DNA from: Nitrosomonadaceae bacterium
GTDB taxonomy: Bacteria > Pseudomonadota > Gammaproteobacteria > Burkholderiales > Nitrosomonadaceae
Direction: 5' to 3'
Assembly: GCA_030646695.1 (NCBI GenBank)
Contig: JAUSLF010000012.1
Coordinates: forward strand, 1-64,000
Length of the DNA stretch: 64,000 nt
Both the position numbers and the translations under genes were made by a program. A model generated the notes under the pieces. The model saw only the letters and a program-made list of their open reading frames with translations, ran no database searches and was not told the origin of the DNA. Each line of letters opens with the position of its first letter. The first letter of the stretch is position 1. This document shows positions 1 through 64,000 of the stretch, piece after piece.

Positions 1-32
1 TTCGTATGACTAAGACTCTGGTACTCTTTCAT
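1..32 (-). mobile_element. tnpA: IS200/IS605-family transposase tnpA, 5' end only
   Basis: Read on the minus strand, the first bases of a gene start at position 32 and run off the window. The ten visible codons give MKEYQSLSHT, which I recognise as the conserved N-terminus of IS200-type Y1 transposases. These single-strand transposases cut and rejoin hairpin-tipped ends. A good ribosome-binding site (AGGAG, about six bases before the ATG) supports the start. The gene lies just downstream of rbfA and in the same direction. Only ten residues are visible, so whether the transposase is intact cannot be judged. Confidence 0.72.
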
Positions 33-102
33 TTGATTCTCCTAACTTTTGATCGAGTCAGAAGAATCAGGCTGACCGTAGCGCTCGGTCAAACCTAGTG
101 AG

Positions 103-123
103 TCCCCCGGCATAGCCGGGGGA
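103..123. repeat. Strong hairpin, likely end structure of the IS200-like element
   Basis: A perfect 9-bp inverted repeat (TCCCCCGGC / GCCGGGGGA) with a 3-base ATA loop lies between the transposase start and the rbfA stop. IS200/IS605 elements carry subterminal hairpins that the transposase recognises, and in IS200 the left-end hairpin also limits transcription into tnpA. No U-tract follows on either strand, so a simple intrinsic terminator is less likely. The exact left tip probably lies between about 124 and 162 but cannot be fixed from one copy. Confidence 0.55.
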
Positions 124-162
124 TTACCTTATTTATTTAGACAAATCTGGCACTATCTGTGC

Positions 163-528
163 CTACTCTGCCGGACCTTCCTGTGCCACCGCTTCGTCTA
201 TCAGTTGCGATAGACGCATGCCGCGTTCAACCGATTCATCGTAGATAAAATGCAGTTGTGGCACCACGCGTAATTTTAGTCGACGTGATAACTGACTACG
301 CAGAAATCCCGCCGAATGCTCCAGTCCTTTATCAGTCAGAAAATTGTCACCGGCACTGCCAAGTGAGGTGTAGAAAACCTTGGCGTGAGCATAATCGTGA
401 CTCACTTCGACGCCGGTCAGAGTGATCGAGCCAATACGCGGGTCTTTAAGTTCATTGTGGATCAGGTCAGCCAGTTCGCGCTGGATCTGGTCAGCAATAC
501 GCAGGGTGCGGGAATAATCTTTGGGCAT
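163..528 (-). CDS. rbfA: Ribosome-binding factor A
   Basis: RbfA is a small KH-type protein that binds the free 30S subunit and helps the 5' end of 16S rRNA mature, notably in the cold. The 121-residue product has the usual length. It shows the family N-terminus ([18 protein letters not shown]), the segment [25 protein letters not shown], and the helix ending [17 protein letters not shown]. It is the last gene of the rimP-nusA-infB-rbfA series and is separated from infB by 98 bases. truB, which often follows, is replaced here by an IS200-like element. Confidence 0.96.
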
Positions 529-626
529 GATGTTCGTTACGGGCGAGACGAGCTATCAAAATACTTTACGGGGCCGTGGATAGCGCTTTGCAGAATAGAT
601 AACACCAAAGCCGACTTTGCCCTGGT

Positions 627-3197
627 TTACAAGCTGCGCGCGACCTCGATGATCTCATAGACTTCCAGCTGATCGCCTACCTGAATATCATTAAAGTTTT
701 TCAACGACAGGCCACATTCAAAATTTGCCTTGACCTCCTTCACATCATCTTTGAAGCGCTTCAGTGAATCCAGTTCACCAGTATGAATCAGCTCGCCGTT
801 ACGGATCAAGCGCACTGATGAACCGCGCCTGATGACGCCATCGAGTACATAACAGCCGGCCACAGCGCCCACTTTGGAAATACGGAATACTTGACGAATT
901 TCCACCAGACCGATAATGCTTTCCTTGCGTTCTGGCGTCATCATGCCGGACAGGGCTGCTTTGATTTCGTCTACTGCCTCATAAATAATGCTGTAGTAAC
1001 GTACATCTACTCCAGTTGCACTGATCAGCTTGCGCGCAACCGTATCCGCGCGACTGTTGAAGCCGATCACCACGGCCTTGGAAGCCAGCGCCAGGTTGAT
1101 GTCAGATTCGGTGATCGCGCCCACGCCGCTGTGGATGATGTTGACTTTGACCTCGTCAGTGGAGAGCTTTTCCAATGCGTGGGTCAGCGCCTCGTAGGAG
1201 CCCTGCACGTCGGCCTTGATGATCAATGCAAGTATCTTGATCTCGCCCTTCTGCTCGAACAGGTTTTCCAGTTTGGTTGCCTGTTGTCTGGCAAGCTTCA
1301 CATCGCGGAACTTGCCCTGACGAAACAGTGCGATTTCACGCGCTTTACGCTCATCAGCCAAAGCCACTACTACTTCCCCTGCCACCGGCACTTCCGACAA
1401 ACCATGAATTTCCACCGGAATGGAAGGGCCTGCCTGCTCCACCGGTTTACCATTCTCGTTCAGCATTGCCCGTACCCGGCCGAACACCGCGCCTGCCAGC
1501 AGAACATCCCCTCGCTTCAAGGTTCCGGACTGCACCAGTATCGTTGCTACCGGGCCGCGCCCCTTGTCCAGACGTGATTCGATGACAATGCCTCTGGCGG
1601 GCGCTTCCTTTGCCGCCTTGAGTTCCAGCACTTCAGCCTGGAGCAGCACACTTTCCAGCAGTGCGTCAATGCCCTGGCCAGTCTTGGCTGAAACCTCGAT
1701 AAACATGGTGTCGCCACCCCAGTCCTCTGGCACCACACCTTGCGCCACCAGTTCCTGCCTGATGCGTTCTGGATTGGCCTCTGGTTTGTCAATTTTGTTG
1801 ACCGCCACCACGATCGGCACCTTGGCAGCCTTGGCATGATGTATCGCTTCTATTGTCTGGGGCATCACACCATCATCTGCTGCCACCACCAGCACGACCA
1901 GATCGGTGACCTTGGCGCCGCGGGCGCGCATAGCGGTAAACGCTTCATGACCGGGTGTATCGAGGAAAGTGATCATGCCCCGTTCGGTCTCAACGTGATA
2001 GGCCCCGATATGCTGCGTGATACCACCTGCTTCGCCGCTTGCTACACGTGTGCGGCGGATGTAATCCAGCAGGGAAGTTTTACCATGATCAACGTGCCCC
2101 ATTACCGTAACCACCGGCGCGCGCGGTTCCGTTTTATACTCTGTCGTGGGCAACTCGGTATCCGCCAGGAAAGCTTCGGGGCTATCCAGAGCCGCATATT
2201 TGGCAACGTGGCCCATTTCTTCCACCACGATCATGGCGGTTTCCTGATCCAGCATCTGATTGATAGTCACCATGTTGCCCATCTTCATCAGGGTCTTGAT
2301 AACTTCAGCGGCCTTGACCGACATTTTCTGCGCCAGCGCCCCAACAGAGATGGTCTCAGGCACCATCACCTCATGTACCACCGGCTCGGTTGGCGCTGAG
2401 AAACCATGAGCTCCTTGATCTTCACTGGAAGTTTTGCTGTGTTTATCTCTGCGCGTACGCCATCCTTTGCCACCGGACAAATCACCGCGCGTCTTGAGAC
2501 CGCGTTTTTCAGCACTCTCGTCTTTCCAGATGACTTGTTTGGTCTGTTTCTTTTTCTTCTCGGCTTTAGCCGCCTTGTCTTCCGGTTTAACCACCGGTTT
2601 ATGCAGGGTTCCTTCCGTTGGAGCAGGCGGGAGCACCCCCACCTCCGTTGGAACTGGAACTGGCGCAGCAACCGGCTGAGCTTCTCTGACCGCGGCTGCC
2701 GCGGGTTTCTTGCGTTCTTTCTTTTCCTTGATTTCCGCAACTTGGCGCGCGATCAGTGCAGCTTGTTTTTTTGCTTCTTCCTCACGCAACGACTGTTGTG
2801 CAGCATCCACCACCGATACAGGGGCTGGCGCAAGTAAAGGAGCAGCCACTGGCACAGCGGGCTCGACGGCCTCATCCTTACCTGCCACATTGTCAACCAG
2901 ATCACGCTTCGCAAATACGCGCTTCTTGCGTACTTCCACCTGGATGGTACGAGCTTTTCCAGTGCTATCCGATTTCTTGATTTCTGATGTCTGCCGGCGG
3001 GTCAGAGTAATCTTGCCCTTATCCTCCCTGGCACCATGAACCTTACGCAGATAATCCAGAAGCTGGGTTTTATCCTTTTCGGTCAGACCATCTTTGACCA
3101 TTTGCTTACTGACACCAGCAGCCTGGAGCTGCTCCAGCAATACCGCTGGCAACAGCCCCAGTTCACTGGCAAATTGTTCCACACTCATTTGCGCCAT
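627..3197 (-). CDS. infB: Translation initiation factor IF-2
   Basis: IF-2 is the GTPase that brings initiator fMet-tRNA to the 30S subunit and promotes 70S joining. The 856-residue protein has an IF2-type N-terminal helical domain at about residues 1-60. A long Ala/Pro/Lys-rich linker runs to about residue 280. The G domain then starts near residue 364, with GHVDHGKTS (G1), DTPGHEAFT (G3) and NKIDK (G4), followed by domains II-IV. The start at 3197 (MAQMSVEQF) could instead be the ATG three codons later. It lies 41 bases after nusA and is probably co-transcribed with it. Confidence 0.97.
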
Positions 3198-3238
3198 TAA
3201 TTAGTAGCCTTTAATAACCTATGCTCGATCCGCCAAGA

Positions 3239-4711
3239 TCAGGCAAACCACGGTGCGCGTGCTGCCATGATCAACTGCTTGGCTCGTTCGGCATCTATTC
3301 CAATCATTTCCACCAGGTCATCCACCGCCAAGTCGGCAAGATCTTCCTGGGTTTTCACACCCTTGGCCGCCAATTCGCGTGCAGTCTGACCGTCCATGCC
3401 TTCCAGTGCTAGCAGATCTTCCGTCATATGTTCTACTTTTTCCTCACTGACAATGGCCTCGGTCAGAAGCGCATTACGGGCTCGATTACGGAGCTCGTTG
3501 ACAGTTTGCTCGTCAAATGACTCGATTTCCAGCATTTCATTGAGCGGCACGTAAGCCACTTCTTCCAGACTGGTAAAACCTTCCTGCGCCAGGATATCCG
3601 CCACTTCCTCGTCCACATCAAGTTTGTCCATAAAGAGTTGGCGAGTGACCGAAGATTCCTCTTCATTTTTCGCCTGCGACTCTTCCATGCTCATAATGTT
3701 GAGTTCCCAGCCAGTCAATTCAGATGCAAGCCGCACATTCTGACCGCCACGGCCAATTGCTTGGGCAAGATTATCCTCATCCACCACGATGTCCATGCTG
3801 TGTTTTTCCTCGTCCACCATAATGCTGCTGATTTCGGCAGGTGCCAGCGCGTTAATGACAAAGGTGGCCGGATCATCCGACCACAAAATGATATCCACTC
3901 GTTCTCCGGCCAATTCACCGGTTACTGCCTGCACTCTGGAACCGCGCATACCGACACAAGTACCAATCGGATCAACGCGCTGATCATTAGACTTTACTGC
4001 AATCTTGGCGCGAGAACCGGGATCTCTCGCTGCAGCTTTAATCTCCAGCAAGCCTTCCTCAATCTCCGGCACTTCCAGCTCAAACAGCTTCATCAGAAAC
4101 TCTGGTGCAATCCGCGACAACACCAGCTGCGGCCCCCGGGCGGTACGGTCAATTTTGGACAAATAAGCACGCACACGGTCACCAACTCGCAGGTTCTCCT
4201 TGGGGATCGTCTGATCACGCGGCAACACGGCCTCGACTCTGCCAGATTCGATGATGGCATTGCCGCGTTCCATGCGCTTGATGGTACCGCTAACCATGTA
4301 TTCCTTGCGCTCGAGAAAATCGTTCAGAATCTGCTCACGCTCAGCATCGCGGATTTTTTGATATATGACCTGTTTGGCTGCCTGGGCACCGATACGGCCG
4401 ACTTCCACCGGTTCCAGCGGTTCCTCGACAAATTCTCCCAGCTGGATTCCAGCATCGCGTTGCAATGCCTCGCTCAGGGAAATTTGACGTGCGGACTCCT
4501 CGACGGCATCATCAGCTACTATCTGCCAGCGACGGAAAGACTGGTAGTCCCCCGTCTCACGATCGATTGATACGCGCACCTCGGCGTCTTCGTGAAAACG
4601 CTTTTTAGTAGCGGATGCCAGCGCCGATTCGAGTGCTGCAAAAACAATGTCTTTTTCAACATTCTTCTCGCGCGCCAGCGCATCCACCAACAGCAAAACT
4701 TCGCGACTCAT
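3239..4711 (-). CDS. nusA: Transcription termination/antitermination factor NusA
   Basis: NusA binds RNA polymerase and modulates pausing, intrinsic and Rho termination, and rRNA antitermination. The 490-residue product has an N-terminal polymerase-binding domain, S1, KH1 and KH2 domains (KH2 near the [11 protein letters not shown] segment) and two C-terminal acidic repeats, the arrangement found in proteobacteria. I place the start at 4711 because a strong GGAGG ribosome site sits about six bases upstream; an in-frame start at 4726 would lie upstream of that site. The gene is 27 bases after rimP. Confidence 0.97.
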
Positions 4712-4738
4712 GCTACCTCCGGCCAAATTCTCAGATGG

Positions 4739-5167
4739 CTACAATTTTGGAACCAAACGGGCTTTTTCAAGGTTACTCAGCTCAAGATCAAGTATTTTTC
4801 CATCCACTTCCAGTTTTAACACCTCGTCGCTCACTCCACGCAAAATACCGACGAAATTTCTCTGGCCCTGTAACGCCACACGTAACTTCAGTTTAGCCAA
4901 TTCTCCCGTAAAACGAGCAAAATCGGACATCTTCTTCAACGGCCTATCCATCCCGGGCGAAGATATTTCCAACCGATCATAGTCAATATTTTCGACCGCA
5001 AGCAATCGGCCCAGATGGTCGCTGACCGCGGCACAGTCCTCCACAGTGATACCGTTGGGCTTGTCAATAAACACCCGCAACAGCTTACCGCGTGGCGACC
5101 GTTCCACTTCAACCAGCTCATAACCCATCCCGGACAGGGTCAATTCCAGTAATTCGTGTAGCTCCAT
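4739..5167 (-). CDS. rimP: Ribosome maturation factor RimP
   Basis: RimP assists late 30S assembly. The 142-residue product starts [22 protein letters not shown] and has the family segment [10 protein letters not shown]. The open frame extends to 5206, but those 13 extra codons lie inside a hairpin and lack family similarity, so I use the ATG at 5167. It is the first gene of the rimP-nusA-infB-rbfA operon and is preceded directly by a terminator-like hairpin. Confidence 0.95.
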
Positions 5168-5181
5168 AGCCTCGCTACAAA

Positions 5182-5206
5182 CAAAAAATGGGCCGAACAA
5201 GCCCAT
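5182..5206 (-). terminator. Terminator-like hairpin in the rimP leader
   Basis: On the minus strand, the perfect 6-bp stem ATGGGC/GCCCAT closes a 7-base loop and is followed at once by six T's and then the rimP ribosome-binding region. It has the form of an intrinsic terminator and lies 15 bases before the rimP start. Transcription of the operon must pass through it, so it could work as an attenuator. In Escherichia coli the nusA operon has leader terminators and is autoregulated by NusA; the same use here is inference. Confidence 0.6.
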
Positions 5207-5471
5207 AAAAATTACGTGTGTATTTTAGCAAATATTTATAATTAATGAAATAGATACTTCGCAAAGAAGCGTTGGCTGGCAACGATATTTTTCCTCTGGC
5301 CGGATCCTGTCATGCCGATAAAATCGCAAGTAAAACCGGGATTAATTGCCGCCTGCTTGCTATCAGCATGTACCATGGAGGAGATGTGAGAGCGACCGTA
5401 TTCAGTTGATGCGGATGATACAATTCTTCCAATTATAAGCCTTAGCCAAAGAAAAACACTGGAGAAGCGTC

Positions 5472-7439
5472 ATGCCCGCAATTAAATCCATTTTACATGA
5501 GACCCGTATTTTCCCTCCTGACGCGGCATTTGTGAAACAGGCCAACCTGGCCGACATGGCTGCCTACCATGCATTATGTGCCGAGGCTGCAGGGGATTAT
5601 CAGGGCTTCTGGGGTGAATTGGCACGGGAACACATTCTATGGCACAAGGCCTTCACCCGAGTGCTGGACGAAAGTAATCATCCATTCTTCAAGTGGTTCG
5701 ACGATGGCGAGCTGAATATTTCCTTCAACTGTCTTGACCGGCATCTCGCCACTCAGCCGGATAAAGTCGCCATCATTTTCGAGACAGATGACGGCAAGGT
5801 CACCCGATCCACTTACCGCGATCTTCACCGCCGCGTATGCCAGTTTGCCAATGGCCTCAAATCGCTCAACATCGGTAAAGGCGATCGCGTCATCATCTAT
5901 ATGCCGATGAGCATTGAGGCGGTTGTAGCAATGCAGGCTTGCGCCCGCATCGGCGCAATCCATTCAGTGGTGTTTGGCGGTTTCTCCGCCAAAAGCCTGC
6001 ACGAACGAATTATCGATGCCGGCGCAGTAGCCGTTATTTCTGCCGACGAACAAATCCGTGGCGGCAGGGCCATCCCCCTGAAACCCGCAGTAGACGAGGC
6101 ACTTGCCATGGGTGGCACCAATTCGGTGAAATCCGTGGTGATTTACCAACGCTCCGGCAAAGATGTGCAATGGCATGCTCCGCGTGATGTCTGGTGGCAC
6201 GATCTCATCAAGGACAGGGATGATACCTGCGAGCCGGAATGGGTCAATGCCGAGCATCCGCTGTTTACTCTCTACACCTCCGGCTCCACCGGCAAGCCCA
6301 AGGGGGTGCAGCATTCTTCCGCTGGCTACCTGCTTGGTACGATGATAAGCATGAAATGGATTTTCGATTACAAACCTGCCGATATCTTCTGGTGTACGGC
6401 CGACGTGGGCTGGGTTACCGGCCACAGCTATGTCGCCTACGGCCCTCTGGCAATCGGCGCCACCCAGATTATATTCGAGGGTGTTCCCACTTATCCCGAT
6501 GCGGGTCGTTTCTGGAAAATTATCCAGGACCACAAAGTGACCACTTTCTACACCGCTCCCACCGCAATCCGTTCACTTATCAAATCCGGCCCGGATTTGC
6601 CCGGACAATATGATCTGTCCTCATTGCGCCTGCTGGGTTCGGTAGGTGAGCCCATCAACCCGGAAGCCTGGATGTGGTATTACACCATCGTGGGCCAGTC
6701 CCGTTGTCCCATCGTGGATACCTGGTGGCAAACCGAAACTGGCTCGCACATGCTTGCTCCCATGCCCGGCGCAGTGCCGCTCAAACCCGGCTCCTGCGCT
6801 TTCCCGTTACCCGGCATCATGGCAGCCATCGTGGATGAAACCGGCCATGAAGTGGAAAATGGCAAGGGTGGATTCCTGGTCATCAAGCGCCCATTTCCAT
6901 CACTGGCACGCACCCTGTGGGGCGATCCGGAGCGTTTCCGGAAAACCTATTTCCCGCAAGATCTGGGTGGAAAATATTATCTGGCTGGCGATTCTGCCAA
7001 CCGTGATCTGGACGGCTATTTCTGGATCATGGGGCGTATCGACGATGTACTGAATGTTTCCGGTCATCGCTTGGGCACCATGGAAATTGAATCGGCACTG
7101 GTGGCCAACCCCTTGGTAGCGGAAGCCGCAGTGGTGGGTAAGCCTCATGATATCAAGGGTGAAGCGGTAATTGCATTTGTGGTGCTGAAAGGCATGCGCC
7201 CCCAAGGTGAGGATGCGCACAATATCTCCGTGGCGTTGCGCGACTGGGTAGCTAAAGAAATCGGTCCGATTGCCAAACCTGACGAGATCCGCTTCGGCGA
7301 TAACCTGCCCAAAACCCGCTCCGGCAAAATCATGCGCCGCTTGCTGCGCGCCATTGCCAGAGGAGAGGAAATCACCCAGGATGTTTCTACCCTGGAGAAC
7401 CCGGCAATACTCGAACAGTTGCAGCAGCCGATAACATAA
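5472..7439 (+). CDS. acs: Acetyl-CoA synthetase, AMP-forming
   Basis: Acs activates acetate with ATP and CoA through an acetyl-adenylate. The 655-residue protein has the ANL-family order of motifs: the P-loop [11 protein letters not shown], the adenylate-binding [27 protein letters not shown], and the C-terminal [12 protein letters not shown]. The lysine in that last motif is the catalytic residue controlled by acetylation in this family. The tryptophan pair in the fourth motif is typical of acetyl rather than propionyl specificity. GGAG lies about eight bases before the ATG. A hydrolase gene follows after 21 bases. Confidence 0.95.
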
Positions 7440-7460
7440 TCCAGCACAAGCAAGGCATTC

Positions 7461-8420
7461 ATGGCCCTACCCCGCATTACTGACTACGGCCACGGCATCA
7501 GCACTATCGATGCGCAATACCACCGTCCAGGACTCGTTGCGATCCACCTGCTCGTCGAAGGTGATACTGCCGCGCTGGTGGACACCGGAACGGTATTTTC
7601 CGTTCCCGGCGTCATCGAAACATTGCAGCAAAAAAATCTCGCGCCTGAGAATGTAGCCTATGTGTTTCTCACTCACATCCATCTCGACCATGCCGGTGGC
7701 GCGAGCGAATTCATGCGTTGCCTGCCCAATGCGAAACTGGTGGTACATCCGCGTGGTGCACGGCATATGGCCGATCCCTCCAGGCTCATCGCGGGTGCCA
7801 AGGCGGTTTATGGCGCAGCGGAATTCAGCCGCATGTACGGCGAGATCCGCCCAATTGACGCAGACCGCATCATTGAAGCGCCGGATGGATTTCGCATCGA
7901 TCTTAACGGCAGGCCCATGCTGTTTCTCGATACGCCGGGCCATGCACGCCATCACTATTGCATCTTCGACCAGCAGAGCCGCTCATTCTTCACCGGCGAC
8001 ACATTCGGCGTCTCTTACCGTGAATTCGACGTGAATGGAATGGAATTCGTGTTTCCGACCACTACGCCAGTGCAGTTCGATCCGGTTGCAGCACATAGCT
8101 CTCTGGACCGGCTGATGAGTTACGATCCGGATCATGCCTTCCTCACCCATTATGGCCGCATCAGCCATTTGCCGCGCCATGCCGGTGAGATGCACGATTT
8201 GATCGATGCTCATGTGGCAATCGCCAGAAAGATGGACAATCATATTTCCGGCAGGCATGCAGCACTAGTGGAAGAACTTAGCACACTGCTGTTACAGCGA
8301 TTGACAGCACACGGCTGCAAACTACCACGGGAACAAATTCATGAACTGCTGCGCATGGACATCGACCTCAATGCCCAAGGCCTGGAAAGCTGGCTGGATC
8401 AGCCAGTGGCAAGCGGTTGA
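7461..8420 (+). CDS. Metallo-beta-lactamase-fold hydrolase
   Basis: This is a 319-residue MBL-fold protein with the metal-binding motif THIHLDHAGG near residue 71, downstream histidines in DTPGHARHHYC, and an aspartate in FFTGDTFG. These are the expected ligands of a two-metal hydrolase. No signal peptide is visible, so it is probably cytoplasmic. It follows acs by 21 bases on the same strand and is likely co-transcribed. A thioester or acyl substrate would fit that context, but the substrate is unknown. Confidence 0.85.
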   Translation: MALPRITDYGHGISTIDAQYHRPGLVAIHLLVEGDTAALVDTGTVFSVPGVIETLQQKNLAPENVAYVFLTHIHLDHAGGASEFMRCLPNAKLVVHPRGARHMADPSRLIAGAKAVYGAAEFSRMYGEIRPIDADRIIEAPDGFRIDLNGRPMLFLDTPGHARHHYCIFDQQSRSFFTGDTFGVSYREFDVNGMEFVFPTTTPVQFDPVAAHSSLDRLMSYDPDHAFLTHYGRISHLPRHAGEMHDLIDAHVAIARKMDNHISGRHAALVEELSTLLLQRLTAHGCKLPREQIHELLRMDIDLNAQGLESWLDQPVASG

Positions 8421-8495
8421 AAATTGATACAATCCTGCCGGGTCAATCCACCATAAACCAGAGCCAGCATCAGGTATTGATAGTGCCCGGAAAAT

Positions 8496-8524
8496 TTGCC
8501 CGCAAACCTATTCTGGTTTATCCT
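8496..8524 (+). promoter_or_regulatory. Possible sigma70 promoter for tRNA-Ser
   Basis: TTGCCC and TATCCT are separated by 17 bases, placing a start site near 8531, about 35 bases before the mature tRNA. The -35 matches at its TTG core and the -10 at four of six positions. It is the best-spaced pair I see upstream of the tRNA. Confidence 0.35.
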
Positions 8525-8565
8525 TTGCGGCCTTATCGGTTCCGGTCAGCCGGATTCCTTTGATC

Positions 8566-8657
8566 GGAGAGATGGCCGAGTGGTTTAAGGTACACGCCTG
8601 GAAAGCGTGCGTACGGCTTCAACCGTACCGAGGGTTCGAATCCCTCTCTCTCCGCCA
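8566..8657 (+). tRNA. tRNA-Ser (anticodon GGA)
   Basis: The acceptor arms GGAGAGA and TCTCTCC pair perfectly. They are followed by discriminator G and an encoded CCA. The anticodon loop CTGGAAA gives GGA, reading UCC/UCU serine codons. A long variable arm (GTACGG/CCGTAC type) and the GGTTCGAATCC T-arm confirm a class II serine tRNA. The length is 92 bases with CCA. Confidence 0.96.
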
Positions 8658-8702
8658 CATGCTACTACTGCTGACAATGACTGGAAAAATCCGAGGACTC
8701 TG

Positions 8703-8999
8703 ATGGGTGCTTTGATCTTCTATATCGCAATCTATTTCCTCGGTTACTACGCCGCACACCTGCTCAACCTGCTAACTGGCCGGATTTTGATTCGCAATCG
8801 CCGCATCGCCGGACTGATCGCCGTATTCATGGTCAGCATGGTGCACGGCTACAAGATTATTAGCAGCTCCCCGCCTCATGGCCACGATGAGGGGATAAGT
8901 CATGCACTTGGTTTTTACGTTATTCTGCCGGTTGTGATCATCGTGATTGCGATTGCAATCCGTATCTGGCAAGAGAGTGGCGATCGCGATATATCCTAG
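8703..8999 (+). CDS. Small hypothetical membrane protein
   Basis: This is a 98-residue protein with two or three hydrophobic stretches: near residues 2-22, near 32-45, and a C-terminal segment rich in Val/Ile near 70-90. An inner-membrane location is likely. An in-frame start exists at 8607 but falls within the tRNA, so I use the ATG at 8703. I do not recognise a family, and it has no partner gene on the same strand. Confidence 0.55.
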   Translation: MGALIFYIAIYFLGYYAAHLLNLLTGRILIRNRRIAGLIAVFMVSMVHGYKIISSSPPHGHDEGISHALGFYVILPVVIIVIAIAIRIWQESGDRDIS

Positions 9000-9063
9000 T
9001 CATATTCAACCTCTGTTTCCGCCGGTCAAACCAGTCAACCTGTGGAAACATTCGTCTCCGAGA

Positions 9064-10503
9064 TCAAATATGCAGCGCCCGTTTATCGACACCTAAAGCC
9101 GCTTCGTGCAGTACTTCCGATAATGAAGGATGAGCATGAACGATCCGGGCAATATCTTCACTGCTGGCAGCAAATTCCATCGCTACCACCGCTTCGGCGA
9201 TCATCTCTGAAACGTAGGGGCCGATCATGTGGACGCCAAGGATGCGATCAGTGTTGGCATCCGCCAGCACTTTGACGAAACCACTCATCTCACCCAGCGC
9301 GCGTGCGCGCCCGTTAGCCATGAAGGGAAACTGTCCCGCTTTATATTGAATCCCTGCAGCTTTCAATTCCTGCTCGGTCTTGCCCACCCAGGCGATTTCC
9401 GGTGAGGTGTAAATCACCCACGGAATGGTGTCGAGATTCACATGCCCCGCCTGCCCCGCGATGATCTCAGCCACCGCAACACCTTCCTCGGAGGCCTTGT
9501 GTGCCAGCATCGGTCCGCGCACCACGTCACCGACGGCATACACATTCAGCAGGTTGGTGCGGCAGTGGCCATCCACTTCGATGCGACCGTGGTCATCTAG
9601 TTGCAGCCCGATATTTTCCGCACCCAATCCGGCGGTATTGGGAACGCGCCCAACCGCAATGATCAGCTTGTCCACTTCCAGTTTCTGCGCTGCACCTTGC
9701 GCATCGGCGTATTCCACTATGATGTTTTTCTTGCTGGTTTTAATCGCGCTGATTTTGACGCCGGTTTGTATCATCAGCCCTAATTCTTTGGTGAATATTT
9801 TCTGCGCCTCTTTCGCCACTTGCTCATCGGCAGCCATGAGAAAACCCGGTAGCGCTTCGAGAATGGTGACTTCAGAGCCTAATCTACGCCACACGCTGCC
9901 CATTTCCAGACCGATCACGCCCGCGCCGATCACGCCCAAGCTCTGGGGCGTTTCGGTTAGCGCCAGCGCGCCCACATTGTCCAGGATGCGCTCATTGTCC
10001 ACCGGCACGAACGATAACTGCCGCGGCGTCGAACCGGTGGCGATGATGATATGCTTTGCCTCGACAACCTCTGTCTTGTCACCGTTCTTTACTTCGATTT
10101 GCCAAGCCTCCCCGCCATTACCCCCCTTGAGCAAAGTTCCACGCCCATGCATTGCAGTAATCTTGTTTTTCCGGAACAGCATGGCAATACCACCGGTAAA
10201 GGCTGCAACAATTTTATCCTTGCGCGCAATCATCACCGGAACATCCATCGATAAATCCTGCAGCTTGATGCCGTGGGCAGAAAATTTATGCGCGGCGCGT
10301 TCGTAATTCTCGGAAGATTCCAGCAGCGCCTTGGAAGGAATGCAACCGACATTGAGGCAGGTGCCACCAAGACTGGCTTTACCCTGTGGGTTCTTCCATT
10401 CATCTATGCAAATGGTATTGAGTCCCAATTGGGCGCAGCGGATCGCCGCCACGTAGCCGCCAGGGCCGGCACCTATCACTGCCACGTCAAAAGATTGGGA
10501 CAT
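9064..10503 (-). CDS. lpd: Dihydrolipoamide dehydrogenase (E3)
   Basis: E3 reoxidises the dihydrolipoyl group of the 2-oxoglutarate dehydrogenase complex with NAD+. The 479-residue flavoprotein begins with the FAD fold [15 protein letters not shown]. It has the redox-active disulfide [16 protein letters not shown], a second nucleotide-binding fold ([15 protein letters not shown]), the [16 protein letters not shown] segment, and the C-terminal [13 protein letters not shown] carrying the catalytic His/Glu pair. It is last in the sdh-gltA-suc cluster, 40 bases after sucB. Confidence 0.97.
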
Positions 10504-10543
10504 GTTGGTACCTTATGAAAAGTGATATGCGGGGATCTGTTAC

Positions 10544-11734
10544 TCAGGTTTCCAGCAGTGAATCCATCTCATTCTCCAGCGCCTCTTTTATCGCCACCAG
10601 GGAAAGGACTGCCTCGCGCCCGTCGATGATGCGGTGATCGTAGGATAGTGCAAGATAATTTATCGGACGAATTACCACTTGGCCATTCTCGGCCACTGGC
10701 CGATCCTTGGTGGCATGAATGCCGAGGATCGCGCTTTGCGGTGGATTGATGATGGGGGTGGAAAGCATCGAGCCATATACACCACCATTGGTGATAGAAA
10801 AGGTACCGCCCGTCAATTCCTCGATAGTGAGTTTGCCTTCCTGGGCGCGTTTACTGAAACCGGCAATCTGTTTCTCGATTTCAGCCAGCGACAAGCGGTC
10901 GGCGTCGCGGATGATTGGCACTACCAAGCCGCGCGGGCTACCCACCGCGATGCCGATATCGTAGTAACCATGATAGACGATGTCGTTGCCGTCGACTGAA
11001 GCGTTAACAATGGGAAATTTCTTCAGTGCCGCCACTACTGCCTTGACGAAAAACGAGGTGAAGCCGAGCTTGACGCCGTGTTCCTTTTCGAAGCCTTGCT
11101 TGTGGCGAGCGCGCAAATCAATAATCGCCTGCATATTGACTTCGTTGAACGTGGTCAGTATCGCCGCAGTAGATTGGGATTGCACCAGCCGCTCGGCGAT
11201 GCGCATCCGCAGCCGTGACATGGCAACCCGTTGCTCGGGTCGATTGCCGCTAGGCGTAGCCACGGTGGCTACCGCCGCCGTGGCCGGTGGCGGCGATTTG
11301 GTTCCTGCTTGCGCTGCCACATCCTCCTTGGTGATACGTCCGTCGCGCCCGGTTCCTTTGATTTCCTCGGCCTTGAGATTCTCTTCTGCTGCCATTTTCC
11401 TGGCTGCGGGCATCATGGCCGGAGTCACCGCAGCCGCTGCAGCAGATTCCGTAACTGATGGCGCCGCGACTGCAGTCACAGTGGTTGCGGCTGTGGCCGC
11501 AGTATCTATGGTCGCGATGATTTCGCTGCTTACTACCATCGCCCCATCGCCCTTAATGATTTTCGCCAGTACACCCGCCACTGGCGCCGGCAATTCCAGC
11601 ACGACCTTATCGGTCTCGATATCGATCAGATTTTCATTGCGCTCGACATATTCACCCTGCTTCTTGTGCCAGGAAAGCAGCGTGGCTTCTGCCACCGATT
11701 CGGACAATACCGGAACTTTGACTTCGACTAGCAT
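10544..11734 (-). CDS. sucB: Dihydrolipoyl succinyltransferase (E2 of 2-oxoglutarate dehydrogenase)
   Basis: SucB forms the cubic core of the complex and transfers the succinyl group to CoA. The 396-residue protein has one N-terminal lipoyl domain with the modified lysine in ETDKVVLE (near residue 43). An Ala/Thr/Val-rich linker is followed by a peripheral subunit-binding domain ([29 protein letters not shown]) and the catalytic domain with the [13 protein letters not shown] motif near the end. A strong AAGGAAG ribosome site precedes the ATG, and sucA ends 15 bases upstream. Confidence 0.97.
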
Positions 11735-11749
11735 GAGCCTTCCTTTAGG

Positions 11750-14602
11750 TTAAATTTTCTCGCGAAACGCTGCTGCCACCAATTCATTCTGCTGCAAGTT
11801 GTGCTTCGCCAGATACCCCACCGCCGGCGATGCCGATGATGGGCGCAACGCATAACCCAGAACCTGATCAGGCCGTTTGTGCCGCAGCAGATAATGCTGA
11901 ATACGGTGCCAGGCTCCCTGATTGCCGGATTCCTCCTGGCACCAGAGTATATCCCTGACATTGGCGTAGCGCTCAATCTCGGCCTGGAAATCATCATGTG
12001 GAAACGGATACAATTGCTCGATGCGAATGATCGCGATGTCCACAATCTTGTGTTCCCGCCGGTAAGCCAGCAGGTCGTAATAGATTTTGCCGCAACAGGC
12101 GATGATGCGCCGCACTTTTTTTGGATCAAGCTGTTCCGTTTCCGGGATCACGCTCATGAAACTGCCAGCGGCCAGATCTTCCAGACTCGATACTGATTCC
12201 TTGCGGCGCAACATACTTTTCGGGCTCATCGCGATAAGTGGCTTGCGCAGTGGCCGTATCATCTGCCGCCGCAGCAGATGAAACATTTGCGCCGGCGTGG
12301 ACGGAACGCATACCTGAATATTATATTCTGCGCACAGTTGCAGGTAGCGCTCCAGGCGCGCCGAGGAATGCTCCGGCCCTTGTCCCTCGTAGCCATGCGG
12401 CAGCAGCATCACCAGGCTGCACAATCGCCCCCACTTGGCCTCGCCGGAAGCAATGAACTGATCTATCACCACTTGTGCGCCATTGGCAAAATCGCCAAAT
12501 TGCGCCTCCCACACCACCAGTTCATTTGGTTCAGCGGTAGCATAGCCATATTCAAAACCCAGTACCGCTTCTTCTGACAGCACTGAATCGATAACCACGA
12601 AATCCGGCTGCTCCGGCGTAATGTGGCTTAGTGGAACATAGGTGCCCTCATCCCATCGTTCCCGGTCCTGATCATGCAGCACCGCATGACGGTGAAAGAA
12701 GGTTCCACGCCCGGAATCCTGCCCGGAAATACGTACCGGATAACCGTCTTTCAATAGCGCCGCGTAGGCCAGATTTTCCGCCATACCCCAATCCAGCGGC
12801 AGTTTTCCTTCGCTCATCAATCGCCGATCGGCAATAATTTTCTCCACCCGCGGATGTAACTTGAAATTGGCAGGAATATCGGTAAGTCGTCCTGCCAGAT
12901 GCTTCAATTCCGCCATTGGCAAACCGGTTTGCACTTTCTGATCCCACCGGCTATCTTTCAGGAAAGGCGCCCAATCTACCGCGCGTTGCGGCTTGTAGTC
13001 ATAGAGTATGGTCTTGTTGGGATTGCGGCCTGCGTCCATATCATCGCGATAGGCTTGCGCCATCTGCTCGGCTTCACCTGCCTGGATGACGCCTTCGCTT
13101 CGCAGCCTGTCGGCATAGAGTTTGCGCGTACCGGGATGCCGGCTGATAACCTTGTACATCTGCGGCTGCGTCACCATCGGCTCGTCTTGTTCATTGTGGC
13201 CGAGGCGGCGGAAACAAACCATGTCTATGACCACATCCTTCTGGAACTGCATGCGGAAATCAAGCGCGATTTCTGTCACCATCACCGCCGCTTCGGGGTC
13301 GTCACCGTTGACATGAAAAATCGGCGCTTCAATCATTTTCGACACGTCAGTGCAATACAGCGTAGAACGAGCATCGCGCGGGTCGGAAGTGGTAAAACCG
13401 ATCTGATTATTGATAACGACATGCACCGTGCCGCCGGTGCCATAGCCGCGGGTCTGTGACAGGTTCAGGGTTTCCATCACTACACCTTGACCAGAATAGG
13501 CTGCATCGCCATGCAGCAACACCGGCAGCACCAGCTTGCCCTGCCTGTCGCGCAAGCGATGCTGACGAGCTCGTACCGAGCCTTCCACTACTGGGTCGAC
13601 GATTTCAAGATGCGACGGATTGAACGCCAGCGTCAGGCGCATGACCCCGCCACCAGGGGTGGATAGCGCCGAAGAAAAACCCTGGTGATATTTGACATCA
13701 CCGGCAACCAATTCCTGCGTGTGCTTGCCCTCAAATTCCTGAAACAACTCGGCAGGCATTTTGCCCAACGTATTCACCAGTACGTTGAGCCGCCCGCGAT
13801 GTGCCATACCGATGACTACCTCCTGCACACCCATCTGACCGGCACGCTGTAACAGGTTATCCAGAAGTGGAATCAGGCTCTCGCCGCCCTCACCAGAAAA
13901 TCGTTTCTGTCCGACATAGCGGGTGTGCAAATATTTTTCCAACCCTTCTGCCGCGTTAAGCCGTTCCAGAATATGGTGCTTGTACTCTGCAGAATAAGCG
14001 GGCTGGGAGCGCGGGCCTTCAAAGCGCTTCTGTATCCAGCGCTTCTGCTCGGTGTCTGCAATGTACATGTACTCGACACCGATACTGCCGCAGTAGGTTT
14101 GACGCAGTGCCTGCAGAATTTCTCGTAGCGTCGCACGGCCGGGGCCAACCAACGAACCGGTGTCGAACACTATATCCAGATCCGCCTCGGTCAAGCCATA
14201 GTGGGACGGATCAAGTTCTGGAATATAGGGTTTCTCCTGATGCTTGAGCGGGTCGAGATTGGCTAGACGCACACCAAGAAAACGATGGGCATTGATAATC
14301 TGTAGTACCGATACCTGCTTGCGTTCTGCCGCCACCGCCTGAGCAGCGCCCTGAACGGCAGCCTGATCGTCACATGCATATTTTCTTGCCGGACGAATGA
14401 ATGATGCGAGTACCGGGCCGTGCGACACATCCCGTGTGGTTTTCCCCGCTGTTTTCTGCAGTTCATCAAAATAACCGCGCCACTCTGGCAGAACCAGGGT
14501 GGGGTTTTGCAGATAATCTTCGTAAAGCTCCTCGATGAATGGCGCATTCGTGCCAAACAGCATGGAGTTCTCGAACAGCTGCTTCATACTCGTTGCAGGC
14601 AT
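11750..14602 (-). CDS. sucA: 2-oxoglutarate dehydrogenase E1 component
   Basis: This thiamine-diphosphate enzyme decarboxylates 2-oxoglutarate and succinylates the lipoyl group of SucB. The protein is about 950 residues. It has the N-terminal peptide FIEELYEDYLQNP, the GMAHRGRLNVLVN motif, HGDAAYSGQGVV and QIGFTTSDPRDARS. The start is uncertain: ATGs at 14602 (MPATSMKQLF) and 14587 both fit, and the frame is open to 14662, inside gltA. None has a strong ribosome site. The gene sits between gltA and sucB as part of one transcription unit. Confidence 0.95.
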   Translation of the reverse strand: MPATSMKQLFENSMLFGTNAPFIEELYEDYLQNPTLVLPEWRGYFDELQKTAGKTTRDVSHGPVLASFIRPARKYACDDQAAVQGAAQAVAAERKQVSVLQIINAHRFLGVRLANLDPLKHQEKPYIPELDPSHYGLTEADLDIVFDTGSLVGPGRATLREILQALRQTYCGSIGVEYMYIADTEQKRWIQKRFEGPRSQPAYSAEYKHHILERLNAAEGLEKYLHTRYVGQKRFSGEGGESLIPLLDNLLQRAGQMGVQEVVIGMAHRGRLNVLVNTLGKMPAELFQEFEGKHTQELVAGDVKYHQGFSSALSTPGGGVMRLTLAFNPSHLEIVDPVVEGSVRARQHRLRDRQGKLVLPVLLHGDAAYSGQGVVMETLNLSQTRGYGTGGTVHVVINNQIGFTTSDPRDARSTLYCTDVSKMIEAPIFHVNGDDPEAAVMVTEIALDFRMQFQKDVVIDMVCFRRLGHNEQDEPMVTQPQMYKVISRHPGTRKLYADRLRSEGVIQAGEAEQMAQAYRDDMDAGRNPNKTILYDYKPQRAVDWAPFLKDSRWDQKVQTGLPMAELKHLAGRLTDIPANFKLHPRVEKIIADRRLMSEGKLPLDWGMAENLAYAALLKDGYPVRISGQDSGRGTFFHRHAVLHDQDRERWDEGTYVPLSHITPEQPDFVVIDSVLSEEAVLGFEYGYATAEPNELVVWEAQFGDFANGAQVVIDQFIASGEAKWGRLCSLVMLLPHGYEGQGPEHSSARLERYLQLCAEYNIQVCVPSTPAQMFHLLRRQMIRPLRKPLIAMSPKSMLRRKESVSSLEDLAAGSFMSVIPETEQLDPKKVRRIIACCGKIYYDLLAYRREHKIVDIAIIRIEQLYPFPHDDFQAEIERYANVRDILWCQEESGNQGAWHRIQHYLLRHKRPDQVLGYALRPSSASPAVGYLAKHNLQQNELVAAAFREKI

Positions 14603-14618
14603 CTTTGACAGCACCGGA

Positions 14619-15920
14619 CTATTTGCGTAACGCAAGCGGCGCCACATCGCGTGTGGCTGCACCGGTATAAAGCTGGCGTGGGCGCCCTATCTTGTATTCC
14701 GGATCGGAAATCATTTCGCTCCATTGAGCGATCCAGCCGACTGTGCGCGCCATGGCAAATAGGGCAGTAAACATGGAAACCGGAATACCCAGAGCACGTT
14801 GCACGATGCCGGAATAGAAATCGACATTAGGATAGAGTTTCTTGGAAATGAAATATTCATCTTCCAGCGCGATTTTCTCCAGTTCCAGCGCCAGTTTGAA
14901 CAGTGGGTCATTCTGCAATCCCAGTTCATTTAATACTTCGTGGCAGGTCTCGCGCATCAACTTCGCGCGCGGATCAAAATTCTTGTATACCCGGTGACCA
15001 AAACCCATCAGCTTGAAACTGTCGTTCTTGTCCTTGGCACGTTTGATGTATTCGCCGATGCGTGAAACATCGCCGATTTCTTCCAGCATGTTGAGGCAGG
15101 CCTCATTCGCTCCGCCATGCGCCGGCCCCCACAGGCAGGCGATACCGGCGGAGATGCAGGCAAACGGATTGGCACCGCTGGAACCGGACAAACGCACGGT
15201 GGAAGTGGAAGCATTCTGCTCGTGGTCAGCATGCAGAATCAGTATGCGATCCAGCGCTCGTGCCAGTACCGGGTTGGACTTGTATTCCTCTGCGGGAGTG
15301 GCAAACATCATGTGCAGGAAATTTTCTGCGTAGTTAAGGTTGTTGCGCGGATAGATGAAAGGCTGGCCGATGTTGTACTTATAAGCCATCGCGGTAATGG
15401 TCGGCAATTTCGCGACTAGGCGAAAGGCTGACAGTTCGCGTTGCGCGGCATCGGAAATATCCATCGCATCGTGATAAAACGCCGACAACGCCCCAACCAC
15501 CCCCACCATCACCGCCATCGGATGGGCGTCACGGCGGAAGCCAGTATAGAACCGCGCCAGTTGCTCATGCACCATCGTGTGCTCTTTGATGGTGTTGTCG
15601 AATGAAACCTTCTGGTCGCTAGTAGGCAGTTCGCCATTCATCAGCAAATAACACACTTCCATGAAATCACATTGCCTGGCCAACTGTTCGATCGGGTAGC
15701 CGCGATAAAGCAGGATGCCCGCATCACCGTCGATGAAAGTTATTTTTGAACTGCAACTGGCGGTGGAAAAATAGCCGGGATCGTAAGTAAACACGCCGCT
15801 CCTGGCGTGCAAACTACGGATATCCACCACCTCCGGTCCCATGCTGCCGGACATGACAGGAAATTCAAGCGGCGGGCTACCATCGCCCAGATCGAGGGTC
15901 GCTGTGCGTTTCTGCTCCAT
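14619..15920 (-). CDS. gltA: Citrate synthase
   Basis: GltA condenses acetyl-CoA and oxaloacetate. The 433-residue product has the length and N-terminal beta domain of the hexameric, NADH-sensitive proteobacterial type. It has the motifs [37 protein letters not shown] and [14 protein letters not shown], carrying the catalytic histidines. A strong GGAG site six bases upstream supports the start at 15920 rather than an in-frame start at 16013. It lies 49 bases after sdhE. Confidence 0.96.
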
Positions 15921-15969
15921 ATCATTCTCCACTGTTTTCATCGTTGTCGGCAAAACAACCGCGGCGCGG

Positions 15970-16203
15970 TCAAGCTGCTTGCAGAAGCCGCAATACCGGC
16001 CACAGGCTGGCATCCGCCAGTTCTTTCCTTGTTGTAATCATATCCCACAAGTCATTGTCAGAAAGGTCCAGCAATGTAACGAGTTGCTGCAATTCCGTTT
16101 CACTCAGTTGCGTATAATGCTTGTCCATAAACCGTTGCAGCACGATATCCAGTTCCAGCAATCCACGCCGGCAACGCCAGCGGGCGCGCTCCAGTTCCTT
16201 CAT
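15970..16203 (-). CDS. sdhE: SdhE, succinate dehydrogenase flavinylation factor
   Basis: SdhE proteins help attach FAD covalently to SdhA. The 77-residue product starts [19 protein letters not shown], which holds the RRG motif that binds SdhA in this family, and continues with the all-helical [24 protein letters not shown]. The start at 16203 overlaps the sdhB stop by four bases (ATGA), which suggests translational coupling; an in-frame start at 16272 would extend it into sdhB. Its place between sdhB and gltA fits its role. Confidence 0.93.
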
Positions 16204-16895
16204 ACTGTTCTTTTCACCATCATATCCTTGATCTTGCCAATGGCGCTGGTTGGGTTCAGCCCCTTGGGGCATACGTCCACACAGTTCATGATGGAATGGC
16301 AGCGAAACAGACGGTACGGGTCTTCCAGATTATCCAGCCGCTCGGCGCTGGCCTGATCGCGGCTGTCGGCGAGAAAACGGTAGGCTTGCAACAATCCCGC
16401 AGGACCGACGAATTTATCCGGGTTCCACCAGAACGAAGGACACGCGGTGGTGCAACACGCGCACAGGATGCATTCATACAGCCCGTCCAGTTCTGCTCTT
16501 TCTTCGGGCGATTGCAACCGCTCAGTTTCCGGTGGCGGATCATTGTTGATCAGATAAGGCTTGATCGAATGGTACTGCTTGAAAAATTGGGTCATGTCCA
16601 CGATCAGATCGCGGATTACCGGCAATCCCGGCAACGGACGCAATTCCACCGGCTCTCTCAACCCCGCAACCGGGGTAATACAGGCCAGCCCGTTGCGGCC
16701 GTTGATGTTCATTGCGTCCGACCCGCACACTCCTTCCCGGCAGGAGCGGCGCAGACTCAGGCTGTCATCCACTGACTTGATTCGCACCAGTGCATCCAGC
16801 AGCATTCTGTCGGACGGCTCCAGCGCGATGTCGTAGTCCTGCATGTACGGTTTGTCGTCCTTGTCGGGATCGTAGCGATAGATCGAGAAACGCAT
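16200..16895 (-). CDS. sdhB: Succinate dehydrogenase iron-sulfur subunit
   Basis: SdhB passes electrons from the flavin to quinone through three iron-sulfur clusters. In this 231-residue protein the first cysteine set is CREGVCGSDAMNINGRNGLAC (2Fe-2S). The later sets are CILCACCTTACPSFWW and CHSIMNCVDVCPKGLNP (4Fe-4S and 3Fe-4S). A clean AGGAG site before the ATG at 16895 supports this start. It lies eight bases after sdhA and overlaps sdhE. Confidence 0.97.
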   Translation of the reverse strand: MRFSIYRYDPDKDDKPYMQDYDIALEPSDRMLLDALVRIKSVDDSLSLRRSCREGVCGSDAMNINGRNGLACITPVAGLREPVELRPLPGLPVIRDLIVDMTQFFKQYHSIKPYLINNDPPPETERLQSPEERAELDGLYECILCACCTTACPSFWWNPDKFVGPAGLLQAYRFLADSRDQASAERLDNLEDPYRLFRCHSIMNCVDVCPKGLNPTSAIGKIKDMMVKRTV

Positions 16896-16903
16896 ACCTG
16901 CTC

Positions 16904-18667
16904 CTAATAAACTCTGGGTTTCGGTGGAAACGATTCCACCGTCAGCGGCTTCAACCGGACTGGCTTGTAATCCAGCCGCCGGCCTTCGCTGAAATACAAA
17001 GTGTGCTTGAGCCATTTGTTGTCATCCCGCTCGGGGAAGTCGTCACGCGCATGGGCGCCGCGGCTCTCTTCGCGCGCGGCTGCTGCCGTCATCGTGGCCT
17101 GCGCCACCTCTACCAGATTGTCCAGTTCCAGTGCCTCCACACGCGCGGTGTTGAACACTCTGCTCTTGTCGGTGATTTCTGTATGTTTGACGCGCTCGGC
17201 GACTTCGCGAATCTTGCTCACCCCTTCGGCCAACAGATCGGGGAAGCGGAACACACCGCAATGCGTTTGCATCGTTTTGCGCATCGCATCGCCGACCTCG
17301 GCCACGCGTTCGCCATTTTTCTGACCTTCCAAGCGCGCCAAGCGAGCCAGTGGACGATCGGTCGCATCGGCAGGCAGCGGTTTCGGGTGCGGATTGTTCT
17401 TTAAATCCTCGATGATTTGCCGCGCGGCCGCGCGCCCGAACACCACCAGATCAAGTAGCGAGTTGCAACCCAGACGGTTCGCGCCATGCACCGATACACA
17501 AGCGCATTCGCCCACCGCGTAGAAGCCCTGCACCACATCTTCCGGCCCGGTTTTATAGGGCGCGACTACCTGCCCGTGATAGTTGGTGGGGATACCGCCC
17601 ATCATGTAATGCGCGGTTGGCACCACTGGAATCGGCTCATTGATCGGGTCTACTTGGGAAAATTTAATGGCGATTTCACGAATACCCGGCAGCCGCATGT
17701 TGATTACATCCGCACCAAGATGATCGAGCTTCAGCAACAGATGATCGGCATCCTTGCCACAGCCGCGCCCTTCCTTGATTTCCGTAGCCATGGCGCGCGA
17801 TACCACATCGCGGCTGGCCAGATCCTTGGCATGCGGCGCATAGCGCTGCATAAAACGTTCTCCGTCTTTATTGACCAGATAGCCGCCCTCACCGCGCACA
17901 CCTTCGGTGATGAGCACCCCCGCGCCGTACACACCGGTCGGGTGAAACTGGAAGAATTCCATGTCTTCCAATGGAATGCCGGCACGTGCCGCCATGCCGA
18001 GACCATCACCGGTATTGATGTAAGCGTTGGTACTTGCCGCGAAGATGCGCCCCGCGCCGCCGGTGGCGAATAACGTAGCGCGCGCTTGCAGGATCATCAC
18101 TTCATTGGTTTCGATCTCCATCGCCACCACACCCAGCACATCGCCGTCCTGATCGCGTATCAGATCCAGCGCCATCCATTCGACGAAAAAATTCGTATTG
18201 GCACGCACGTTTTGTTGATACAAGGTGTGCAATAGCGCGTGGCCGGTACGGTCGGCCGCCGCACAAGCGCGCGGTACCGGCGTCTTACCGTAATCCTGCA
18301 TATGCCCGCCGAACGGACGCTGGTAGATCTTGCCGCTATCCAGACGGTCGAACGGCATACCGAAATGTTCCAGTTCGTACACCACTTCGGGTGCGGCGCG
18401 GCACATAAATTCGATGGCGTCCTGGTCACCCAGATAGTCGGAACCTTTCACCGTGTCGTACATGTGCCAGTGCCAGTTGTCTTCATTGACGTTACCCAGC
18501 GAAGCGGCGATACCACCTTGCGCAGCGACTGTATGCGAACGCGTGGGAAACACCTTGGACAACACTGCCACTTTGAGTCCTGCCTCCGACAACGCCAGTG
18601 CGGCACGCATCCCGGCGCCACCGGCACCGACAATGACTACATCGAATTTTCTTCTGGCTATCGCCAC
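16904..18667 (-). CDS. sdhA: Succinate dehydrogenase flavoprotein subunit
   Basis: SdhA oxidises succinate to fumarate in complex II. The 587-residue protein has the N-terminal FAD fold [16 protein letters not shown] and the covalent-flavin region [16 protein letters not shown] (the histidine is the usual attachment site). It also has the substrate-binding segments [24 protein letters not shown] and [21 protein letters not shown]. Translation appears to start at a GTG one base after the sdhD stop, suggesting coupling. Confidence 0.97.
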
Positions 18668-18668
18668 A

Positions 18669-19013
18669 TCAGCTCCACAGGATATCTACCGACCATACGG
18701 CATAAAACAGCAGCGACAAAATAACCAGCACTTGCAGCGTCAGGCGGGTGCCAGTGGCGTGAACATAATCCATCAGAATGTTGCGCATCCCAATCCAGGC
18801 ATGCCAGCATAGACTCACAAAAAACAGGAAAGAAGCAATGCGCAGCCACTGCTCACTGAATAGCGCTTTCCAGGCAGTATGATCATGCGGTGGCGAGACC
18901 AGCAGCACCGCTGCCAGCAGCAGAAGGTAGATTGCCATCACCACAGCGGTAACACGCTGTGCCAGCCAGTCGCGCAGACCGTAATGAGCGCCAGTGACTA
19001 CATGTTTCACCAT
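18669..19013 (-). CDS. sdhD: Succinate dehydrogenase membrane anchor subunit
   Basis: SdhD is one of two small membrane subunits that bind heme b and quinone. The 114-residue product has three hydrophobic helices: near residues 15-40, near 55-75 ([22 protein letters not shown]), and at the C-terminus. The histidine in the second helix is a plausible heme ligand. The ATG at 19013 overlaps the sdhC stop by seven bases; an in-frame extension to 19160 lies inside sdhC and is rejected. Confidence 0.93.
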
Positions 19014-19384
19014 ATTGCCGCTCCGATCAACAGCGTGAGGGTAATCCCCATTACCAGCACCAGTTTGCTGCTCATGCGCGCCTGTTCCAGCGCGACACCA
19101 TAATGCAGATCCAGCGCCAGATGACGAATACCCGCGCAGAAATGATGCAGCAAGAACCACAGTGCCAGCACTGATGCACCCTTGATCAAGGGGTTGGCCA
19201 AAAAAGACTGAAATTCAGCATAGCCTTGTGGTGAACCCAACGCCATCTGTAGACTGCAGAGTAAAACAGGGATGCCGGGAAAGAACAGCAGCACTCCACT
19301 CATGCGATGCAGAATCGAAACCACCGCCGGCAAGGGTTGCTTGATTTCTATGAGATTAAGATGCTTGGGACGCTTTCTTTGCAA
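19007..19384 (-). CDS. sdhC: Succinate dehydrogenase cytochrome b556 subunit
   Basis: SdhC is the larger heme-binding anchor. The 125-residue protein has the family N-terminus (RPKHLNLIEIKQPLPAVVSILHRMSGVLL), with the S..HR.SG quinone-site motif, and the LHHFCAGIRHLALDLHYG segment supplying the heme histidine. Three membrane helices are visible. It is the first gene of the long minus-strand TCA cluster and is divergent from mdh, with 197 bases between the two starts. Confidence 0.95.
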   Translation of the reverse strand: MQRKRPKHLNLIEIKQPLPAVVSILHRMSGVLLFFPGIPVLLCSLQMALGSPQGYAEFQSFLANPLIKGASVLALWFLLHHFCAGIRHLALDLHYGVALEQARMSSKLVLVMGITLTLLIGAAIW

Positions 19385-19501
19385 TTTTCGCTTCCATGCA
19401 ATCTGGTTCCGGGGCCAGCGATGAGTTTAGCCCGTTATGCCAGGCGATACAACCAAGCAAGTTTACGGGCAGAATCAAAACCGGTCTGCTAATTCCTTAA
19501 A

Positions 19502-19530
19502 TTGACAGCCGCGTGGAATGTTTCTATAGT
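19502..19530 (+). promoter_or_regulatory. Sigma70 promoter for mdh
   Basis: A perfect -35 (TTGACA) and a near-perfect -10 (TATAGT) are separated by exactly 17 bases. The expected start site is near 19537, giving a leader of about 45 bases before the mdh ATG. This is the best promoter match in the window. Confidence 0.75.
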
Positions 19531-19581
19531 CGAATGCGTTGCAAATCCCATGCATTGACCATTTCTCCCAGGAGCGCAGAA

Positions 19582-20565
19582 ATGAAATCCCCTATTCGCG
19601 TCGCGGTCACCGGCGCTGCTGGTCAGATTGGTTACAGCCTGCTATTTCGCATCGCCGCCGGCGACATGCTTGGCGAGGATCAGCCTGTCATCCTGCAACT
19701 GCTCGACATCCCCCAGTCACAATCCATGCTCAGGGGCGTGATGATGGAACTGGACGATTGCGCGTTTCCACTGCTGACTGGCGTAATTGCGACCGACGAT
19801 CCCAAAATTGCTTTCCGTGATGCCAGCATTGCCATGCTGGTGGGCGCGCGCCCCCGCAGCAAGGGCATGGAACGCAAGGATCTGCTGGAAACCAACGGTG
19901 CGATCTTCACCGTCCAGGGCAGGGCATTGGATGAAGTCGCCAACCGCGATGTCAAGATTCTGGTGGTGGGCAACCCCGCCAATACCAACGCTTACATCAC
20001 GATGAAAAATGCGCCCGGCTTGAAGCCAGGCAACTTCTCGGCAATGCTGCGACTGGACCACAACCGCGCTCTGTCGCAAGTGGCTGTGAAACTTGCTCAA
20101 CCGGTTTCCGGTATCCGTAAAATGGTGGTGTGGGGCAATCACTCCACTACTCAATACCCGGATCTGAACCACGCTGAAGCGGGTGGCAAGAAAGTGGTCG
20201 ACCTCATCAACGACCCGGCATGGGTGGAAAATTATTTCATCCCCACCGTACAGAAGCGCGGCGCGACGGTGATCGAAGCGCGCGGCCTGTCAAGTGCTGC
20301 CAGCGCTGCCAACGCAGCCGTCTGTCATATGCATGACTGGGTTTCCGGCACCCCGGAAAACAACTGGGTATCGATGGGCATTCCGTCAGACGGCAGCTAT
20401 GGCATTCCTGCAGGCGTGATTTATGGTCATCCCGTCACCTGTCAGGACGGTGTCTACAAAATCGTTCAGGGGCTGCAAATAAGCGATTCCGGCACAGCGA
20501 GAATGCAGGCAAGCTACCAGGATTTGCTGGAAGAACGCGATTCGGTAAGGCATCTGCTGGGGTAA
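19582..20565 (+). CDS. mdh: Malate dehydrogenase
   Basis: Mdh interconverts malate and oxaloacetate with NAD(H). The 327-residue product belongs to the group of dimeric enzymes close to plant and cytosolic types. Features are the nucleotide-binding [19 protein letters not shown], the substrate loop [28 protein letters not shown], and the catalytic [12 protein letters not shown] with the active histidine. A CAGGAG ribosome site supports 19582 over the open frame back to 19513. A consensus promoter lies upstream and prpB follows 85 bases later. Confidence 0.96.
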
Positions 20566-20650
20566 AGGTATTTCCACATTTCGTTGAACTCCTGTTTTCA
20601 GCGCATCTTCTCTTGCGCAATTGAAAAATTCAGCATCTCCCCGAACACTT

Positions 20651-21559
20651 ATGACCACACTCTCCGCCGGCTCCCGTTTCCGTGCTGCGCTTGCCGCTGA
20701 GAAACCTCTGCAAGTGGCAGGTTGCATCAATGCCTACTGCGCGCGCATGGCGGAGCGCACCGGTTTCAAGGCGATTTATCTTTCCGGCGGCGGCGTGGCA
20801 GCGGGTTCGCTGGGCGTGCCCGATCGCGGCATTTCGACGCTGGATGATGTGCTGACCGATGTGCGCCGCATCACCAACATCACCCATCTGCCGTTGCTGG
20901 TGGACGCGGATACCGGCTTTGGCGATGCGGGTGCTGCGCGCAGCATCGCTCACACGGTGAAATCGCTGATCAAATCGGGTGCGGGAGCAATGCATATCGA
21001 AGACCAGGTACAGGCCAAGCGTTGCGGCCACCTCCCCGGCAAAGCCATCGTCAGCAAAGATGAAATGGTGGATCGGATCAAGGCTGCAGTGGATGCCAGA
21101 ACCGATGCTGATTTTGTCATCATGGCGCGCACCGATGCGCTGGCAGTGGAAGGATTGCAATCCGCCATCGACCGGGCTTGCGCCTGTGTCGAGGCGGGTG
21201 CGGACATGATATTTCCCGAAGCGATAACCGAACTGGACATGTACCGGCAATTCGCCGCTGCGGTGAAAGTACCGATCCTGGCCAACATCACCGAGTTTGG
21301 CGCAACCCCGCTCTACACTACCCAGGAACTGGCTGCTGCAGATGTCTCGCTGGTGCTCTATCCGCTGTCGGCATTTCGCGCGATGAATGCCGCTGCACTC
21401 AAGGTATATCAGGCGATACGCAGCGAAGGCACGCAGAAAAACATGATCGACACCATGCAGACTCGCGCTGAACTGTACGATTTTCTTGATTACCATGCAT
21501 ACGAACAAAAGCCGGATGCTTTGTTTTCCGGAGACTCGGAAAGAACTGGAAATGAGTGA
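20651..21559 (+). CDS. prpB: 2-methylisocitrate lyase
   Basis: PrpB splits 2-methylisocitrate into pyruvate and succinate. The 302-residue product has the isocitrate lyase superfamily fold, the active-site KRCGH motif near residue 120, the metal-binding DADTGFGD, and the segment [15 protein letters not shown]. The frame is open back to a TTG at 20621; I prefer the ATG at 20651, although neither has a strong ribosome site. Its end overlaps prpC by eight bases. Confidence 0.93.
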
Positions 21560-22715
21560 AGCTAGCAAAACTCCTACCCCCAGAAGCAAGAAATCCGTGA
21601 TGCTGTCAGGCGTAGTGGCGGGTAATACTGCCATCTGCACCGTTGGTAGAACCGGCAACGATCTGCATTACCGCGGCTATGACATTCTGGACCTGGCTGC
21701 TGCCTGCGAATTCGAGGAAATCGCCTATTTGCTGGTGCATGAAAAACTGCCTACGCTCGCGGAACTGGCCGCGTACAAGGCAAAACTGAAAAACCTGCGC
21801 GACCTGCCCGCCAGCGTCAAAACCGTGCTGGAGGCAATTCCGGCAACAGCACACCCGATGGATGTCCTGCGTACCGGCGTATCCGCGCTGGGCACGGTGT
21901 TGCCGGAAGCGGCAGACCATACCAGCGCCACTGCGCGCGATCTGGCCGACCGGCTGTTGGCCTGCCTTGGCTCGATGCTGCTGTACTGGTACCACTATTC
22001 ACACAATAACCGCCGCATTGAACCAGCAACCGACGATGATTCCATCGGCGGGCATTTCCTGCACCTGCTGCACGGCCAGCCGCCGCCGCAACCGTGGGTA
22101 AAAGCCATGCATACCTCGCTGATTCTGTACGCCGAGCATGAGTTCAACGCTTCCACTTTCGCTGCGCGCGTAATCGCTGGAACCGGAGCGGATTTCTACT
22201 CCGCCGTCACCGGCGCCATCGGTGCGCTGCGCGGGATCAAGCATGGCGGGGCCAACGAAGCCGCATTCGACATCCAGCAACGCTACCACGATCCCGACGA
22301 AGCCGAGATTGATATCCGCCGCCGCGTCGCGAATCGGGAAATCATCATCGGTTTCGGCCATCCGGTTTACACCATCGCCGATCCGCGCAACAAAGTCATC
22401 AGGGAAGTAGCCAGAAAGCTGTCGGCAGACGCCGGTGACATGAAAATGTTCGACATCGCGGCCAGGCTGGAAACGGTCATGTGGGACAGCAAAAAAATGT
22501 TCCCCAACCTCGACTGGTTCTCCGCTGTAAGCTATCACATGCTGGGGGTGCCGACTGCCCTGTTCACCCCGCTGTTCGCGATCTCCCGCACCAGCGGCTG
22601 GGCCGCACATATCATCGAACAGCGCCTGGACAACAAGATCATCCGGCCTTCTGCCAATTACATCGGGCCGGACAACCGGGAATTTGTGGCTATTGGGGAA
22701 CGAAATCAAAGATAG
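21552..22715 (+). CDS. prpC: 2-methylcitrate synthase
   Basis: PrpC condenses propionyl-CoA with oxaloacetate. The 387-residue product is a short citrate-synthase-family protein without the extra N-terminal domain of GltA. It has the N-terminal [53 protein letters not shown], and [18 protein letters not shown]. The pairing with prpB (eight-base overlap) separates it from a second gltA. The usual partners prpD or acnD/prpF do not follow; the next gene is a truncated acyltransferase. Confidence 0.92.
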
Positions 22716-22838
22716 AAAAATGGTCACATAACAAGACCGGGAGCAGCGAAATATTTGAGCCTGGCCCCTTTACTACAGTTCTCTACTCTACCCTTGCTAA
22801 ATCTAGCCGTTTACAAAAAAATCGCTGGCACCTCCCGA

Positions 22839-23744
22839 ATGGCAATCAATATTCCCCCACGGAAGAATTCCAAACACTTAATTCATCCAAAATACCGCGC
22901 AGACATTGATGGTTTACGAGCAATAGCAGTTCTCCTCGTTGTAACCTATCATGCGTTTCCGAGCTTGGTTAAGGGTGGATTTATTGGCGTAGATATTTTC
23001 TTCGTTATTTCTGGTTTTCTAATCTCAACAATTATTTTTGAAAGCTTGGAGCGCAATAGCTTCAGCTTCGTTGAGTTTTATAGCCGTCGTATCAGGCGCA
23101 TATTCCCAGCACTATTACTGGTATTAATTGCTAGCTATGTGTTTGGTTGGTTTGCGTTATATGCTGACGACTACAAACAGCTGGGCAAACACATCGCGTG
23201 GGGCGCTGGTTTTGTCTCCAATTTTGTGCTCTGGAATGAAACCGGCTACTTTGACAATGCCGCAGAAACAAAGCCACTGCTACACCTCTGGTCGCTCGGC
23301 ATTGAAGAACAGTTTTACATTATCTGGCCACTGCTTCTGTGGTTTGCTTGGAAGCAGCGTATGAATCTGCTGATAATTACGATTGCCTTTGCTCTCATTT
23401 CATTTGCGTTGAACATTGGCAAAGTGAGAAGCGACACGATAGCAGCGTTTTACTCCCCGCAAACTCGTTTCTGGGAATTAATGGCAGGCTCTATCCTAGC
23501 CTATGTCACTCTGTACAAGCAAAACATATTCCCTAGTTTCAAGGAGAGGTTTGACACGTCATTATGTTCAATAATCCGCGTACGAGTGCTACAAGCAAAT
23601 GGCATGATGCTAAGCAATATCCAATCAATGGTAGGCGCTTTACTGATTGCAATTGGCATTCTTGTTATTACCGACCGAGAGCCTTTTCCGGGCTGGCGGG
23701 CCCTACTACCGGTAGCCGGTGCCGGTTTGATTATTTCTGCTGGC
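22839..23744 (+). pseudogene. Acyltransferase 3 family protein, truncated by an IS21-family element
   Basis: The frame has the OafA/YrhL-type acyltransferase N-terminus: YRADIDGLRAIAVLLVVTYH with the motif histidine, then GFIGVDIFFVISGFLIS, FYSRRIRRIFPALLL, and HLWSLGIEEQFYIIWPLLL. These integral membrane enzymes O-acylate surface polysaccharides. About 300 residues remain. Full-length proteins of this type have more membrane helices and often an SGNH domain, to over 600 residues. The real sequence stops at the insertion element; the last dozen codons to 23774 come from it. The gene is visibly AT-richer than its neighbours, suggesting acquisition. Confidence 0.85.
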
Positions 23745-23774
23745 TGTCAATCAGCGTCGAAAACTTTCCACTAG

Positions 23775-24542
23775 TCAGCGTCCAAATGTTTCCACTTTTC
23801 TGGTTTGTTGAGAGTAATTTTTACGCTGTTTGAAGCGATAAGAATCGTTGCCTGTTTCGAGGATGTCGCAATGATGGGTAATGCGGTCAAGCAAAGCGGT
23901 CGTCATTTTCGCATCCCCAAATACTTGCACCCATTCTCCGAAGGACAGATTCGTGGTAATGATCAAAGAGGTTTTCTCATAAAGCTGGCTGATGAGGTGA
24001 AACAGCAAGGCACCACCCGATGCCGGAAACGGCAAATACCCCAGTTCATCCAAGATCACTGCGTCCACAAGGCACAGTTGCCTGGCCAGATTGCCGACAC
24101 GCCCCAAACTTTTTTCGCGCTCCAATTGATTGACCAGATCGACCGCATTGAAGAAACGTACGCGTTTTCCATGATGGATTGCCGCCACCCCAATAGCGGT
24201 GGCCAGATGGGATTTCCCCGTGCCCGTACCACCCACCAGAATCAGGTTGTGCGCGGTCTCCATAAAGGCCGCCCTCGCCAGTTGTTCGACAACGGCCTGC
24301 GACAGCGTTGTCTCGCTCCAGTCAATGCCAAGCAGATCACGATGGATCGGGAATCTGGCCGCCTTGAGCTGATACCGCAGACTTTTGAGTTGGCGATCCG
24401 TTTGCTCTGCCGCAATCAGACGCGCCATCCAGCTTTCAGGGCGATGAATCTGCTTTGGCTTTTCTGTCTGCAATTCGCCCCACGCCGTTGCCATTCCATA
24501 CAGTTGCAGCGCCTTCAAACTCGTCGCGTGATCAATGGACAT
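23775..24542 (-). CDS. istB: IstB, ATP-binding transposition helper of the IS21-family element
   Basis: IstB is an AAA+ ATPase related to DnaC that helps choose the target for IstA. The 255-residue product has the Walker [14 protein letters not shown], a Walker B at [13 protein letters not shown], and the sensor-like [12 protein letters not shown]. The start at 24542 ([12 protein letters not shown]) overlaps the istA stop by 11 bases, the usual coupled arrangement; an in-frame extension to 24593 lies inside istA. It appears intact. Confidence 0.93.
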
Positions 24543-26031
24543 TGGCTGCTCCCAGCAGATAGTCGTAGCGCTGGCAATCGGCGATGGGCTCAATCGTTAA
24601 TGCAATTCCATCAGGCACGTTGTTTGCTGCGGCAGGCAAGTGCGGCGCAATGAGACGGCGCAGCTCGTTCATTACGATAGATGCACTGACAACCCCACAT
24701 TCCAGCGACGACTCACAGGCGACCGTGAGCGCATCAAGACCCGCTTCTCCCGCGAGTATGAGCAACTCGACAAAGGCGCGGTCCCCCCTGGGTTGTTTCA
24801 GAATATGGTCACGCACCCTTTGGATTGGGATGGGCAAGTCCCACATCACGAAGGGCGCGCCATTGCGTAGTGCGCCGGGTTTCTTTTCCAGCACCGGCAG
24901 GTAATGCCAGGGATCGCAGACCAACCGGTCACGACCAAACACGCGTGAATGGGCGGCAATGACTTCGCCATGCGCCACGACGCGAATCTGATCGGCTGTG
25001 GTGCGGACAGAAACCGCCTGACCGGCCATGCTGGCCAGAACGCTATAACGATTGCGGTCCACCCTGACCAGACAGGTCGAAGACACTCGCATCATTTGTT
25101 CGACATAGCCATCAAAATGGGCAGTGACAGGCCGCAGCAGCGGATACTCATCGGCAAAGCATTCTGCGATGGTGCGTTGACTCTGCACAGGATGGGTGCG
25201 TTGCGCCAATTCCTTGCAGCGGGTGGCAAGCCAGACATTCAAATCGGCAAATGAAGCAAAGCGTGCCAGGGGCGTGAACAGCCATTCACGCACATTGCCC
25301 ACCTGATTCTCCACTTGTCCTTTCTCCCAGCCGGAGGCTGGCGTACAAGCAACCGGTTCAAACAAGTAATGATTGGCCAATGTTAAGAAGCGCCGGTTAA
25401 ATTGGCGTTCCTTGCCTGCATATACGGTATCAACCACCGTTTTGAGGTTGTCGTAGATCAGGCGGGCGGGCACACCGCCGAAGAAGGCAAAAGCGCGACT
25501 ATGCGCATCCAGTACCATCTCCTGCGTTTCTCGTGGATAGGCCACCACAAACATCTGACGGCTATAAGCCAGACGGAAGTGCGCCACCTTGATGGTTTGC
25601 ACGATGCCGCCCAGCTCCACCTGTTCCTGGCTCCAGTCAAACTGGCAAGCGTCTCCAGGCTGAAACAACATCGGTACGAAGGCTTCATTGAGCTTCGGGC
25701 CAATATTGCCGGATTTCCAGCGCTTGATGAAACGCTGTACGCTGTCATAGGCGCCGCTGTAGCCGATTTCCTGCAAACCCTCAAAGAACCGGTGAGCGGT
25801 GCGGCGGCGTGGTCGGGGAAGTTTGGCTTCACCAACCAGCCACTTTATGAGCTGTTCTTCAAATTGACCCAACTTCGGGGAGACCGTCTGTTCCCGCTCG
25901 TACTTGGGTTCTTCGACGGTTTTGAGATGCTTGCGCACTGTCGGTCGAGACAAACCCATGTCGCGGGCAATTGCCGAAACGGTTTGCTTTTGTACCCAAT
26001 GCCGCCTGCGAATTTCGTAAATAATGTCCAT
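24532..26031 (-). CDS. istA: IstA, DDE transposase of the IS21-family element
   Basis: IstA cuts and joins the element ends. The 499-residue protein begins with a helix-turn-helix ([23 protein letters not shown]). An RNase H-like DDE core follows: the first acidic residue in [13 protein letters not shown], the second in [10 protein letters not shown], and the glutamate in [16 protein letters not shown]. An IstA C-terminal domain follows. The frame extends three codons further upstream to 26040. No internal stop or frameshift is seen, so the element may be active. Confidence 0.93.
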
Positions 26032-26285
26032 GTAAAACACTCCAGATACCCCCGGCTAAAACGCCGGATGATTACATACTGGGGTGGAAACTATTGGACG
26101 CTGTTTCCACCCCTAATCTGGAAAGTTTTGCACGCTGTTTGACACCGTATGGCTTCCCATCTCCGTACGAACAAAATATGTACCGAAACGTATACCCATA
26201 TTCACATCAATATTAGGAGATGGAACAGACCAACGCGACCGGCAGAAACGTGCCAAAACCCGATCTCGGTAATGTTTTCTACACC

Positions 26286-26708
26286 TTAAGCAAAAGTACG
26301 TTCCAGCATCATCCCGAAGCGGCTCTCAAGTGCAACCTGTCGCCGGTAGAAATCTGCCTTGACCTCCAGGGCGTCGATCTCTTCGCTGCGCCGTTCCAGT
26401 TCCTGCTTTAGCTGGCGGATCTCCCGCTGCAATCCGGCGACCTGTTGCACCTGCCAGAATAACGTCCGGATTTCAGTCGGTTCCATTCCGCGGCGCCATT
26501 CCCCGATAAAAAGAAGCCCGTCCCTGAAATAGAAGCCTTCCCGCGATTGGCCGAGGAGGGCGGATACATCGCCCAGGACATGAAACCTTAACAGCCGACT
26601 GGCTGACTCGGGTAGTGCAGTGCTGCCATTTTTCCAACGTTTGATGGTTTTGGTACGAACGGATTTAATCAAGTTCCTACAATTTAACATAATATACATT
26701 ATGAGCAA
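26286..26708 (-). CDS. DUF3653-like (VC1465-type) DNA-binding protein
   Basis: The 140-residue product contains SVRTKTIKRWKNG...PESASRLLRFHVLGDVSALLG followed by a W-R-containing stretch (FIGEWRRGMEPTEIR). This resembles small phage and integrative-element regulators, including the Xer-activating VC1465 group, with a short helix-turn-helix. A predicted coiled coil (about residues 90-125) forms the tail. The start is unclear: TTG at 26708, or ATGs at 26699 or 26690, all within an inverted repeat and none with a good ribosome site. Its setting right after an insertion element suggests accessory DNA. Confidence 0.6.
   Translation of the reverse strand: MLIMYIMLNCRNLIKSVRTKTIKRWKNGSTALPESASRLLRFHVLGDVSALLGQSREGFYFRDGLLFIGEWRRGMEPTEIRTLFWQVQQVAGLQREIRQLKQELERRSEEIDALEVKADFYRRQVALESRFGMMLERTFA
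26688..26703. promoter_or_regulatory. Inverted repeat at the start of the DUF3653-like gene
   Basis: CATAAT and ATTATG form a perfect 6-bp inverted repeat around a 4-base ATAC spacer, in an AT-rich patch overlapping the possible start codons of the minus-strand regulator. Its size and place suit an operator for a dimeric helix-turn-helix protein, perhaps the same gene's product. This is inference from position only. Confidence 0.3.
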
Positions 26709-26791
26709 TTCATGTATGGCTTCTTTGGTCGGCTTTTCGCATAATTCGACTAAGAATCAGGGAGGTAACGGCCACAAGTGTCAAATGCCGG

Positions 26792-27202
26792 TCAGGCCGA
26801 GGGCGATGCGTGGGGAAACTTCGGGTTGTAGACTATCTCCCAGAGAAACCCGTCAAGGTCAGTGAAATAACCGGCGTAACCACCCCAGTCGGTGAGCTGC
26901 GCCGACTTTGTTACTTTGGCCCCGTAAGAAGCGACACGCTGCAGCAGCGCATCGACTTCAGTCGCAGTGCGCACATTATGGGCCAGGGAGAAACCCGGAA
27001 AGCCGCTTCCTTCAGGGGTAAGGCCGGCGTCAGCCGCCAGACTTGCACGCGACCAGAGCGCCAGTCGCGTCTGCCCGAGTGCGAAGAAGGTAACTGCTGG
27101 TGGAGACTTGAGCCGCGGCAGGCCCAGGCATACCTCGTAGAAACGGCTGGCCTTCTCCAAGTCGGCGACGCCGAGTGTAATGTAGCTAACCCACTGTTCC
27201 AT
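26792..27202 (-). CDS. VOC-family (glyoxalase/dioxygenase-like) protein
   Basis: This is a 136-residue vicinal-oxygen-chelate fold protein: VSYITLGVADLEKASRFYEVCLGLP at the N-terminus and YAGYFTDLDGFLWEIVYNP at the C-terminus, the latter holding the conserved acidic metal ligand of the fold. Members include glyoxalases, resistance proteins and dioxygenases, and the substrate cannot be told from sequence. The frame starts with TTG at 27208, but I use the ATG at 27202. It lies 21 bases after the coiled-coil gene and on the same strand. Confidence 0.8.
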   Translation of the reverse strand: MEQWVSYITLGVADLEKASRFYEVCLGLPRLKSPPAVTFFALGQTRLALWSRASLAADAGLTPEGSGFPGFSLAHNVRTATEVDALLQRVASYGAKVTKSAQLTDWGGYAGYFTDLDGFLWEIVYNPKFPHASPSA

Positions 27203-27223
27203 AGGCAAATACCTGGTTGGGAT

Positions 27224-27550
27224 TCATCGGCTCAACAGTAGAAAAAGCACCAGACAGAGCGAAACAGCGGTCGCGGCGACGCAAAACAGCAGTACCCGCC
27301 TGAGCTTTGCTTCAGCGACCGAGGCCGCCTGCTCCACTGCCGCGACTGTGCTCTGCAGTTGTTCAGCCAGCTCCTTGATCTGGATCGAGCTCTGCGAGGC
27401 AGCGGCTTGCAGCTCGCTGATCTGCTGCTGCAACGTCGGATCGGCCGTTGTATCGACTTTTTTCTTGGTGAAAACAGGAGTTGCGACTGAGATGATAGCT
27501 CCCACATGTGGGAGCACCGCCTTTAACGCAGGAATCAACCATGCAGCCAT
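27224..27550 (-). CDS. Small coiled-coil protein with a C-terminal membrane segment
   Basis: This 108-residue protein has a mildly hydrophobic N-terminus (AAWLIPALKAVLPHVGAIISVATPVF). A heptad-rich Gln/Ala/Glu helix spans about residues 38-83, and a strong membrane segment (VLLFCVAATAVSLCLVLFLLL) lies at the end. AAGGA precedes the ATG at good distance. The layout suits a tail-anchored oligomer. I do not recognise a family. It lies between VOC and SDR genes on the same strand. Confidence 0.6.
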   Translation of the reverse strand: MAAWLIPALKAVLPHVGAIISVATPVFTKKKVDTTADPTLQQQISELQAAASQSSIQIKELAEQLQSTVAAVEQAASVAEAKLRRVLLFCVAATAVSLCLVLFLLLSR

Positions 27551-27665
27551 AGATGTGTCCTTCTTGAATGGGTATTCATGATACTGGCGTAATTGTTTGA
27601 TGCTCTACGGAATTATAGCTTCAATATCAGTCAAAATCAGTGACGGTCCCAACTGCCCCGCAGGC

Positions 27666-28406
27666 TCAGGCGATGCCGCCATTGGCGCCGATGTTCTGTC
27701 CCGTGACCCAGCCCGCTTCTGCGCCGACCAGGAAAAGCACCACCTGGGCAATATCCTCCGGTTCGCCGATACGGTTCAGCACGGTCATGCCGGCCATGCG
27801 TTTGATCTCTTCCGCACTTTTGCCAGTAGTAAAGAGTTCGGTATTCACCGGTCCGGGCGAAACGATGTTGGCCGTAATGCCGCGCGCGCCTGCTTCCCTC
27901 GCAAAAATCCGCGTCAACTGCTCGACCGCGCCTTTACTGGCGGCATAGGCGCCGTAGTTCGGCAGCATCAGCCGCGTGACGGTGCTGGACAGGGTAACGA
28001 CACGCCCACCGTCCGCCAGCCGGGTGGCAGCTTCCCGCAAAGCATAGAAGATGCCTTTGACGTTGCTGCTCAAGATCCGGTCGAACTCCTCATCGCTGGT
28101 GTCCGCAATCTTCTTGTAGAGTAGTACGCCGGCGTTGTTGATCAGGATATCCACCCGCGCGTAGCGTTCGATGGCCGTGTCAAACAGCCTGCGCACTTCG
28201 GCCGGATCGCTGACATCGGCGCGCACGGCCAACGCTTCGCCGCCTGCGGCCGTAATCTCAGCGCAAACCGCCTCGGCGTCCTGCTGGCGCGCCACATAGT
28301 TGATGACCACTTTGGCACCGGCAGCAGCCAGTGTTCGCGCGATTTCGGCACCGATGCCGCGGGACGAGCCGGTGATGATGGCGACTTTATCCTGGAGCGC
28401 TGTCAT
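27666..28406 (-). CDS. SDR-family oxidoreductase
   Basis: This is a classical short-chain dehydrogenase of 246 residues: the cofactor motif TGSSRGIGAEIA near residue 12, NNAGV near residue 90, catalytic Ser in LSSTV, and the catalytic YGAYAASKGA (Tyr-x-x-x-Lys). SPGPVNTELF and GWVTGQNIGANGG complete the pattern. It is close to the 3-oxoacyl-ACP reductase/glucose dehydrogenase-like group, but the substrate is unknown. It starts with ATG at 28406, 67 bases after a broken VOC gene on the same strand. Confidence 0.88.
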   Translation of the reverse strand: MTALQDKVAIITGSSRGIGAEIARTLAAAGAKVVINYVARQQDAEAVCAEITAAGGEALAVRADVSDPAEVRRLFDTAIERYARVDILINNAGVLLYKKIADTSDEEFDRILSSNVKGIFYALREAATRLADGGRVVTLSSTVTRLMLPNYGAYAASKGAVEQLTRIFAREAGARGITANIVSPGPVNTELFTTGKSAEEIKRMAGMTVLNRIGEPEDIAQVVLFLVGAEAGWVTGQNIGANGGIA

Positions 28407-28473
28407 GGTTCTGTGGGGGTCTGAAGGTCTGCAAGCAGATCAGGTAATTGATTGTTTAAATTGGCACCCTGCT

Positions 28474-28856
28474 CTATTCCTTGGCAAAGTTCAGCTCCAC
28501 ACCGTTGCCCGCCGGGTCTTTGAAGAACAGTTGAACCTTGCCGGTCAGTGGCATATGGCTGTCTCGAATTGGATATTGTGTCGCTGCAGGCGGACTTCCA
28601 TTTCCTGCCGCCCGGTGCAGGTGAACGCCACGTGATCGAAGGTGGTGGCGACATGGGTGAGGCGTGTTTCACCCGGATGCGTCTGGCTCAGATGGAGAAT
28701 GTCCTGCCCGCCGGCGTAGAGCCAGTAGCCGGAGCCATCCAGCGGCGGCCGCTGGCCCAACTCGAGACCTACCACCTCACAGTAGAATTCCTTGAGCTTG
28801 TCCAGCAGTTCGCGCGGTGCGCGCAGGTTGTAATGATTGAAGCCAATTATAGCCAT
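28474..28856 (-). pseudogene. VOC-family protein gene with a frameshift
   Basis: The first frame (28856 to a stop at 28545) gives a VOC N-terminus, IIGFNHYNLRAPRELLDKLKEFYCEVVGLELG, and the middle FDHVAFTC, ending ETAICH. The expected C-terminal part, VQLFFKDPAGNGVELNFAKE, lies directly after it in another frame (28554 to the stop at 28474). The shift occurs at about 28545-28560 and corresponds to one missing base or two extra. That tail carries the conserved glutamate metal ligand, so the short product should be inactive. AGGAA precedes the start. A sequencing error is possible. Confidence 0.8.
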
Positions 28857-28918
28857 GCGAATTCCTGGCGGTTATGACGGGACACAGGCTGCACAGCATC
28901 TGGTATGCCGATTGTGAA

Positions 28919-29575
28919 TCAATGTGTTGCGCCGCTAACCCGCAGTAGTTTAGCAACTTGCAAATGCTCCCGGCTCAGGGCAAAACTCAGTGCAGTGCCG
29001 CCGGATTCATTGCGGATATTGGGGTTTGCACCCTTCTGCAACAGCAGCTTGACGGCATCAAGATGGTCGCCCCTTGCTGCCATCATCAGCGCGGTGGTTC
29101 CATTGTCGGAGGTCGAATCGATTTTTGCGCCTACATCCAGCAGCATCTCGACGATTTCCGTGTGGCCCTTGGTTGCGGCATATATCAATGGATTCCATCC
29201 CTTGTGATTGATTTCTGCGCCTTTGATATAAAACTGCTTGGCCATGCCGGCTTCGCCATGGTAACTGGCGAGCATGATGGCAGTTTCGCCATAGTGATTG
29301 CGCAGATTGGGATTGGCGCCTGCCTCCAGCAGCAGGTGGATGAGATGGTTATTTTTATTCTGGACTGCGATCATCAGCAGCGTATTTCCGCGTTTGTCGT
29401 ATGTATTGGGATCAGCGCCTTTCGCCAGCAGTTTGGTCAGGTCGGTAGCGTTGTTGTCCTCCACCGCCCAGATCAAGTCTTCATGGATATCTGCGGCGGC
29501 ATGCCCCGGCAGGCACAAGTTGGCAGCGAGCAGCAGACCGGCGAGTAAATGTGGTATTTTGAGCGAATTCAACAT
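28919..29575 (-). CDS. Secreted ankyrin-repeat protein
   Basis: The 218-residue product has a Sec signal peptide (hydrophobic core LLAGLLLAANLCLPGHAAA, cleavage near residue 28). It is followed by five or six ankyrin repeats, each about 33 residues (GNTLLMIAVQNKNNHLIHLLLEAGANPN and similar). It is probably a periplasmic protein-interaction scaffold. The ATG follows the tatD stop with no gap, suggesting coupling. Ankyrin genes at this place after tatD are common in betaproteobacteria, but their partner is unknown. Confidence 0.85.
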   Translation of the reverse strand: MLNSLKIPHLLAGLLLAANLCLPGHAAADIHEDLIWAVEDNNATDLTKLLAKGADPNTYDKRGNTLLMIAVQNKNNHLIHLLLEAGANPNLRNHYGETAIMLASYHGEAGMAKQFYIKGAEINHKGWNPLIYAATKGHTEIVEMLLDVGAKIDSTSDNGTTALMMAARGDHLDAVKLLLQKGANPNIRNESGGTALSFALSREHLQVAKLLRVSGATH

Positions 29576-30340
29576 TCAGGTTACCTTGAACAATTTGAAA
29601 AAATTGCGGGTGGTCGCAGTGGCTACTTCGCCTACGGTGATGCCGCGCAATACGGCGATTTCTTCGGCAACATGCCGCACGAAGGCGGGCTGATTGATTT
29701 TACCACGGTGAGGTACCGGGGCAAGATAGGGCGAATCGGTTTCCACCAGCATTCTCTCCAGCGGGATCTTTTTGGCAATGTCCTTTAGATTAGTAGCTTT
29801 CTTGAAAGTTACAATGCCGGAAAAAGAAATATAGAAATTCATCTCCATCGCCTGCTGCGCTACTTCCCAGCTCTCGGTAAAGCAGTGCATCACTCCGCCG
29901 ACGCTGTCGGCGCCCTCCTCCGTCATGATGCGCAGGGTATCTGCCGCCGCCTCGCGGGTATGGATGATAAGCGGTTTGTTGCATAGCCGGGCAGCACGGA
30001 TATGCTGGCGGAAGCGTTCCCGTTGCCATTCCAGATCGCCTTTGAGGCGGAAATAATCCAGCCCGGTTTCGCCAATGGCGACGACCCTGGGATGACAAGC
30101 CAGCGTCGCCAGTTGTGCCGCCTGCGGTTCGGCCAGATTCTCGTAATCGGGATGGACGCCGACCGAGGCGAAAAGATTGGGGTGGGCCTCCGCCAGCGCC
30201 AATACCCGCGGAAAATCCTGCAAATTGACGCTCACGCAAAGGGCGTGACCGACATCGTTGTCGCGCATGTTGGCCAGCAGCTCATCAAGATTGACGGCTA
30301 GATCTGGAAAATCCAGATGGCAGTGGGAATCAACGAGCAT
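29576..30340 (-). CDS. tatD: TatD-family deoxyribonuclease
   Basis: TatD proteins are metal-dependent TIM-barrel nucleases acting on DNA 3' ends and D-aminoacyl-tRNA-like substrates. The 254-residue product has the metal ligands SHCHLDF at the N-terminus, GETGLDYF (glutamate), IHTREA, MHCFTES and ETDSPYLAPVPHRGK, all five family signatures. It sits between holB and the ankyrin gene. The 32-base gap to holB leaves no room for pilZ, often found here. Confidence 0.93.
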   Translation of the reverse strand: MLVDSHCHLDFPDLAVNLDELLANMRDNDVGHALCVSVNLQDFPRVLALAEAHPNLFASVGVHPDYENLAEPQAAQLATLACHPRVVAIGETGLDYFRLKGDLEWQRERFRQHIRAARLCNKPLIIHTREAAADTLRIMTEEGADSVGGVMHCFTESWEVAQQAMEMNFYISFSGIVTFKKATNLKDIAKKIPLERMLVETDSPYLAPVPHRGKINQPAFVRHVAEEIAVLRGITVGEVATATTRNFFKLFKVT

Positions 30341-30372
30341 AAGGGACTCCCATTAAGGAGTTGGCAAGTTCA

Positions 30373-31449
30373 TCAGTCAGCACGCTTGTTCCGGGCGGGG
30401 GCTATCAGCATGGCGTAGGAAAGCAGCATTTCTTCCAGGAATAAACGGGGATTGAGCGGATGCCGCGCCAGGCGCTGGGTCGAGATCAGGCTGCGCGAAT
30501 AAGCGGCAAGCGCGCGCGGATCGATTTCAGATACCAATGATTTGATGGCGGCAAGCATGGGTAAATGATAGCGGATTTTCCCGGTAGTACGGAAACTCAT
30601 CAAGTCATAACACCATTTCTGCATCCAGTTGACCGCCGTCGGCAGATCGGATTTCTGCATTTCTTCGGCCAGCACGATGGGATTGAAGCCGCCGGGCGTA
30701 CCGATCTGCCGGATAAAAGCTTCGTGTTGCGCAAGATAATCATCGTCGTCGAACTCCAGCGCTGCCAGCGGCGCATAACCGGCGGCGGCCAGGCTGGTTG
30801 CGGGATCCTTGACGCCCTGCTGTTCAAGCCAGGCGACGGCGGTGGCAAGGTCTGGCGTGGGCATGGCGATTTGCCGGCAGCGGCTGCGTATGGTCGGCAG
30901 CAAGTCCTGCGGTCGGTGTGCCACCAGGATGAACAGGGTTTGCGGCGGCGGCTCTTCCAGATTCTTCAGCAAAGCGTTAGCCGCCGCCAGATTCATCGTT
31001 TCTGCGGGATGGATCAGAATGATCTTGTAGCCATTGCGGTGGCTGGACATATGCACCAGGTCCGAGAGCGCGCGTATCTGCTCAACCCCGATCTGTTTAC
31101 TGGGCTTTTTCTTCCCCTTGGTGCTGGCGGATCCCATCTCGGCACCAGTCTCGGCGTCACCACCCGCCTCCGCCATGGTTTCATCGGCCAACGCTGTCAG
31201 CGCTTCGGGCTCGACCAGGCGAAAATCCGGGTGCCCTCCTTGCTCAAACCAGCCACAGCTTGGGCAGCTGCCGCAGGCTTCAGCATCGGCGGATGGTTGT
31301 TCGCACAACAGGGATTTGGCCAAATTGCGGGCAAATACGAGCTTGCCGACACCCTTTCGCCCTTTCAGCAACAGAGCGTGACCGCGGGCAGCCGAACCCT
31401 GCGTCAGCATCCGCCAGACAGCAGTTTGCCAGACATAAATATTATTCAT
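30373..31449 (-). CDS. holB: DNA polymerase III delta' subunit
   Basis: HolB is the delta' subunit of the clamp loader. The 358-residue protein has a P-loop-like LLKGRKGVGKLVFARNLA. Four cysteines bind zinc (C-x-C-P-x-C region, CEQPSADAEACGSCPSC). The EEPPPQTLFILVAHRPQDLLPTIRSRC segment holds the SRC motif. A low-complexity Ala/Glu/Gly loop near residues 90-115 is unusual but in frame. Its ATG overlaps the tmk stop by one base (TAATG). Confidence 0.93.
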   Translation of the reverse strand: MNNIYVWQTAVWRMLTQGSAARGHALLLKGRKGVGKLVFARNLAKSLLCEQPSADAEACGSCPSCGWFEQGGHPDFRLVEPEALTALADETMAEAGGDAETGAEMGSASTKGKKKPSKQIGVEQIRALSDLVHMSSHRNGYKIILIHPAETMNLAAANALLKNLEEPPPQTLFILVAHRPQDLLPTIRSRCRQIAMPTPDLATAVAWLEQQGVKDPATSLAAAGYAPLAALEFDDDDYLAQHEAFIRQIGTPGGFNPIVLAEEMQKSDLPTAVNWMQKWCYDLMSFRTTGKIRYHLPMLAAIKSLVSEIDPRALAAYSRSLISTQRLARHPLNPRLFLEEMLLSYAMLIAPARNKRAD

Positions 31450-32066
31450 TAACAGATTGTTGAAATAATATCATGAAGTGATTCTTTAACTTTATCCAGC
31501 GGCTGGCTGGAATCGATCAGGCGTATCCGCTGGGGAAATTTGTGCGCTCTTTGCAGATAGGCTGCCCGCACTCGCTGGAAAAACTCGTCCTGCTCTTTTT
31601 CAAAGCGGTCGGCTGTCTTGATGGCATTAACCCGTTGCCTGCCCAGTGCGACGCTCACATCGAAATAGAGCGTGAGATCAGGCTGAAATTCTCCCTGCAC
31701 CCAGCGTTCCAGATCGTCCAGCCGGTTGCTGGCCAGCCCCCTGCCGCCACCCTGATAGGCAAAGCTCGCATCGGTGAAGCGGTCGGAAATCACCCAGTCG
31801 CCCCGCGCCAGAGCCGGCAGTATCACCTTGTCCAGATGCTCGCGCCGTGCCGCAAACATCAGCAGCGCCTCGGTTTCAGCATGCATTGCCTGGCTGTTGT
31901 CAAGCAGTAGCGCACGCAACTTCTCACCCAGAGGCGTACCGCCCGGCTCACGGGTCACCACCACGGTCAGTCCTCGGCCGCGCAAAAAATTTTCCAGCCA
32001 GGCAAGATGAGTGCTCTTGCCTGCGCCATCTATGCCTTCTAGGGTGATGAATTTGCCTGGTGTCAT
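31449..32066 (-). CDS. tmk: Thymidylate kinase
   Basis: Tmk phosphorylates dTMP to dTDP. The product is about 205 residues, with the P-loop [19 protein letters not shown], the DR-x motif [19 protein letters not shown], and the lid region [17 protein letters not shown] with its conserved arginines. The frame is open to a GTG at 32078; I use the ATG at 32066. It forms a unit with holB (one-base overlap), tatD and the ankyrin gene. Confidence 0.94.
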
Positions 32067-32230
32067 TGCGGGTACCACGGATTGGTGGGAAACCGTTCTC
32101 CAGCGCGCAGTTTATCTTATACTCGCAAGCGGTAACAGTCCTGGCTGAACATGGCGCGCTCTGACTGCAAGGATGCTGTGCCGCTGGATAAATCTGTTAT
32201 GGTTGCGCCTTGCCTTTTGCCTGATAATCT

Positions 32231-33862
32231 ATGTTGCGTCTGACTGAAATCAAACTCCCCCTGGATCATGCCGCAAGCGAACTCACGGCCGCTATTCTTC
32301 AACGCCTGGGAATCACGGCGGATGAGCTTGCGGGGTTTTCGATTGCGCGCCGTGGCTACGATGCGCGCAAACGCGGCACGGTTTCTTTTGTCTACACCCT
32401 GGACGCCGAACTGAAGGATGCAGCAGCAGAGGCAGCGATACTGCAACGCCTGCAAGCGGATGGACGTGTCTCAACCACTCCGGACATAAGCTATCGTTTC
32501 GTTGCGCGCGCAACGCAGAGTTCGGCTGTACAGTCACGTCCGGTCATCATAGGCACCGGACCCTGCGGGTTGTTTGCCGGGCTAATTCTGGCACAGATGG
32601 GGTTCCGCCCGATCCTACTGGAGCGCGGCAAGGCGGTGCGCGAGCGTACCAAGGATACTTTTGGCCTGTGGCGACAGGGGCAGCTCAACCCTGAGTCCAA
32701 TGTCCAGTTCGGTGAAGGCGGGGCAGGCACATTTTCCGACGGCAAGCTCCATAGCCAGATCAAGGATCCGAAACACTACGGCCGGAAAGTACTCATGGAA
32801 TTCGTCAAGGCGGGTGCTCCGCCGGAGATACTCTATGTGAGCAAACCGCATATCGGCACATTCCGGCTGGTGAGTATGCTGGAAAAAATGCGCGCAACCA
32901 TCACCTCGCTCGGCGGCGAAATCCGTTTTCAGAGCCGGGTGGATGACATTGAAATTGAAAAGGGACAAGTGCGTGGAGTGATGCTGGCCGGCGGCGAGCA
33001 TATTACAACGGATCATGTCGTGCTGGCCGTGGGCCACAGTGCCCGCGATACTTTTCGGATGCTGTATGACCGCGGGGTATATGTTGAAGCCAAGCCTTTT
33101 TCCGTCGGTCTACGCATCGAACACCCACAATCGTTGATAGACCGTTGCCGTTTCGGTGATAACGCCGGCAACCCGTTGCTGGGCGCAGCCGACTACAAGC
33201 TGGTGCATCACTGTGCCAATGGGCGCTCGGTTTACAGTTTCTGCATGTGTCCGGGCGGCACCGTGGTGGCAGCGGCATCGGAACCGGGACGGGTTGTAAC
33301 CAACGGTATGAGCCAATATTCACGCAATGAACGCAATGCCAACAGCGGTATCGTCGTCGGTGTGACGCCGGTTGATTATCCGGGCCACCCGCTGGCAGGC
33401 ATTGCTTTTCAGCGCCAGTGGGAGGAGCGTGCCTTCGACCTGGGCGGGCGTAATTATCAGGCACCAGTGCAACGGCTAGGCGATTTTCTTGCGGGCCGGC
33501 CATCCACCGCGCTGGGTACGGTGATCCCGTCCTACACCCCCGGCGTGCAATGGTGCGACTTGAGCAGCGCTTTGCCGGATTATGCCGTCGCCGCGATACG
33601 CGAAGCCCTCCCTGCTTTTGACAGGCAGATCAAGGGGTTTGCCATGTATGACGCGGTGCTGACCGGGGTTGAGACACGTACTTCTGCGCCGATCCGCATC
33701 AAGCGCGGAGAGAATTACCAGAGCCTGAATACCGCCGGGCTCTATCCTGCAGGTGAAGGTGCCGGCTATGCGGGGGGTATTCTTTCTGCGGCGGTGGACG
33801 GCATCAAGGTGGCGGAAGCATTGGCGCTGCAGGTTATTGCTGACGCAGCGGCAGCAAAATAG
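32231..33862 (+). CDS. FAD-dependent dehydrogenase of the COG2509 type
   Basis: This is a 543-residue flavoprotein. A unique N-terminal alpha/beta domain (residues 1-90) precedes the FAD-binding VIIGTGPCGLFAGLILAQMG, QFGEGGAGTFSDGKLHSQIKD, GLRIEHPQSLIDRCRFG, YSFCMCPGGTVVAAASEPG and the closing AGEGAGYAGGILSAAVDG. These motifs are typical of a widespread but poorly characterised family. The CMCPGG cysteines may be redox-active. No operon partner is on this strand. Confidence 0.85.
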   Translation: MLRLTEIKLPLDHAASELTAAILQRLGITADELAGFSIARRGYDARKRGTVSFVYTLDAELKDAAAEAAILQRLQADGRVSTTPDISYRFVARATQSSAVQSRPVIIGTGPCGLFAGLILAQMGFRPILLERGKAVRERTKDTFGLWRQGQLNPESNVQFGEGGAGTFSDGKLHSQIKDPKHYGRKVLMEFVKAGAPPEILYVSKPHIGTFRLVSMLEKMRATITSLGGEIRFQSRVDDIEIEKGQVRGVMLAGGEHITTDHVVLAVGHSARDTFRMLYDRGVYVEAKPFSVGLRIEHPQSLIDRCRFGDNAGNPLLGAADYKLVHHCANGRSVYSFCMCPGGTVVAAASEPGRVVTNGMSQYSRNERNANSGIVVGVTPVDYPGHPLAGIAFQRQWEERAFDLGGRNYQAPVQRLGDFLAGRPSTALGTVIPSYTPGVQWCDLSSALPDYAVAAIREALPAFDRQIKGFAMYDAVLTGVETRTSAPIRIKRGENYQSLNTAGLYPAGEGAGYAGGILSAAVDGIKVAEALALQVIADAAAAK

Positions 33863-33870
33863 AATTAATG

Positions 33871-34464
33871 CTAACTGGCAGCGATCGGCTGGAATGCATC
33901 CATCGGGATGGGCTGGTATTTGACTGCCAGAATTTCCAGTTCCTCAACCCCGCCCGGTGCATGCAGTGTTACCGTATCATCCTGCCGCGCCTTGGTCAGT
34001 ACCCGTGCCATCGGTGAAATCCAGCTAATGTAGCCGCGGGCAGTATTGACTTCATCGACCCCGACGATGGCTACTGTTTTTTCTTCACCTACCAGATTGG
34101 AATAGGTGACTGTGGCACCAAAGAAAATCTGTGTCTCATCTTCTCTCGGGTTGGCAGGATCCACTACTTCGGCCATATCCAGCCGTTTGGTGAGGAAACG
34201 GATGCGTCGATCGATTTCACGTAAACGCTTTTTGCCGTAAATATAGTCGCCATTTTCCGAGCGATCGCCATTACCCGCAGCCCACGACACTGTGGCAGTC
34301 ACATGTGGACGCTCTTTATTCATCAGCCATAAGAACTCGTCCATCAGTCGTGCATAACCGCCCGGAGTGATATAGTTTTTGCCAGTGGAAGGCAGAAGAT
34401 CGACGCCTGCATCTTCTTCAGGATCGTCGGCCCCTTCAGTTTCTTTTATAAATGCTTTGCTCAT
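33871..34464 (-). CDS. greB: Transcript cleavage factor GreB
   Basis: Gre factors enter the polymerase secondary channel and trigger cleavage of backtracked RNA. The 197-residue product has the coiled-coil tip with acidic residues (GDRSENGDYIYGKKRLREIDRRIRFL) and the C-terminal FKBP-like domain (FGATVTYSNLVGEEKTVAIVG, SWISPMARVL). The GDYIYGKKRLREIDRR pattern is GreB rather than GreA. It is longer than usual because of an acidic N-terminal extension of about 30 residues. Confidence 0.92.
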   Translation of the reverse strand: MSKAFIKETEGADDPEEDAGVDLLPSTGKNYITPGGYARLMDEFLWLMNKERPHVTATVSWAAGNGDRSENGDYIYGKKRLREIDRRIRFLTKRLDMAEVVDPANPREDETQIFFGATVTYSNLVGEEKTVAIVGVDEVNTARGYISWISPMARVLTKARQDDTVTLHAPGGVEELEILAVKYQPIPMDAFQPIAAS

Positions 34465-34679
34465 AGGTTGAATACGGTTAAGGCAGCCTCTCGATGAACC
34501 TCCGGCGGGCTGCGGTAGACGCGGGTTAGGTGCGTTGTACTTCCCAGGCAGCGCGTAGACTAGGCTATGGCCTTTGATCCGCGCCCGGTGCTTGCTCTAC
34601 TGTTACCAGTAACGCAAGCCAGAAAGGACTCATTCAACTACTGCTTAATCAAAACTTACCATAGCATGATATCCCACGC

Positions 34680-35102
34680 ATGACCACTTCCTTGCCGCAA
34701 GAGAAATCGTGGCAATCGACTGTCGGCATACCGGCAGCCACTCACCCCGAGCCGTTCTGGCGCTCGCTGTTTTATTTCAATGTGTATCGCCTGCTGATAG
34801 CAAGCGGGATCGTGGTAATCACATGGCTATCTCCCGAATCCAGTTTCGGTTCCTATAACCCCCAATTGTTTCTGTATACAGCGCTAGCCTATATCGTGTT
34901 TGGTGGAATATCGCTGCTGCTGACCCGTATGCAGCGGCTATATTTCGATCGGCAGCTTGCAAAACTGGAAAAGGAGTCCATCATTGAAGTCTTGAAAAAG
35001 ACCCAATATAACTGCACTGCCGCTGTGAGATTGCTGGGGATCACAGTTAGTTCCATGCGCTACCGCATGGAACGACTAGGACTGAATGATGATGATGGTT
35101 AA
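34680..35102 (+). CDS. PilS N-terminus fused to the PilR C-terminal helix-turn-helix (deletion remnant)
   Basis: Residues 1-92 resemble the membrane sensor domain of the type IV pilus kinase PilS: EPFWRSLFYFNVYRLLIASGIVV, a second helix near YTALAYIVFGGISLLL, and the basic loop LTRMQR. From about residue 96 it becomes the C-terminal Fis-type domain of its response regulator PilR (KLEKESIIEVLKKTQYNCTAAVRLLGI, RYRMERLGL). The kinase, receiver and AAA+ domains between them are missing. The 140-residue chimera is in frame, so a membrane-tethered DNA-binding protein could be made. ampD follows, as in intact pilSR loci. Confidence 0.78.
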   Translation: MTTSLPQEKSWQSTVGIPAATHPEPFWRSLFYFNVYRLLIASGIVVITWLSPESSFGSYNPQLFLYTALAYIVFGGISLLLTRMQRLYFDRQLAKLEKESIIEVLKKTQYNCTAAVRLLGITVSSMRYRMERLGLNDDDG

Positions 35103-35119
35103 GGAGCACCAGTTGCCGT

Positions 35120-35716
35120 ATGGGAATGCAGGTCGGACGAATGCAGATTGACGCAAACGGCTGTCTGGACGGCGTGCGTCTCATCCCCTCGCACAATTGT
35201 GACGAGCGTCCGGCCGGGTACGCCATAAACTTGCTGGTAATCCACAGCATCAGTCTGCCGCCGGATGAATTCGGCGGCGATGGAGTGATCGAACTGTTTA
35301 CCAACCGGCTCGATCTGGCAGCACATCCTTATTACCAGACTCTACGCGACCTCAAGGTTTCTGCGCATTTTTTCATCCGCCGGGACGGCGAGACCATCCA
35401 GTTCGTCGCCTGTGGCAAGCGCGCCTGGCATGCGGGAACCTCCTGCTGGCAGGGTAAGACCCATTGCAATGATTTCTCCATCGGAGTGGAACTTGAGGGC
35501 AGCGATACCCGGCCTTTTACTGATGCTCAATATACGGCGCTGATCGCGCTGAGCCGGGTGCTGCAAGAAGCTTATCCCATTGCGGACATTGTCGGGCATT
35601 CCGATATTGCCGCAGGACGCAAGACTGATCCTGGCCCGTATTTTGACTGGAAGCGTTATCGTTCTGCGTTGCTGGCTGCGAGGCAACATGACGCCGCTTC
35701 CCCTGGCAAGGAATAG
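35120..35716 (+). CDS. ampD: 1,6-anhydro-N-acetylmuramyl-L-alanine amidase AmpD
   Basis: AmpD is a cytoplasmic zinc amidase that removes the peptide from anhydromuropeptides during cell-wall recycling. The 198-residue product has no signal peptide. It has the zinc ligands in LVIHSISLPP and VGHSDIAAGRKTDPGP, plus the segments FGGDGVIELFTNRLD, SAHFFIRRDGETIQFV and CNDFSIGVELEG. It starts 17 bases after the PilS/PilR remnant; ATGs at 35126 and 35141 are alternatives. Confidence 0.93.
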   Translation: MGMQVGRMQIDANGCLDGVRLIPSHNCDERPAGYAINLLVIHSISLPPDEFGGDGVIELFTNRLDLAAHPYYQTLRDLKVSAHFFIRRDGETIQFVACGKRAWHAGTSCWQGKTHCNDFSIGVELEGSDTRPFTDAQYTALIALSRVLQEAYPIADIVGHSDIAAGRKTDPGPYFDWKRYRSALLAARQHDAASPGKE

Positions 35717-35768
35717 CGATAACAGCGGGATACACCGGTTTTAACCTCTGCAACAACTCGCAGCATCC

Positions 35769-37373
35769 TCAAACCACACCCTGGCTGCGCAGATACTCTT
35801 CGTACTGGCCCTTGAAGTCAGTAATTCCGTCCGGTTTCATTTCGATGATGCGGGTGGCCAGTGAGGATACAAATTCCCGGTCGTGGGAGACGAAAATCAG
35901 GGTGCCGGTATATTTCTCCAGCGCACTGTTGAGCGATTCGATGGATTCCATGTCGAGATGGTTGGTGGGTTCGTCCATCAGCAGCACATTGGGTTTCTGT
36001 AGAATGATCTTGCCGAACAGCATGCGCCCCTGCTCTCCGCCGGAAATTACTTTTACCGATTTCTTTACTTCGTCGCCCGAGAACAGCAGTCTGCCGAGTA
36101 TGCTACGTATAGTCTGATCATCATCGCCTTCGCGCCGCCATTGTGTCATCCAGTCGGTAAGCGACATATCCGTTTCAAAATCAGTGGCATGATCCTGTGC
36201 AAAATAACCGGGGCGCGCTTTCTCCGCCCATTTCACTTCCCCCGTATCGGGTGCTAGATCGCCAACAAGACACCGCAGCAACGTGGTCTTGCCGATACCA
36301 TTCGGACCGAGGATGGCGACTTTCTCGCCGGCTTCAACGTTAAGACTGAATCTGTGCAGCAGCGCTTTTTCCATGCCGGGGAAGCTCTTGCTGATGCTTT
36401 GCACCGATACGGCCAGGCGATGCAGTTTGTCGCGCTCGTCCACGTCGAAGCGGATATAAGGATACTGGCGACTGGAGGGTTTTACGTCTTCCAGTTTGAT
36501 TTTTTCGATCTGACGTGCGCGGCTGGTTGCCTGCCGCGCCTTGGAGGCATTGGCGGAAAAACGGCTGACAAAAGACTGCAACTCGGCGATCTGGGTTTTT
36601 TTCTTGGCATTATCAGACAGCATGCGCTCCCGCACCTGGGTGGATGCAGTCATGTATTCATCGTAATTGCCGGGGTAGATGCGGATTTCGCCATAATCCA
36701 GATCGGCCATGTGGGTACAGACGCTATTCAGGAAGTGACGGTCATGTGAAATGATGATGATGGTGCTCTTGCTTGCGTTGATTACGTCTTCCAGCCAGCG
36801 GATGGTATTGATATCCAGATTATTGGTCGGTTCATCCAGCAGCAGAATTTCCGGATTGGCAAACAGCGCCTGCGCCAGCAGCACGCGCAGCTTGAATCCA
36901 GGCGCGATCGCGCTCATCGGTCCGCGGTGCTGCGACAGCGGAATACCCACGCCCAGCAGCAATTCCCCGGCACGTGCCTCGGCGGAATAACCATCCAGCT
37001 CGGCGAAGTGCGCTTCGAGTTCGGCAGCATGCATGTAGTCGGCTTCGCTGGCATCAGCATTGGCATAAATCGCATCGCGCTCTTCCTTCACCCGCCACAA
37101 CTCATCATGCCCCATCATCACCGTATCGATCACCAGGCAGTTCTCGAAAGCGAATTGGTCCTGGCGCAGCTTGCCCACGCGTTCGTTGGCGTCAATGCTG
37201 ACATTGCCGGAAGTGGGATCCAGATCGCCGCCAAGGATTTTCATGAACGTGGACTTGCCGCAGCCGTTGGCGCCGATCAGGCCGTAACGGTTGCCATCGC
37301 CGAATTTGACGGAGACATTCTCGAACAGGGGCTTGGCCCCAAACTGCATGGTGACATTGGCGGTGGTGATCAA
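35769..37373 (-). CDS. ABC-F family ATPase (YbiT-like)
   Basis: ABC-F proteins have two ABC domains, no membrane part, and act on the ribosome. The two Walker A motifs are [12 protein letters not shown] and [12 protein letters not shown]; Walker B motifs are [12 protein letters not shown] and [12 protein letters not shown]. The linker near residues 240-300 is helical and basic, the usual P-site tRNA interaction motif region. The ATG-type frame begins at 37403, but AGGAAA before a TTG at 37373 and family similarity ([11 protein letters not shown]) favour TTG. It resembles YbiT in its motif and linker pattern. Confidence 0.9.
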
Positions 37374-37582
37374 AACTTGTTTCCTGAAAAGGGGGTGCTG
37401 CAAAAAGGCCGCTATTTTATATGGTTTTGCAGCAAATTCCGAAAAACCTTTGGGATGCGGTGAATTCGCAAACCGAAGCAGATAGAATGGAAGCTCAGTC
37501 TTTTCGCCAATAGTCGCTCTGGAGTATTGCGCCAGCGGATCGTGCTGTAGGTGAACAGGTTGCTATCCCGATGTAGCAAACT

Positions 37583-39286
37583 ATGTCTATGTCCATGAAC
37601 AAGTCTTCCAAAATTTCTTTGCGGACGGGATTCTGCCTTCTCCTGTTGGCGCTGTTTGCCCCGGCATGGGGGGGCTCTGGTTCTGAGCGCACGGCGGCAA
37701 TTGCCTCCGCCCACCCGCTTGCCACTGCAGCGGGCGAAAAAATCCTCAGACAGGGCGGCAATGCGTTTGATGCGGCGGTGGCCGTCAGTGCGGTACTGGC
37801 AGTGGTTGAGCCGTACTCTTCCGGTCTGGGCGGCGGCGGTTTGTGGCTGCTGCATCGCGCCAGGGACGGCCGAGAGGTACTGATAGACGGGCGCGAAACC
37901 GCTCCCGGCAAAGCTTCTGCCGGCATGTATCTGAATGCGAAAGGCGAGCCAATCGCCGCAGCATCGCTCAACGGCCCCTTGGCCGCAGCGATTCCGGGAA
38001 TGCCCGCCGCGCTGGCCCATCTTGCGCAGAATTACGGCCAACTGCCGCTGGCGCACAGTCTGGCGCCAGCCATCGCCTTGGCGCGCAATGGTTTCAGGCT
38101 GGACCGGCGTTTTGCCGGAATGGTGACAAATTATCAGGATAAATTACGTGCCGATCCGCATGCTGCGGGTATTTTTCTGCGTAACAATTTGGTTCCCGTT
38201 GTGGGTTCCATCCTGCGTCAGTCGCAACTGGCCGCGACGCTGACAGAAATTGCACGGCATGGCGCGGACGGTTTTTACCGCGGCCGGGTGGCGGACGAGA
38301 TGGCGCAGTCAGTCAAACGGGCTGGCGGCATCTGGGAGCACACAGACTTGGCGCATTACCGAATAATTGAGCGCGAGCCAGCCAGATTCACTTATCGCGA
38401 CGCGGTTATCACAACCTCACCCCTGCCTTCGTCCGGCGCGCTAACCCTGGCGCAAGGACTTAATATTCTTGAGAATTTTCCGTTGGTGCAGTTGCACGCG
38501 GCCGACCGGAGCCATCTGATCGCGGAGGCGTTGCGCCGGGCATATCAGGATCGGGCTGCATACCTGGGTGACAGTGATTTTGTCGATGTGCCGACAGAAA
38601 AACTCATGAGTAAAGACTATGGGCGTGAACGGGCAACCACGATCGATTTGCATCGGGCGACACCGGATGTCCGGCTTGACGATGGCTCGACAGCGCGTGC
38701 AGGCGGAACCGAAACTACCCATTTCTCGATCATGGACCGGGCAGGCAACCGGGTTGCGGCAACCCTGAGCATCAATACGAATTTCGGCTCGGGTTTTGTC
38801 GCCGGCAATACCGGAGTGTTGCTAAATAATGAAATGGATGATTTTTCCATTGCCCCCGCTGTGCCCAATGTCTACGGCCTGCACGGGAATCAGGCCAATG
38901 CCATCATGCCAGGCAAACGCCCGTTGTCGAGCATGTCGCCGACTTTTGTGGAAAACGCCAAAGGCATACTGATTGTTGGCACATCCGGCGGTTCGCGCAT
39001 CATCAGCATGGTTCTGCTGGCAATCGTCAATTACGTCGATGACCGGCAAACCGATCCGGGAACAATCGCTGGGAACCCGCGGTTTCATCACCAGTATCTG
39101 CCGGATCAGATCGAGATTGAGCCGGATTCATTTCGTGAGGAATGGATTTCCGGGCTCAAGCTGAAAGGGCATCAGGTAACAATTGCCGCACAGAAATGGG
39201 GCAATATGCAGTTGATATTCTTCAATAAAGAAACCCAGCGTTCCATTGCCGCCAGTGACCCGCGCGGCATGACTGCGGCACGCTAG
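37583..39286 (+). CDS. ggt: Gamma-glutamyltranspeptidase, periplasmic
   Basis: Ggt cleaves glutathione and related gamma-glutamyl amides. The 567-residue precursor has an N-terminal signal (LRTGFCLLLLALFAPAWGGS). The nucleophile is Thr378 in GGTETTHFSIMD, where autocleavage makes the large and small subunits. The loop GKRPLSSMSPTFV and the oxyanion region GTSGGSRI follow. The residue before Thr378 and the small subunit look intact. It stands alone, divergent from the ABC-F gene and convergent with hrpA. Confidence 0.93.
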   Translation: MSMSMNKSSKISLRTGFCLLLLALFAPAWGGSGSERTAAIASAHPLATAAGEKILRQGGNAFDAAVAVSAVLAVVEPYSSGLGGGGLWLLHRARDGREVLIDGRETAPGKASAGMYLNAKGEPIAAASLNGPLAAAIPGMPAALAHLAQNYGQLPLAHSLAPAIALARNGFRLDRRFAGMVTNYQDKLRADPHAAGIFLRNNLVPVVGSILRQSQLAATLTEIARHGADGFYRGRVADEMAQSVKRAGGIWEHTDLAHYRIIEREPARFTYRDAVITTSPLPSSGALTLAQGLNILENFPLVQLHAADRSHLIAEALRRAYQDRAAYLGDSDFVDVPTEKLMSKDYGRERATTIDLHRATPDVRLDDGSTARAGGTETTHFSIMDRAGNRVAATLSINTNFGSGFVAGNTGVLLNNEMDDFSIAPAVPNVYGLHGNQANAIMPGKRPLSSMSPTFVENAKGILIVGTSGGSRIISMVLLAIVNYVDDRQTDPGTIAGNPRFHHQYLPDQIEIEPDSFREEWISGLKLKGHQVTIAAQKWGNMQLIFFNKETQRSIAASDPRGMTAAR

Positions 39287-39307
39287 TCTCTGCAGGCATG
39301 AACCACC

Positions 39308-42300
39308 CTACCCCAGCACCTTCTCCCATAACTTCTGCAATCGTTTAACCGATACCGGGTACGGCGTTTTCAATTCCTGAGCGAACAGGGAGATGCGCAG
39401 TTCTTCGATCTGCCAGCGGAATTCGGCAAGATTGGGGTCGCTGATTCCGGCCTTGCGATGTTTTTCCAGGCGCTGCTCGTACTGGTTCCATAAACCGGCG
39501 ACAGCAGGGCCGTGGCGTCCGTCCCGCTCGGGGTTGCCGGGATATTTGTTCAGCCGCATAGTCATGCCTTGTAGATAGCGCGGCAGATGTTGCAGCCGTT
39601 CCCATGGGGTAGCGCTGAAAAAGCCTGGATAGATGAGGCTGGCAAGTTGTTGATTCAACTCGCGGTTTAACCTGCCAGTAGCGGCACTGGCTGAGGATAA
39701 ATGAGTGATCAGCGGCAAGCATTGATTGGCGATACTCTGTGTCATGCGGGCAACGGCTTCGGTTACTGCAGGCAGCCGCGTTCGCGCCCGTTGTTTCTGC
39801 ACCATGAATTCCTTCTCGCTGCGTGGCAGCGCATCATCGCCGATAAAGGCACGGTCGGTAATGGCGCCAAGCATGTCTTCCTTGAGTGCATCAGGGTTGA
39901 TGAGGGTGCGTAGTTGCAAGGCAGCCTGGCTCAAACCCGGCAGGTTCTTTTCCAGTTGCTTCATTTGTTCCTTGAGCTCGAAACGCAGCAATCGCCGCAC
40001 TCCCGAGCGCATGTTGGCTGCTGCCGTGTCACGCGTATCGAACAGGCGGATGGCCACACTTTCCGTCTCATCCACCAGTAGTGCCGGGTAACCGGTAAGT
40101 TTCTTGCCGGCACGGACAAAAGATATTGCTTCGGGCAAATCGCCGAAATCCCAGCGCATTACCTGGTCGCGCTCAATGCTGCTGCCTGCGTCGGCACCCG
40201 ACTGGGCAAACGTCAGTTGCGCCGCCTGACCAAGCTGTGCCTTGAGTTGCGAAAGATCGCGGCTCATCGCCAATTCGCGCCCCGCATCGTCCACCACCTT
40301 GTAGTTTATCTGCAGGTGCGGCGGCGGAGACTCTTTTTCCCAGACAGCGGCTGATACCGTGATGCCGGTCTTGCTTTGAACAAATTCAGCCAGGGCATCC
40401 ACCAGCGCCCTGATTTTGTTTTCTGCGGTTGCCTGATTTTCCAGAAATTGAGTTACAAATTCGGGCACGGGTACTACATGACGGCGGATCTGCTTGGGCA
40501 ACGCTTTCAAATACCAAGTTACTTTTTCGCGGATCAATCCCGGAACCAGGTTGTCGAATTGCGCTGCATCGAGCGTGTTCAGCAGCGGCAACGGCACGGT
40601 CAGGGTCACGCCGTCGAGTGCATGCCCGGGTTCGAAACGATAGGTCAACGCAAATTCGTGGTCAGACACGGTCATGCTTTCCGGGAACTGCTCCTCGGTT
40701 ACGCCGCCCGCGCCGTGGCGCATCAGGGTTTCCCGGTTGAGATATAGCAGGCGCGGATTGCCCTGTTCCTCCTGCCGGCGCCATTTCTCAAATGCTGCAC
40801 CATTGCAGATTTCATCGGGGATCAAAGCGTCATAGAAAGCGAAAATTTCTCGTTCGTCCACCAGCACATCCTGGCGGCGTGCCTTATGTTCCAGTTGTTC
40901 CACTGCGGCAATGAGGTTGCGGTTATGTGCGAAGAATGATGCCTGGGTTTCATATTCGCCTGCCACCAGCGCCGCGCGGATGAAAATTTCGCGCGCCTCT
41001 TGCGGATTGAGAGCACCGTAATGCACCCGCCGCTTCGGTACCACGGTAAGGCCGTAGAGTGTCACCCGCTCGAATGCCGTGACCTGCGCGGGTTGTTTTT
41101 CCCAGTGCGGGTCAGAATAATGCTTCTTGCACAAGTCACCGGCTATTTTTTCCAGCCATTGCGGCTCAATTTTTGCCGCACACCGTCCGTAGAGTTTGGT
41201 GGTTTCGGTCAGTTCCGCTACCACGACCCACTTCGGTTTGGCCTTCTTCAGCACCGATCCGGGAAAAATCGAGAACTTGATTCCGCGCGCCCCCAAATAC
41301 TGATCCCCCTCCTCGCTCTTGAAACCGATATGGCCCAGCAGTCCGGCCAGCAGCGCGCGATGGATTTCATCGTAACCAGCGGGAATCTGATTGGGCCGCA
41401 AACCCAATTCCGACACCAGTCCGTGCAACTGGCTATAGACTTCCCGCCAATCACGCATGCGCCGATGCGAAAGGAAATTTTCCTGGCAATGTTCCATCAG
41501 CTTGCGGTTGGATTTTTTATGTTGCAACAATTCCTCGAAAAAATCCCACAACTTGAGGTAACCGAGGAAATCGGAGCGTTCGTCCTGGAAACGCTGGTGC
41601 GCCCGGTCCGCCGCATCCTGCCGCTCGAATGGACGGTCGCGCGGGTCTTGCAGGCTCAAAGCGGAAGCGATAATGAGCATTTCACTGAGGCAGTTTTCTT
41701 CTTTCGCCGCGAGTATCATGCGCGCAATTTTCGGGTCGATCGGGAACTTTGCCAACTGCCAGCCAATTTGCGTCAGCTCGTTGCTATCGTTGACTGCGCC
41801 CAGTTCCATCAGTAGTTGATAGCCATCCGCAATCATGCGCGGTGCAGGGGGCTCGATAAAGGGGAAGTTTTCCACTTCGCCGATCCTGAGCGATTTCATC
41901 CGCAGAATCACCGACGCCAACGATGAGCGTAGAATTTCTGGGACGGTGAATTCCGGGCGGGCAAGATAATCCTCTTCCGCATAGAGCCGGATGCACACGC
42001 CGCTCATCACCCGGCCGCAGCGCCCCGCCCGCTGATTGGCCGAGGCGCGGGAAATTTTCTCCACCTGCAACTGCTCCACCTTGTTGCGGTAACTGTAACG
42101 GTTGATACGTGCCACCCCGGTATCCACCACATAACGGATGCCGGGGACGGTGAGCGAAGTCTCCGCCACATTGGTGGCCAGCACGATGCGCCGTGTGCCA
42201 CTTGGCTTGAACACTCGTTCCTGCTCGGCGAACGAGAGTCGCGCGAACAATGGCAGAATTTCCGCGCCGGCCGGATGGTGTTTGCGTAGCGCCTCGGCAG

Positions 42301-43057
42301 TCTCGCGGATTTCACGCTCGCCGGGGAGGAACACCAGCACGTCGCCGGGACCCGAACGGACCGCCTCATCCACGGCATCGAGTATGCCCTGCTCGACATC
42401 GGCATCCCCTTCACCCTCGACAACCATGGGCCGATAACGCATTTCCACCGGGTACATCCTGCCCGACACCTCAATCACTGGCGCATTGTTGAAATGCCTG
42501 GAAAAACGGTCGGCATCGATGGTGGCGGAAGTGATGATAAGCTTGAGGTCAGGCCGCCGAGGAAGCAATTGCCGGAGATAACCGAGCAGAAAATCAATGT
42601 TAAGACTGCGCTCGTGCGCCTCGTCGATGATGATCGTATCGTAGGCTGAGAGCGTGTGATCGCCTTGGGTTTCCGCCAGCAGGATGCCGTCGGTCATGAG
42701 TTTGATGTAAGTATCCGCGCCCACCTTGTCGGAGAAGCGCACCTTGTAGCCCACTGCGTGACCCAGCGGGCTATTGAGTTCTGCAGCAACGCGCGCCGCC
42801 ACCGTACGTGCCGCGATGCGCCGTGGCTGGGTGTGACCGATCATTCCGGTCACTCCGCGCTTGAGTTCGAGACAAATCTTCGGCAACTGGGTGGTTTTGC
42901 CGGAGCCGGTCTCGCCGCACACGATTACCACCTGATTTGCTTCGACCGCACGTGCGATCTCCCCTCGCTGCGCAACCACTGGCAGATCTTCAACATAAGC
43001 TGGTTCAGGCAGATTGGCGAGACGCCGCGCCAGAGCAGCGGCTGAGTATTTTTTCAT
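39308..43057 (-). CDS. hrpA: ATP-dependent RNA helicase HrpA
   Basis: HrpA is a large DEAH-box RNA helicase. The 1249-residue protein has the P-loop VCGETGSGKTTQLPKI near residue 48, the DEAH box IIIDEAHERSLNIDFLLGYL, SAT at LIITSATIDADRFS, and the motif VI QRAGRCGRVMSGVCIRLY. Helicase-associated, OB-fold and long C-terminal (DUF3418-type) regions follow, matching full-length HrpA. It converges on ggt with a 21-base gap. Confidence 0.95.
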   Translation of the reverse strand: MKKYSAAALARRLANLPEPAYVEDLPVVAQRGEIARAVEANQVVIVCGETGSGKTTQLPKICLELKRGVTGMIGHTQPRRIAARTVAARVAAELNSPLGHAVGYKVRFSDKVGADTYIKLMTDGILLAETQGDHTLSAYDTIIIDEAHERSLNIDFLLGYLRQLLPRRPDLKLIITSATIDADRFSRHFNNAPVIEVSGRMYPVEMRYRPMVVEGEGDADVEQGILDAVDEAVRSGPGDVLVFLPGEREIRETAEALRKHHPAGAEILPLFARLSFAEQERVFKPSGTRRIVLATNVAETSLTVPGIRYVVDTGVARINRYSYRNKVEQLQVEKISRASANQRAGRCGRVMSGVCIRLYAEEDYLARPEFTVPEILRSSLASVILRMKSLRIGEVENFPFIEPPAPRMIADGYQLLMELGAVNDSNELTQIGWQLAKFPIDPKIARMILAAKEENCLSEMLIIASALSLQDPRDRPFERQDAADRAHQRFQDERSDFLGYLKLWDFFEELLQHKKSNRKLMEHCQENFLSHRRMRDWREVYSQLHGLVSELGLRPNQIPAGYDEIHRALLAGLLGHIGFKSEEGDQYLGARGIKFSIFPGSVLKKAKPKWVVVAELTETTKLYGRCAAKIEPQWLEKIAGDLCKKHYSDPHWEKQPAQVTAFERVTLYGLTVVPKRRVHYGALNPQEAREIFIRAALVAGEYETQASFFAHNRNLIAAVEQLEHKARRQDVLVDEREIFAFYDALIPDEICNGAAFEKWRRQEEQGNPRLLYLNRETLMRHGAGGVTEEQFPESMTVSDHEFALTYRFEPGHALDGVTLTVPLPLLNTLDAAQFDNLVPGLIREKVTWYLKALPKQIRRHVVPVPEFVTQFLENQATAENKIRALVDALAEFVQSKTGITVSAAVWEKESPPPHLQINYKVVDDAGRELAMSRDLSQLKAQLGQAAQLTFAQSGADAGSSIERDQVMRWDFGDLPEAISFVRAGKKLTGYPALLVDETESVAIRLFDTRDTAAANMRSGVRRLLRFELKEQMKQLEKNLPGLSQAALQLRTLINPDALKEDMLGAITDRAFIGDDALPRSEKEFMVQKQRARTRLPAVTEAVARMTQSIANQCLPLITHLSSASAATGRLNRELNQQLASLIYPGFFSATPWERLQHLPRYLQGMTMRLNKYPGNPERDGRHGPAVAGLWNQYEQRLEKHRKAGISDPNLAEFRWQIEELRISLFAQELKTPYPVSVKRLQKLWEKVLG

Positions 43058-43199
43058 TAAGCTATCTAGTTGAGCAAGGCGCCCATTTTACCGTGGCAGG
43101 GCTTCTGACAGATCACAAATAAGGCGCAGGTGCTGTTCATGAATGCTGGTAGGCGCAAATCCTGTATCATTACGACTTCCAAATCACGCCCTGTGTTCC

Positions 43200-44168
43200 A
43201 TGAAAATTACCTTCCTGGATTTCGAGCAGCCCATAGCCGAGCTTGAAACAAAAATCGAGGAGCTGCGCTTTGCCCAGGACGATTCCGCGCTGGATATCTC
43301 AGCCGAGATCGCACGGCTGCAAAAGAAAAGCCTATCGCTCACCAACGGAATATACGCCAAGCTTACGCCCTGGCAGATTTCACAGGTAGCACGACATCCG
43401 CAGCGGCCTTACACACTCGATTACATCCAGCACCTGTTTACTGATTTCGAGGAACTTCACGGCGACCGGAATTTCGCCGATGACCATGCCATCGTCGGCG
43501 GGTTGGCGCGTTTCAACGGTCAGACGGTGATGATCATCGGCCACCAGAAGGGGCGCGATACCAAGGAAAAGATCCATCGTAATTTCGGCATGCCCAAGCC
43601 GGAAGGCTATCGCAAGGCGCTGCGTTTGATGCGCCTGGCGGAAAAATTCGCGATACCCTTGTTTACTTTCATTGATACCCCCGGCGCGTATCCCGGCATC
43701 GACGCCGAAGAGCGCGGCCAATCCGAAGCCATCGGGCGCAACCTGTATGTGCTGGCGGAACTTAAAATACCAGTGATCTGCACCATCATCGGTGAAGGCG
43801 GCTCCGGCGGTGCACTGGCGGTCGCAGTGGGTGATATGGTGCAGATGCTGCAATACGCAACTTACTCTGTCATCTCTCCCGAAGGCTGCGCCTCAATCCT
43901 GTGGAAAAGCGCGGACATGGCGCCGGAAGCTGCTGAAATCATGGGAATTACCGCGCATCGCCTCAAAACCATGGGGCTGATCGACAAGATCATCAGTGAG
44001 CCAGCCGGTGGCGCCCACCGCGATTACCCGCTGATCATGCAATCCGCAAAGAAGGCATTGCAGGAATCGCTCAAGCAATTGCAGGGCTACTCCACGGAAA
44101 TACTGTTGCAAAAACGCTTCGAGCGGCTGATGGGATATGGCAAGTTCAAGGAAGTCAAAATCAAGTAG
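43200..44168 (+). CDS. accA: Acetyl-CoA carboxylase carboxyltransferase alpha subunit
   Basis: AccA with AccD moves the carboxyl group from biotin to acetyl-CoA, the first step of fatty acid synthesis. The 322-residue protein begins [23 protein letters not shown] and has [44 protein letters not shown] and [15 protein letters not shown]. An open frame back to 43143 lacks family similarity, so I use 43200. Its 3' end overlaps tilS by 32 bases, an order common in betaproteobacteria. Confidence 0.96.
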
Positions 44169-45510
44169 CCTTTCCAGTCGCGCCGAGAAGGTATTGCGCG
44201 GGCAAATCGAGCCGGGAAATCACCTGATTGTGGCGTTGAGCGGCGGGATGGATTCGGTCGTGCTGCTGGATTTGCTTGCCACACTGTCGGTTAAAATGCA
44301 GTTCACACTCTCCACCGTTCACGTCAATCACGGCATCAGCGCCAATGCGGATAAGTGGGTCAAATTCTGCCGTAGTCTGTGCCGCACTCCTGGCATCCCG
44401 CTAAAAATTGCCAGACCAGAAATCAGCAGAGAACCTGGCGTAAGCCTGGAAGCTGCTGCTCGCGATGCGCGTTACCAGGTATTTGGCAAACTCAAAGCCG
44501 ATTATGTGGTGCTGGCACAGCATCTGGACGACCAGGCAGAAACCCTGCTGCTGCAATTGTTGCGCGGTGCCGGAGCAAAGGGATTGGGGGCGATGCCAGT
44601 GGTTCGGAAGCAATCGTCAGGAATCAGGAATCAGGCGTCAGACTCTGCGCCACGGATACTACGGCCATTACTCGAAATGCCGCGCAGCGAGATCGAGGCT
44701 TACGCCCGCAAAAACCAATTGCACTGGATTACCGATGAAAGCAACGCCGATGTTTCTTTCGACCGGAATTTTTTACGCCATGAAATCTTCCCTTTGCTGG
44801 AGAAGCGTTACCCCTCCTACCGCACGACATTTCTGCGCACCAGCCGCCACCTGGCGGAGGCGTCTGGCCTGCTGGATGAGTTGGCCGAAGCCGACAGCAG
44901 CAGCTGCAGTGTTTCAGGAAAACTTCAAGTTGAAGGTTTACGGAAATTAGACTTCCCGCGCGCGAAAAATCTGTTGCGTCATACCCTGGCACAGCAGGGC
45001 GCTACGCTGCCGAGTACGGTGAAACTGGAGGAAATCCTGCGGCAATTGCTGTCCTCGCGTCCCGATGCAAAGCTGCATATTGCTTTTGGAAATACTGAAA
45101 TTCGTTGCTTCAGGGGGATGCTTCATGTACGCCCGCTAAGTTCGCACGCTGCAACGGAATGGCAGTTGGCATGGCATGGAGAAAAACAGTTGCTAATCGC
45201 CGACCCGGGCGGCACGATCAATTTCTCGCAGCGGAAAAGCGCAGGGATCAATCTGTCTAAGCTGATGGAAAAACCAGTCACCATTCGCCTGCGCCAGGGA
45301 GGGGAACGTTTGCGTCCCGATTGCAGGCGTCCGCGCCGCAGTCTCAAGAATCTGTTGCAGGAAGCGGCATTACCGCCGTGGGAGCGGGAGGCGCTGCCAC
45401 TGCTGTTCAGCGGCGAGCATCTGGTGTGGGTGCCGGGAATCGGCATCGACTGTGACTTTCAGGTGGCTGCAGGAGAGCCTGGTTTGGTGGTAAAGTGGCA
45501 GCAAGGTTAG
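44137..45510 (+). CDS. tilS: tRNA(Ile)-lysidine synthase
   Basis: TilS modifies the wobble cytidine of the CAU-anticodon isoleucine tRNA to lysidine. The 457-residue product has the PP-loop [18 protein letters not shown] (residues 35-40 SGGMDS), HVNHGIS and [19 protein letters not shown], then a C-terminal domain with [26 protein letters not shown]. About a dozen residues near position 160 come from a short tandem DNA repeat. No other start codon fits, so it must begin within the end of accA. Confidence 0.93.
44617..44641 (+). repeat. Short tandem repeat inside tilS
   Basis: The unit TCAGGAA occurs twice, followed by a third, diverged copy (TCAGGCG) and a last TCAG. It is translated in frame as SSGIRNQAS between the PP-loop core and the conserved [18 protein letters not shown] segment. 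GAATCAG arrays of this kind recur in betaproteobacterial intergenic DNA. Being in frame in a loop, it should be tolerated. Confidence 0.6.
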
Positions 45511-45555
45511 TAGTACGTGCCATACCCACAATTGCTAAATATCTGAGCCCGCCCC

Positions 45556-46905
45556 ATGGCTAAATCAAAATCCACTTATTCTTGTACCGAGTGCGGCGGA
45601 CAGACTCTGAAATGGCAGGGTCAGTGTCCGCATTGCCAGGCATGGAACACGCTGGTCGAAACCATCGCCGAAAAATCCGTATCGCGCTTCACCCCCGTGT
45701 CTGAAATCAGCCGGGTGCAAAGTTTGAGCATAGTGGAGGCAGGGGAAGAGCAGCGTTATTCCACCGGCGTGACCGAGTTCGACCGGGTGCTGGGCGGTGG
45801 CCTGGTGCATGGCGGGGTAGTATTGCTGGGAGGCGACCCTGGTATCGGCAAGTCCACTTTGCTGCTGCAAACCCTCTGCCACATGTCGGCCGCGCACAAT
45901 GTACTGTATGTAAGCGGCGAAGAATCAGCGCGGCAAGTGGCATTGCGGGCCAAACGCCTGGCGCTCGATGCGAACGCAGTGCATATGCTGGCGGAAATCC
46001 AGTTGGAGAGAATCCAGTCGGTACTCAGTGAGCGCAAGCCTGACATCGCGGTAATTGATTCGATCCAGACAGTTTATTCCGAGGCGCTGCAATCCGCGCC
46101 TGGCTCGGTTGCCCAGGTGCGCGAGTGTGCCGCGCAGTTGACACGGCTGGCCAAAGCCAGCGGCACCTGCATTATTCTGGTGGGGCATGTGACCAAGGAA
46201 GGGGCGCTGGCCGGGCCGCGCGTGCTGGAGCATATGGTGGATACAGTGCTGTATTTTGAGGGTGATACTCACTCCAGTTTCCGCCTGATCCGTGCTTTCA
46301 AGAACCGTTTTGGTGCGGTGAACGAGCTGGGCGTATTCGCCATGAGCGAAAAAGGCCTGCGTGAGGTGAGCAATCCTTCAGCACTGTTTCTGTCTCACCA
46401 CGGCGCACAGGTGCCGGGTTCCTGCGTGATGGTGACCCAGGAAGGGACACGCCCGCTGCTGGTGGAAATCCAGGCTCTGGTGGACGAGGCGCACGCACCC
46501 AATCCCCGGCGGTTGAGTGTAGGACTGGAGCAGAACCGGCTGGCAATGCTGTTGGCAGTGCTGCACCGTCATGCGGGCATCCCCTGTTTTGATCAGGATG
46601 TGTTCGTCAACGCTGTCGGCGGGGTAAAAATTACCGAGCCAGGGGCCGATCTGGCAGTATTGCTTGCCATCGTTTCTTCACTTAAAAACAAGCCGTTAGC
46701 AGAGAAAATGGTAGTATTTGGTGAAGTCGGCCTGGCGGGTGAAGTGCGACCAGTTCAGCGCGGTCAGGAACGGTTGAAAGAAGCTGCCAAGCTGGGTTTT
46801 ACCCAAGCCATTATCCCCAAGGCCAACAAGCCAAAGCAGTCGATTCCCGGCATCGAAATTATCGCAGTGGAACGATTGGAAGAAGCGGTTGCAAGAATGC
46901 GCTGA
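45556..46905 (+). CDS. radA: DNA repair protein RadA (Sms)
   Basis: RadA is a RecA-related branch-migration helicase for recombination. The 449-residue product has an N-terminal four-cysteine zinc finger (CTECGGQTLKWQGQCPHCQAW), the Walker A LLGGDPGIGKSTLLLQ near residue 95, the RadA-specific KNRFG motif (FKNRFGAVNELGVF), and a Lon-like C-terminal domain (VGLEQNRLAMLLAVLHRHAGI, GLAGEVRPVQRGQERLKEAAKLGF). It starts 45 bases after tilS. Confidence 0.96.
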   Translation: MAKSKSTYSCTECGGQTLKWQGQCPHCQAWNTLVETIAEKSVSRFTPVSEISRVQSLSIVEAGEEQRYSTGVTEFDRVLGGGLVHGGVVLLGGDPGIGKSTLLLQTLCHMSAAHNVLYVSGEESARQVALRAKRLALDANAVHMLAEIQLERIQSVLSERKPDIAVIDSIQTVYSEALQSAPGSVAQVRECAAQLTRLAKASGTCIILVGHVTKEGALAGPRVLEHMVDTVLYFEGDTHSSFRLIRAFKNRFGAVNELGVFAMSEKGLREVSNPSALFLSHHGAQVPGSCVMVTQEGTRPLLVEIQALVDEAHAPNPRRLSVGLEQNRLAMLLAVLHRHAGIPCFDQDVFVNAVGGVKITEPGADLAVLLAIVSSLKNKPLAEKMVVFGEVGLAGEVRPVQRGQERLKEAAKLGFTQAIIPKANKPKQSIPGIEIIAVERLEEAVARMR

Positions 46906-46956
46906 CACGCCGACCTGGATTGAGCAGACCGCTTATCGGCTCGCAGGGAAACAGGC

Positions 46957-47751
46957 GTGAATCATCGAACCCGGCTGTGGCTGCTGGGCATACTTGCGGT
47001 GGTAATGGTGCTGGCTGCAGCAATCATTCCGCCGATTCCCCAGCCTGCCGAATATCACCAGTTCGCTGACCGGCGCGGTTATTTCGGTATTCCCAATTTT
47101 TTCGATGCCTCTTCCAATATGCTTTTCCTGTTCGTGGGCATGGCAGGCCTGATATTTCTGTTACACCCGCACGGATTACCTGCCAGCAGAACATTCGTCG
47201 AGCAGTCTGAACGCTGGCCTTATTTGATCCTGTTCCTGAGCGTGATGGCGGCAGGTTTCAGCTCGGCCTACTATCATTGGGCACCGGACAATGAGCGGTT
47301 GCTTTGGGATCGGCTGCCGATGGCAACGGGCTTCATGGCATTGCTTGCTGCTTTGCTGGCCGAGCGTATCGGTCCAAAGGTCGGTTTGCGGCTATTGCCT
47401 TTTCTGCTGCTGACTGGAGTCGGCAGTGTGTTGCACTGGTATTGGAGTGAGCAGCTTGGCGGTGGGAATTTGAACTTCTATCTCGTCGTGCAATTTTGCT
47501 CACTGCTGATTATTCTTTTGCTCGGGATTTCTTTTCCGTCCAGATATACCCGGGGAACGGATATCTACATGGTGATCGCATGGTATGGTCTTGCCAAGCT
47601 GGCAGAGTTGGCGGATCGGGAAATTTACGCTCTTGGGCAAGTGATCAGCGGCCATACGGCAAAGCATTTGCTCGCCGCGCTAGCCGTTTACTGGATCTTG
47701 CGCATGTTGCAGAAACGCAGCCCGTTGCCAGAGAAAATACGGGAAGGTTGA
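46957..47751 (+). CDS. Ceramidase-like (CREST superfamily) membrane protein
   Basis: This is a 264-residue protein with seven or so membrane helices. The motifs match the alkaline ceramidase/CREST pattern: FADRRGYFGIPNFFDASSN, a Ser and Asp/His-bearing FSSAYYHWAPDNERLLWDRLPM, and a late SGHTAKHLLAA. In that superfamily three histidines, an aspartate and a serine form a zinc amidase site inside the membrane, and candidates for all are present. It follows radA by 51 bases. Bacterial members are not well characterised; the substrate is unknown. Confidence 0.7.
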   Translation: MNHRTRLWLLGILAVVMVLAAAIIPPIPQPAEYHQFADRRGYFGIPNFFDASSNMLFLFVGMAGLIFLLHPHGLPASRTFVEQSERWPYLILFLSVMAAGFSSAYYHWAPDNERLLWDRLPMATGFMALLAALLAERIGPKVGLRLLPFLLLTGVGSVLHWYWSEQLGGGNLNFYLVVQFCSLLIILLLGISFPSRYTRGTDIYMVIAWYGLAKLAELADREIYALGQVISGHTAKHLLAALAVYWILRMLQKRSPLPEKIREG

Positions 47752-47756
47752 ACGCG

Positions 47757-47787
47757 AAAAAATGGCCCGGACTCACCGGGCCATTTT
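47757..47787. terminator. Bidirectional intrinsic terminator
   Basis: A perfect 10-bp stem (AATGGCCCGG / CCGGGCCATT) encloses a 5-base loop. It is flanked by A's on the left and T's on the right, so it can stop transcription both of the ceramidase-like gene (plus) and of the RhlE-type gene (minus), which converge here. Confidence 0.9.
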
Positions 47788-47805
47788 GCTGCAATGTCAA
47801 CCAGA

Positions 47806-49158
47806 TTACTTGGTTCTGGCGTAGGGACTGGGATTGCTGTTGCTCCGGAACGAGTTGCCACGATTGTCACTGTTAAACGAACGGTCACGGCTGTTGTCCC
47901 GGTTTCCGTTGGCGCTATTGGCGTTGCGACCGCTGGTATCGTTTGACCATGTGCGGCTGCGCTTGTGGGCGACATTAGGCGTACCTCTGGACGCGCCACC
48001 GGCACCAGGGCGCGGTTTGAAGCGCGGTTCCAGGCCCGGCACCACATGTGAAGCGATCTGCTGGCCGGTGAAACGTTCGATCTTTTTCAGATTGACACCA
48101 TCCTTGCCTGAAGCGAATGACACCGCAATGCCCGCTGCGCCAGCACGGCCGGTGCGGCCGATACGATGTACGTAGTCTTCAGCAAATTTTGGCAGGTCGA
48201 AGTTGATGACATGGGTAATGCCAGCTACATCGATACCCCGCGCCGCCACGTCGGTGGCCACCAGTACCCGCAATCCGCCATGACGCAGCTTGGTCAGGGT
48301 GCGGGTGCGATCACGCTGGCTCATGTCGCCGTGCAACGCAGCAGCTTCATGCCCTTGGGCAGAGAGGTTGTCTGCCAGTGTATCGGCATCACGCTTGGTG
48401 GCGGTGAAAACGATGGCCTGCTTCAATGCCATATCGCGCAGCAGATGATCCAGCAGCCGGTTCTTGTGTGAAAGATCATCCACATAATGCAGCCGTTGTT
48501 CGATGTTATCGAGCCTTGCCTGCTGTGTCGCAATCTGGATACGCTTGGGTGTTTTCAACAAACGCGCCGCAACTTTGTCTATCGCGCTATCCAGAGTGGC
48601 CGAGAACAGCAAGGTTTGGCGGGTGGCGGGTGTGGCTGAAGCAATTCTTTCCACATCATCGATAAAGCCCATGTCGAGCATGCGGTCAGCCTCGTCCAGC
48701 ACCATCATTTCCAGGCGCGAGAAATCGATGCGTCCACGCTGGATATGATCGATCAGGCGTCCGGGTGTTGCCACCAAAATATCAACAGGTTGCGACAGCA
48801 ACTTGTTTTGCAACGGATAAGGCATTCCGCCGAGTATGCTCACCACCTTGATGCGAGGCAGATGCTTGCCGTATTTGGCTGCGGCTTCCGACACTTGCAG
48901 CGCAAGCTCGCGCGTCGGGGTCAGCACCAGTACACGCGGGCCGCGGCTGTGTACTTTGGCAGGTGTGGCAAGGCGATGCAGCGCCGGCAACATGAACGCG
49001 GCGGTCTTGCCTGTGCCGGTCTGGGCTGAGGCCATGATGTCGTGCCCCGCCAGCAATTCCGGAATGGCTTGTTCCTGGATCGGGGTCGGCTCAGTGTAAC
49101 CCGAGTCGACTATGGCTTTGAGGATAAGGGGATGCAGATTCAGATTTTCAAAAGACAC
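47806..49158 (-). CDS. rhlE: DEAD-box RNA helicase, RhlE type
   Basis: This is a 450-residue DEAD-box protein. It has the Q motif (YTEPTPIQEQAIP), ASAQTGTGKTAAFMLPAL (motif I), PTRELALQV, VLDEADRMLDMGF (DEAD), SATL, TDVAARGIDV and HRIGRTGRAG. The last 80 or so residues are basic and rich in Arg, Asn, Ser and Gly (an RNA-binding tail). Such helicases remodel rRNA and mRNA. It starts with GTG after an AGGA site, behind a leader that contains a hairpin. Confidence 0.92.
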   Translation of the reverse strand: MSFENLNLHPLILKAIVDSGYTEPTPIQEQAIPELLAGHDIMASAQTGTGKTAAFMLPALHRLATPAKVHSRGPRVLVLTPTRELALQVSEAAAKYGKHLPRIKVVSILGGMPYPLQNKLLSQPVDILVATPGRLIDHIQRGRIDFSRLEMMVLDEADRMLDMGFIDDVERIASATPATRQTLLFSATLDSAIDKVAARLLKTPKRIQIATQQARLDNIEQRLHYVDDLSHKNRLLDHLLRDMALKQAIVFTATKRDADTLADNLSAQGHEAAALHGDMSQRDRTRTLTKLRHGGLRVLVATDVAARGIDVAGITHVINFDLPKFAEDYVHRIGRTGRAGAAGIAVSFASGKDGVNLKKIERFTGQQIASHVVPGLEPRFKPRPGAGGASRGTPNVAHKRSRTWSNDTSGRNANSANGNRDNSRDRSFNSDNRGNSFRSNSNPSPYARTK

Positions 49159-49228
49159 GTTATTTTCCTAATAAGAAGTAAAAAATAAACGCGCAAGCAG
49201 GAAATGACTGCCGGAGATTAACGGGCAA

Positions 49229-49268
49229 AGTACCGCTAGCGCAAAACATCGCCGCTAACCAGGGTACT
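49229..49268 (-). promoter_or_regulatory. Hairpin in the leader of the RhlE-type helicase gene
   Basis: On the minus strand, AGTACC pairs with GGTACT and the inner TAGCG pairs with CGCTA around an 11-base loop. The structure lies 71-110 bases upstream of the GTG start, in what should be the 5' leader. No T-run follows it directly, so it is not a plain terminator. Structured leaders control several cold-induced helicase genes; that role here is conjecture. Confidence 0.3.
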
Positions 49269-49397
49269 GCGCAATTTCCGGAGGAAGCTTGAAAATCGAA
49301 GAGAGGTCAGGAACGATGGACCCGAGAAAAAGGCATGATGCCCTTTCATCGATGCGCGGAGTATACAGGAACTGCAGCGTGTGTCGAAGTTATTTTT

Positions 49398-49580
49398 TCA
49401 ACCCAGATAATCCATTAGGACGCAAGATGATGGTGAGGCAGGTTGCGAGACAGTTTTGCCGGTTGGGAGAAGACCATAGCTTGGTCTATGGACGCCGAGC
49501 AAGCGGCGAAAATGGCCACAAACTGACCGCCAGCACTCGCGTAGGCTCGAGGAGCCGCCTAATGGATTATCTGGGTTTAA
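49398..49580. mobile_element. MITE-like element with 20-bp terminal inverted repeats
   Basis: AACCCAGATAATCCATTAGG at 49400-49419 returns as its exact reverse complement at 49558-49577. Similarity reaches three bases further out with one mismatch. The 138-base interior has no coding signal but contains a small hairpin (CCATAG/CTATGG near 49479-49496). The size, perfect ends and lack of a transposase gene fit a non-autonomous element mobilised by a related transposon elsewhere. No clear target duplication is seen. It lies between the rhlE and ftsH genes; the rest of that 443-base gap holds the rhlE leader and nothing else I recognise. Confidence 0.75.
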
Positions 49581-49601
49581 GCAGGCAGGAATCTGTTGGC
49601 T

Positions 49602-51434
49602 CTATACCGTTGCTGGTAGCGTGGGTTCGGTAATGATCGCGCGCTTCAACACCTCTATCTGGGGCTGATTCAGCGTCTCGGTCTTGAGCAGATCCTCCGC
49701 GGTACGGTCAAGCAGCGCCCGGTTGAGCTGGAGTATGGCGACAGCGTGCTCGAAAGCCTGGTCGATGAGCACACGCACGGCACCATCGACCGCATGCGCA
49801 GTCTCTTCGCTGTAGTCACGGGTCTGCGACATTGGAATGCCGGGTTCCAGGAAGGTCGAGCGTTCGCGATCATAAGTGACATTGCCGAGGGCCTCGCTCA
49901 TGCCATAGCGCAGCACCATGGCGCGGGCAATGTCGGTGGCACGGGCAAGGTCATCCGCTGCACCGGTCGATATTTCGCTGAACACCACCTGCTCCGCCGC
50001 GCGCCCGCCCAGCAACACGGCCATCTTGTGCTCCAGTTCTGTGCGCGTCATCAGAAACCGATCCTCGGTCGGCCGTTGGATCGTGTAGCCGAGAGCACCA
50101 ACACCGCGCGGGATGATTGAGACCTTGTGCACTTCATCGGTGCCAGGCAAAGCCAGTGCCACCATGGCGTGGCCCAGCTCGTGGAATGCGACGACGCGGC
50201 GCTCTTTCGGATTGAGCAGGCGGTTGCGTTTTTCGAGTCCCGCGACGATACGCTCGATTGCATTGTTGAAATCTTCCATGGTTACCGATGTAGCTCTGCG
50301 CCGGGTGGCAAGCAGCGCCGCTTCGTTAATCAGGTTCGCCAGATCTGCGCCGGTGAAGCCCGGTGTCAGCGCAGCGACCTGCTCAGGTTTTACGTCGAGG
50401 TCGAGTTTCACTTTTTTCAGATGCACTGCCAGAATCTGTTCGCGGCCGATCTTGTCCGGGCGATCCACCAATACCTGACGGTCAAACCGTCCGGCACGCA
50501 GCAACGCCGGGTCGAGAATCTCCGGCCGGTTGGTTGCAGCCAGCAGCACCACCCCGCTCTTTGGATCGAAGCCATCGAGCTCGGCCAATAGCTGATTCAA
50601 TGTTTGCTCTTTCTCATCGTGTCCGCCGAGTCCGTAGGCGCCGCGAGCACGACCGAGCGAATCCAGTTCGTCGATAAAGATGATTGCCGGGGCCACCTGT
50701 CGCGCCTGTTCGAACAGATCGCGCACCCTGGCGGCACCGACACCAACAAACATTTCGACGAACTCGGAGCCGGAGATCGAGAAGAATGGTACCCCCGCCT
50801 CGCCGGCTACGGCACGCGCCAATAACGTCTTGCCGGTACCGGGTGGGCCGATCAACAGGATGCCTTTGGGCGCGCGACCGCCGAGACGGCTATAGCCCTC
50901 GGTATCCTTGAGAAAGTTGACGATCTCGATCAGCTCCTCCTTCGCCTCGTCGACCCCGGCCACATCCGCGAAGGTAACTTTGATCCCCTTCTCCACAAAT
51001 ACCTTGGCGCGGCTCTTGCCGATCGACATCAGGCCGCCGCTGACGCCGCCACCCATGCGGCGGATTGCATATAGCCAGATCGCGATAAAGACAGCCATCG
51101 GCAGGATCCAGGACAGCAGGTCGCGAATCCAGGTACTCTGCACCACCCCGGTGTAAACCACGTTGTGCTTGTCCAGTTTATCGGCGAGTTCTGGCTCCAC
51201 TCGCGTGGTGACAAATTCCTTTAACCCATCGGCACCAGCCTCCCTGAGCTTGCCGTAGATATAATCATGGGTGACCGCGATCTCGGCGATCTTATCCTGA
51301 TCCAATAAAGTCTGAAACTGGCTATAGGGGATCGGCGCAACCTTGGTGTATTGCGTGTACAGGTTCTGCACAAACAAAACGCCGAGCACCGCAACAATTA
51401 CGTACCAGAAATTAATTTGGGTTTTCTTGTCCAT
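49602..51434 (-). CDS. ftsH: FtsH-family ATP-dependent zinc metalloprotease
   Basis: FtsH proteases extract and degrade membrane and short-lived proteins. The 610-residue product has an N-terminal membrane helix ([17 protein letters not shown]), a short periplasmic domain, and a second helix near residue 105. The AAA+ core ([17 protein letters not shown] near residue 195, [13 protein letters not shown]) is followed by the zinc motif HELGHA near 416, with the third ligand in [13 protein letters not shown]. The Leu in HELGH, where HEAGH is usual, and the lone setting suggest a paralogue rather than the main copy. I use the ATG at 51434 ([12 protein letters not shown]). Confidence 0.92.
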
Positions 51435-51629
51435 TGAATTCTCCCAGCGTGCCTCCATATCAGAGGCAGTTCAGCAGTTGCACTCAGCATAGCACATGGC
51501 AAAGACAGACTTGAGTACCCATGAACACCCGGTAGTGTCCGAGTATGGGATCCAGACCGGGTCGAGCCACTCAAGGCCGGTGTATGCAACCTTGATTCCG
51601 GATATAAGTTAGCTATGTCACTGACTTGC

Positions 51630-51638
51630 TGATATAAT
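51630..51638 (+). promoter_or_regulatory. Extended -10 promoter for bipA
   Basis: TGATATAAT combines a perfect -10 hexamer with the upstream TG of extended -10 promoters. No good -35 is present at 17 bases, as expected for this class. The start site would be near 51645, giving a leader of about 30 bases before bipA. Confidence 0.55.
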
Positions 51639-51674
51639 GCCGCCCTTTTGCCGTTCCAACCAAGGATTTACCTA

Positions 51675-53489
51675 ATGTCTCGTTCCATCCGCAACATCGC
51701 TATCATCGCCCACGTTGATCACGGCAAAACCACTCTGGTGGACAAGCTGTTGCATCAGGCTGGTTCTTTCGCCGCCCACCAGCACATCGCCGAGCGGGTG
51801 ATGGATTCCAACGATATCGAGCGTGAGCGCGGCATTACCATACTGGCCAAGAACTGCGCGGTGGATTACGAAGGCGTGCACATCAATATCGTGGATACGC
51901 CCGGTCATGCTGATTTCGGCGGTGAAGTGGAGCGTGTATTGTCGATGGTGGACGGTGTGCTGCTGCTGGTGGATGCGGTTGAGGGTCCGATGCCGCAGAC
52001 GCGTTTTGTCACCAAGAAAGCGCTGGCACTGGGGCTGCGCCCGATCGTAGTGATCAACAAGGTTGATCGCGATGGTGCGCGTCCCGACTGGGTGGTGAAT
52101 CGTACTTTCGAATTGTTCGACAAGCTGGGTGCAACTGAGGAACAACTGGATTTTCCGGTGGTCTATGCCTCGGCGCTCAACGGTTATGCCATGCTGGAAC
52201 TGAAACAGACCAGCACCGACATGCGCCCGCTATTCGACACCGTACTCAAGCACGTGCATGCGCCTACCGGCAACCCTGACGAACCGCTGCAACTGCAAAT
52301 CAGCGCGCTGGATTACTCCAGTTTTGTCGGGCGCATCGGCATCGGCCGCATCAGCCGTGGACGTCTCAAACCTGGCCAGGAGGTAGTGGTGCTGGCAGGA
52401 AATAACACGCCGAAGAAAGCCAAGGTCAATCAAGTGCTGGGTTTCCGCGGCATCGAACGGGTGCAGTTGGAGGAAGCGCTGGCAGGTGACATTGTGCTGG
52501 TCAATGGTATTGAGGAACTCTGCATCGGTGCGACCCTGGCCGACATTAACCAGCCTGAAGCATTGCCGATGCCTGCGGTGGACGAACCCACACTGACCAT
52601 GAATTTCCAGGTGAACACCTCGCCTTTCGCCGGCAAGGAAGGGAAATTTGTTACCAGCCGCCAGTTACGTGAACGCCTGGAAAGAGAACTGCTTACCAAC
52701 GTCGCGATGAAACTGGAAGACACCGGCGACACCGATTCATTCCTGGTTTCCGGACGCGGCGAATTGCACCTCACCATTTTGCTCGAAAGCATGCGGCGCG
52801 AAGGCTATGAACTCGCCGTATCGCGCCCGCACGTAGTGATCCGTGAAATAGACGGCGTCAAGTGCGAGCCGTTTGAGATGCTTACCGTCGACGTGGAAGA
52901 AACCAATCAGGGTGCGGCAATGGAGGCGCTGGGTTCACGCCGTGGCGATTTGCAGGACATGGTTTCCGACGAGCGCGGACGCGTCCGGCTGGATTACCGT
53001 ATTCCCGCACGTGGTCTGATCGGTTTCCAGTCCGATTTCATGACCATGACACGCGGCACCGGCATCATGAGCCACGTTTTCGACGAATATGCGCCGGTAC
53101 GGCCGGAAATTGCCTCACGCAGGAACGGTGTGCTGATTTCCGCCGAACAGGGTGAAGCGGTGGCCTATGCGCTGTGGAAATTACAGGAACGCGGGCGCAT
53201 GTTCGTCAGCCCCGGCGACCGTTTGTATGAGGGCATGGTGATCGGCATACACAGCCGTGACAACGATCTGGTCGTCAATCCGATCAAGGGCAAGCAACTG
53301 ACCAACGTGCGTGCATCGGGAACCGACGAAGCCGTGACCTTGACCCCGCCAATCCAGCTCACGCTGGAATCCGCGATCGAATTCATCTCTGACGATGAAC
53401 TGGTGGAAATCACCCCCAAGACCATCCGCGTCCGCAAGCGTTATCTGCAAGAACACGAACGCAAGAAAGCCTCGCGCGTCGCTGCGTAA
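51675..53489 (+). CDS. typA: Ribosome-associated GTPase BipA/TypA
   Basis: BipA is an EF-G-like GTPase that helps 50S assembly and growth at low temperature or under stress. The 604-residue protein has [19 protein letters not shown] (G1), RGITI (G2), [16 protein letters not shown] (G3), [13 protein letters not shown] (G4), then beta-barrel, domain III and V modules, and a C-terminal BipA-specific domain ([30 protein letters not shown]). Start at ATG 51675 (MSRSIRNI); the open frame begins at 51648. Confidence 0.96.
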
Positions 53490-53602
53490 TCAGGGCGTCG
53501 GCAGCCAGCCTGCTGGCACTTGATCCACGCTGGTGCTGCCGGTATGGCGCCCTGCCCTTTTCCAGCAGCCGAACGAACCCGGCTGGATGAAAGCATCCTG
53601 CT

Positions 53603-54226
53603 ATGAACGGAAAAACTCTCTGGTATCTCGCCGATCCCATGTGCTCATGGTGCTGGGGGTTCGCGCCGGTGATCGAAGCAATCCGGCAAAATTACTCTGC
53701 CCGCCTGAATGTTGAACTGGTACTGGGCGGGTTGCGCCCCGGAACGAAAGCGCCTATGGGATCGGCGCAACGTGAAGAAATATTGCACCACTGGCAGGCG
53801 GTACAACGCCAGACGGGACAACCGTTCCGGTTTGAGGGTGCGCTACCAGAAGGATTCATCTACGATACCGAACCTGCCAGCCGCGCCGTGGTGGCAGTCT
53901 CTGCCATCAACCCGGAAACAACCTTCCCGTTCTTCCAGGCAATTCAGTCCGCTTTCTATGTCGAGCAAGCAGACGTGACCAAGCCCGATGTGTTGGCGCT
54001 GCTGGCCATCAGCGTGGGAGTGGACGCACAACACTTCTTGCAGGTATTCAAATCCGATGCAACGAAAAGCCAGACCCTGGCCCATTTTCATAAAGCCCGG
54101 CTATGGGGCGTCCATGCTTTTCCCACCGTGATCGTACAGAACGAGACAGGTTACAGCCAGCTTGCCAGAGGTTACTGCCCGCTGGAACAATTGCGCCTGC
54201 AACTCGACGCCTGGCTGGAGACATAG
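53603..54226 (+). CDS. DsbA-family thioredoxin-fold protein
   Basis: This is a 207-residue cytoplasmic-type protein of the DsbA/FrnE superfamily. The active-site CSWC lies at residues 14-17 in DPMCSWCWGF, a helical insertion covers the middle, and the cis-proline loop is in VHAFPTVIV. There is no signal peptide. It is probably a thiol-disulfide oxidoreductase or isomerase. It follows bipA by 113 bases. It is the last ordinary gene before the restriction island; the next 170 bases hold nothing I recognise. Confidence 0.82.
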   Translation: MNGKTLWYLADPMCSWCWGFAPVIEAIRQNYSARLNVELVLGGLRPGTKAPMGSAQREEILHHWQAVQRQTGQPFRFEGALPEGFIYDTEPASRAVVAVSAINPETTFPFFQAIQSAFYVEQADVTKPDVLALLAISVGVDAQHFLQVFKSDATKSQTLAHFHKARLWGVHAFPTVIVQNETGYSQLARGYCPLEQLRLQLDAWLET

Positions 54227-54396
54227 CGCGCGCTGCCGCTGACAGATTCTTGCGCAAGGTTACGATCATGCTTTTGTGCTAGGATGCAAAAAAATACGAA
54301 TCCGGGAGAAACATGCCGCTTGAAGCCATCGCTCGGGAGCACATAGCCCGCTTGCTCATGCCTGCCAGACGATCTCAGGACAATAATTGGTGACCA

Positions 54397-57114
54397 ATGG
54401 CACTGCATCCTGAATTTCCGAAATCGCCTTATGCCGAACTGCTGCCGGACCAGCGCTGGTTCCCGGCGGCGGAAGAACTCCGCAACACCGCGTATGAAAA
54501 ACTGCTGCCGCCGCTGGTCGCCAAAATCCGCAACGAGGTTTCGGCGTGGCGGGCCGCGGGCTATGCGGGTGCTTCGGAGACATCGCGCGCGCTCCTGAAC
54601 TGGTGGTTCGAGACCGAGCACTTGGTCGAGCAGGCTGATGGCACGCTGTCGCCATTCCGTTATTACTTTGCGCAGCGCGAAGCGGTGGAGACGGTGATCT
54701 GGCTGCATGACGTACGCAACGTGCGCGACAAGTTCGATTTGCTGCGTTTCGATGCTTCGGGTGCTGTTTCGACAAACATGTTCGACGAAGATTGGCCGCG
54801 CTACGTCGTGAAGATGGCCACTGGCGCGGGCAAAACCAAAGTCCTGTCGCTGCTCATTGCCTGGTGCTTTTTTCACAAGTTCTACGAAACTGACTCAACG
54901 CTCGCTCGCAATTTTCTGCTGATTGCGCCCAATATCATCGTCCTCGACCGGCTGCGCGCCGACTTCGACGGACTGCGCATTTTTTTCAACGATCCCATCC
55001 TTCCGGACAACGGTCACCAGGGCCGCAACTGGCGCGACGATTTCCAGCTCACCCTACATATTCAGGACGACGTGCGCGTCGTGCGGGAGACCGGCAATCT
55101 CTTCCTCACCAACATTCACCGCGTCTATCTCGGCGACGTGCGCGAGCCTTCGCTGGATGACGATGACCTGCGCAACTATTTCCTCGATCCCTTCGGCCCC
55201 AAGCCCGTGGGCAAGACCACCGACAGCAACACCGATCTCGGCGAGGTCGTGCGCGAAATCGACGAACTGGCGGTATTCAACGACGAGGCGCATCACATCC
55301 ACGACCCCAAGATGGCCTGGTTCAAAAGCATTCAGGACATTCATCACCGCATGTTGCAGAAGGACGGCCGCCTTGCGTTGCAAGTGGACGTGACCGCTAC
55401 GCCCCGTCACAACAACGGCGCAATTTTCGTGCAGACCGTCTCGGACTATCCGCTGGTTGAGGCCATCCACCAGAATGTCGTCAAGCACCCGGTGTTGCCG
55501 GATGCCGCCAGTCGCACTCGTTTGCAAGAACATAAGAGCGCGCTCTTCACCGAGCGTTACGAAGACTACCTGCAACTCGGCATCGAAGAGTGGCGCAAGA
55601 GCTATGCGGAGCACGAGGCGCTGGGCAAGAAAGCCGTGCTGTTCGTTATGGTGGATGACACCCGCAACTGCGATGAGGTCGGCGCTCACCTCGAGAAAAT
55701 CTGTCCCGAGCTGCAAGGTGCGGTGCTCGTCATTCACACCAAGAATAACGGCGAAATCTCTGAGGCCGCCTCGGGCAAGAACAAAGATGAGCTTGAAAAA
55801 CTCCGCAAGGAAGCCAACGACATCGACACGTGGAAGTCGCCGCATAAGGCCATCGTCTCCGTGCTGATGCTCAAGGAAGGCTGGGATGTGCGCAACGTCA
55901 CCACCATCGTCGGCCTGCGCGCCTACGTGGCGCCAGCAAACATCCTTCCCGAACAAACTTTGGGGCGGGGTTTACGCCGCATGTACTTTGGATCGGACAT
56001 GCCGGAAACCGTCTCGGTCATGGGCACACCCGCCTTCATGGAATTCGTTGAGTCCATCCAGAGCGAGGGCGTCACCTTCGAGCGAGTGCCGATGGGTCCA
56101 GGCTCCGGCCGCAAGGATTCGCTCATTGTCGAGGTGGACACGCAGGACGCCGACAAGGATATCGATGCGCTGGACATCGATCTGCCTCGGCTCACGCGGC
56201 GCTTCAACCGCGAGTTCAAAGACCTCGACGCACTCGACCCCGCAAAGTTCGGCAATGCCAAACTTCCACTCAAGCCCTTCACGCCGGAGCAAACGCGCGA
56301 GATCGTCTTCAAGACCATGCTCGACGCCGAGGTGCATCACATTATCCAGTTGGATGGTGCCGGACCCGCCGACTACCGTTCTGTCGTCGGTTTCTTTGCG
56401 CGTCAATTATTGAAGGAGCTGCGCCTCGTCGGTGGCTATGACCTGCTTTATCCCAAGGTGAAGGCATTCATGGGCGGGCATCTATTCGCGGCATCGCCGG
56501 TGAATCTCGAAGATCCGGTGGTGCTGCGGAACCTCTCCGAGCCAGAGGCCGGGAAGATATTGTTTGATACATTCAAAACCGCCATCAACGCGCTCACCAT
56601 CCAGGACACCGGCTCGGTGCGGATCGAAGATCGCATCCGCCTGCGCGATACGCGCCCCTTCCGCACCGAAAACCGGCCCTACCTCGCACCGAAGAAATCG
56701 CTGTTCAGCAAAATCGTCGGTGAGCCGCACGCCGGCGGCTTCGAGCTGACCTTCGCCGGTTTTCTCGATGCTGCGCCGGACGTCGCGGCGTTTGCCAAGA
56801 ACTATCTCGCCGTGGGTTTCAAGATTGATTACGTCAAGGCCGACGGCGATCTCTCCAACTATATCCCCGACTTTTTCGTGAAGACAACTGAAGGTACAGT
56901 CTGGATCGTCGAAACCAAAGGCCGCGAAGAACGCGACCTGCCGCAGAAGATGAACCGCCTGCGCCAGTGGTGTGCGGACGCAACGAGCGCGAGCCAGGCC
57001 GAGAGTGGGCCAGCTTACCGCTTCGTGTACGTGGATCAGCAAGGCTACGAGCGCAATCCGCCGAAAAACTTTGCCGGGCTTGCCGCGAGCTTTACCGAAT
57101 ATCAGCAGGCATGA
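54397..57114 (+). CDS. Type III-like restriction endonuclease subunit (helicase-nuclease)
   Basis: This is a 905-residue SF2 translocase with the order of a type III Res subunit: Walker A MATGAGKTKVLSLL near residue 143, DEAH-type FNDEAHHIHDP near 294, DVTATP (motif III), and the arginine-finger motif QTLGRGLRRM. At the C-terminus IPDFFVK...VWIVETKGRE (about 822-842) forms a PD-(D/E)XK nuclease signature. The acidic and lysine residues are all present, so it should be active. It leads a plus-strand row and comes before the methyltransferase, the reverse of the usual mod-res order. Confidence 0.88.
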   Translation: MALHPEFPKSPYAELLPDQRWFPAAEELRNTAYEKLLPPLVAKIRNEVSAWRAAGYAGASETSRALLNWWFETEHLVEQADGTLSPFRYYFAQREAVETVIWLHDVRNVRDKFDLLRFDASGAVSTNMFDEDWPRYVVKMATGAGKTKVLSLLIAWCFFHKFYETDSTLARNFLLIAPNIIVLDRLRADFDGLRIFFNDPILPDNGHQGRNWRDDFQLTLHIQDDVRVVRETGNLFLTNIHRVYLGDVREPSLDDDDLRNYFLDPFGPKPVGKTTDSNTDLGEVVREIDELAVFNDEAHHIHDPKMAWFKSIQDIHHRMLQKDGRLALQVDVTATPRHNNGAIFVQTVSDYPLVEAIHQNVVKHPVLPDAASRTRLQEHKSALFTERYEDYLQLGIEEWRKSYAEHEALGKKAVLFVMVDDTRNCDEVGAHLEKICPELQGAVLVIHTKNNGEISEAASGKNKDELEKLRKEANDIDTWKSPHKAIVSVLMLKEGWDVRNVTTIVGLRAYVAPANILPEQTLGRGLRRMYFGSDMPETVSVMGTPAFMEFVESIQSEGVTFERVPMGPGSGRKDSLIVEVDTQDADKDIDALDIDLPRLTRRFNREFKDLDALDPAKFGNAKLPLKPFTPEQTREIVFKTMLDAEVHHIIQLDGAGPADYRSVVGFFARQLLKELRLVGGYDLLYPKVKAFMGGHLFAASPVNLEDPVVLRNLSEPEAGKILFDTFKTAINALTIQDTGSVRIEDRIRLRDTRPFRTENRPYLAPKKSLFSKIVGEPHAGGFELTFAGFLDAAPDVAAFAKNYLAVGFKIDYVKADGDLSNYIPDFFVKTTEGTVWIVETKGREERDLPQKMNRLRQWCADATSASQAESGPAYRFVYVDQQGYERNPPKNFAGLAASFTEYQQA

Positions 57115-57118
57115 CGCC

Positions 57119-58189
57119 ATGACCGCACCAGACACATCAATGCCGGGCGGCGAAATACTGCTCTACCAGACTGAGGACGGCAAAACACGGCTGGAGGTGC
57201 AATTTCAGGGTGAAACGGTCTGGTTGAGCCAGTCACAAATGTCTGAGCTGTTTCAGACCACGAAGCAGAACGTCAGTCTTCACATCCAGAATATTTACGA
57301 TGAGCACGAGCTGGAGCGTGCCGGAACTGTCAAGGAATCCTTGACGGTTCGGCAAGAAGGAAACCGCCGGGTATCCCGCAGCGTCGAGCACTACAACCTC
57401 GACGTCGTCATCTCGGTCGGCTACCGCGTCAAATCCCATCGCGGCGTCCAGTTCCGCATCTGGGCCACGCAACGGCTACGAGAATACATCGTCAAGGGCT
57501 TCGTCATGGACGACGAACGTCTGAAGAACCCGCCCGGCCCCGGCGTGCCGGATTATTTCGATGAGTTGCTTGAACGCATCCGCGACATCCGTGCGAGCGA
57601 GAAGCGAATGTATCTCAAGGTGCGCGACATTTTCGCCCTCGCCGCCGACTACCAGCCTGACGCTGTCGAGACTCAGCAGTTCTTTCAGATCATCCAGAAC
57701 AAGCTGCACTGGGCCGCCACCGGCAAGACCGCTGCTGAACTCATCGCCGAGCGCGCCGACCACACGCAGCCCAACATGGGCCTCACCGTTTGGAAGGGCG
57801 CCAAGGTGCGCAAGACCGATGTCACCGTGGCCAAGAACTACCTGCGCGAAGGCGAGATTCAGGAACTCAATCGCATCGTCACCATGTACCTCGACTACGC
57901 TGAAGATCAGGCGCGCCGCCGCCAAATGCTCTACATGCGCGACTGGCGGGAAAAGCTCGATGCCTTCCTGCAATTCAATGAACGCGATATCCTCACCAAC
58001 GCTGGCCGTGTCGCCAAAGAAGTCGCCGACCGCCTCGCGCTGGAGCAATACGAGCAGTTTCAAGAGCGTCGCTTGGTCACTGATGCAGACGCAGACGAGC
58101 GCGCATTTGAAGCAGCAGTGAAAAAGCTTCCCGCCACGCCGCCGCGCAAGAAACCCGGCAAACCGAAAAAACCGAAGAAGAAAGAATGA
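57119..58189 (+). CDS. rhuM: RhuM-family protein
   Basis: This 356-residue protein matches the RhuM family, with GEILLYQTEDGKTRLEVQFQGETVWLSQSQMSELF, TKQNVSLHIQNIYDEHEL, EHYNLDVVISVGYRVKS and a long helical C-terminal part. It ends in a Lys/Pro-rich tail. RhuM proteins are often carried in type I and III restriction loci and genomic islands; their biochemical role is not settled. It starts four bases after the res stop (ATG at 57119), so translation is likely coupled. The open frame back to 56972 lies in the res gene. Confidence 0.85.
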   Translation: MTAPDTSMPGGEILLYQTEDGKTRLEVQFQGETVWLSQSQMSELFQTTKQNVSLHIQNIYDEHELERAGTVKESLTVRQEGNRRVSRSVEHYNLDVVISVGYRVKSHRGVQFRIWATQRLREYIVKGFVMDDERLKNPPGPGVPDYFDELLERIRDIRASEKRMYLKVRDIFALAADYQPDAVETQQFFQIIQNKLHWAATGKTAAELIAERADHTQPNMGLTVWKGAKVRKTDVTVAKNYLREGEIQELNRIVTMYLDYAEDQARRRQMLYMRDWREKLDAFLQFNERDILTNAGRVAKEVADRLALEQYEQFQERRLVTDADADERAFEAAVKKLPATPPRKKPGKPKKPKKKE

Positions 58190-58195
58190 CGAATT

Positions 58196-58576
58196 GTGAA
58201 TAACGAAGTGGGACTTGTGAAAAAGGACTTGCCGGAGCGGACGTTTGAGTTTGCGCGACGTGTGGTGAAGTTGTGCCAAATGTTGGATCAGACGCCTGGG
58301 GTGAGCCGGACAATGGCCAATCAACTCCTTCGGTCGGGTACGTCTATTGGCGCAAACGTTGAAGAGGGGCAGGCAGGCCAAAGCCGGGCAGATTTTGTGA
58401 GCAAGCTTTCCATCGCATGCAAGGAAGCACGCGAAACACACTACTGGCTACGCCTGCTCTCAGCATCGGAAATAGTTCCTGAACCACGCTTGGCAGAATT
58501 GCTGGATGAAGCCAACCAACTCATCGCGATTCTCACTACAATCACGAAAAACACGAGAAAGAATAGTGAAAAGTGA
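58196..58576 (+). CDS. Four-helix-bundle protein (23S rRNA intervening-sequence protein family)
   Basis: The product is all-helical: KDLPERTFEFARRVVKLCQML, LLRSGTSIGANVEEGQAGQSRADFVSKLSIACKEARETHYWLRLL. This is the signature of the S23/IVP-like four-helix bundle group, first noticed in rRNA intervening sequences and often present as an insert among unrelated genes. The start is GTG at 58196, or GTG at 58217, where family similarity begins. AT-rich repeats lie just downstream and the gene splits RhuM from the methyltransferase. Function unknown. Confidence 0.82.
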   Translation: MNNEVGLVKKDLPERTFEFARRVVKLCQMLDQTPGVSRTMANQLLRSGTSIGANVEEGQAGQSRADFVSKLSIACKEARETHYWLRLLSASEIVPEPRLAELLDEANQLIAILTTITKNTRKNSEK

Positions 58577-58712
58577 ACAATGAATAGTGAATTACGAATG
58601 ATGAATTACGAAGTTGTGGTGGCTCAAAGATGGCCATACATTTCACTATTCGAAATTCAAAATTCGAACTTATTTTCACCATTCGAAATTCATAATTCAT
58701 AATTCAATACCC
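58561..58712. repeat. AT-rich inverted and direct repeats between the four-helix gene and the methyltransferase
   Basis: This stretch is built of small motifs: GAATAGTGAA at 58561 and 58582, its exact inverse TTCACTATTC at 58642, plus repeated GAATTACGAA and CATAATTC units. It ends just before the methyltransferase ATG. Composition is clearly different from the GC-rich genes on both sides. Such motif clusters often border four-helix-bundle genes, suggesting the gene and repeat moved as one unit. Confidence 0.65.
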
Positions 58713-61124
58713 ATGGCCAAACACACCAAAGAAGCCTACGACCTCACCGACGCCGAGAAGCGCGACCTGACCCAACTCATCCAGCAGGGCAAGCCGCTGC
58801 CGGAGAAATATCGCTTCATCCTGTTCGAGGACAAGCGCGAGGTGGAGCTGGTGTGGAACGGCAAGACCCGCGACGTGTGCACCACCGTGCTGCCGTTCCA
58901 GTCGCTGGAGCATGTGGACGAACCGCGCCAGGAAGCGCCGGAGATGCAGAGCGATTTGTTCGACACGCGCGGCCGCCAGCTCAAGGGCTGGACCAACAAG
59001 CTCATCTGGGGCGACAACAAACTGATTCTCTCCTCGCTCAAGAGCGGCGCGCTGCGCCGCCAGATCGAGGACGCGGGCGGCTTGAAGCTCATCTACATCG
59101 ACCCGCCGTTCGATGTCGGCGCTGATTTTTCGATGGACATTGAGATCGGCGGTGAGACCTTTCACAAGGAGCCGAACCTGCTGGAACAGATCGCTTACCG
59201 CGACACTTGGGGGCGCGGGGCGGATTCGTTTATCTCAATGATTTATGAGCGGCTGATTTTGATGCGGGATTTGATGCACAACGAGGGTAGCATCTATGTG
59301 CATTGTGATTGGCGAGTGAATTCATTCATCCGTTTGGCAATGGACGAGGTTTTTGGGCGGGACAACTTCATCAATGAAATCACATGGAAGCGGGCTCACA
59401 CGGTGAAGGGAAACATTGGTCAAGGGAGCAAATATATGGGCGCAAACACTGACACGGTGTTCGCTTACGCAATGTCTCCGGCCTACATTTTCAATAATGT
59501 GTTTCTTCCATACTCGGAGGAATACATCAGCTCGTTCTTCAAATACACCGACGCAGACACGGGAAGAAGATACAGGCTCGTCAGCATGATAGGACCGGGT
59601 GGTGCAGCAAAGGGAAACCCAAGCTACGAGATCATGGGCGTCACGCGATATTGGCGATATAGCCAAGCGACGATGCAAGACCTCATTTCAAAGGGTCTGA
59701 TAGTACAAACTACGCCCGGAACCGTCCCTCAAAAGAAGCAATACTTGGATGACGGCTTGGGCGTCTCCATTCAATCTCTTTGGGATGACATCACGGGAAT
59801 CGGAGCGTCATCAACTCAAGGTACAGATTACCCAACCCAAAAACCCGAAGCCCTGCTCGAACGCATCATCAAAGCATCCAGCAACGAAGGCGATCTCGTC
59901 GCCGATTTCTTCTGCGGCTCCGGCACCACGGTAGCAGTGGCAGAAAAAATGGGGCGCAAGTGGATTGCCACCGACCTCGGCAAGTTCGCCATCCACACCA
60001 CGCGCAAGCGACTCATCGGTGTACAGCGCGAGTCTAAGGACGCGGGCAAACCATTCCGCGCCTTCGAGGTATTGAACCTCGGTCGCTACGAGCGCCAAGC
60101 GTATTTGAGCGTCGGCGGTCGGCTCAGCGGCAAACAGAAAGAACAGGCGCTGATGCAAAAGGAGCGCGAGTTCCGCGACCTGATCCTGCGCGCGTATCGT
60201 GCCGAGCCGTTGGAGGGAGAGAGTTTCTTTCACGGCAAAAATGCAGGCCGGTTGGTGGTGATCGGCCCGATCAACCTGCCCGTGGGTCGGCTGTTCGTCG
60301 AGGAGGTCATCACCGAATGCCGCAAGCGCGGCGCCTCGCGCGTGGACATGCTCGCCTTCGAGTTCGAGATGGGCTTGTTCCCCGCAGTGCTTGAAGAGGC
60401 GAAACAAAAAGGTATTGACCTTGTGCCGAAGCAGATTCCTCCCGAAGTATTCGACAAGCGCGCGGTAGAAAAAGGACAAGTAGTTTTTTTCGACATCAGC
60501 TTCATCGAGGCCACGCCGCGCTACCACAAGTCCGCAAAACATATGGCCGGGCACCCGAAAGACAAATTCACGCTCCAGATCGAATTGACCGACTTCTCCG
60601 TTTACTACACGCAAGGTGCAGCAGAAGCCGCCGCCGCGAGCCTCAAAGATGGCAAAAGCGAAGTCGTGTGCGAACAGGGTCAACTCATCAAAGTGAGCAA
60701 AGACAAGGACGGCGTCATCACGCGCGACACGCTTACCAAACTCTGGACCGACTGGGTGGACTACTGGGCCGTGGACTTCGACTACATGAGCCGCAAGGAA
60801 ATCATTAAGGTGGCTCGCGACATGGGTGTTAATTCCGTCATTCCCGCGAAGGCGGGAATCCAGAACACCGACAAAACCCTAGACTCCCGCGTGCGCGGGA
60901 GTGACGGTAGCGGGGATGATGAGCTGGAGTTCGAAGAGCGCTGGACTGGCAGCTACATCTTCGAAAACGAATGGCAAAGCTTCCGCACGCGCAAAAACCG
61001 CGACCTGGAATTCATCTCCGCGCCCCACACCTACACCAAAGCGGGCCGCTACACCGTCGCCGTGAAAGTGATCGATATCTTCGGTAACGACACGATGGTG
61101 CTTGTGCCGGTGAGTGTGGGATGA
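58713..61124 (+). CDS. Site-specific DNA methyltransferase (type III-like Mod, beta class)
   Basis: This is an 803-residue N6-adenine/N4-cytosine methyltransferase. The catalytic motif DPPF (near residue 130) precedes the AdoMet motif DFFCGSGTTVAVAEKMGRKWIATDL (near 398), the beta order found in type III Mod proteins. The region between should be the target-recognition domain. It begins MAKHTKEAYDLTDAEKR; the frame upstream of 58713 is repeat DNA. Residues about 708-731 (VIPAKAGIQ...DSRVRGSDG) are translated from an inserted two-hairpin repeat. Together with the upstream helicase-nuclease it should form a restriction-modification pair. Confidence 0.88.
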   Translation: MAKHTKEAYDLTDAEKRDLTQLIQQGKPLPEKYRFILFEDKREVELVWNGKTRDVCTTVLPFQSLEHVDEPRQEAPEMQSDLFDTRGRQLKGWTNKLIWGDNKLILSSLKSGALRRQIEDAGGLKLIYIDPPFDVGADFSMDIEIGGETFHKEPNLLEQIAYRDTWGRGADSFISMIYERLILMRDLMHNEGSIYVHCDWRVNSFIRLAMDEVFGRDNFINEITWKRAHTVKGNIGQGSKYMGANTDTVFAYAMSPAYIFNNVFLPYSEEYISSFFKYTDADTGRRYRLVSMIGPGGAAKGNPSYEIMGVTRYWRYSQATMQDLISKGLIVQTTPGTVPQKKQYLDDGLGVSIQSLWDDITGIGASSTQGTDYPTQKPEALLERIIKASSNEGDLVADFFCGSGTTVAVAEKMGRKWIATDLGKFAIHTTRKRLIGVQRESKDAGKPFRAFEVLNLGRYERQAYLSVGGRLSGKQKEQALMQKEREFRDLILRAYRAEPLEGESFFHGKNAGRLVVIGPINLPVGRLFVEEVITECRKRGASRVDMLAFEFEMGLFPAVLEEAKQKGIDLVPKQIPPEVFDKRAVEKGQVVFFDISFIEATPRYHKSAKHMAGHPKDKFTLQIELTDFSVYYTQGAAEAAAASLKDGKSEVVCEQGQLIKVSKDKDGVITRDTLTKLWTDWVDYWAVDFDYMSRKEIIKVARDMGVNSVIPAKAGIQNTDKTLDSRVRGSDGSGDDELEFEERWTGSYIFENEWQSFRTRKNRDLEFISAPHTYTKAGRYTVAVKVIDIFGNDTMVLVPVSVG
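60835..60907. repeat. Two-hairpin REP-like element (dRS3-type) inside the methyltransferase gene
   Basis: Two perfect 8-bp hairpins (ATTCCCGC/GCGGGAAT at 60840-60859; ACTCCCGC/GCGGGAGT at 60883-60902) lie 23 bases apart. The whole 73-bp unit is bounded by CCGTCA and TGACGG. The ATTCCC...GGGAAT core equals the neisserial dRS3 form and related proteobacterial REP doublets. The insert is in frame and adds about 24 residues to the protein. Confidence 0.88.
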
Positions 61125-61149
61125 ATGCAACGAAGAAGGATCGCCGCAC

Positions 61150-61410
61150 ATGGTTAATGATATTGAGAAGGTAGAACAATCGGCCCGAACGGCAGCGAAC
61201 GAACTGCCGACACAGTCAGAGTTGATTTCTAAAGTGACCGACGCCATCCGGGAGGCCAAGGATACGGACGTTGAGTTGCTCGATATTCTCTCCGAGAAGA
61301 TTTTGACGATGAACCCTGCCGCTACTGCGGTTGCCAATGCCGTGAAGGCAATCGAGAATCTGGCGGTCAAACGAGCGGAGGCGTCTGTCAATGACCAAAA
61401 TAACAATTGA
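61150..61410 (+). CDS. Small acidic helical protein paired with the SMC-like ATPase
   Basis: The 86-residue product is acidic and predicted all-helical (DIEKVEQSARTAANELPTQSELISKVTDAIREAKDTDVELLDILSEKIL...). It has no recognised domain. AAGGA about ten bases upstream supports ATG 61150 over an in-frame ATG at 61114, which overlaps the methyltransferase. Its end overlaps the ATPase gene by 20 bases, pointing to coupled translation and a possible complex. Function unknown. Confidence 0.6.
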   Translation: MVNDIEKVEQSARTAANELPTQSELISKVTDAIREAKDTDVELLDILSEKILTMNPAATAVANAVKAIENLAVKRAEASVNDQNNN

Positions 61411-63859
61411 GTCGTTTCATCTCGTAGGATTTCGGGCTTACCTTCAACGGCAAACCTTTCATCTTTGCCGGGACAAGACGCCCCTTAGCCTTGCTATTTT
61501 CGCGCCCAACGCCAAGGGTAAGTCCAGCTTGGTAGATGCGTTTGAATTTTATTTCTCAGAAGATGCAACTCTTGAACGCCTCGGTATACGGGCCACTGAG
61601 CGTGCAGGACGGAGAGCATTGGAACATGTCAATGCCCAAACAAAGGGTGTGCCGAGCGAAGTCCACTTTTCGTTCCGTGAAGGAACAGACAAGTTTGGTG
61701 ACAAGCGCGCTGTGATACCCCAAGGAAGCTCGATTCCTGCGGCGGCTCAGCGGGTTCTGGAAAATCGCACTCTCCCGTTTGTGATCCGAGGGCATGAGCT
61801 TCGGGGTTTTGTTGAGCAGCAAACATCGGAGGATCGATACAAGGAGATAGCCGCCTGGTTTGGCCTTGATCCTTTGATCGACATTCAGAAGAACTTGCGC
61901 GCCCTGCGCAGGCAAATGAAGGTAAAGGCTGAGTCCACGACGGAGCGTCACGAACGGTTGCAGGACCTTGCCCGCGCTACGGGAAATACCGTGAAAGTGT
62001 GGGATGAAGCTGCTGTTTGCAAATGGCTCAATGACGAGATAGTGGCGAAGCTCGACAAGATGCTGACCCTTGCGACTATTTCTGAAACCGATACAGGCTA
62101 CCAGGTGCTTAAGAAGCGGAAAGAGTCTGAGGAAGAGAGCCTAGGACTCGCTTCGTTGAAACGATTCCTGACCCAGACCGAAACACTTTATCGGTATCCC
62201 GCGGAAGAGGACGAGAAACCCACTGGGGCCATTGTGGAGTTTGGGGCAGCCGTGACCACCCATGCTGCTGCTGTCTCTAAGGAGGCCGAAGAACGTGCCA
62301 AAGCAAGTCAGACGGTTTTTAACGAGGTGTGGACGGCGGCAAAAGCGGTCTTCGAAAACAATGATGTTGACCTGGATGCTTGCCCGGTTTGCGACACGAA
62401 ATTTCCGGCCACCCCGCATGGATCACGGCATGACATTCGAGTAAAGCTGGACGCCAATCTCAGCGATCTCACGGATTACCGGAACGCTGAGGCGATCCTC
62501 AAGATCAGTAAAGACAGCCTTGCCCAAGCCTTCCTCTCATTGATTCAAAGCCTAAAGGCACTGACATCCAGCTTCAATGACACAGGCTACGCCGACAAAA
62601 TCAAAAGCATAGAAACCTACCAACTGGCCTTGGCTACTTGGAAAGCGGGCGATGGCGCCCTCGATAGTGCCGATACTATAGTCGAATTAAAAGCCTTGCA
62701 TGAGGCCATTTCCGGTGAGAAGAAGCGCATCGAGGCGAAGCAGGGCGAGCATACCTACGCTAACGCCCTAAAAATCGCCGATGATCTGATTAAACTGAGG
62801 AGCAATCTGGGTCGGATTGACAGGACCAAAGCCGAACTCACCAAGCTCCATGAGCAACTCAATCAACAGGCCTTGGCCATCAACAAGGCCATCGTGGAAC
62901 ACACACAGAAGATCATGGGCAAGCTAAAGGACCATGTGAATATCCTTTACAAGGAGATTCAAGGCGGAGACGTAGACGCTCCGCCCATCCATTTGAAACT
63001 TCCTGACGAGGATGACACCAATCAGCAGCGTATCCAACTGCTAATCGACTTCTCCTCCAACCGCAAGGGCGTGGTCCCGAGCGGGTATCTTAGTGACTCA
63101 CAGATTCATACCTTGGCGTTGAGCCTTCGTCTTTCCGCTGTCAGCTTCTTCAACACGAAGGTGCCTATCATTGTCCTGGACGATGTTGTCACCTCTTATG
63201 ACGCCGATCATCGGAAGAACATCGCCGCCATGCTCGCCAAACACTTTGGTGATTTTCAGATCATCCTCGTGACCCATGACGAGCGCTTCTTCTTGTTGCT
63301 CCAGGACCATCTGCCGCAGAACGTCTGGAACTTCCGTCGCATCATCGAGATTAAGCCAGACTTCGGGCCGAGCTTTCACGACCACCGGACGCCGGATGAG
63401 GTTATCCAGGCAAAGCTGGTCGCAGGCGAGAGTGCGGCCAACGAGATACGGCAGGCAGAGGAAGAATGGCTTCTCGATATCTGCCGGGACTTCAAAGTCA
63501 AAGTGGTCATCCGAGCTATCGAGCGTCCTTATAAGTATGACCGCAGTGAACTCGCGGGGGCATTGGCCTCGTTCCTTAAAAATGTGGGAATTACTCCGCC
63601 CGAGGTACCTGGCATTGCTAACCCTTTCCTGGCGAGCCTCCAGAAAGGCGATGTTGAAAACTTCGGGAGCCACTTCTCGGACAACCCAAACGAGGGTGCC
63701 TCGGTTGGGGATGAGAAAACTCGCTGGGAAGAATTCAGATTTTTTCGGGACCAGTTCGCCTGCCCGAGTTGTGGCAACAAGCGTTTCATGAAGCCTGAAC
63801 CTCTGAAATATCCAGTCTGTAAGAAGTGCGAAACACCGTTTGCGTTTAACAAAAAATAA
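61391..63859 (+). CDS. SMC/Rad50-like ATPase with zinc-binding motifs
   Basis: This 822-residue ABC-type ATPase has a head split by a coiled coil. The Walker A region, APNAKGKSS (residues 38-46), keeps Lys44 and Ser45 but has Ala at two glycine positions. A CPVC pair (residues 331/334) sits amid helices like a short hook. The C-terminal head has a signature YLSDSQIHTLALSL, Walker B IIVLDDVV near 594, and the H-loop VTHDERF near 627. A domain of about 190 residues follows and ends in a zinc ribbon (CPSC near 791, CKKC near 810). It resembles defence ATPases; no named system fits clearly. Confidence 0.8.
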   Translation: MTKITIESFHLVGFRAYLQRQTFHLCRDKTPLSLAIFAPNAKGKSSLVDAFEFYFSEDATLERLGIRATERAGRRALEHVNAQTKGVPSEVHFSFREGTDKFGDKRAVIPQGSSIPAAAQRVLENRTLPFVIRGHELRGFVEQQTSEDRYKEIAAWFGLDPLIDIQKNLRALRRQMKVKAESTTERHERLQDLARATGNTVKVWDEAAVCKWLNDEIVAKLDKMLTLATISETDTGYQVLKKRKESEEESLGLASLKRFLTQTETLYRYPAEEDEKPTGAIVEFGAAVTTHAAAVSKEAEERAKASQTVFNEVWTAAKAVFENNDVDLDACPVCDTKFPATPHGSRHDIRVKLDANLSDLTDYRNAEAILKISKDSLAQAFLSLIQSLKALTSSFNDTGYADKIKSIETYQLALATWKAGDGALDSADTIVELKALHEAISGEKKRIEAKQGEHTYANALKIADDLIKLRSNLGRIDRTKAELTKLHEQLNQQALAINKAIVEHTQKIMGKLKDHVNILYKEIQGGDVDAPPIHLKLPDEDDTNQQRIQLLIDFSSNRKGVVPSGYLSDSQIHTLALSLRLSAVSFFNTKVPIIVLDDVVTSYDADHRKNIAAMLAKHFGDFQIILVTHDERFFLLLQDHLPQNVWNFRRIIEIKPDFGPSFHDHRTPDEVIQAKLVAGESAANEIRQAEEEWLLDICRDFKVKVVIRAIERPYKYDRSELAGALASFLKNVGITPPEVPGIANPFLASLQKGDVENFGSHFSDNPNEGASVGDEKTRWEEFRFFRDQFACPSCGNKRFMKPEPLKYPVCKKCETPFAFNKK

Positions 63860-63884
63860 AGATGCCAAGCTCGAATTGTTTTTT

Positions 63885-63946
63885 CAACCGCAAACGAACG
63901 AATCAATAGAACCGGTCTCGGGATGAACCGCGAACATTTGCGGTTG
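63885..63946. repeat. Inverted repeat downstream of the ATPase gene
   Basis: CAACCGCAAA at 63885 and TTTGCGGTTG at 63937 are exact inverse copies separated by 42 bases, starting 26 bases after the ATPase stop. A terminator is possible but the loop is long and no T-run follows. It may be the edge of a further element cut by the window. The remaining bases to 64000 hold only short open frames. Confidence 0.4.
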
Positions 63947-64000
63947 CGTCATGCCTTACAGCAAGTACCAAGGCAGTTGGACAAGGAAGGGAGCGAGTCG

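Follow-up and report, generated by a model that had tools for sequence, protein, structure and literature searches.

A reading frame joining the start of pilS to the end of pilR in a Nitrosomonadaceae bacterium is very probably the decaying scar of one deletion

RESULTS

A short reading frame combines the two ends of pilSR

The window analyzed here, a stretch of 64,000 nucleotides from an ammonia-oxidizing Nitrosomonadaceae bacterium, carries a 140-amino-acid open reading frame (ORF; positions 34680-35102, + strand) made up of PilS residues 1 to 94 and the final ~45 residues of PilR. This fusion ORF is very probably the decaying scar of a single pilSR deletion. Two Pfam profiles matched it above their curated cutoffs, namely, 6TM_PilS over ORF residues 25 to 93 (profile positions 7 to 75 of 189, E = 9e-7) and the Fis-type helix-turn-helix (HTH) profile HTH_8 over residues 93 to 132 (E = 3e-9). 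Residues 1 to 95 shared 95% identity with PilS of the nearest congener, G004, and residues 92 to 140 shared 82% identity with the C terminus of PilR from the same genome; the two halves of the ORF thereby match two separate places within one G004 locus. The profile matches and the G004 identities agree with a preliminary description of this DNA, which had recognized the membrane part of PilS and the HTH of PilR in one frame. A chance likeness of the N terminus to PilS was ruled out by the 95% identity over 95 residues to the congener. The length of 92 residues given earlier for the PilS part needs correction, since its origin in PilS stands but the break lies at residue 95, in a hybrid codon, and not at residue 92.

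Only the first two of the six predicted PilS membrane helices are kept (approximately residues 30 to 48 and 63 to 81, by hydropathy) and the other four are gone, so that, consistent with the partial profile match, the ORF lacks a six-helix PilS membrane domain. Intact PilS of G004 (539 amino acids) contains 6TM, HisKA, and HATPase domains, and intact PilR (470 amino acids) contains the receiver, Sigma54_activat (AAA+), lid, and HTH_8 domains. Pfam searches found neither HisKA and HATPase nor the receiver and sigma-54 AAA+ domains in the fusion ORF. A single-sequence structure model, of low confidence (pLDDT 67), predicted helices at residues 26 to 50, 61 to 107, 112 to 119, and 123 to 133. Judging from hydropathy, the product, if made, would have two membrane helices, with the HTH on the cytoplasmic side. 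The frame is open and begins with the native ATG start codon; in the upstream region retained from pilS, a consensus scan found no sigma-70-like site.

Table 1. Features of the former pilSR locus in the window
Feature	Position	Strand	Basis or remark
greB-like gene	33871..34464	-	Same place as in congeners
Former pilS upstream region	34465..34679	+	Alignable to G004, still in place
pilS remnant (codons 1-94 and first base of codon 95)	34680..34962	+	G004 identity, 6TM_PilS, hydropathy
Deletion junction	34962..34963	+	2,619 bp (873 codons) of G004 missing between these bases
pilR remnant (C-terminal Fis-type HTH, residues 96-140)	34963..35102	+	HTH_8, E = 3e-9
ampD (N-acetylmuramoyl-L-alanine amidase family, by sequence and neighborhood)	35120..35716	+	After pilR in congeners

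The junction marks a single in-frame deletion

Gene order in G004 is greB-pilS-pilR-ampD. Alignment of the two DNA sequences showed 93% identity up to position 34962 and 92% from position 34963 on, with a single, clean, in-frame deletion between these bases. The preliminary description had estimated that the absent kinase, receiver, and AAA+ parts would take roughly 2.5 kb; their absence was borne out, with exactly 2,619 bp missing relative to G004. It had also noted that the join keeps the frame, and it does so because the lost segment comprises 873 whole codons. By chance, one deletion in three keeps the frame.

The junction reads CAGCTTGCAAAACTGG in the window, where the hybrid codon (34962-34964) encodes Lys95. 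With the break marked by a slash, the pilS side in G004 reads TTTCGATCGGCAGCTTGCAA/TCC (in a longer stretch, ...CAGCTTGCAA/TCC) and the pilR side reads GACC/AACTGGAAAAGG (also written GACC/AACTGG). Comparison of the two sides revealed no microhomology at 34962/34963, with zero shared bases at the joint, and repeat-mediated recombination was thus ruled out as the route of deletion. The junction sits within a 110-kb contig, and the evidence from the host comes from one metagenome assembly (81 contigs, 89% complete).

Close relatives retain the intact pair

Intact, collinear pilSR was found at the same place in five congeners (G001, G003, G004, G007, and G008), which strongly supports the deletion scar proposed earlier. 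In all five, ampD follows pilSR as it follows the fusion ORF here, in agreement with the preliminary description. The three other congeners (G002, G005, and G006) gave no pilSR match and likewise no PilP and no PilB-profile match. Among the matches listed, no second short PilS-PilR fusion was present in 60 relatives or in 300 sampled genomes of the order. The preliminary description had named two observations that would overturn its reading; among these matches we found no homologue of the full-length fusion beside an intact pilSR pair, and the first half of the ORF is plainly similar to PilS. In G126, a genome of the same order, the PilR HTH lies in a 144-codon frame beside a full-length PilS frame (C1:986381-986518, 989081-989341), which suggests that pilR is frameshifted or truncated there.

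The host assembly, 89% complete, yielded no further pilS or pilR. A gene pair on C22 was considered as a second pilSR and rejected; it is RegB/RegA-like and explains the other 6TM_PilS match and one HTH_8 match.

The remnant has lost conserved residues

With the other congeners as outgroups, seven amino acid replacements in the remnant were assigned to the host lineage (G000) and none to the G004 lineage (sign test, P = 0.016). The HTH part changed faster per codon than five neighboring genes did (4/41 versus 34/1639; Fisher test, P = 0.012), and the contrast in lineage bias between the fusion and the neighboring genes was by itself not significant (P = 0.086). These counts are small, amounting to a handful of substitutions that fall mostly in the HTH. 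In the pilS part, dN/dS against G004 was 0.21, no higher than between intact congeners, and this pairwise comparison therefore gave no clear excess of amino acid changes for that part on its own.

The pilR remnant carries the lineage-specific replacements K109Q, R112C, A116V, and R124S. Across 22 other distinct PilR HTH sequences of the same order, 15 columns do not vary, and three of the replacements (R112C, A116V, and R124S) each alter one of them; R124S lies in the recognition-helix region. The HTH is thus recognized by HTH_8 yet no longer has all the residues conserved in the Fis-type HTH of PilR. Such changes at invariant residues are stronger evidence of decay than the substitution counts. 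When random substitution was simulated, 8 changes left the ORF open in 74% of the trials and 12 changes in 65%; since random substitution often leaves the frame open, its openness is no evidence of function.

Type IV pilus genes persist, and the pilA promoter has drifted

The preliminary description had advised looking for other pil genes, and these proved to be present: pilM, -N, -O, -P, and -Q occur in a row in the host assembly, together with pilT/U-like genes on C10, two pilB-like genes, at least two pilins, and rpoN. The pilus structural genes look intact. Loss of pilSR with retention of the pilus machine was seen only in the host among the nine genomes of the genus.

The sigma-54 element of host pilA (C41), ~71 bases before the start codon, reads TGGTAC-N5-CTGCT, versus TGGCAC-N5-CTGCT in five congeners, the difference lying in the -24 part. 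There is also a short duplication upstream of the gene, and the GG and GC dinucleotides of the -24/-12 element are still there. A sigma-70 promoter gained in place of the sigma-54 promoter was rejected, as no consensus site was found at pilA in either the host or G004. In Pseudomonas aeruginosa, PilR activates pilA together with sigma-54, and pilR mutants are without PilA (PMC6058289); by this precedent, pilin expression in the host would be low or would follow another route.

Several further observations concern these genes. Host pilA (C41, 4062-4487), located beside a pilB-like gene, diverges strongly past the N terminus from the congener pilins at the same place, and its upstream region aligns with theirs. 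The second pilB-like gene of the host (805 amino acids; C6:46000-57000, 2004-7687) has MBL-fold, PP2C, FHA, and HD-GYP-type neighbors, and in this length range each congener shows a single pilB-like gene. A 147-amino-acid pilin near the C6 gene has sigma-54-like sites at -92 and -218, and the closest congener pilins are only ~40% identical to it. In G002, one of the congeners without pilSR, the sigma-54 DNA-binding domain is split into two frames of 105 and 78 codons (C4:69539-70005), possibly a pseudogene or a sequencing error.

DISCUSSION

We propose that one illegitimate deletion took PilS from the third membrane helix on, with its HisKA and HATPase domains, and all of PilR but the last ~45 residues, with the receiver and AAA+ domains, and would have left a 140-codon in-frame ORF that the former upstream region of pilS still precedes. 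PilS and PilR depend for their work on the kinase, receiver, and AAA+ domains. Because all three are gone, the fusion product would be unable to take phosphate or to open sigma-54 promoters, and PilSR control of the pilin gene would have lapsed, as in pathogenic Neisseria. The ORF would then be a decaying pseudogene that has stayed open through the few substitutions since the deletion.

Some observations speak against decay, namely, the intact frame with its native ATG and preserved upstream region, the unremarkable dN/dS of the pilS part together with a relaxation signal that amounts to few changes, and the GG and GC retained at pilA. The first of these would also fit a live, repurposed one-component regulator, in which two helices anchor the HTH at the inner membrane face and the HTH binds former PilR sites; pilin transcription may then be blocked or modulated without ATPase activity. 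The two hydrophobic helices, as well as the low-confidence model with a topology that would place the HTH in the cytoplasm, are in keeping with such a protein, and membrane-anchored transcription regulators are common, with Rsp of Neisseria listed among them (PMC10269533). However, HTH residues invariant in the other PilR sequences are replaced, Arg124 included, neither ATPase, receiver, nor complete sensor is left, and no second fusion appeared among the matches listed for the 300 genomes of the order. We therefore consider a live regulator quite unlikely. It is just as improbable, in our view, that the fusion is expressed and regulates pilin while tethered to the membrane, its DNA specificity altered and R124S and R112C adaptive, in an independent parallel to Rsp. 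The earlier suggestion of a new kind of membrane-tethered regulator also found no support, given the lost invariant residues, the drifted sigma-54 element of pilA, and the prior publication of Rsp.

Still less probable is an assembly artefact in which pilS and pilR reads were misjoined and the real genome has an intact pair. The fragmented, incomplete metagenome assembly, known here without its reads, would allow for it, but the junction lies inside the 110-kb contig, the joint offers no sequence common to pilS and pilR by which an assembler might be misled, and no leftover pilS or pilR fragments occur elsewhere in the assembly. Moreover, the changes in the HTH and the drift of the pilA promoter are expected after loss of the pair and not with an intact one. 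A different question is what favored the deletion. Compatible with a decaying scar, loss of PilSR may have been selected for lowering pilin expression, for example under pilus-targeting phages: in P. aeruginosa, mutations in pilR and pilS, as well as one deletion of 7,559 bases that spans pilS-pilY1, arose under selection by phage PO4 (PMC13170266), and the lack of PilA in pilR mutants (PMC6058289) points the same way. Nothing in the host genome bears on the cause, however, the pilus structural genes look intact, and drift would yield the same picture, so that we regard selection as a doubtful, if somewhat less remote, proposition.

A fusion of this type has been described in Neisseria gonorrhoeae, where nps and npa, the homologues of pilS and pilR, are fused into rsp at the locus they formerly occupied; commensal Neisseria species keep the pair, N. 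meningitidis has truncated versions, and in pathogenic Neisseria pilE is transcribed from an RpoD promoter (PMC6528607). Reports on its function conflict, since Rsp is a transmembrane regulator repressing pilin expression according to one (PMC10269533) and apparently has no role in pilE transcription according to the other (PMC6528607). Both cite Carrick, Fyfe and Davies (2000, FEMS Microbiol Lett 186:197), which we take as quoted by them. Like Rsp, the fusion ORF has a PilS-type membrane N terminus in frame with a PilR-type DNA-binding C terminus at the old two-component locus, and in both cases the bacterium keeps type IV pili and related species keep the intact pair. The two differ in family and in neighboring genes (parC/rsmJ in Neisseria versus greB/ampD here); because of these differences, the fusion presumably arose independently of Rsp, which is known here by description and not by sequence. 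The fusion type is not new, and the host locus provides a second example of it.

PilS-PilR of Nitrosomonadaceae and Pseudomonas, the source of both ORF ends, occupies the same genomic place, whereas the fusion lacks kinase, receiver, and AAA+ domains, four of six membrane helices, and three invariant HTH residues. With ToxR, CadC, TcpP, and others it shares a predicted membrane anchor and an HTH on one polypeptide; unlike them, it has no evident sensory domain, its HTH is a Fis-type one left from an NtrC-family activator, and it is known from sequence alone.

The locus shows clearly how a two-component system collapsed in a single step, leaving a membrane-HTH remnant; Neisseria rsp is apparently a parallel. 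Transmembrane regulators have been proposed to derive possibly from two-component systems, with Rsp as a hint (PMC10269533), and the present fusion would add a second example, accompanied by an intact close relative that reveals what was lost. It suggests that in-frame fusions of such a type can arise by ordinary deletion and need not have been kept for function. Should the fusion nevertheless prove to be a regulator, it would mean that one deletion is enough to turn a two-component pair into a membrane-bound one-component regulator.
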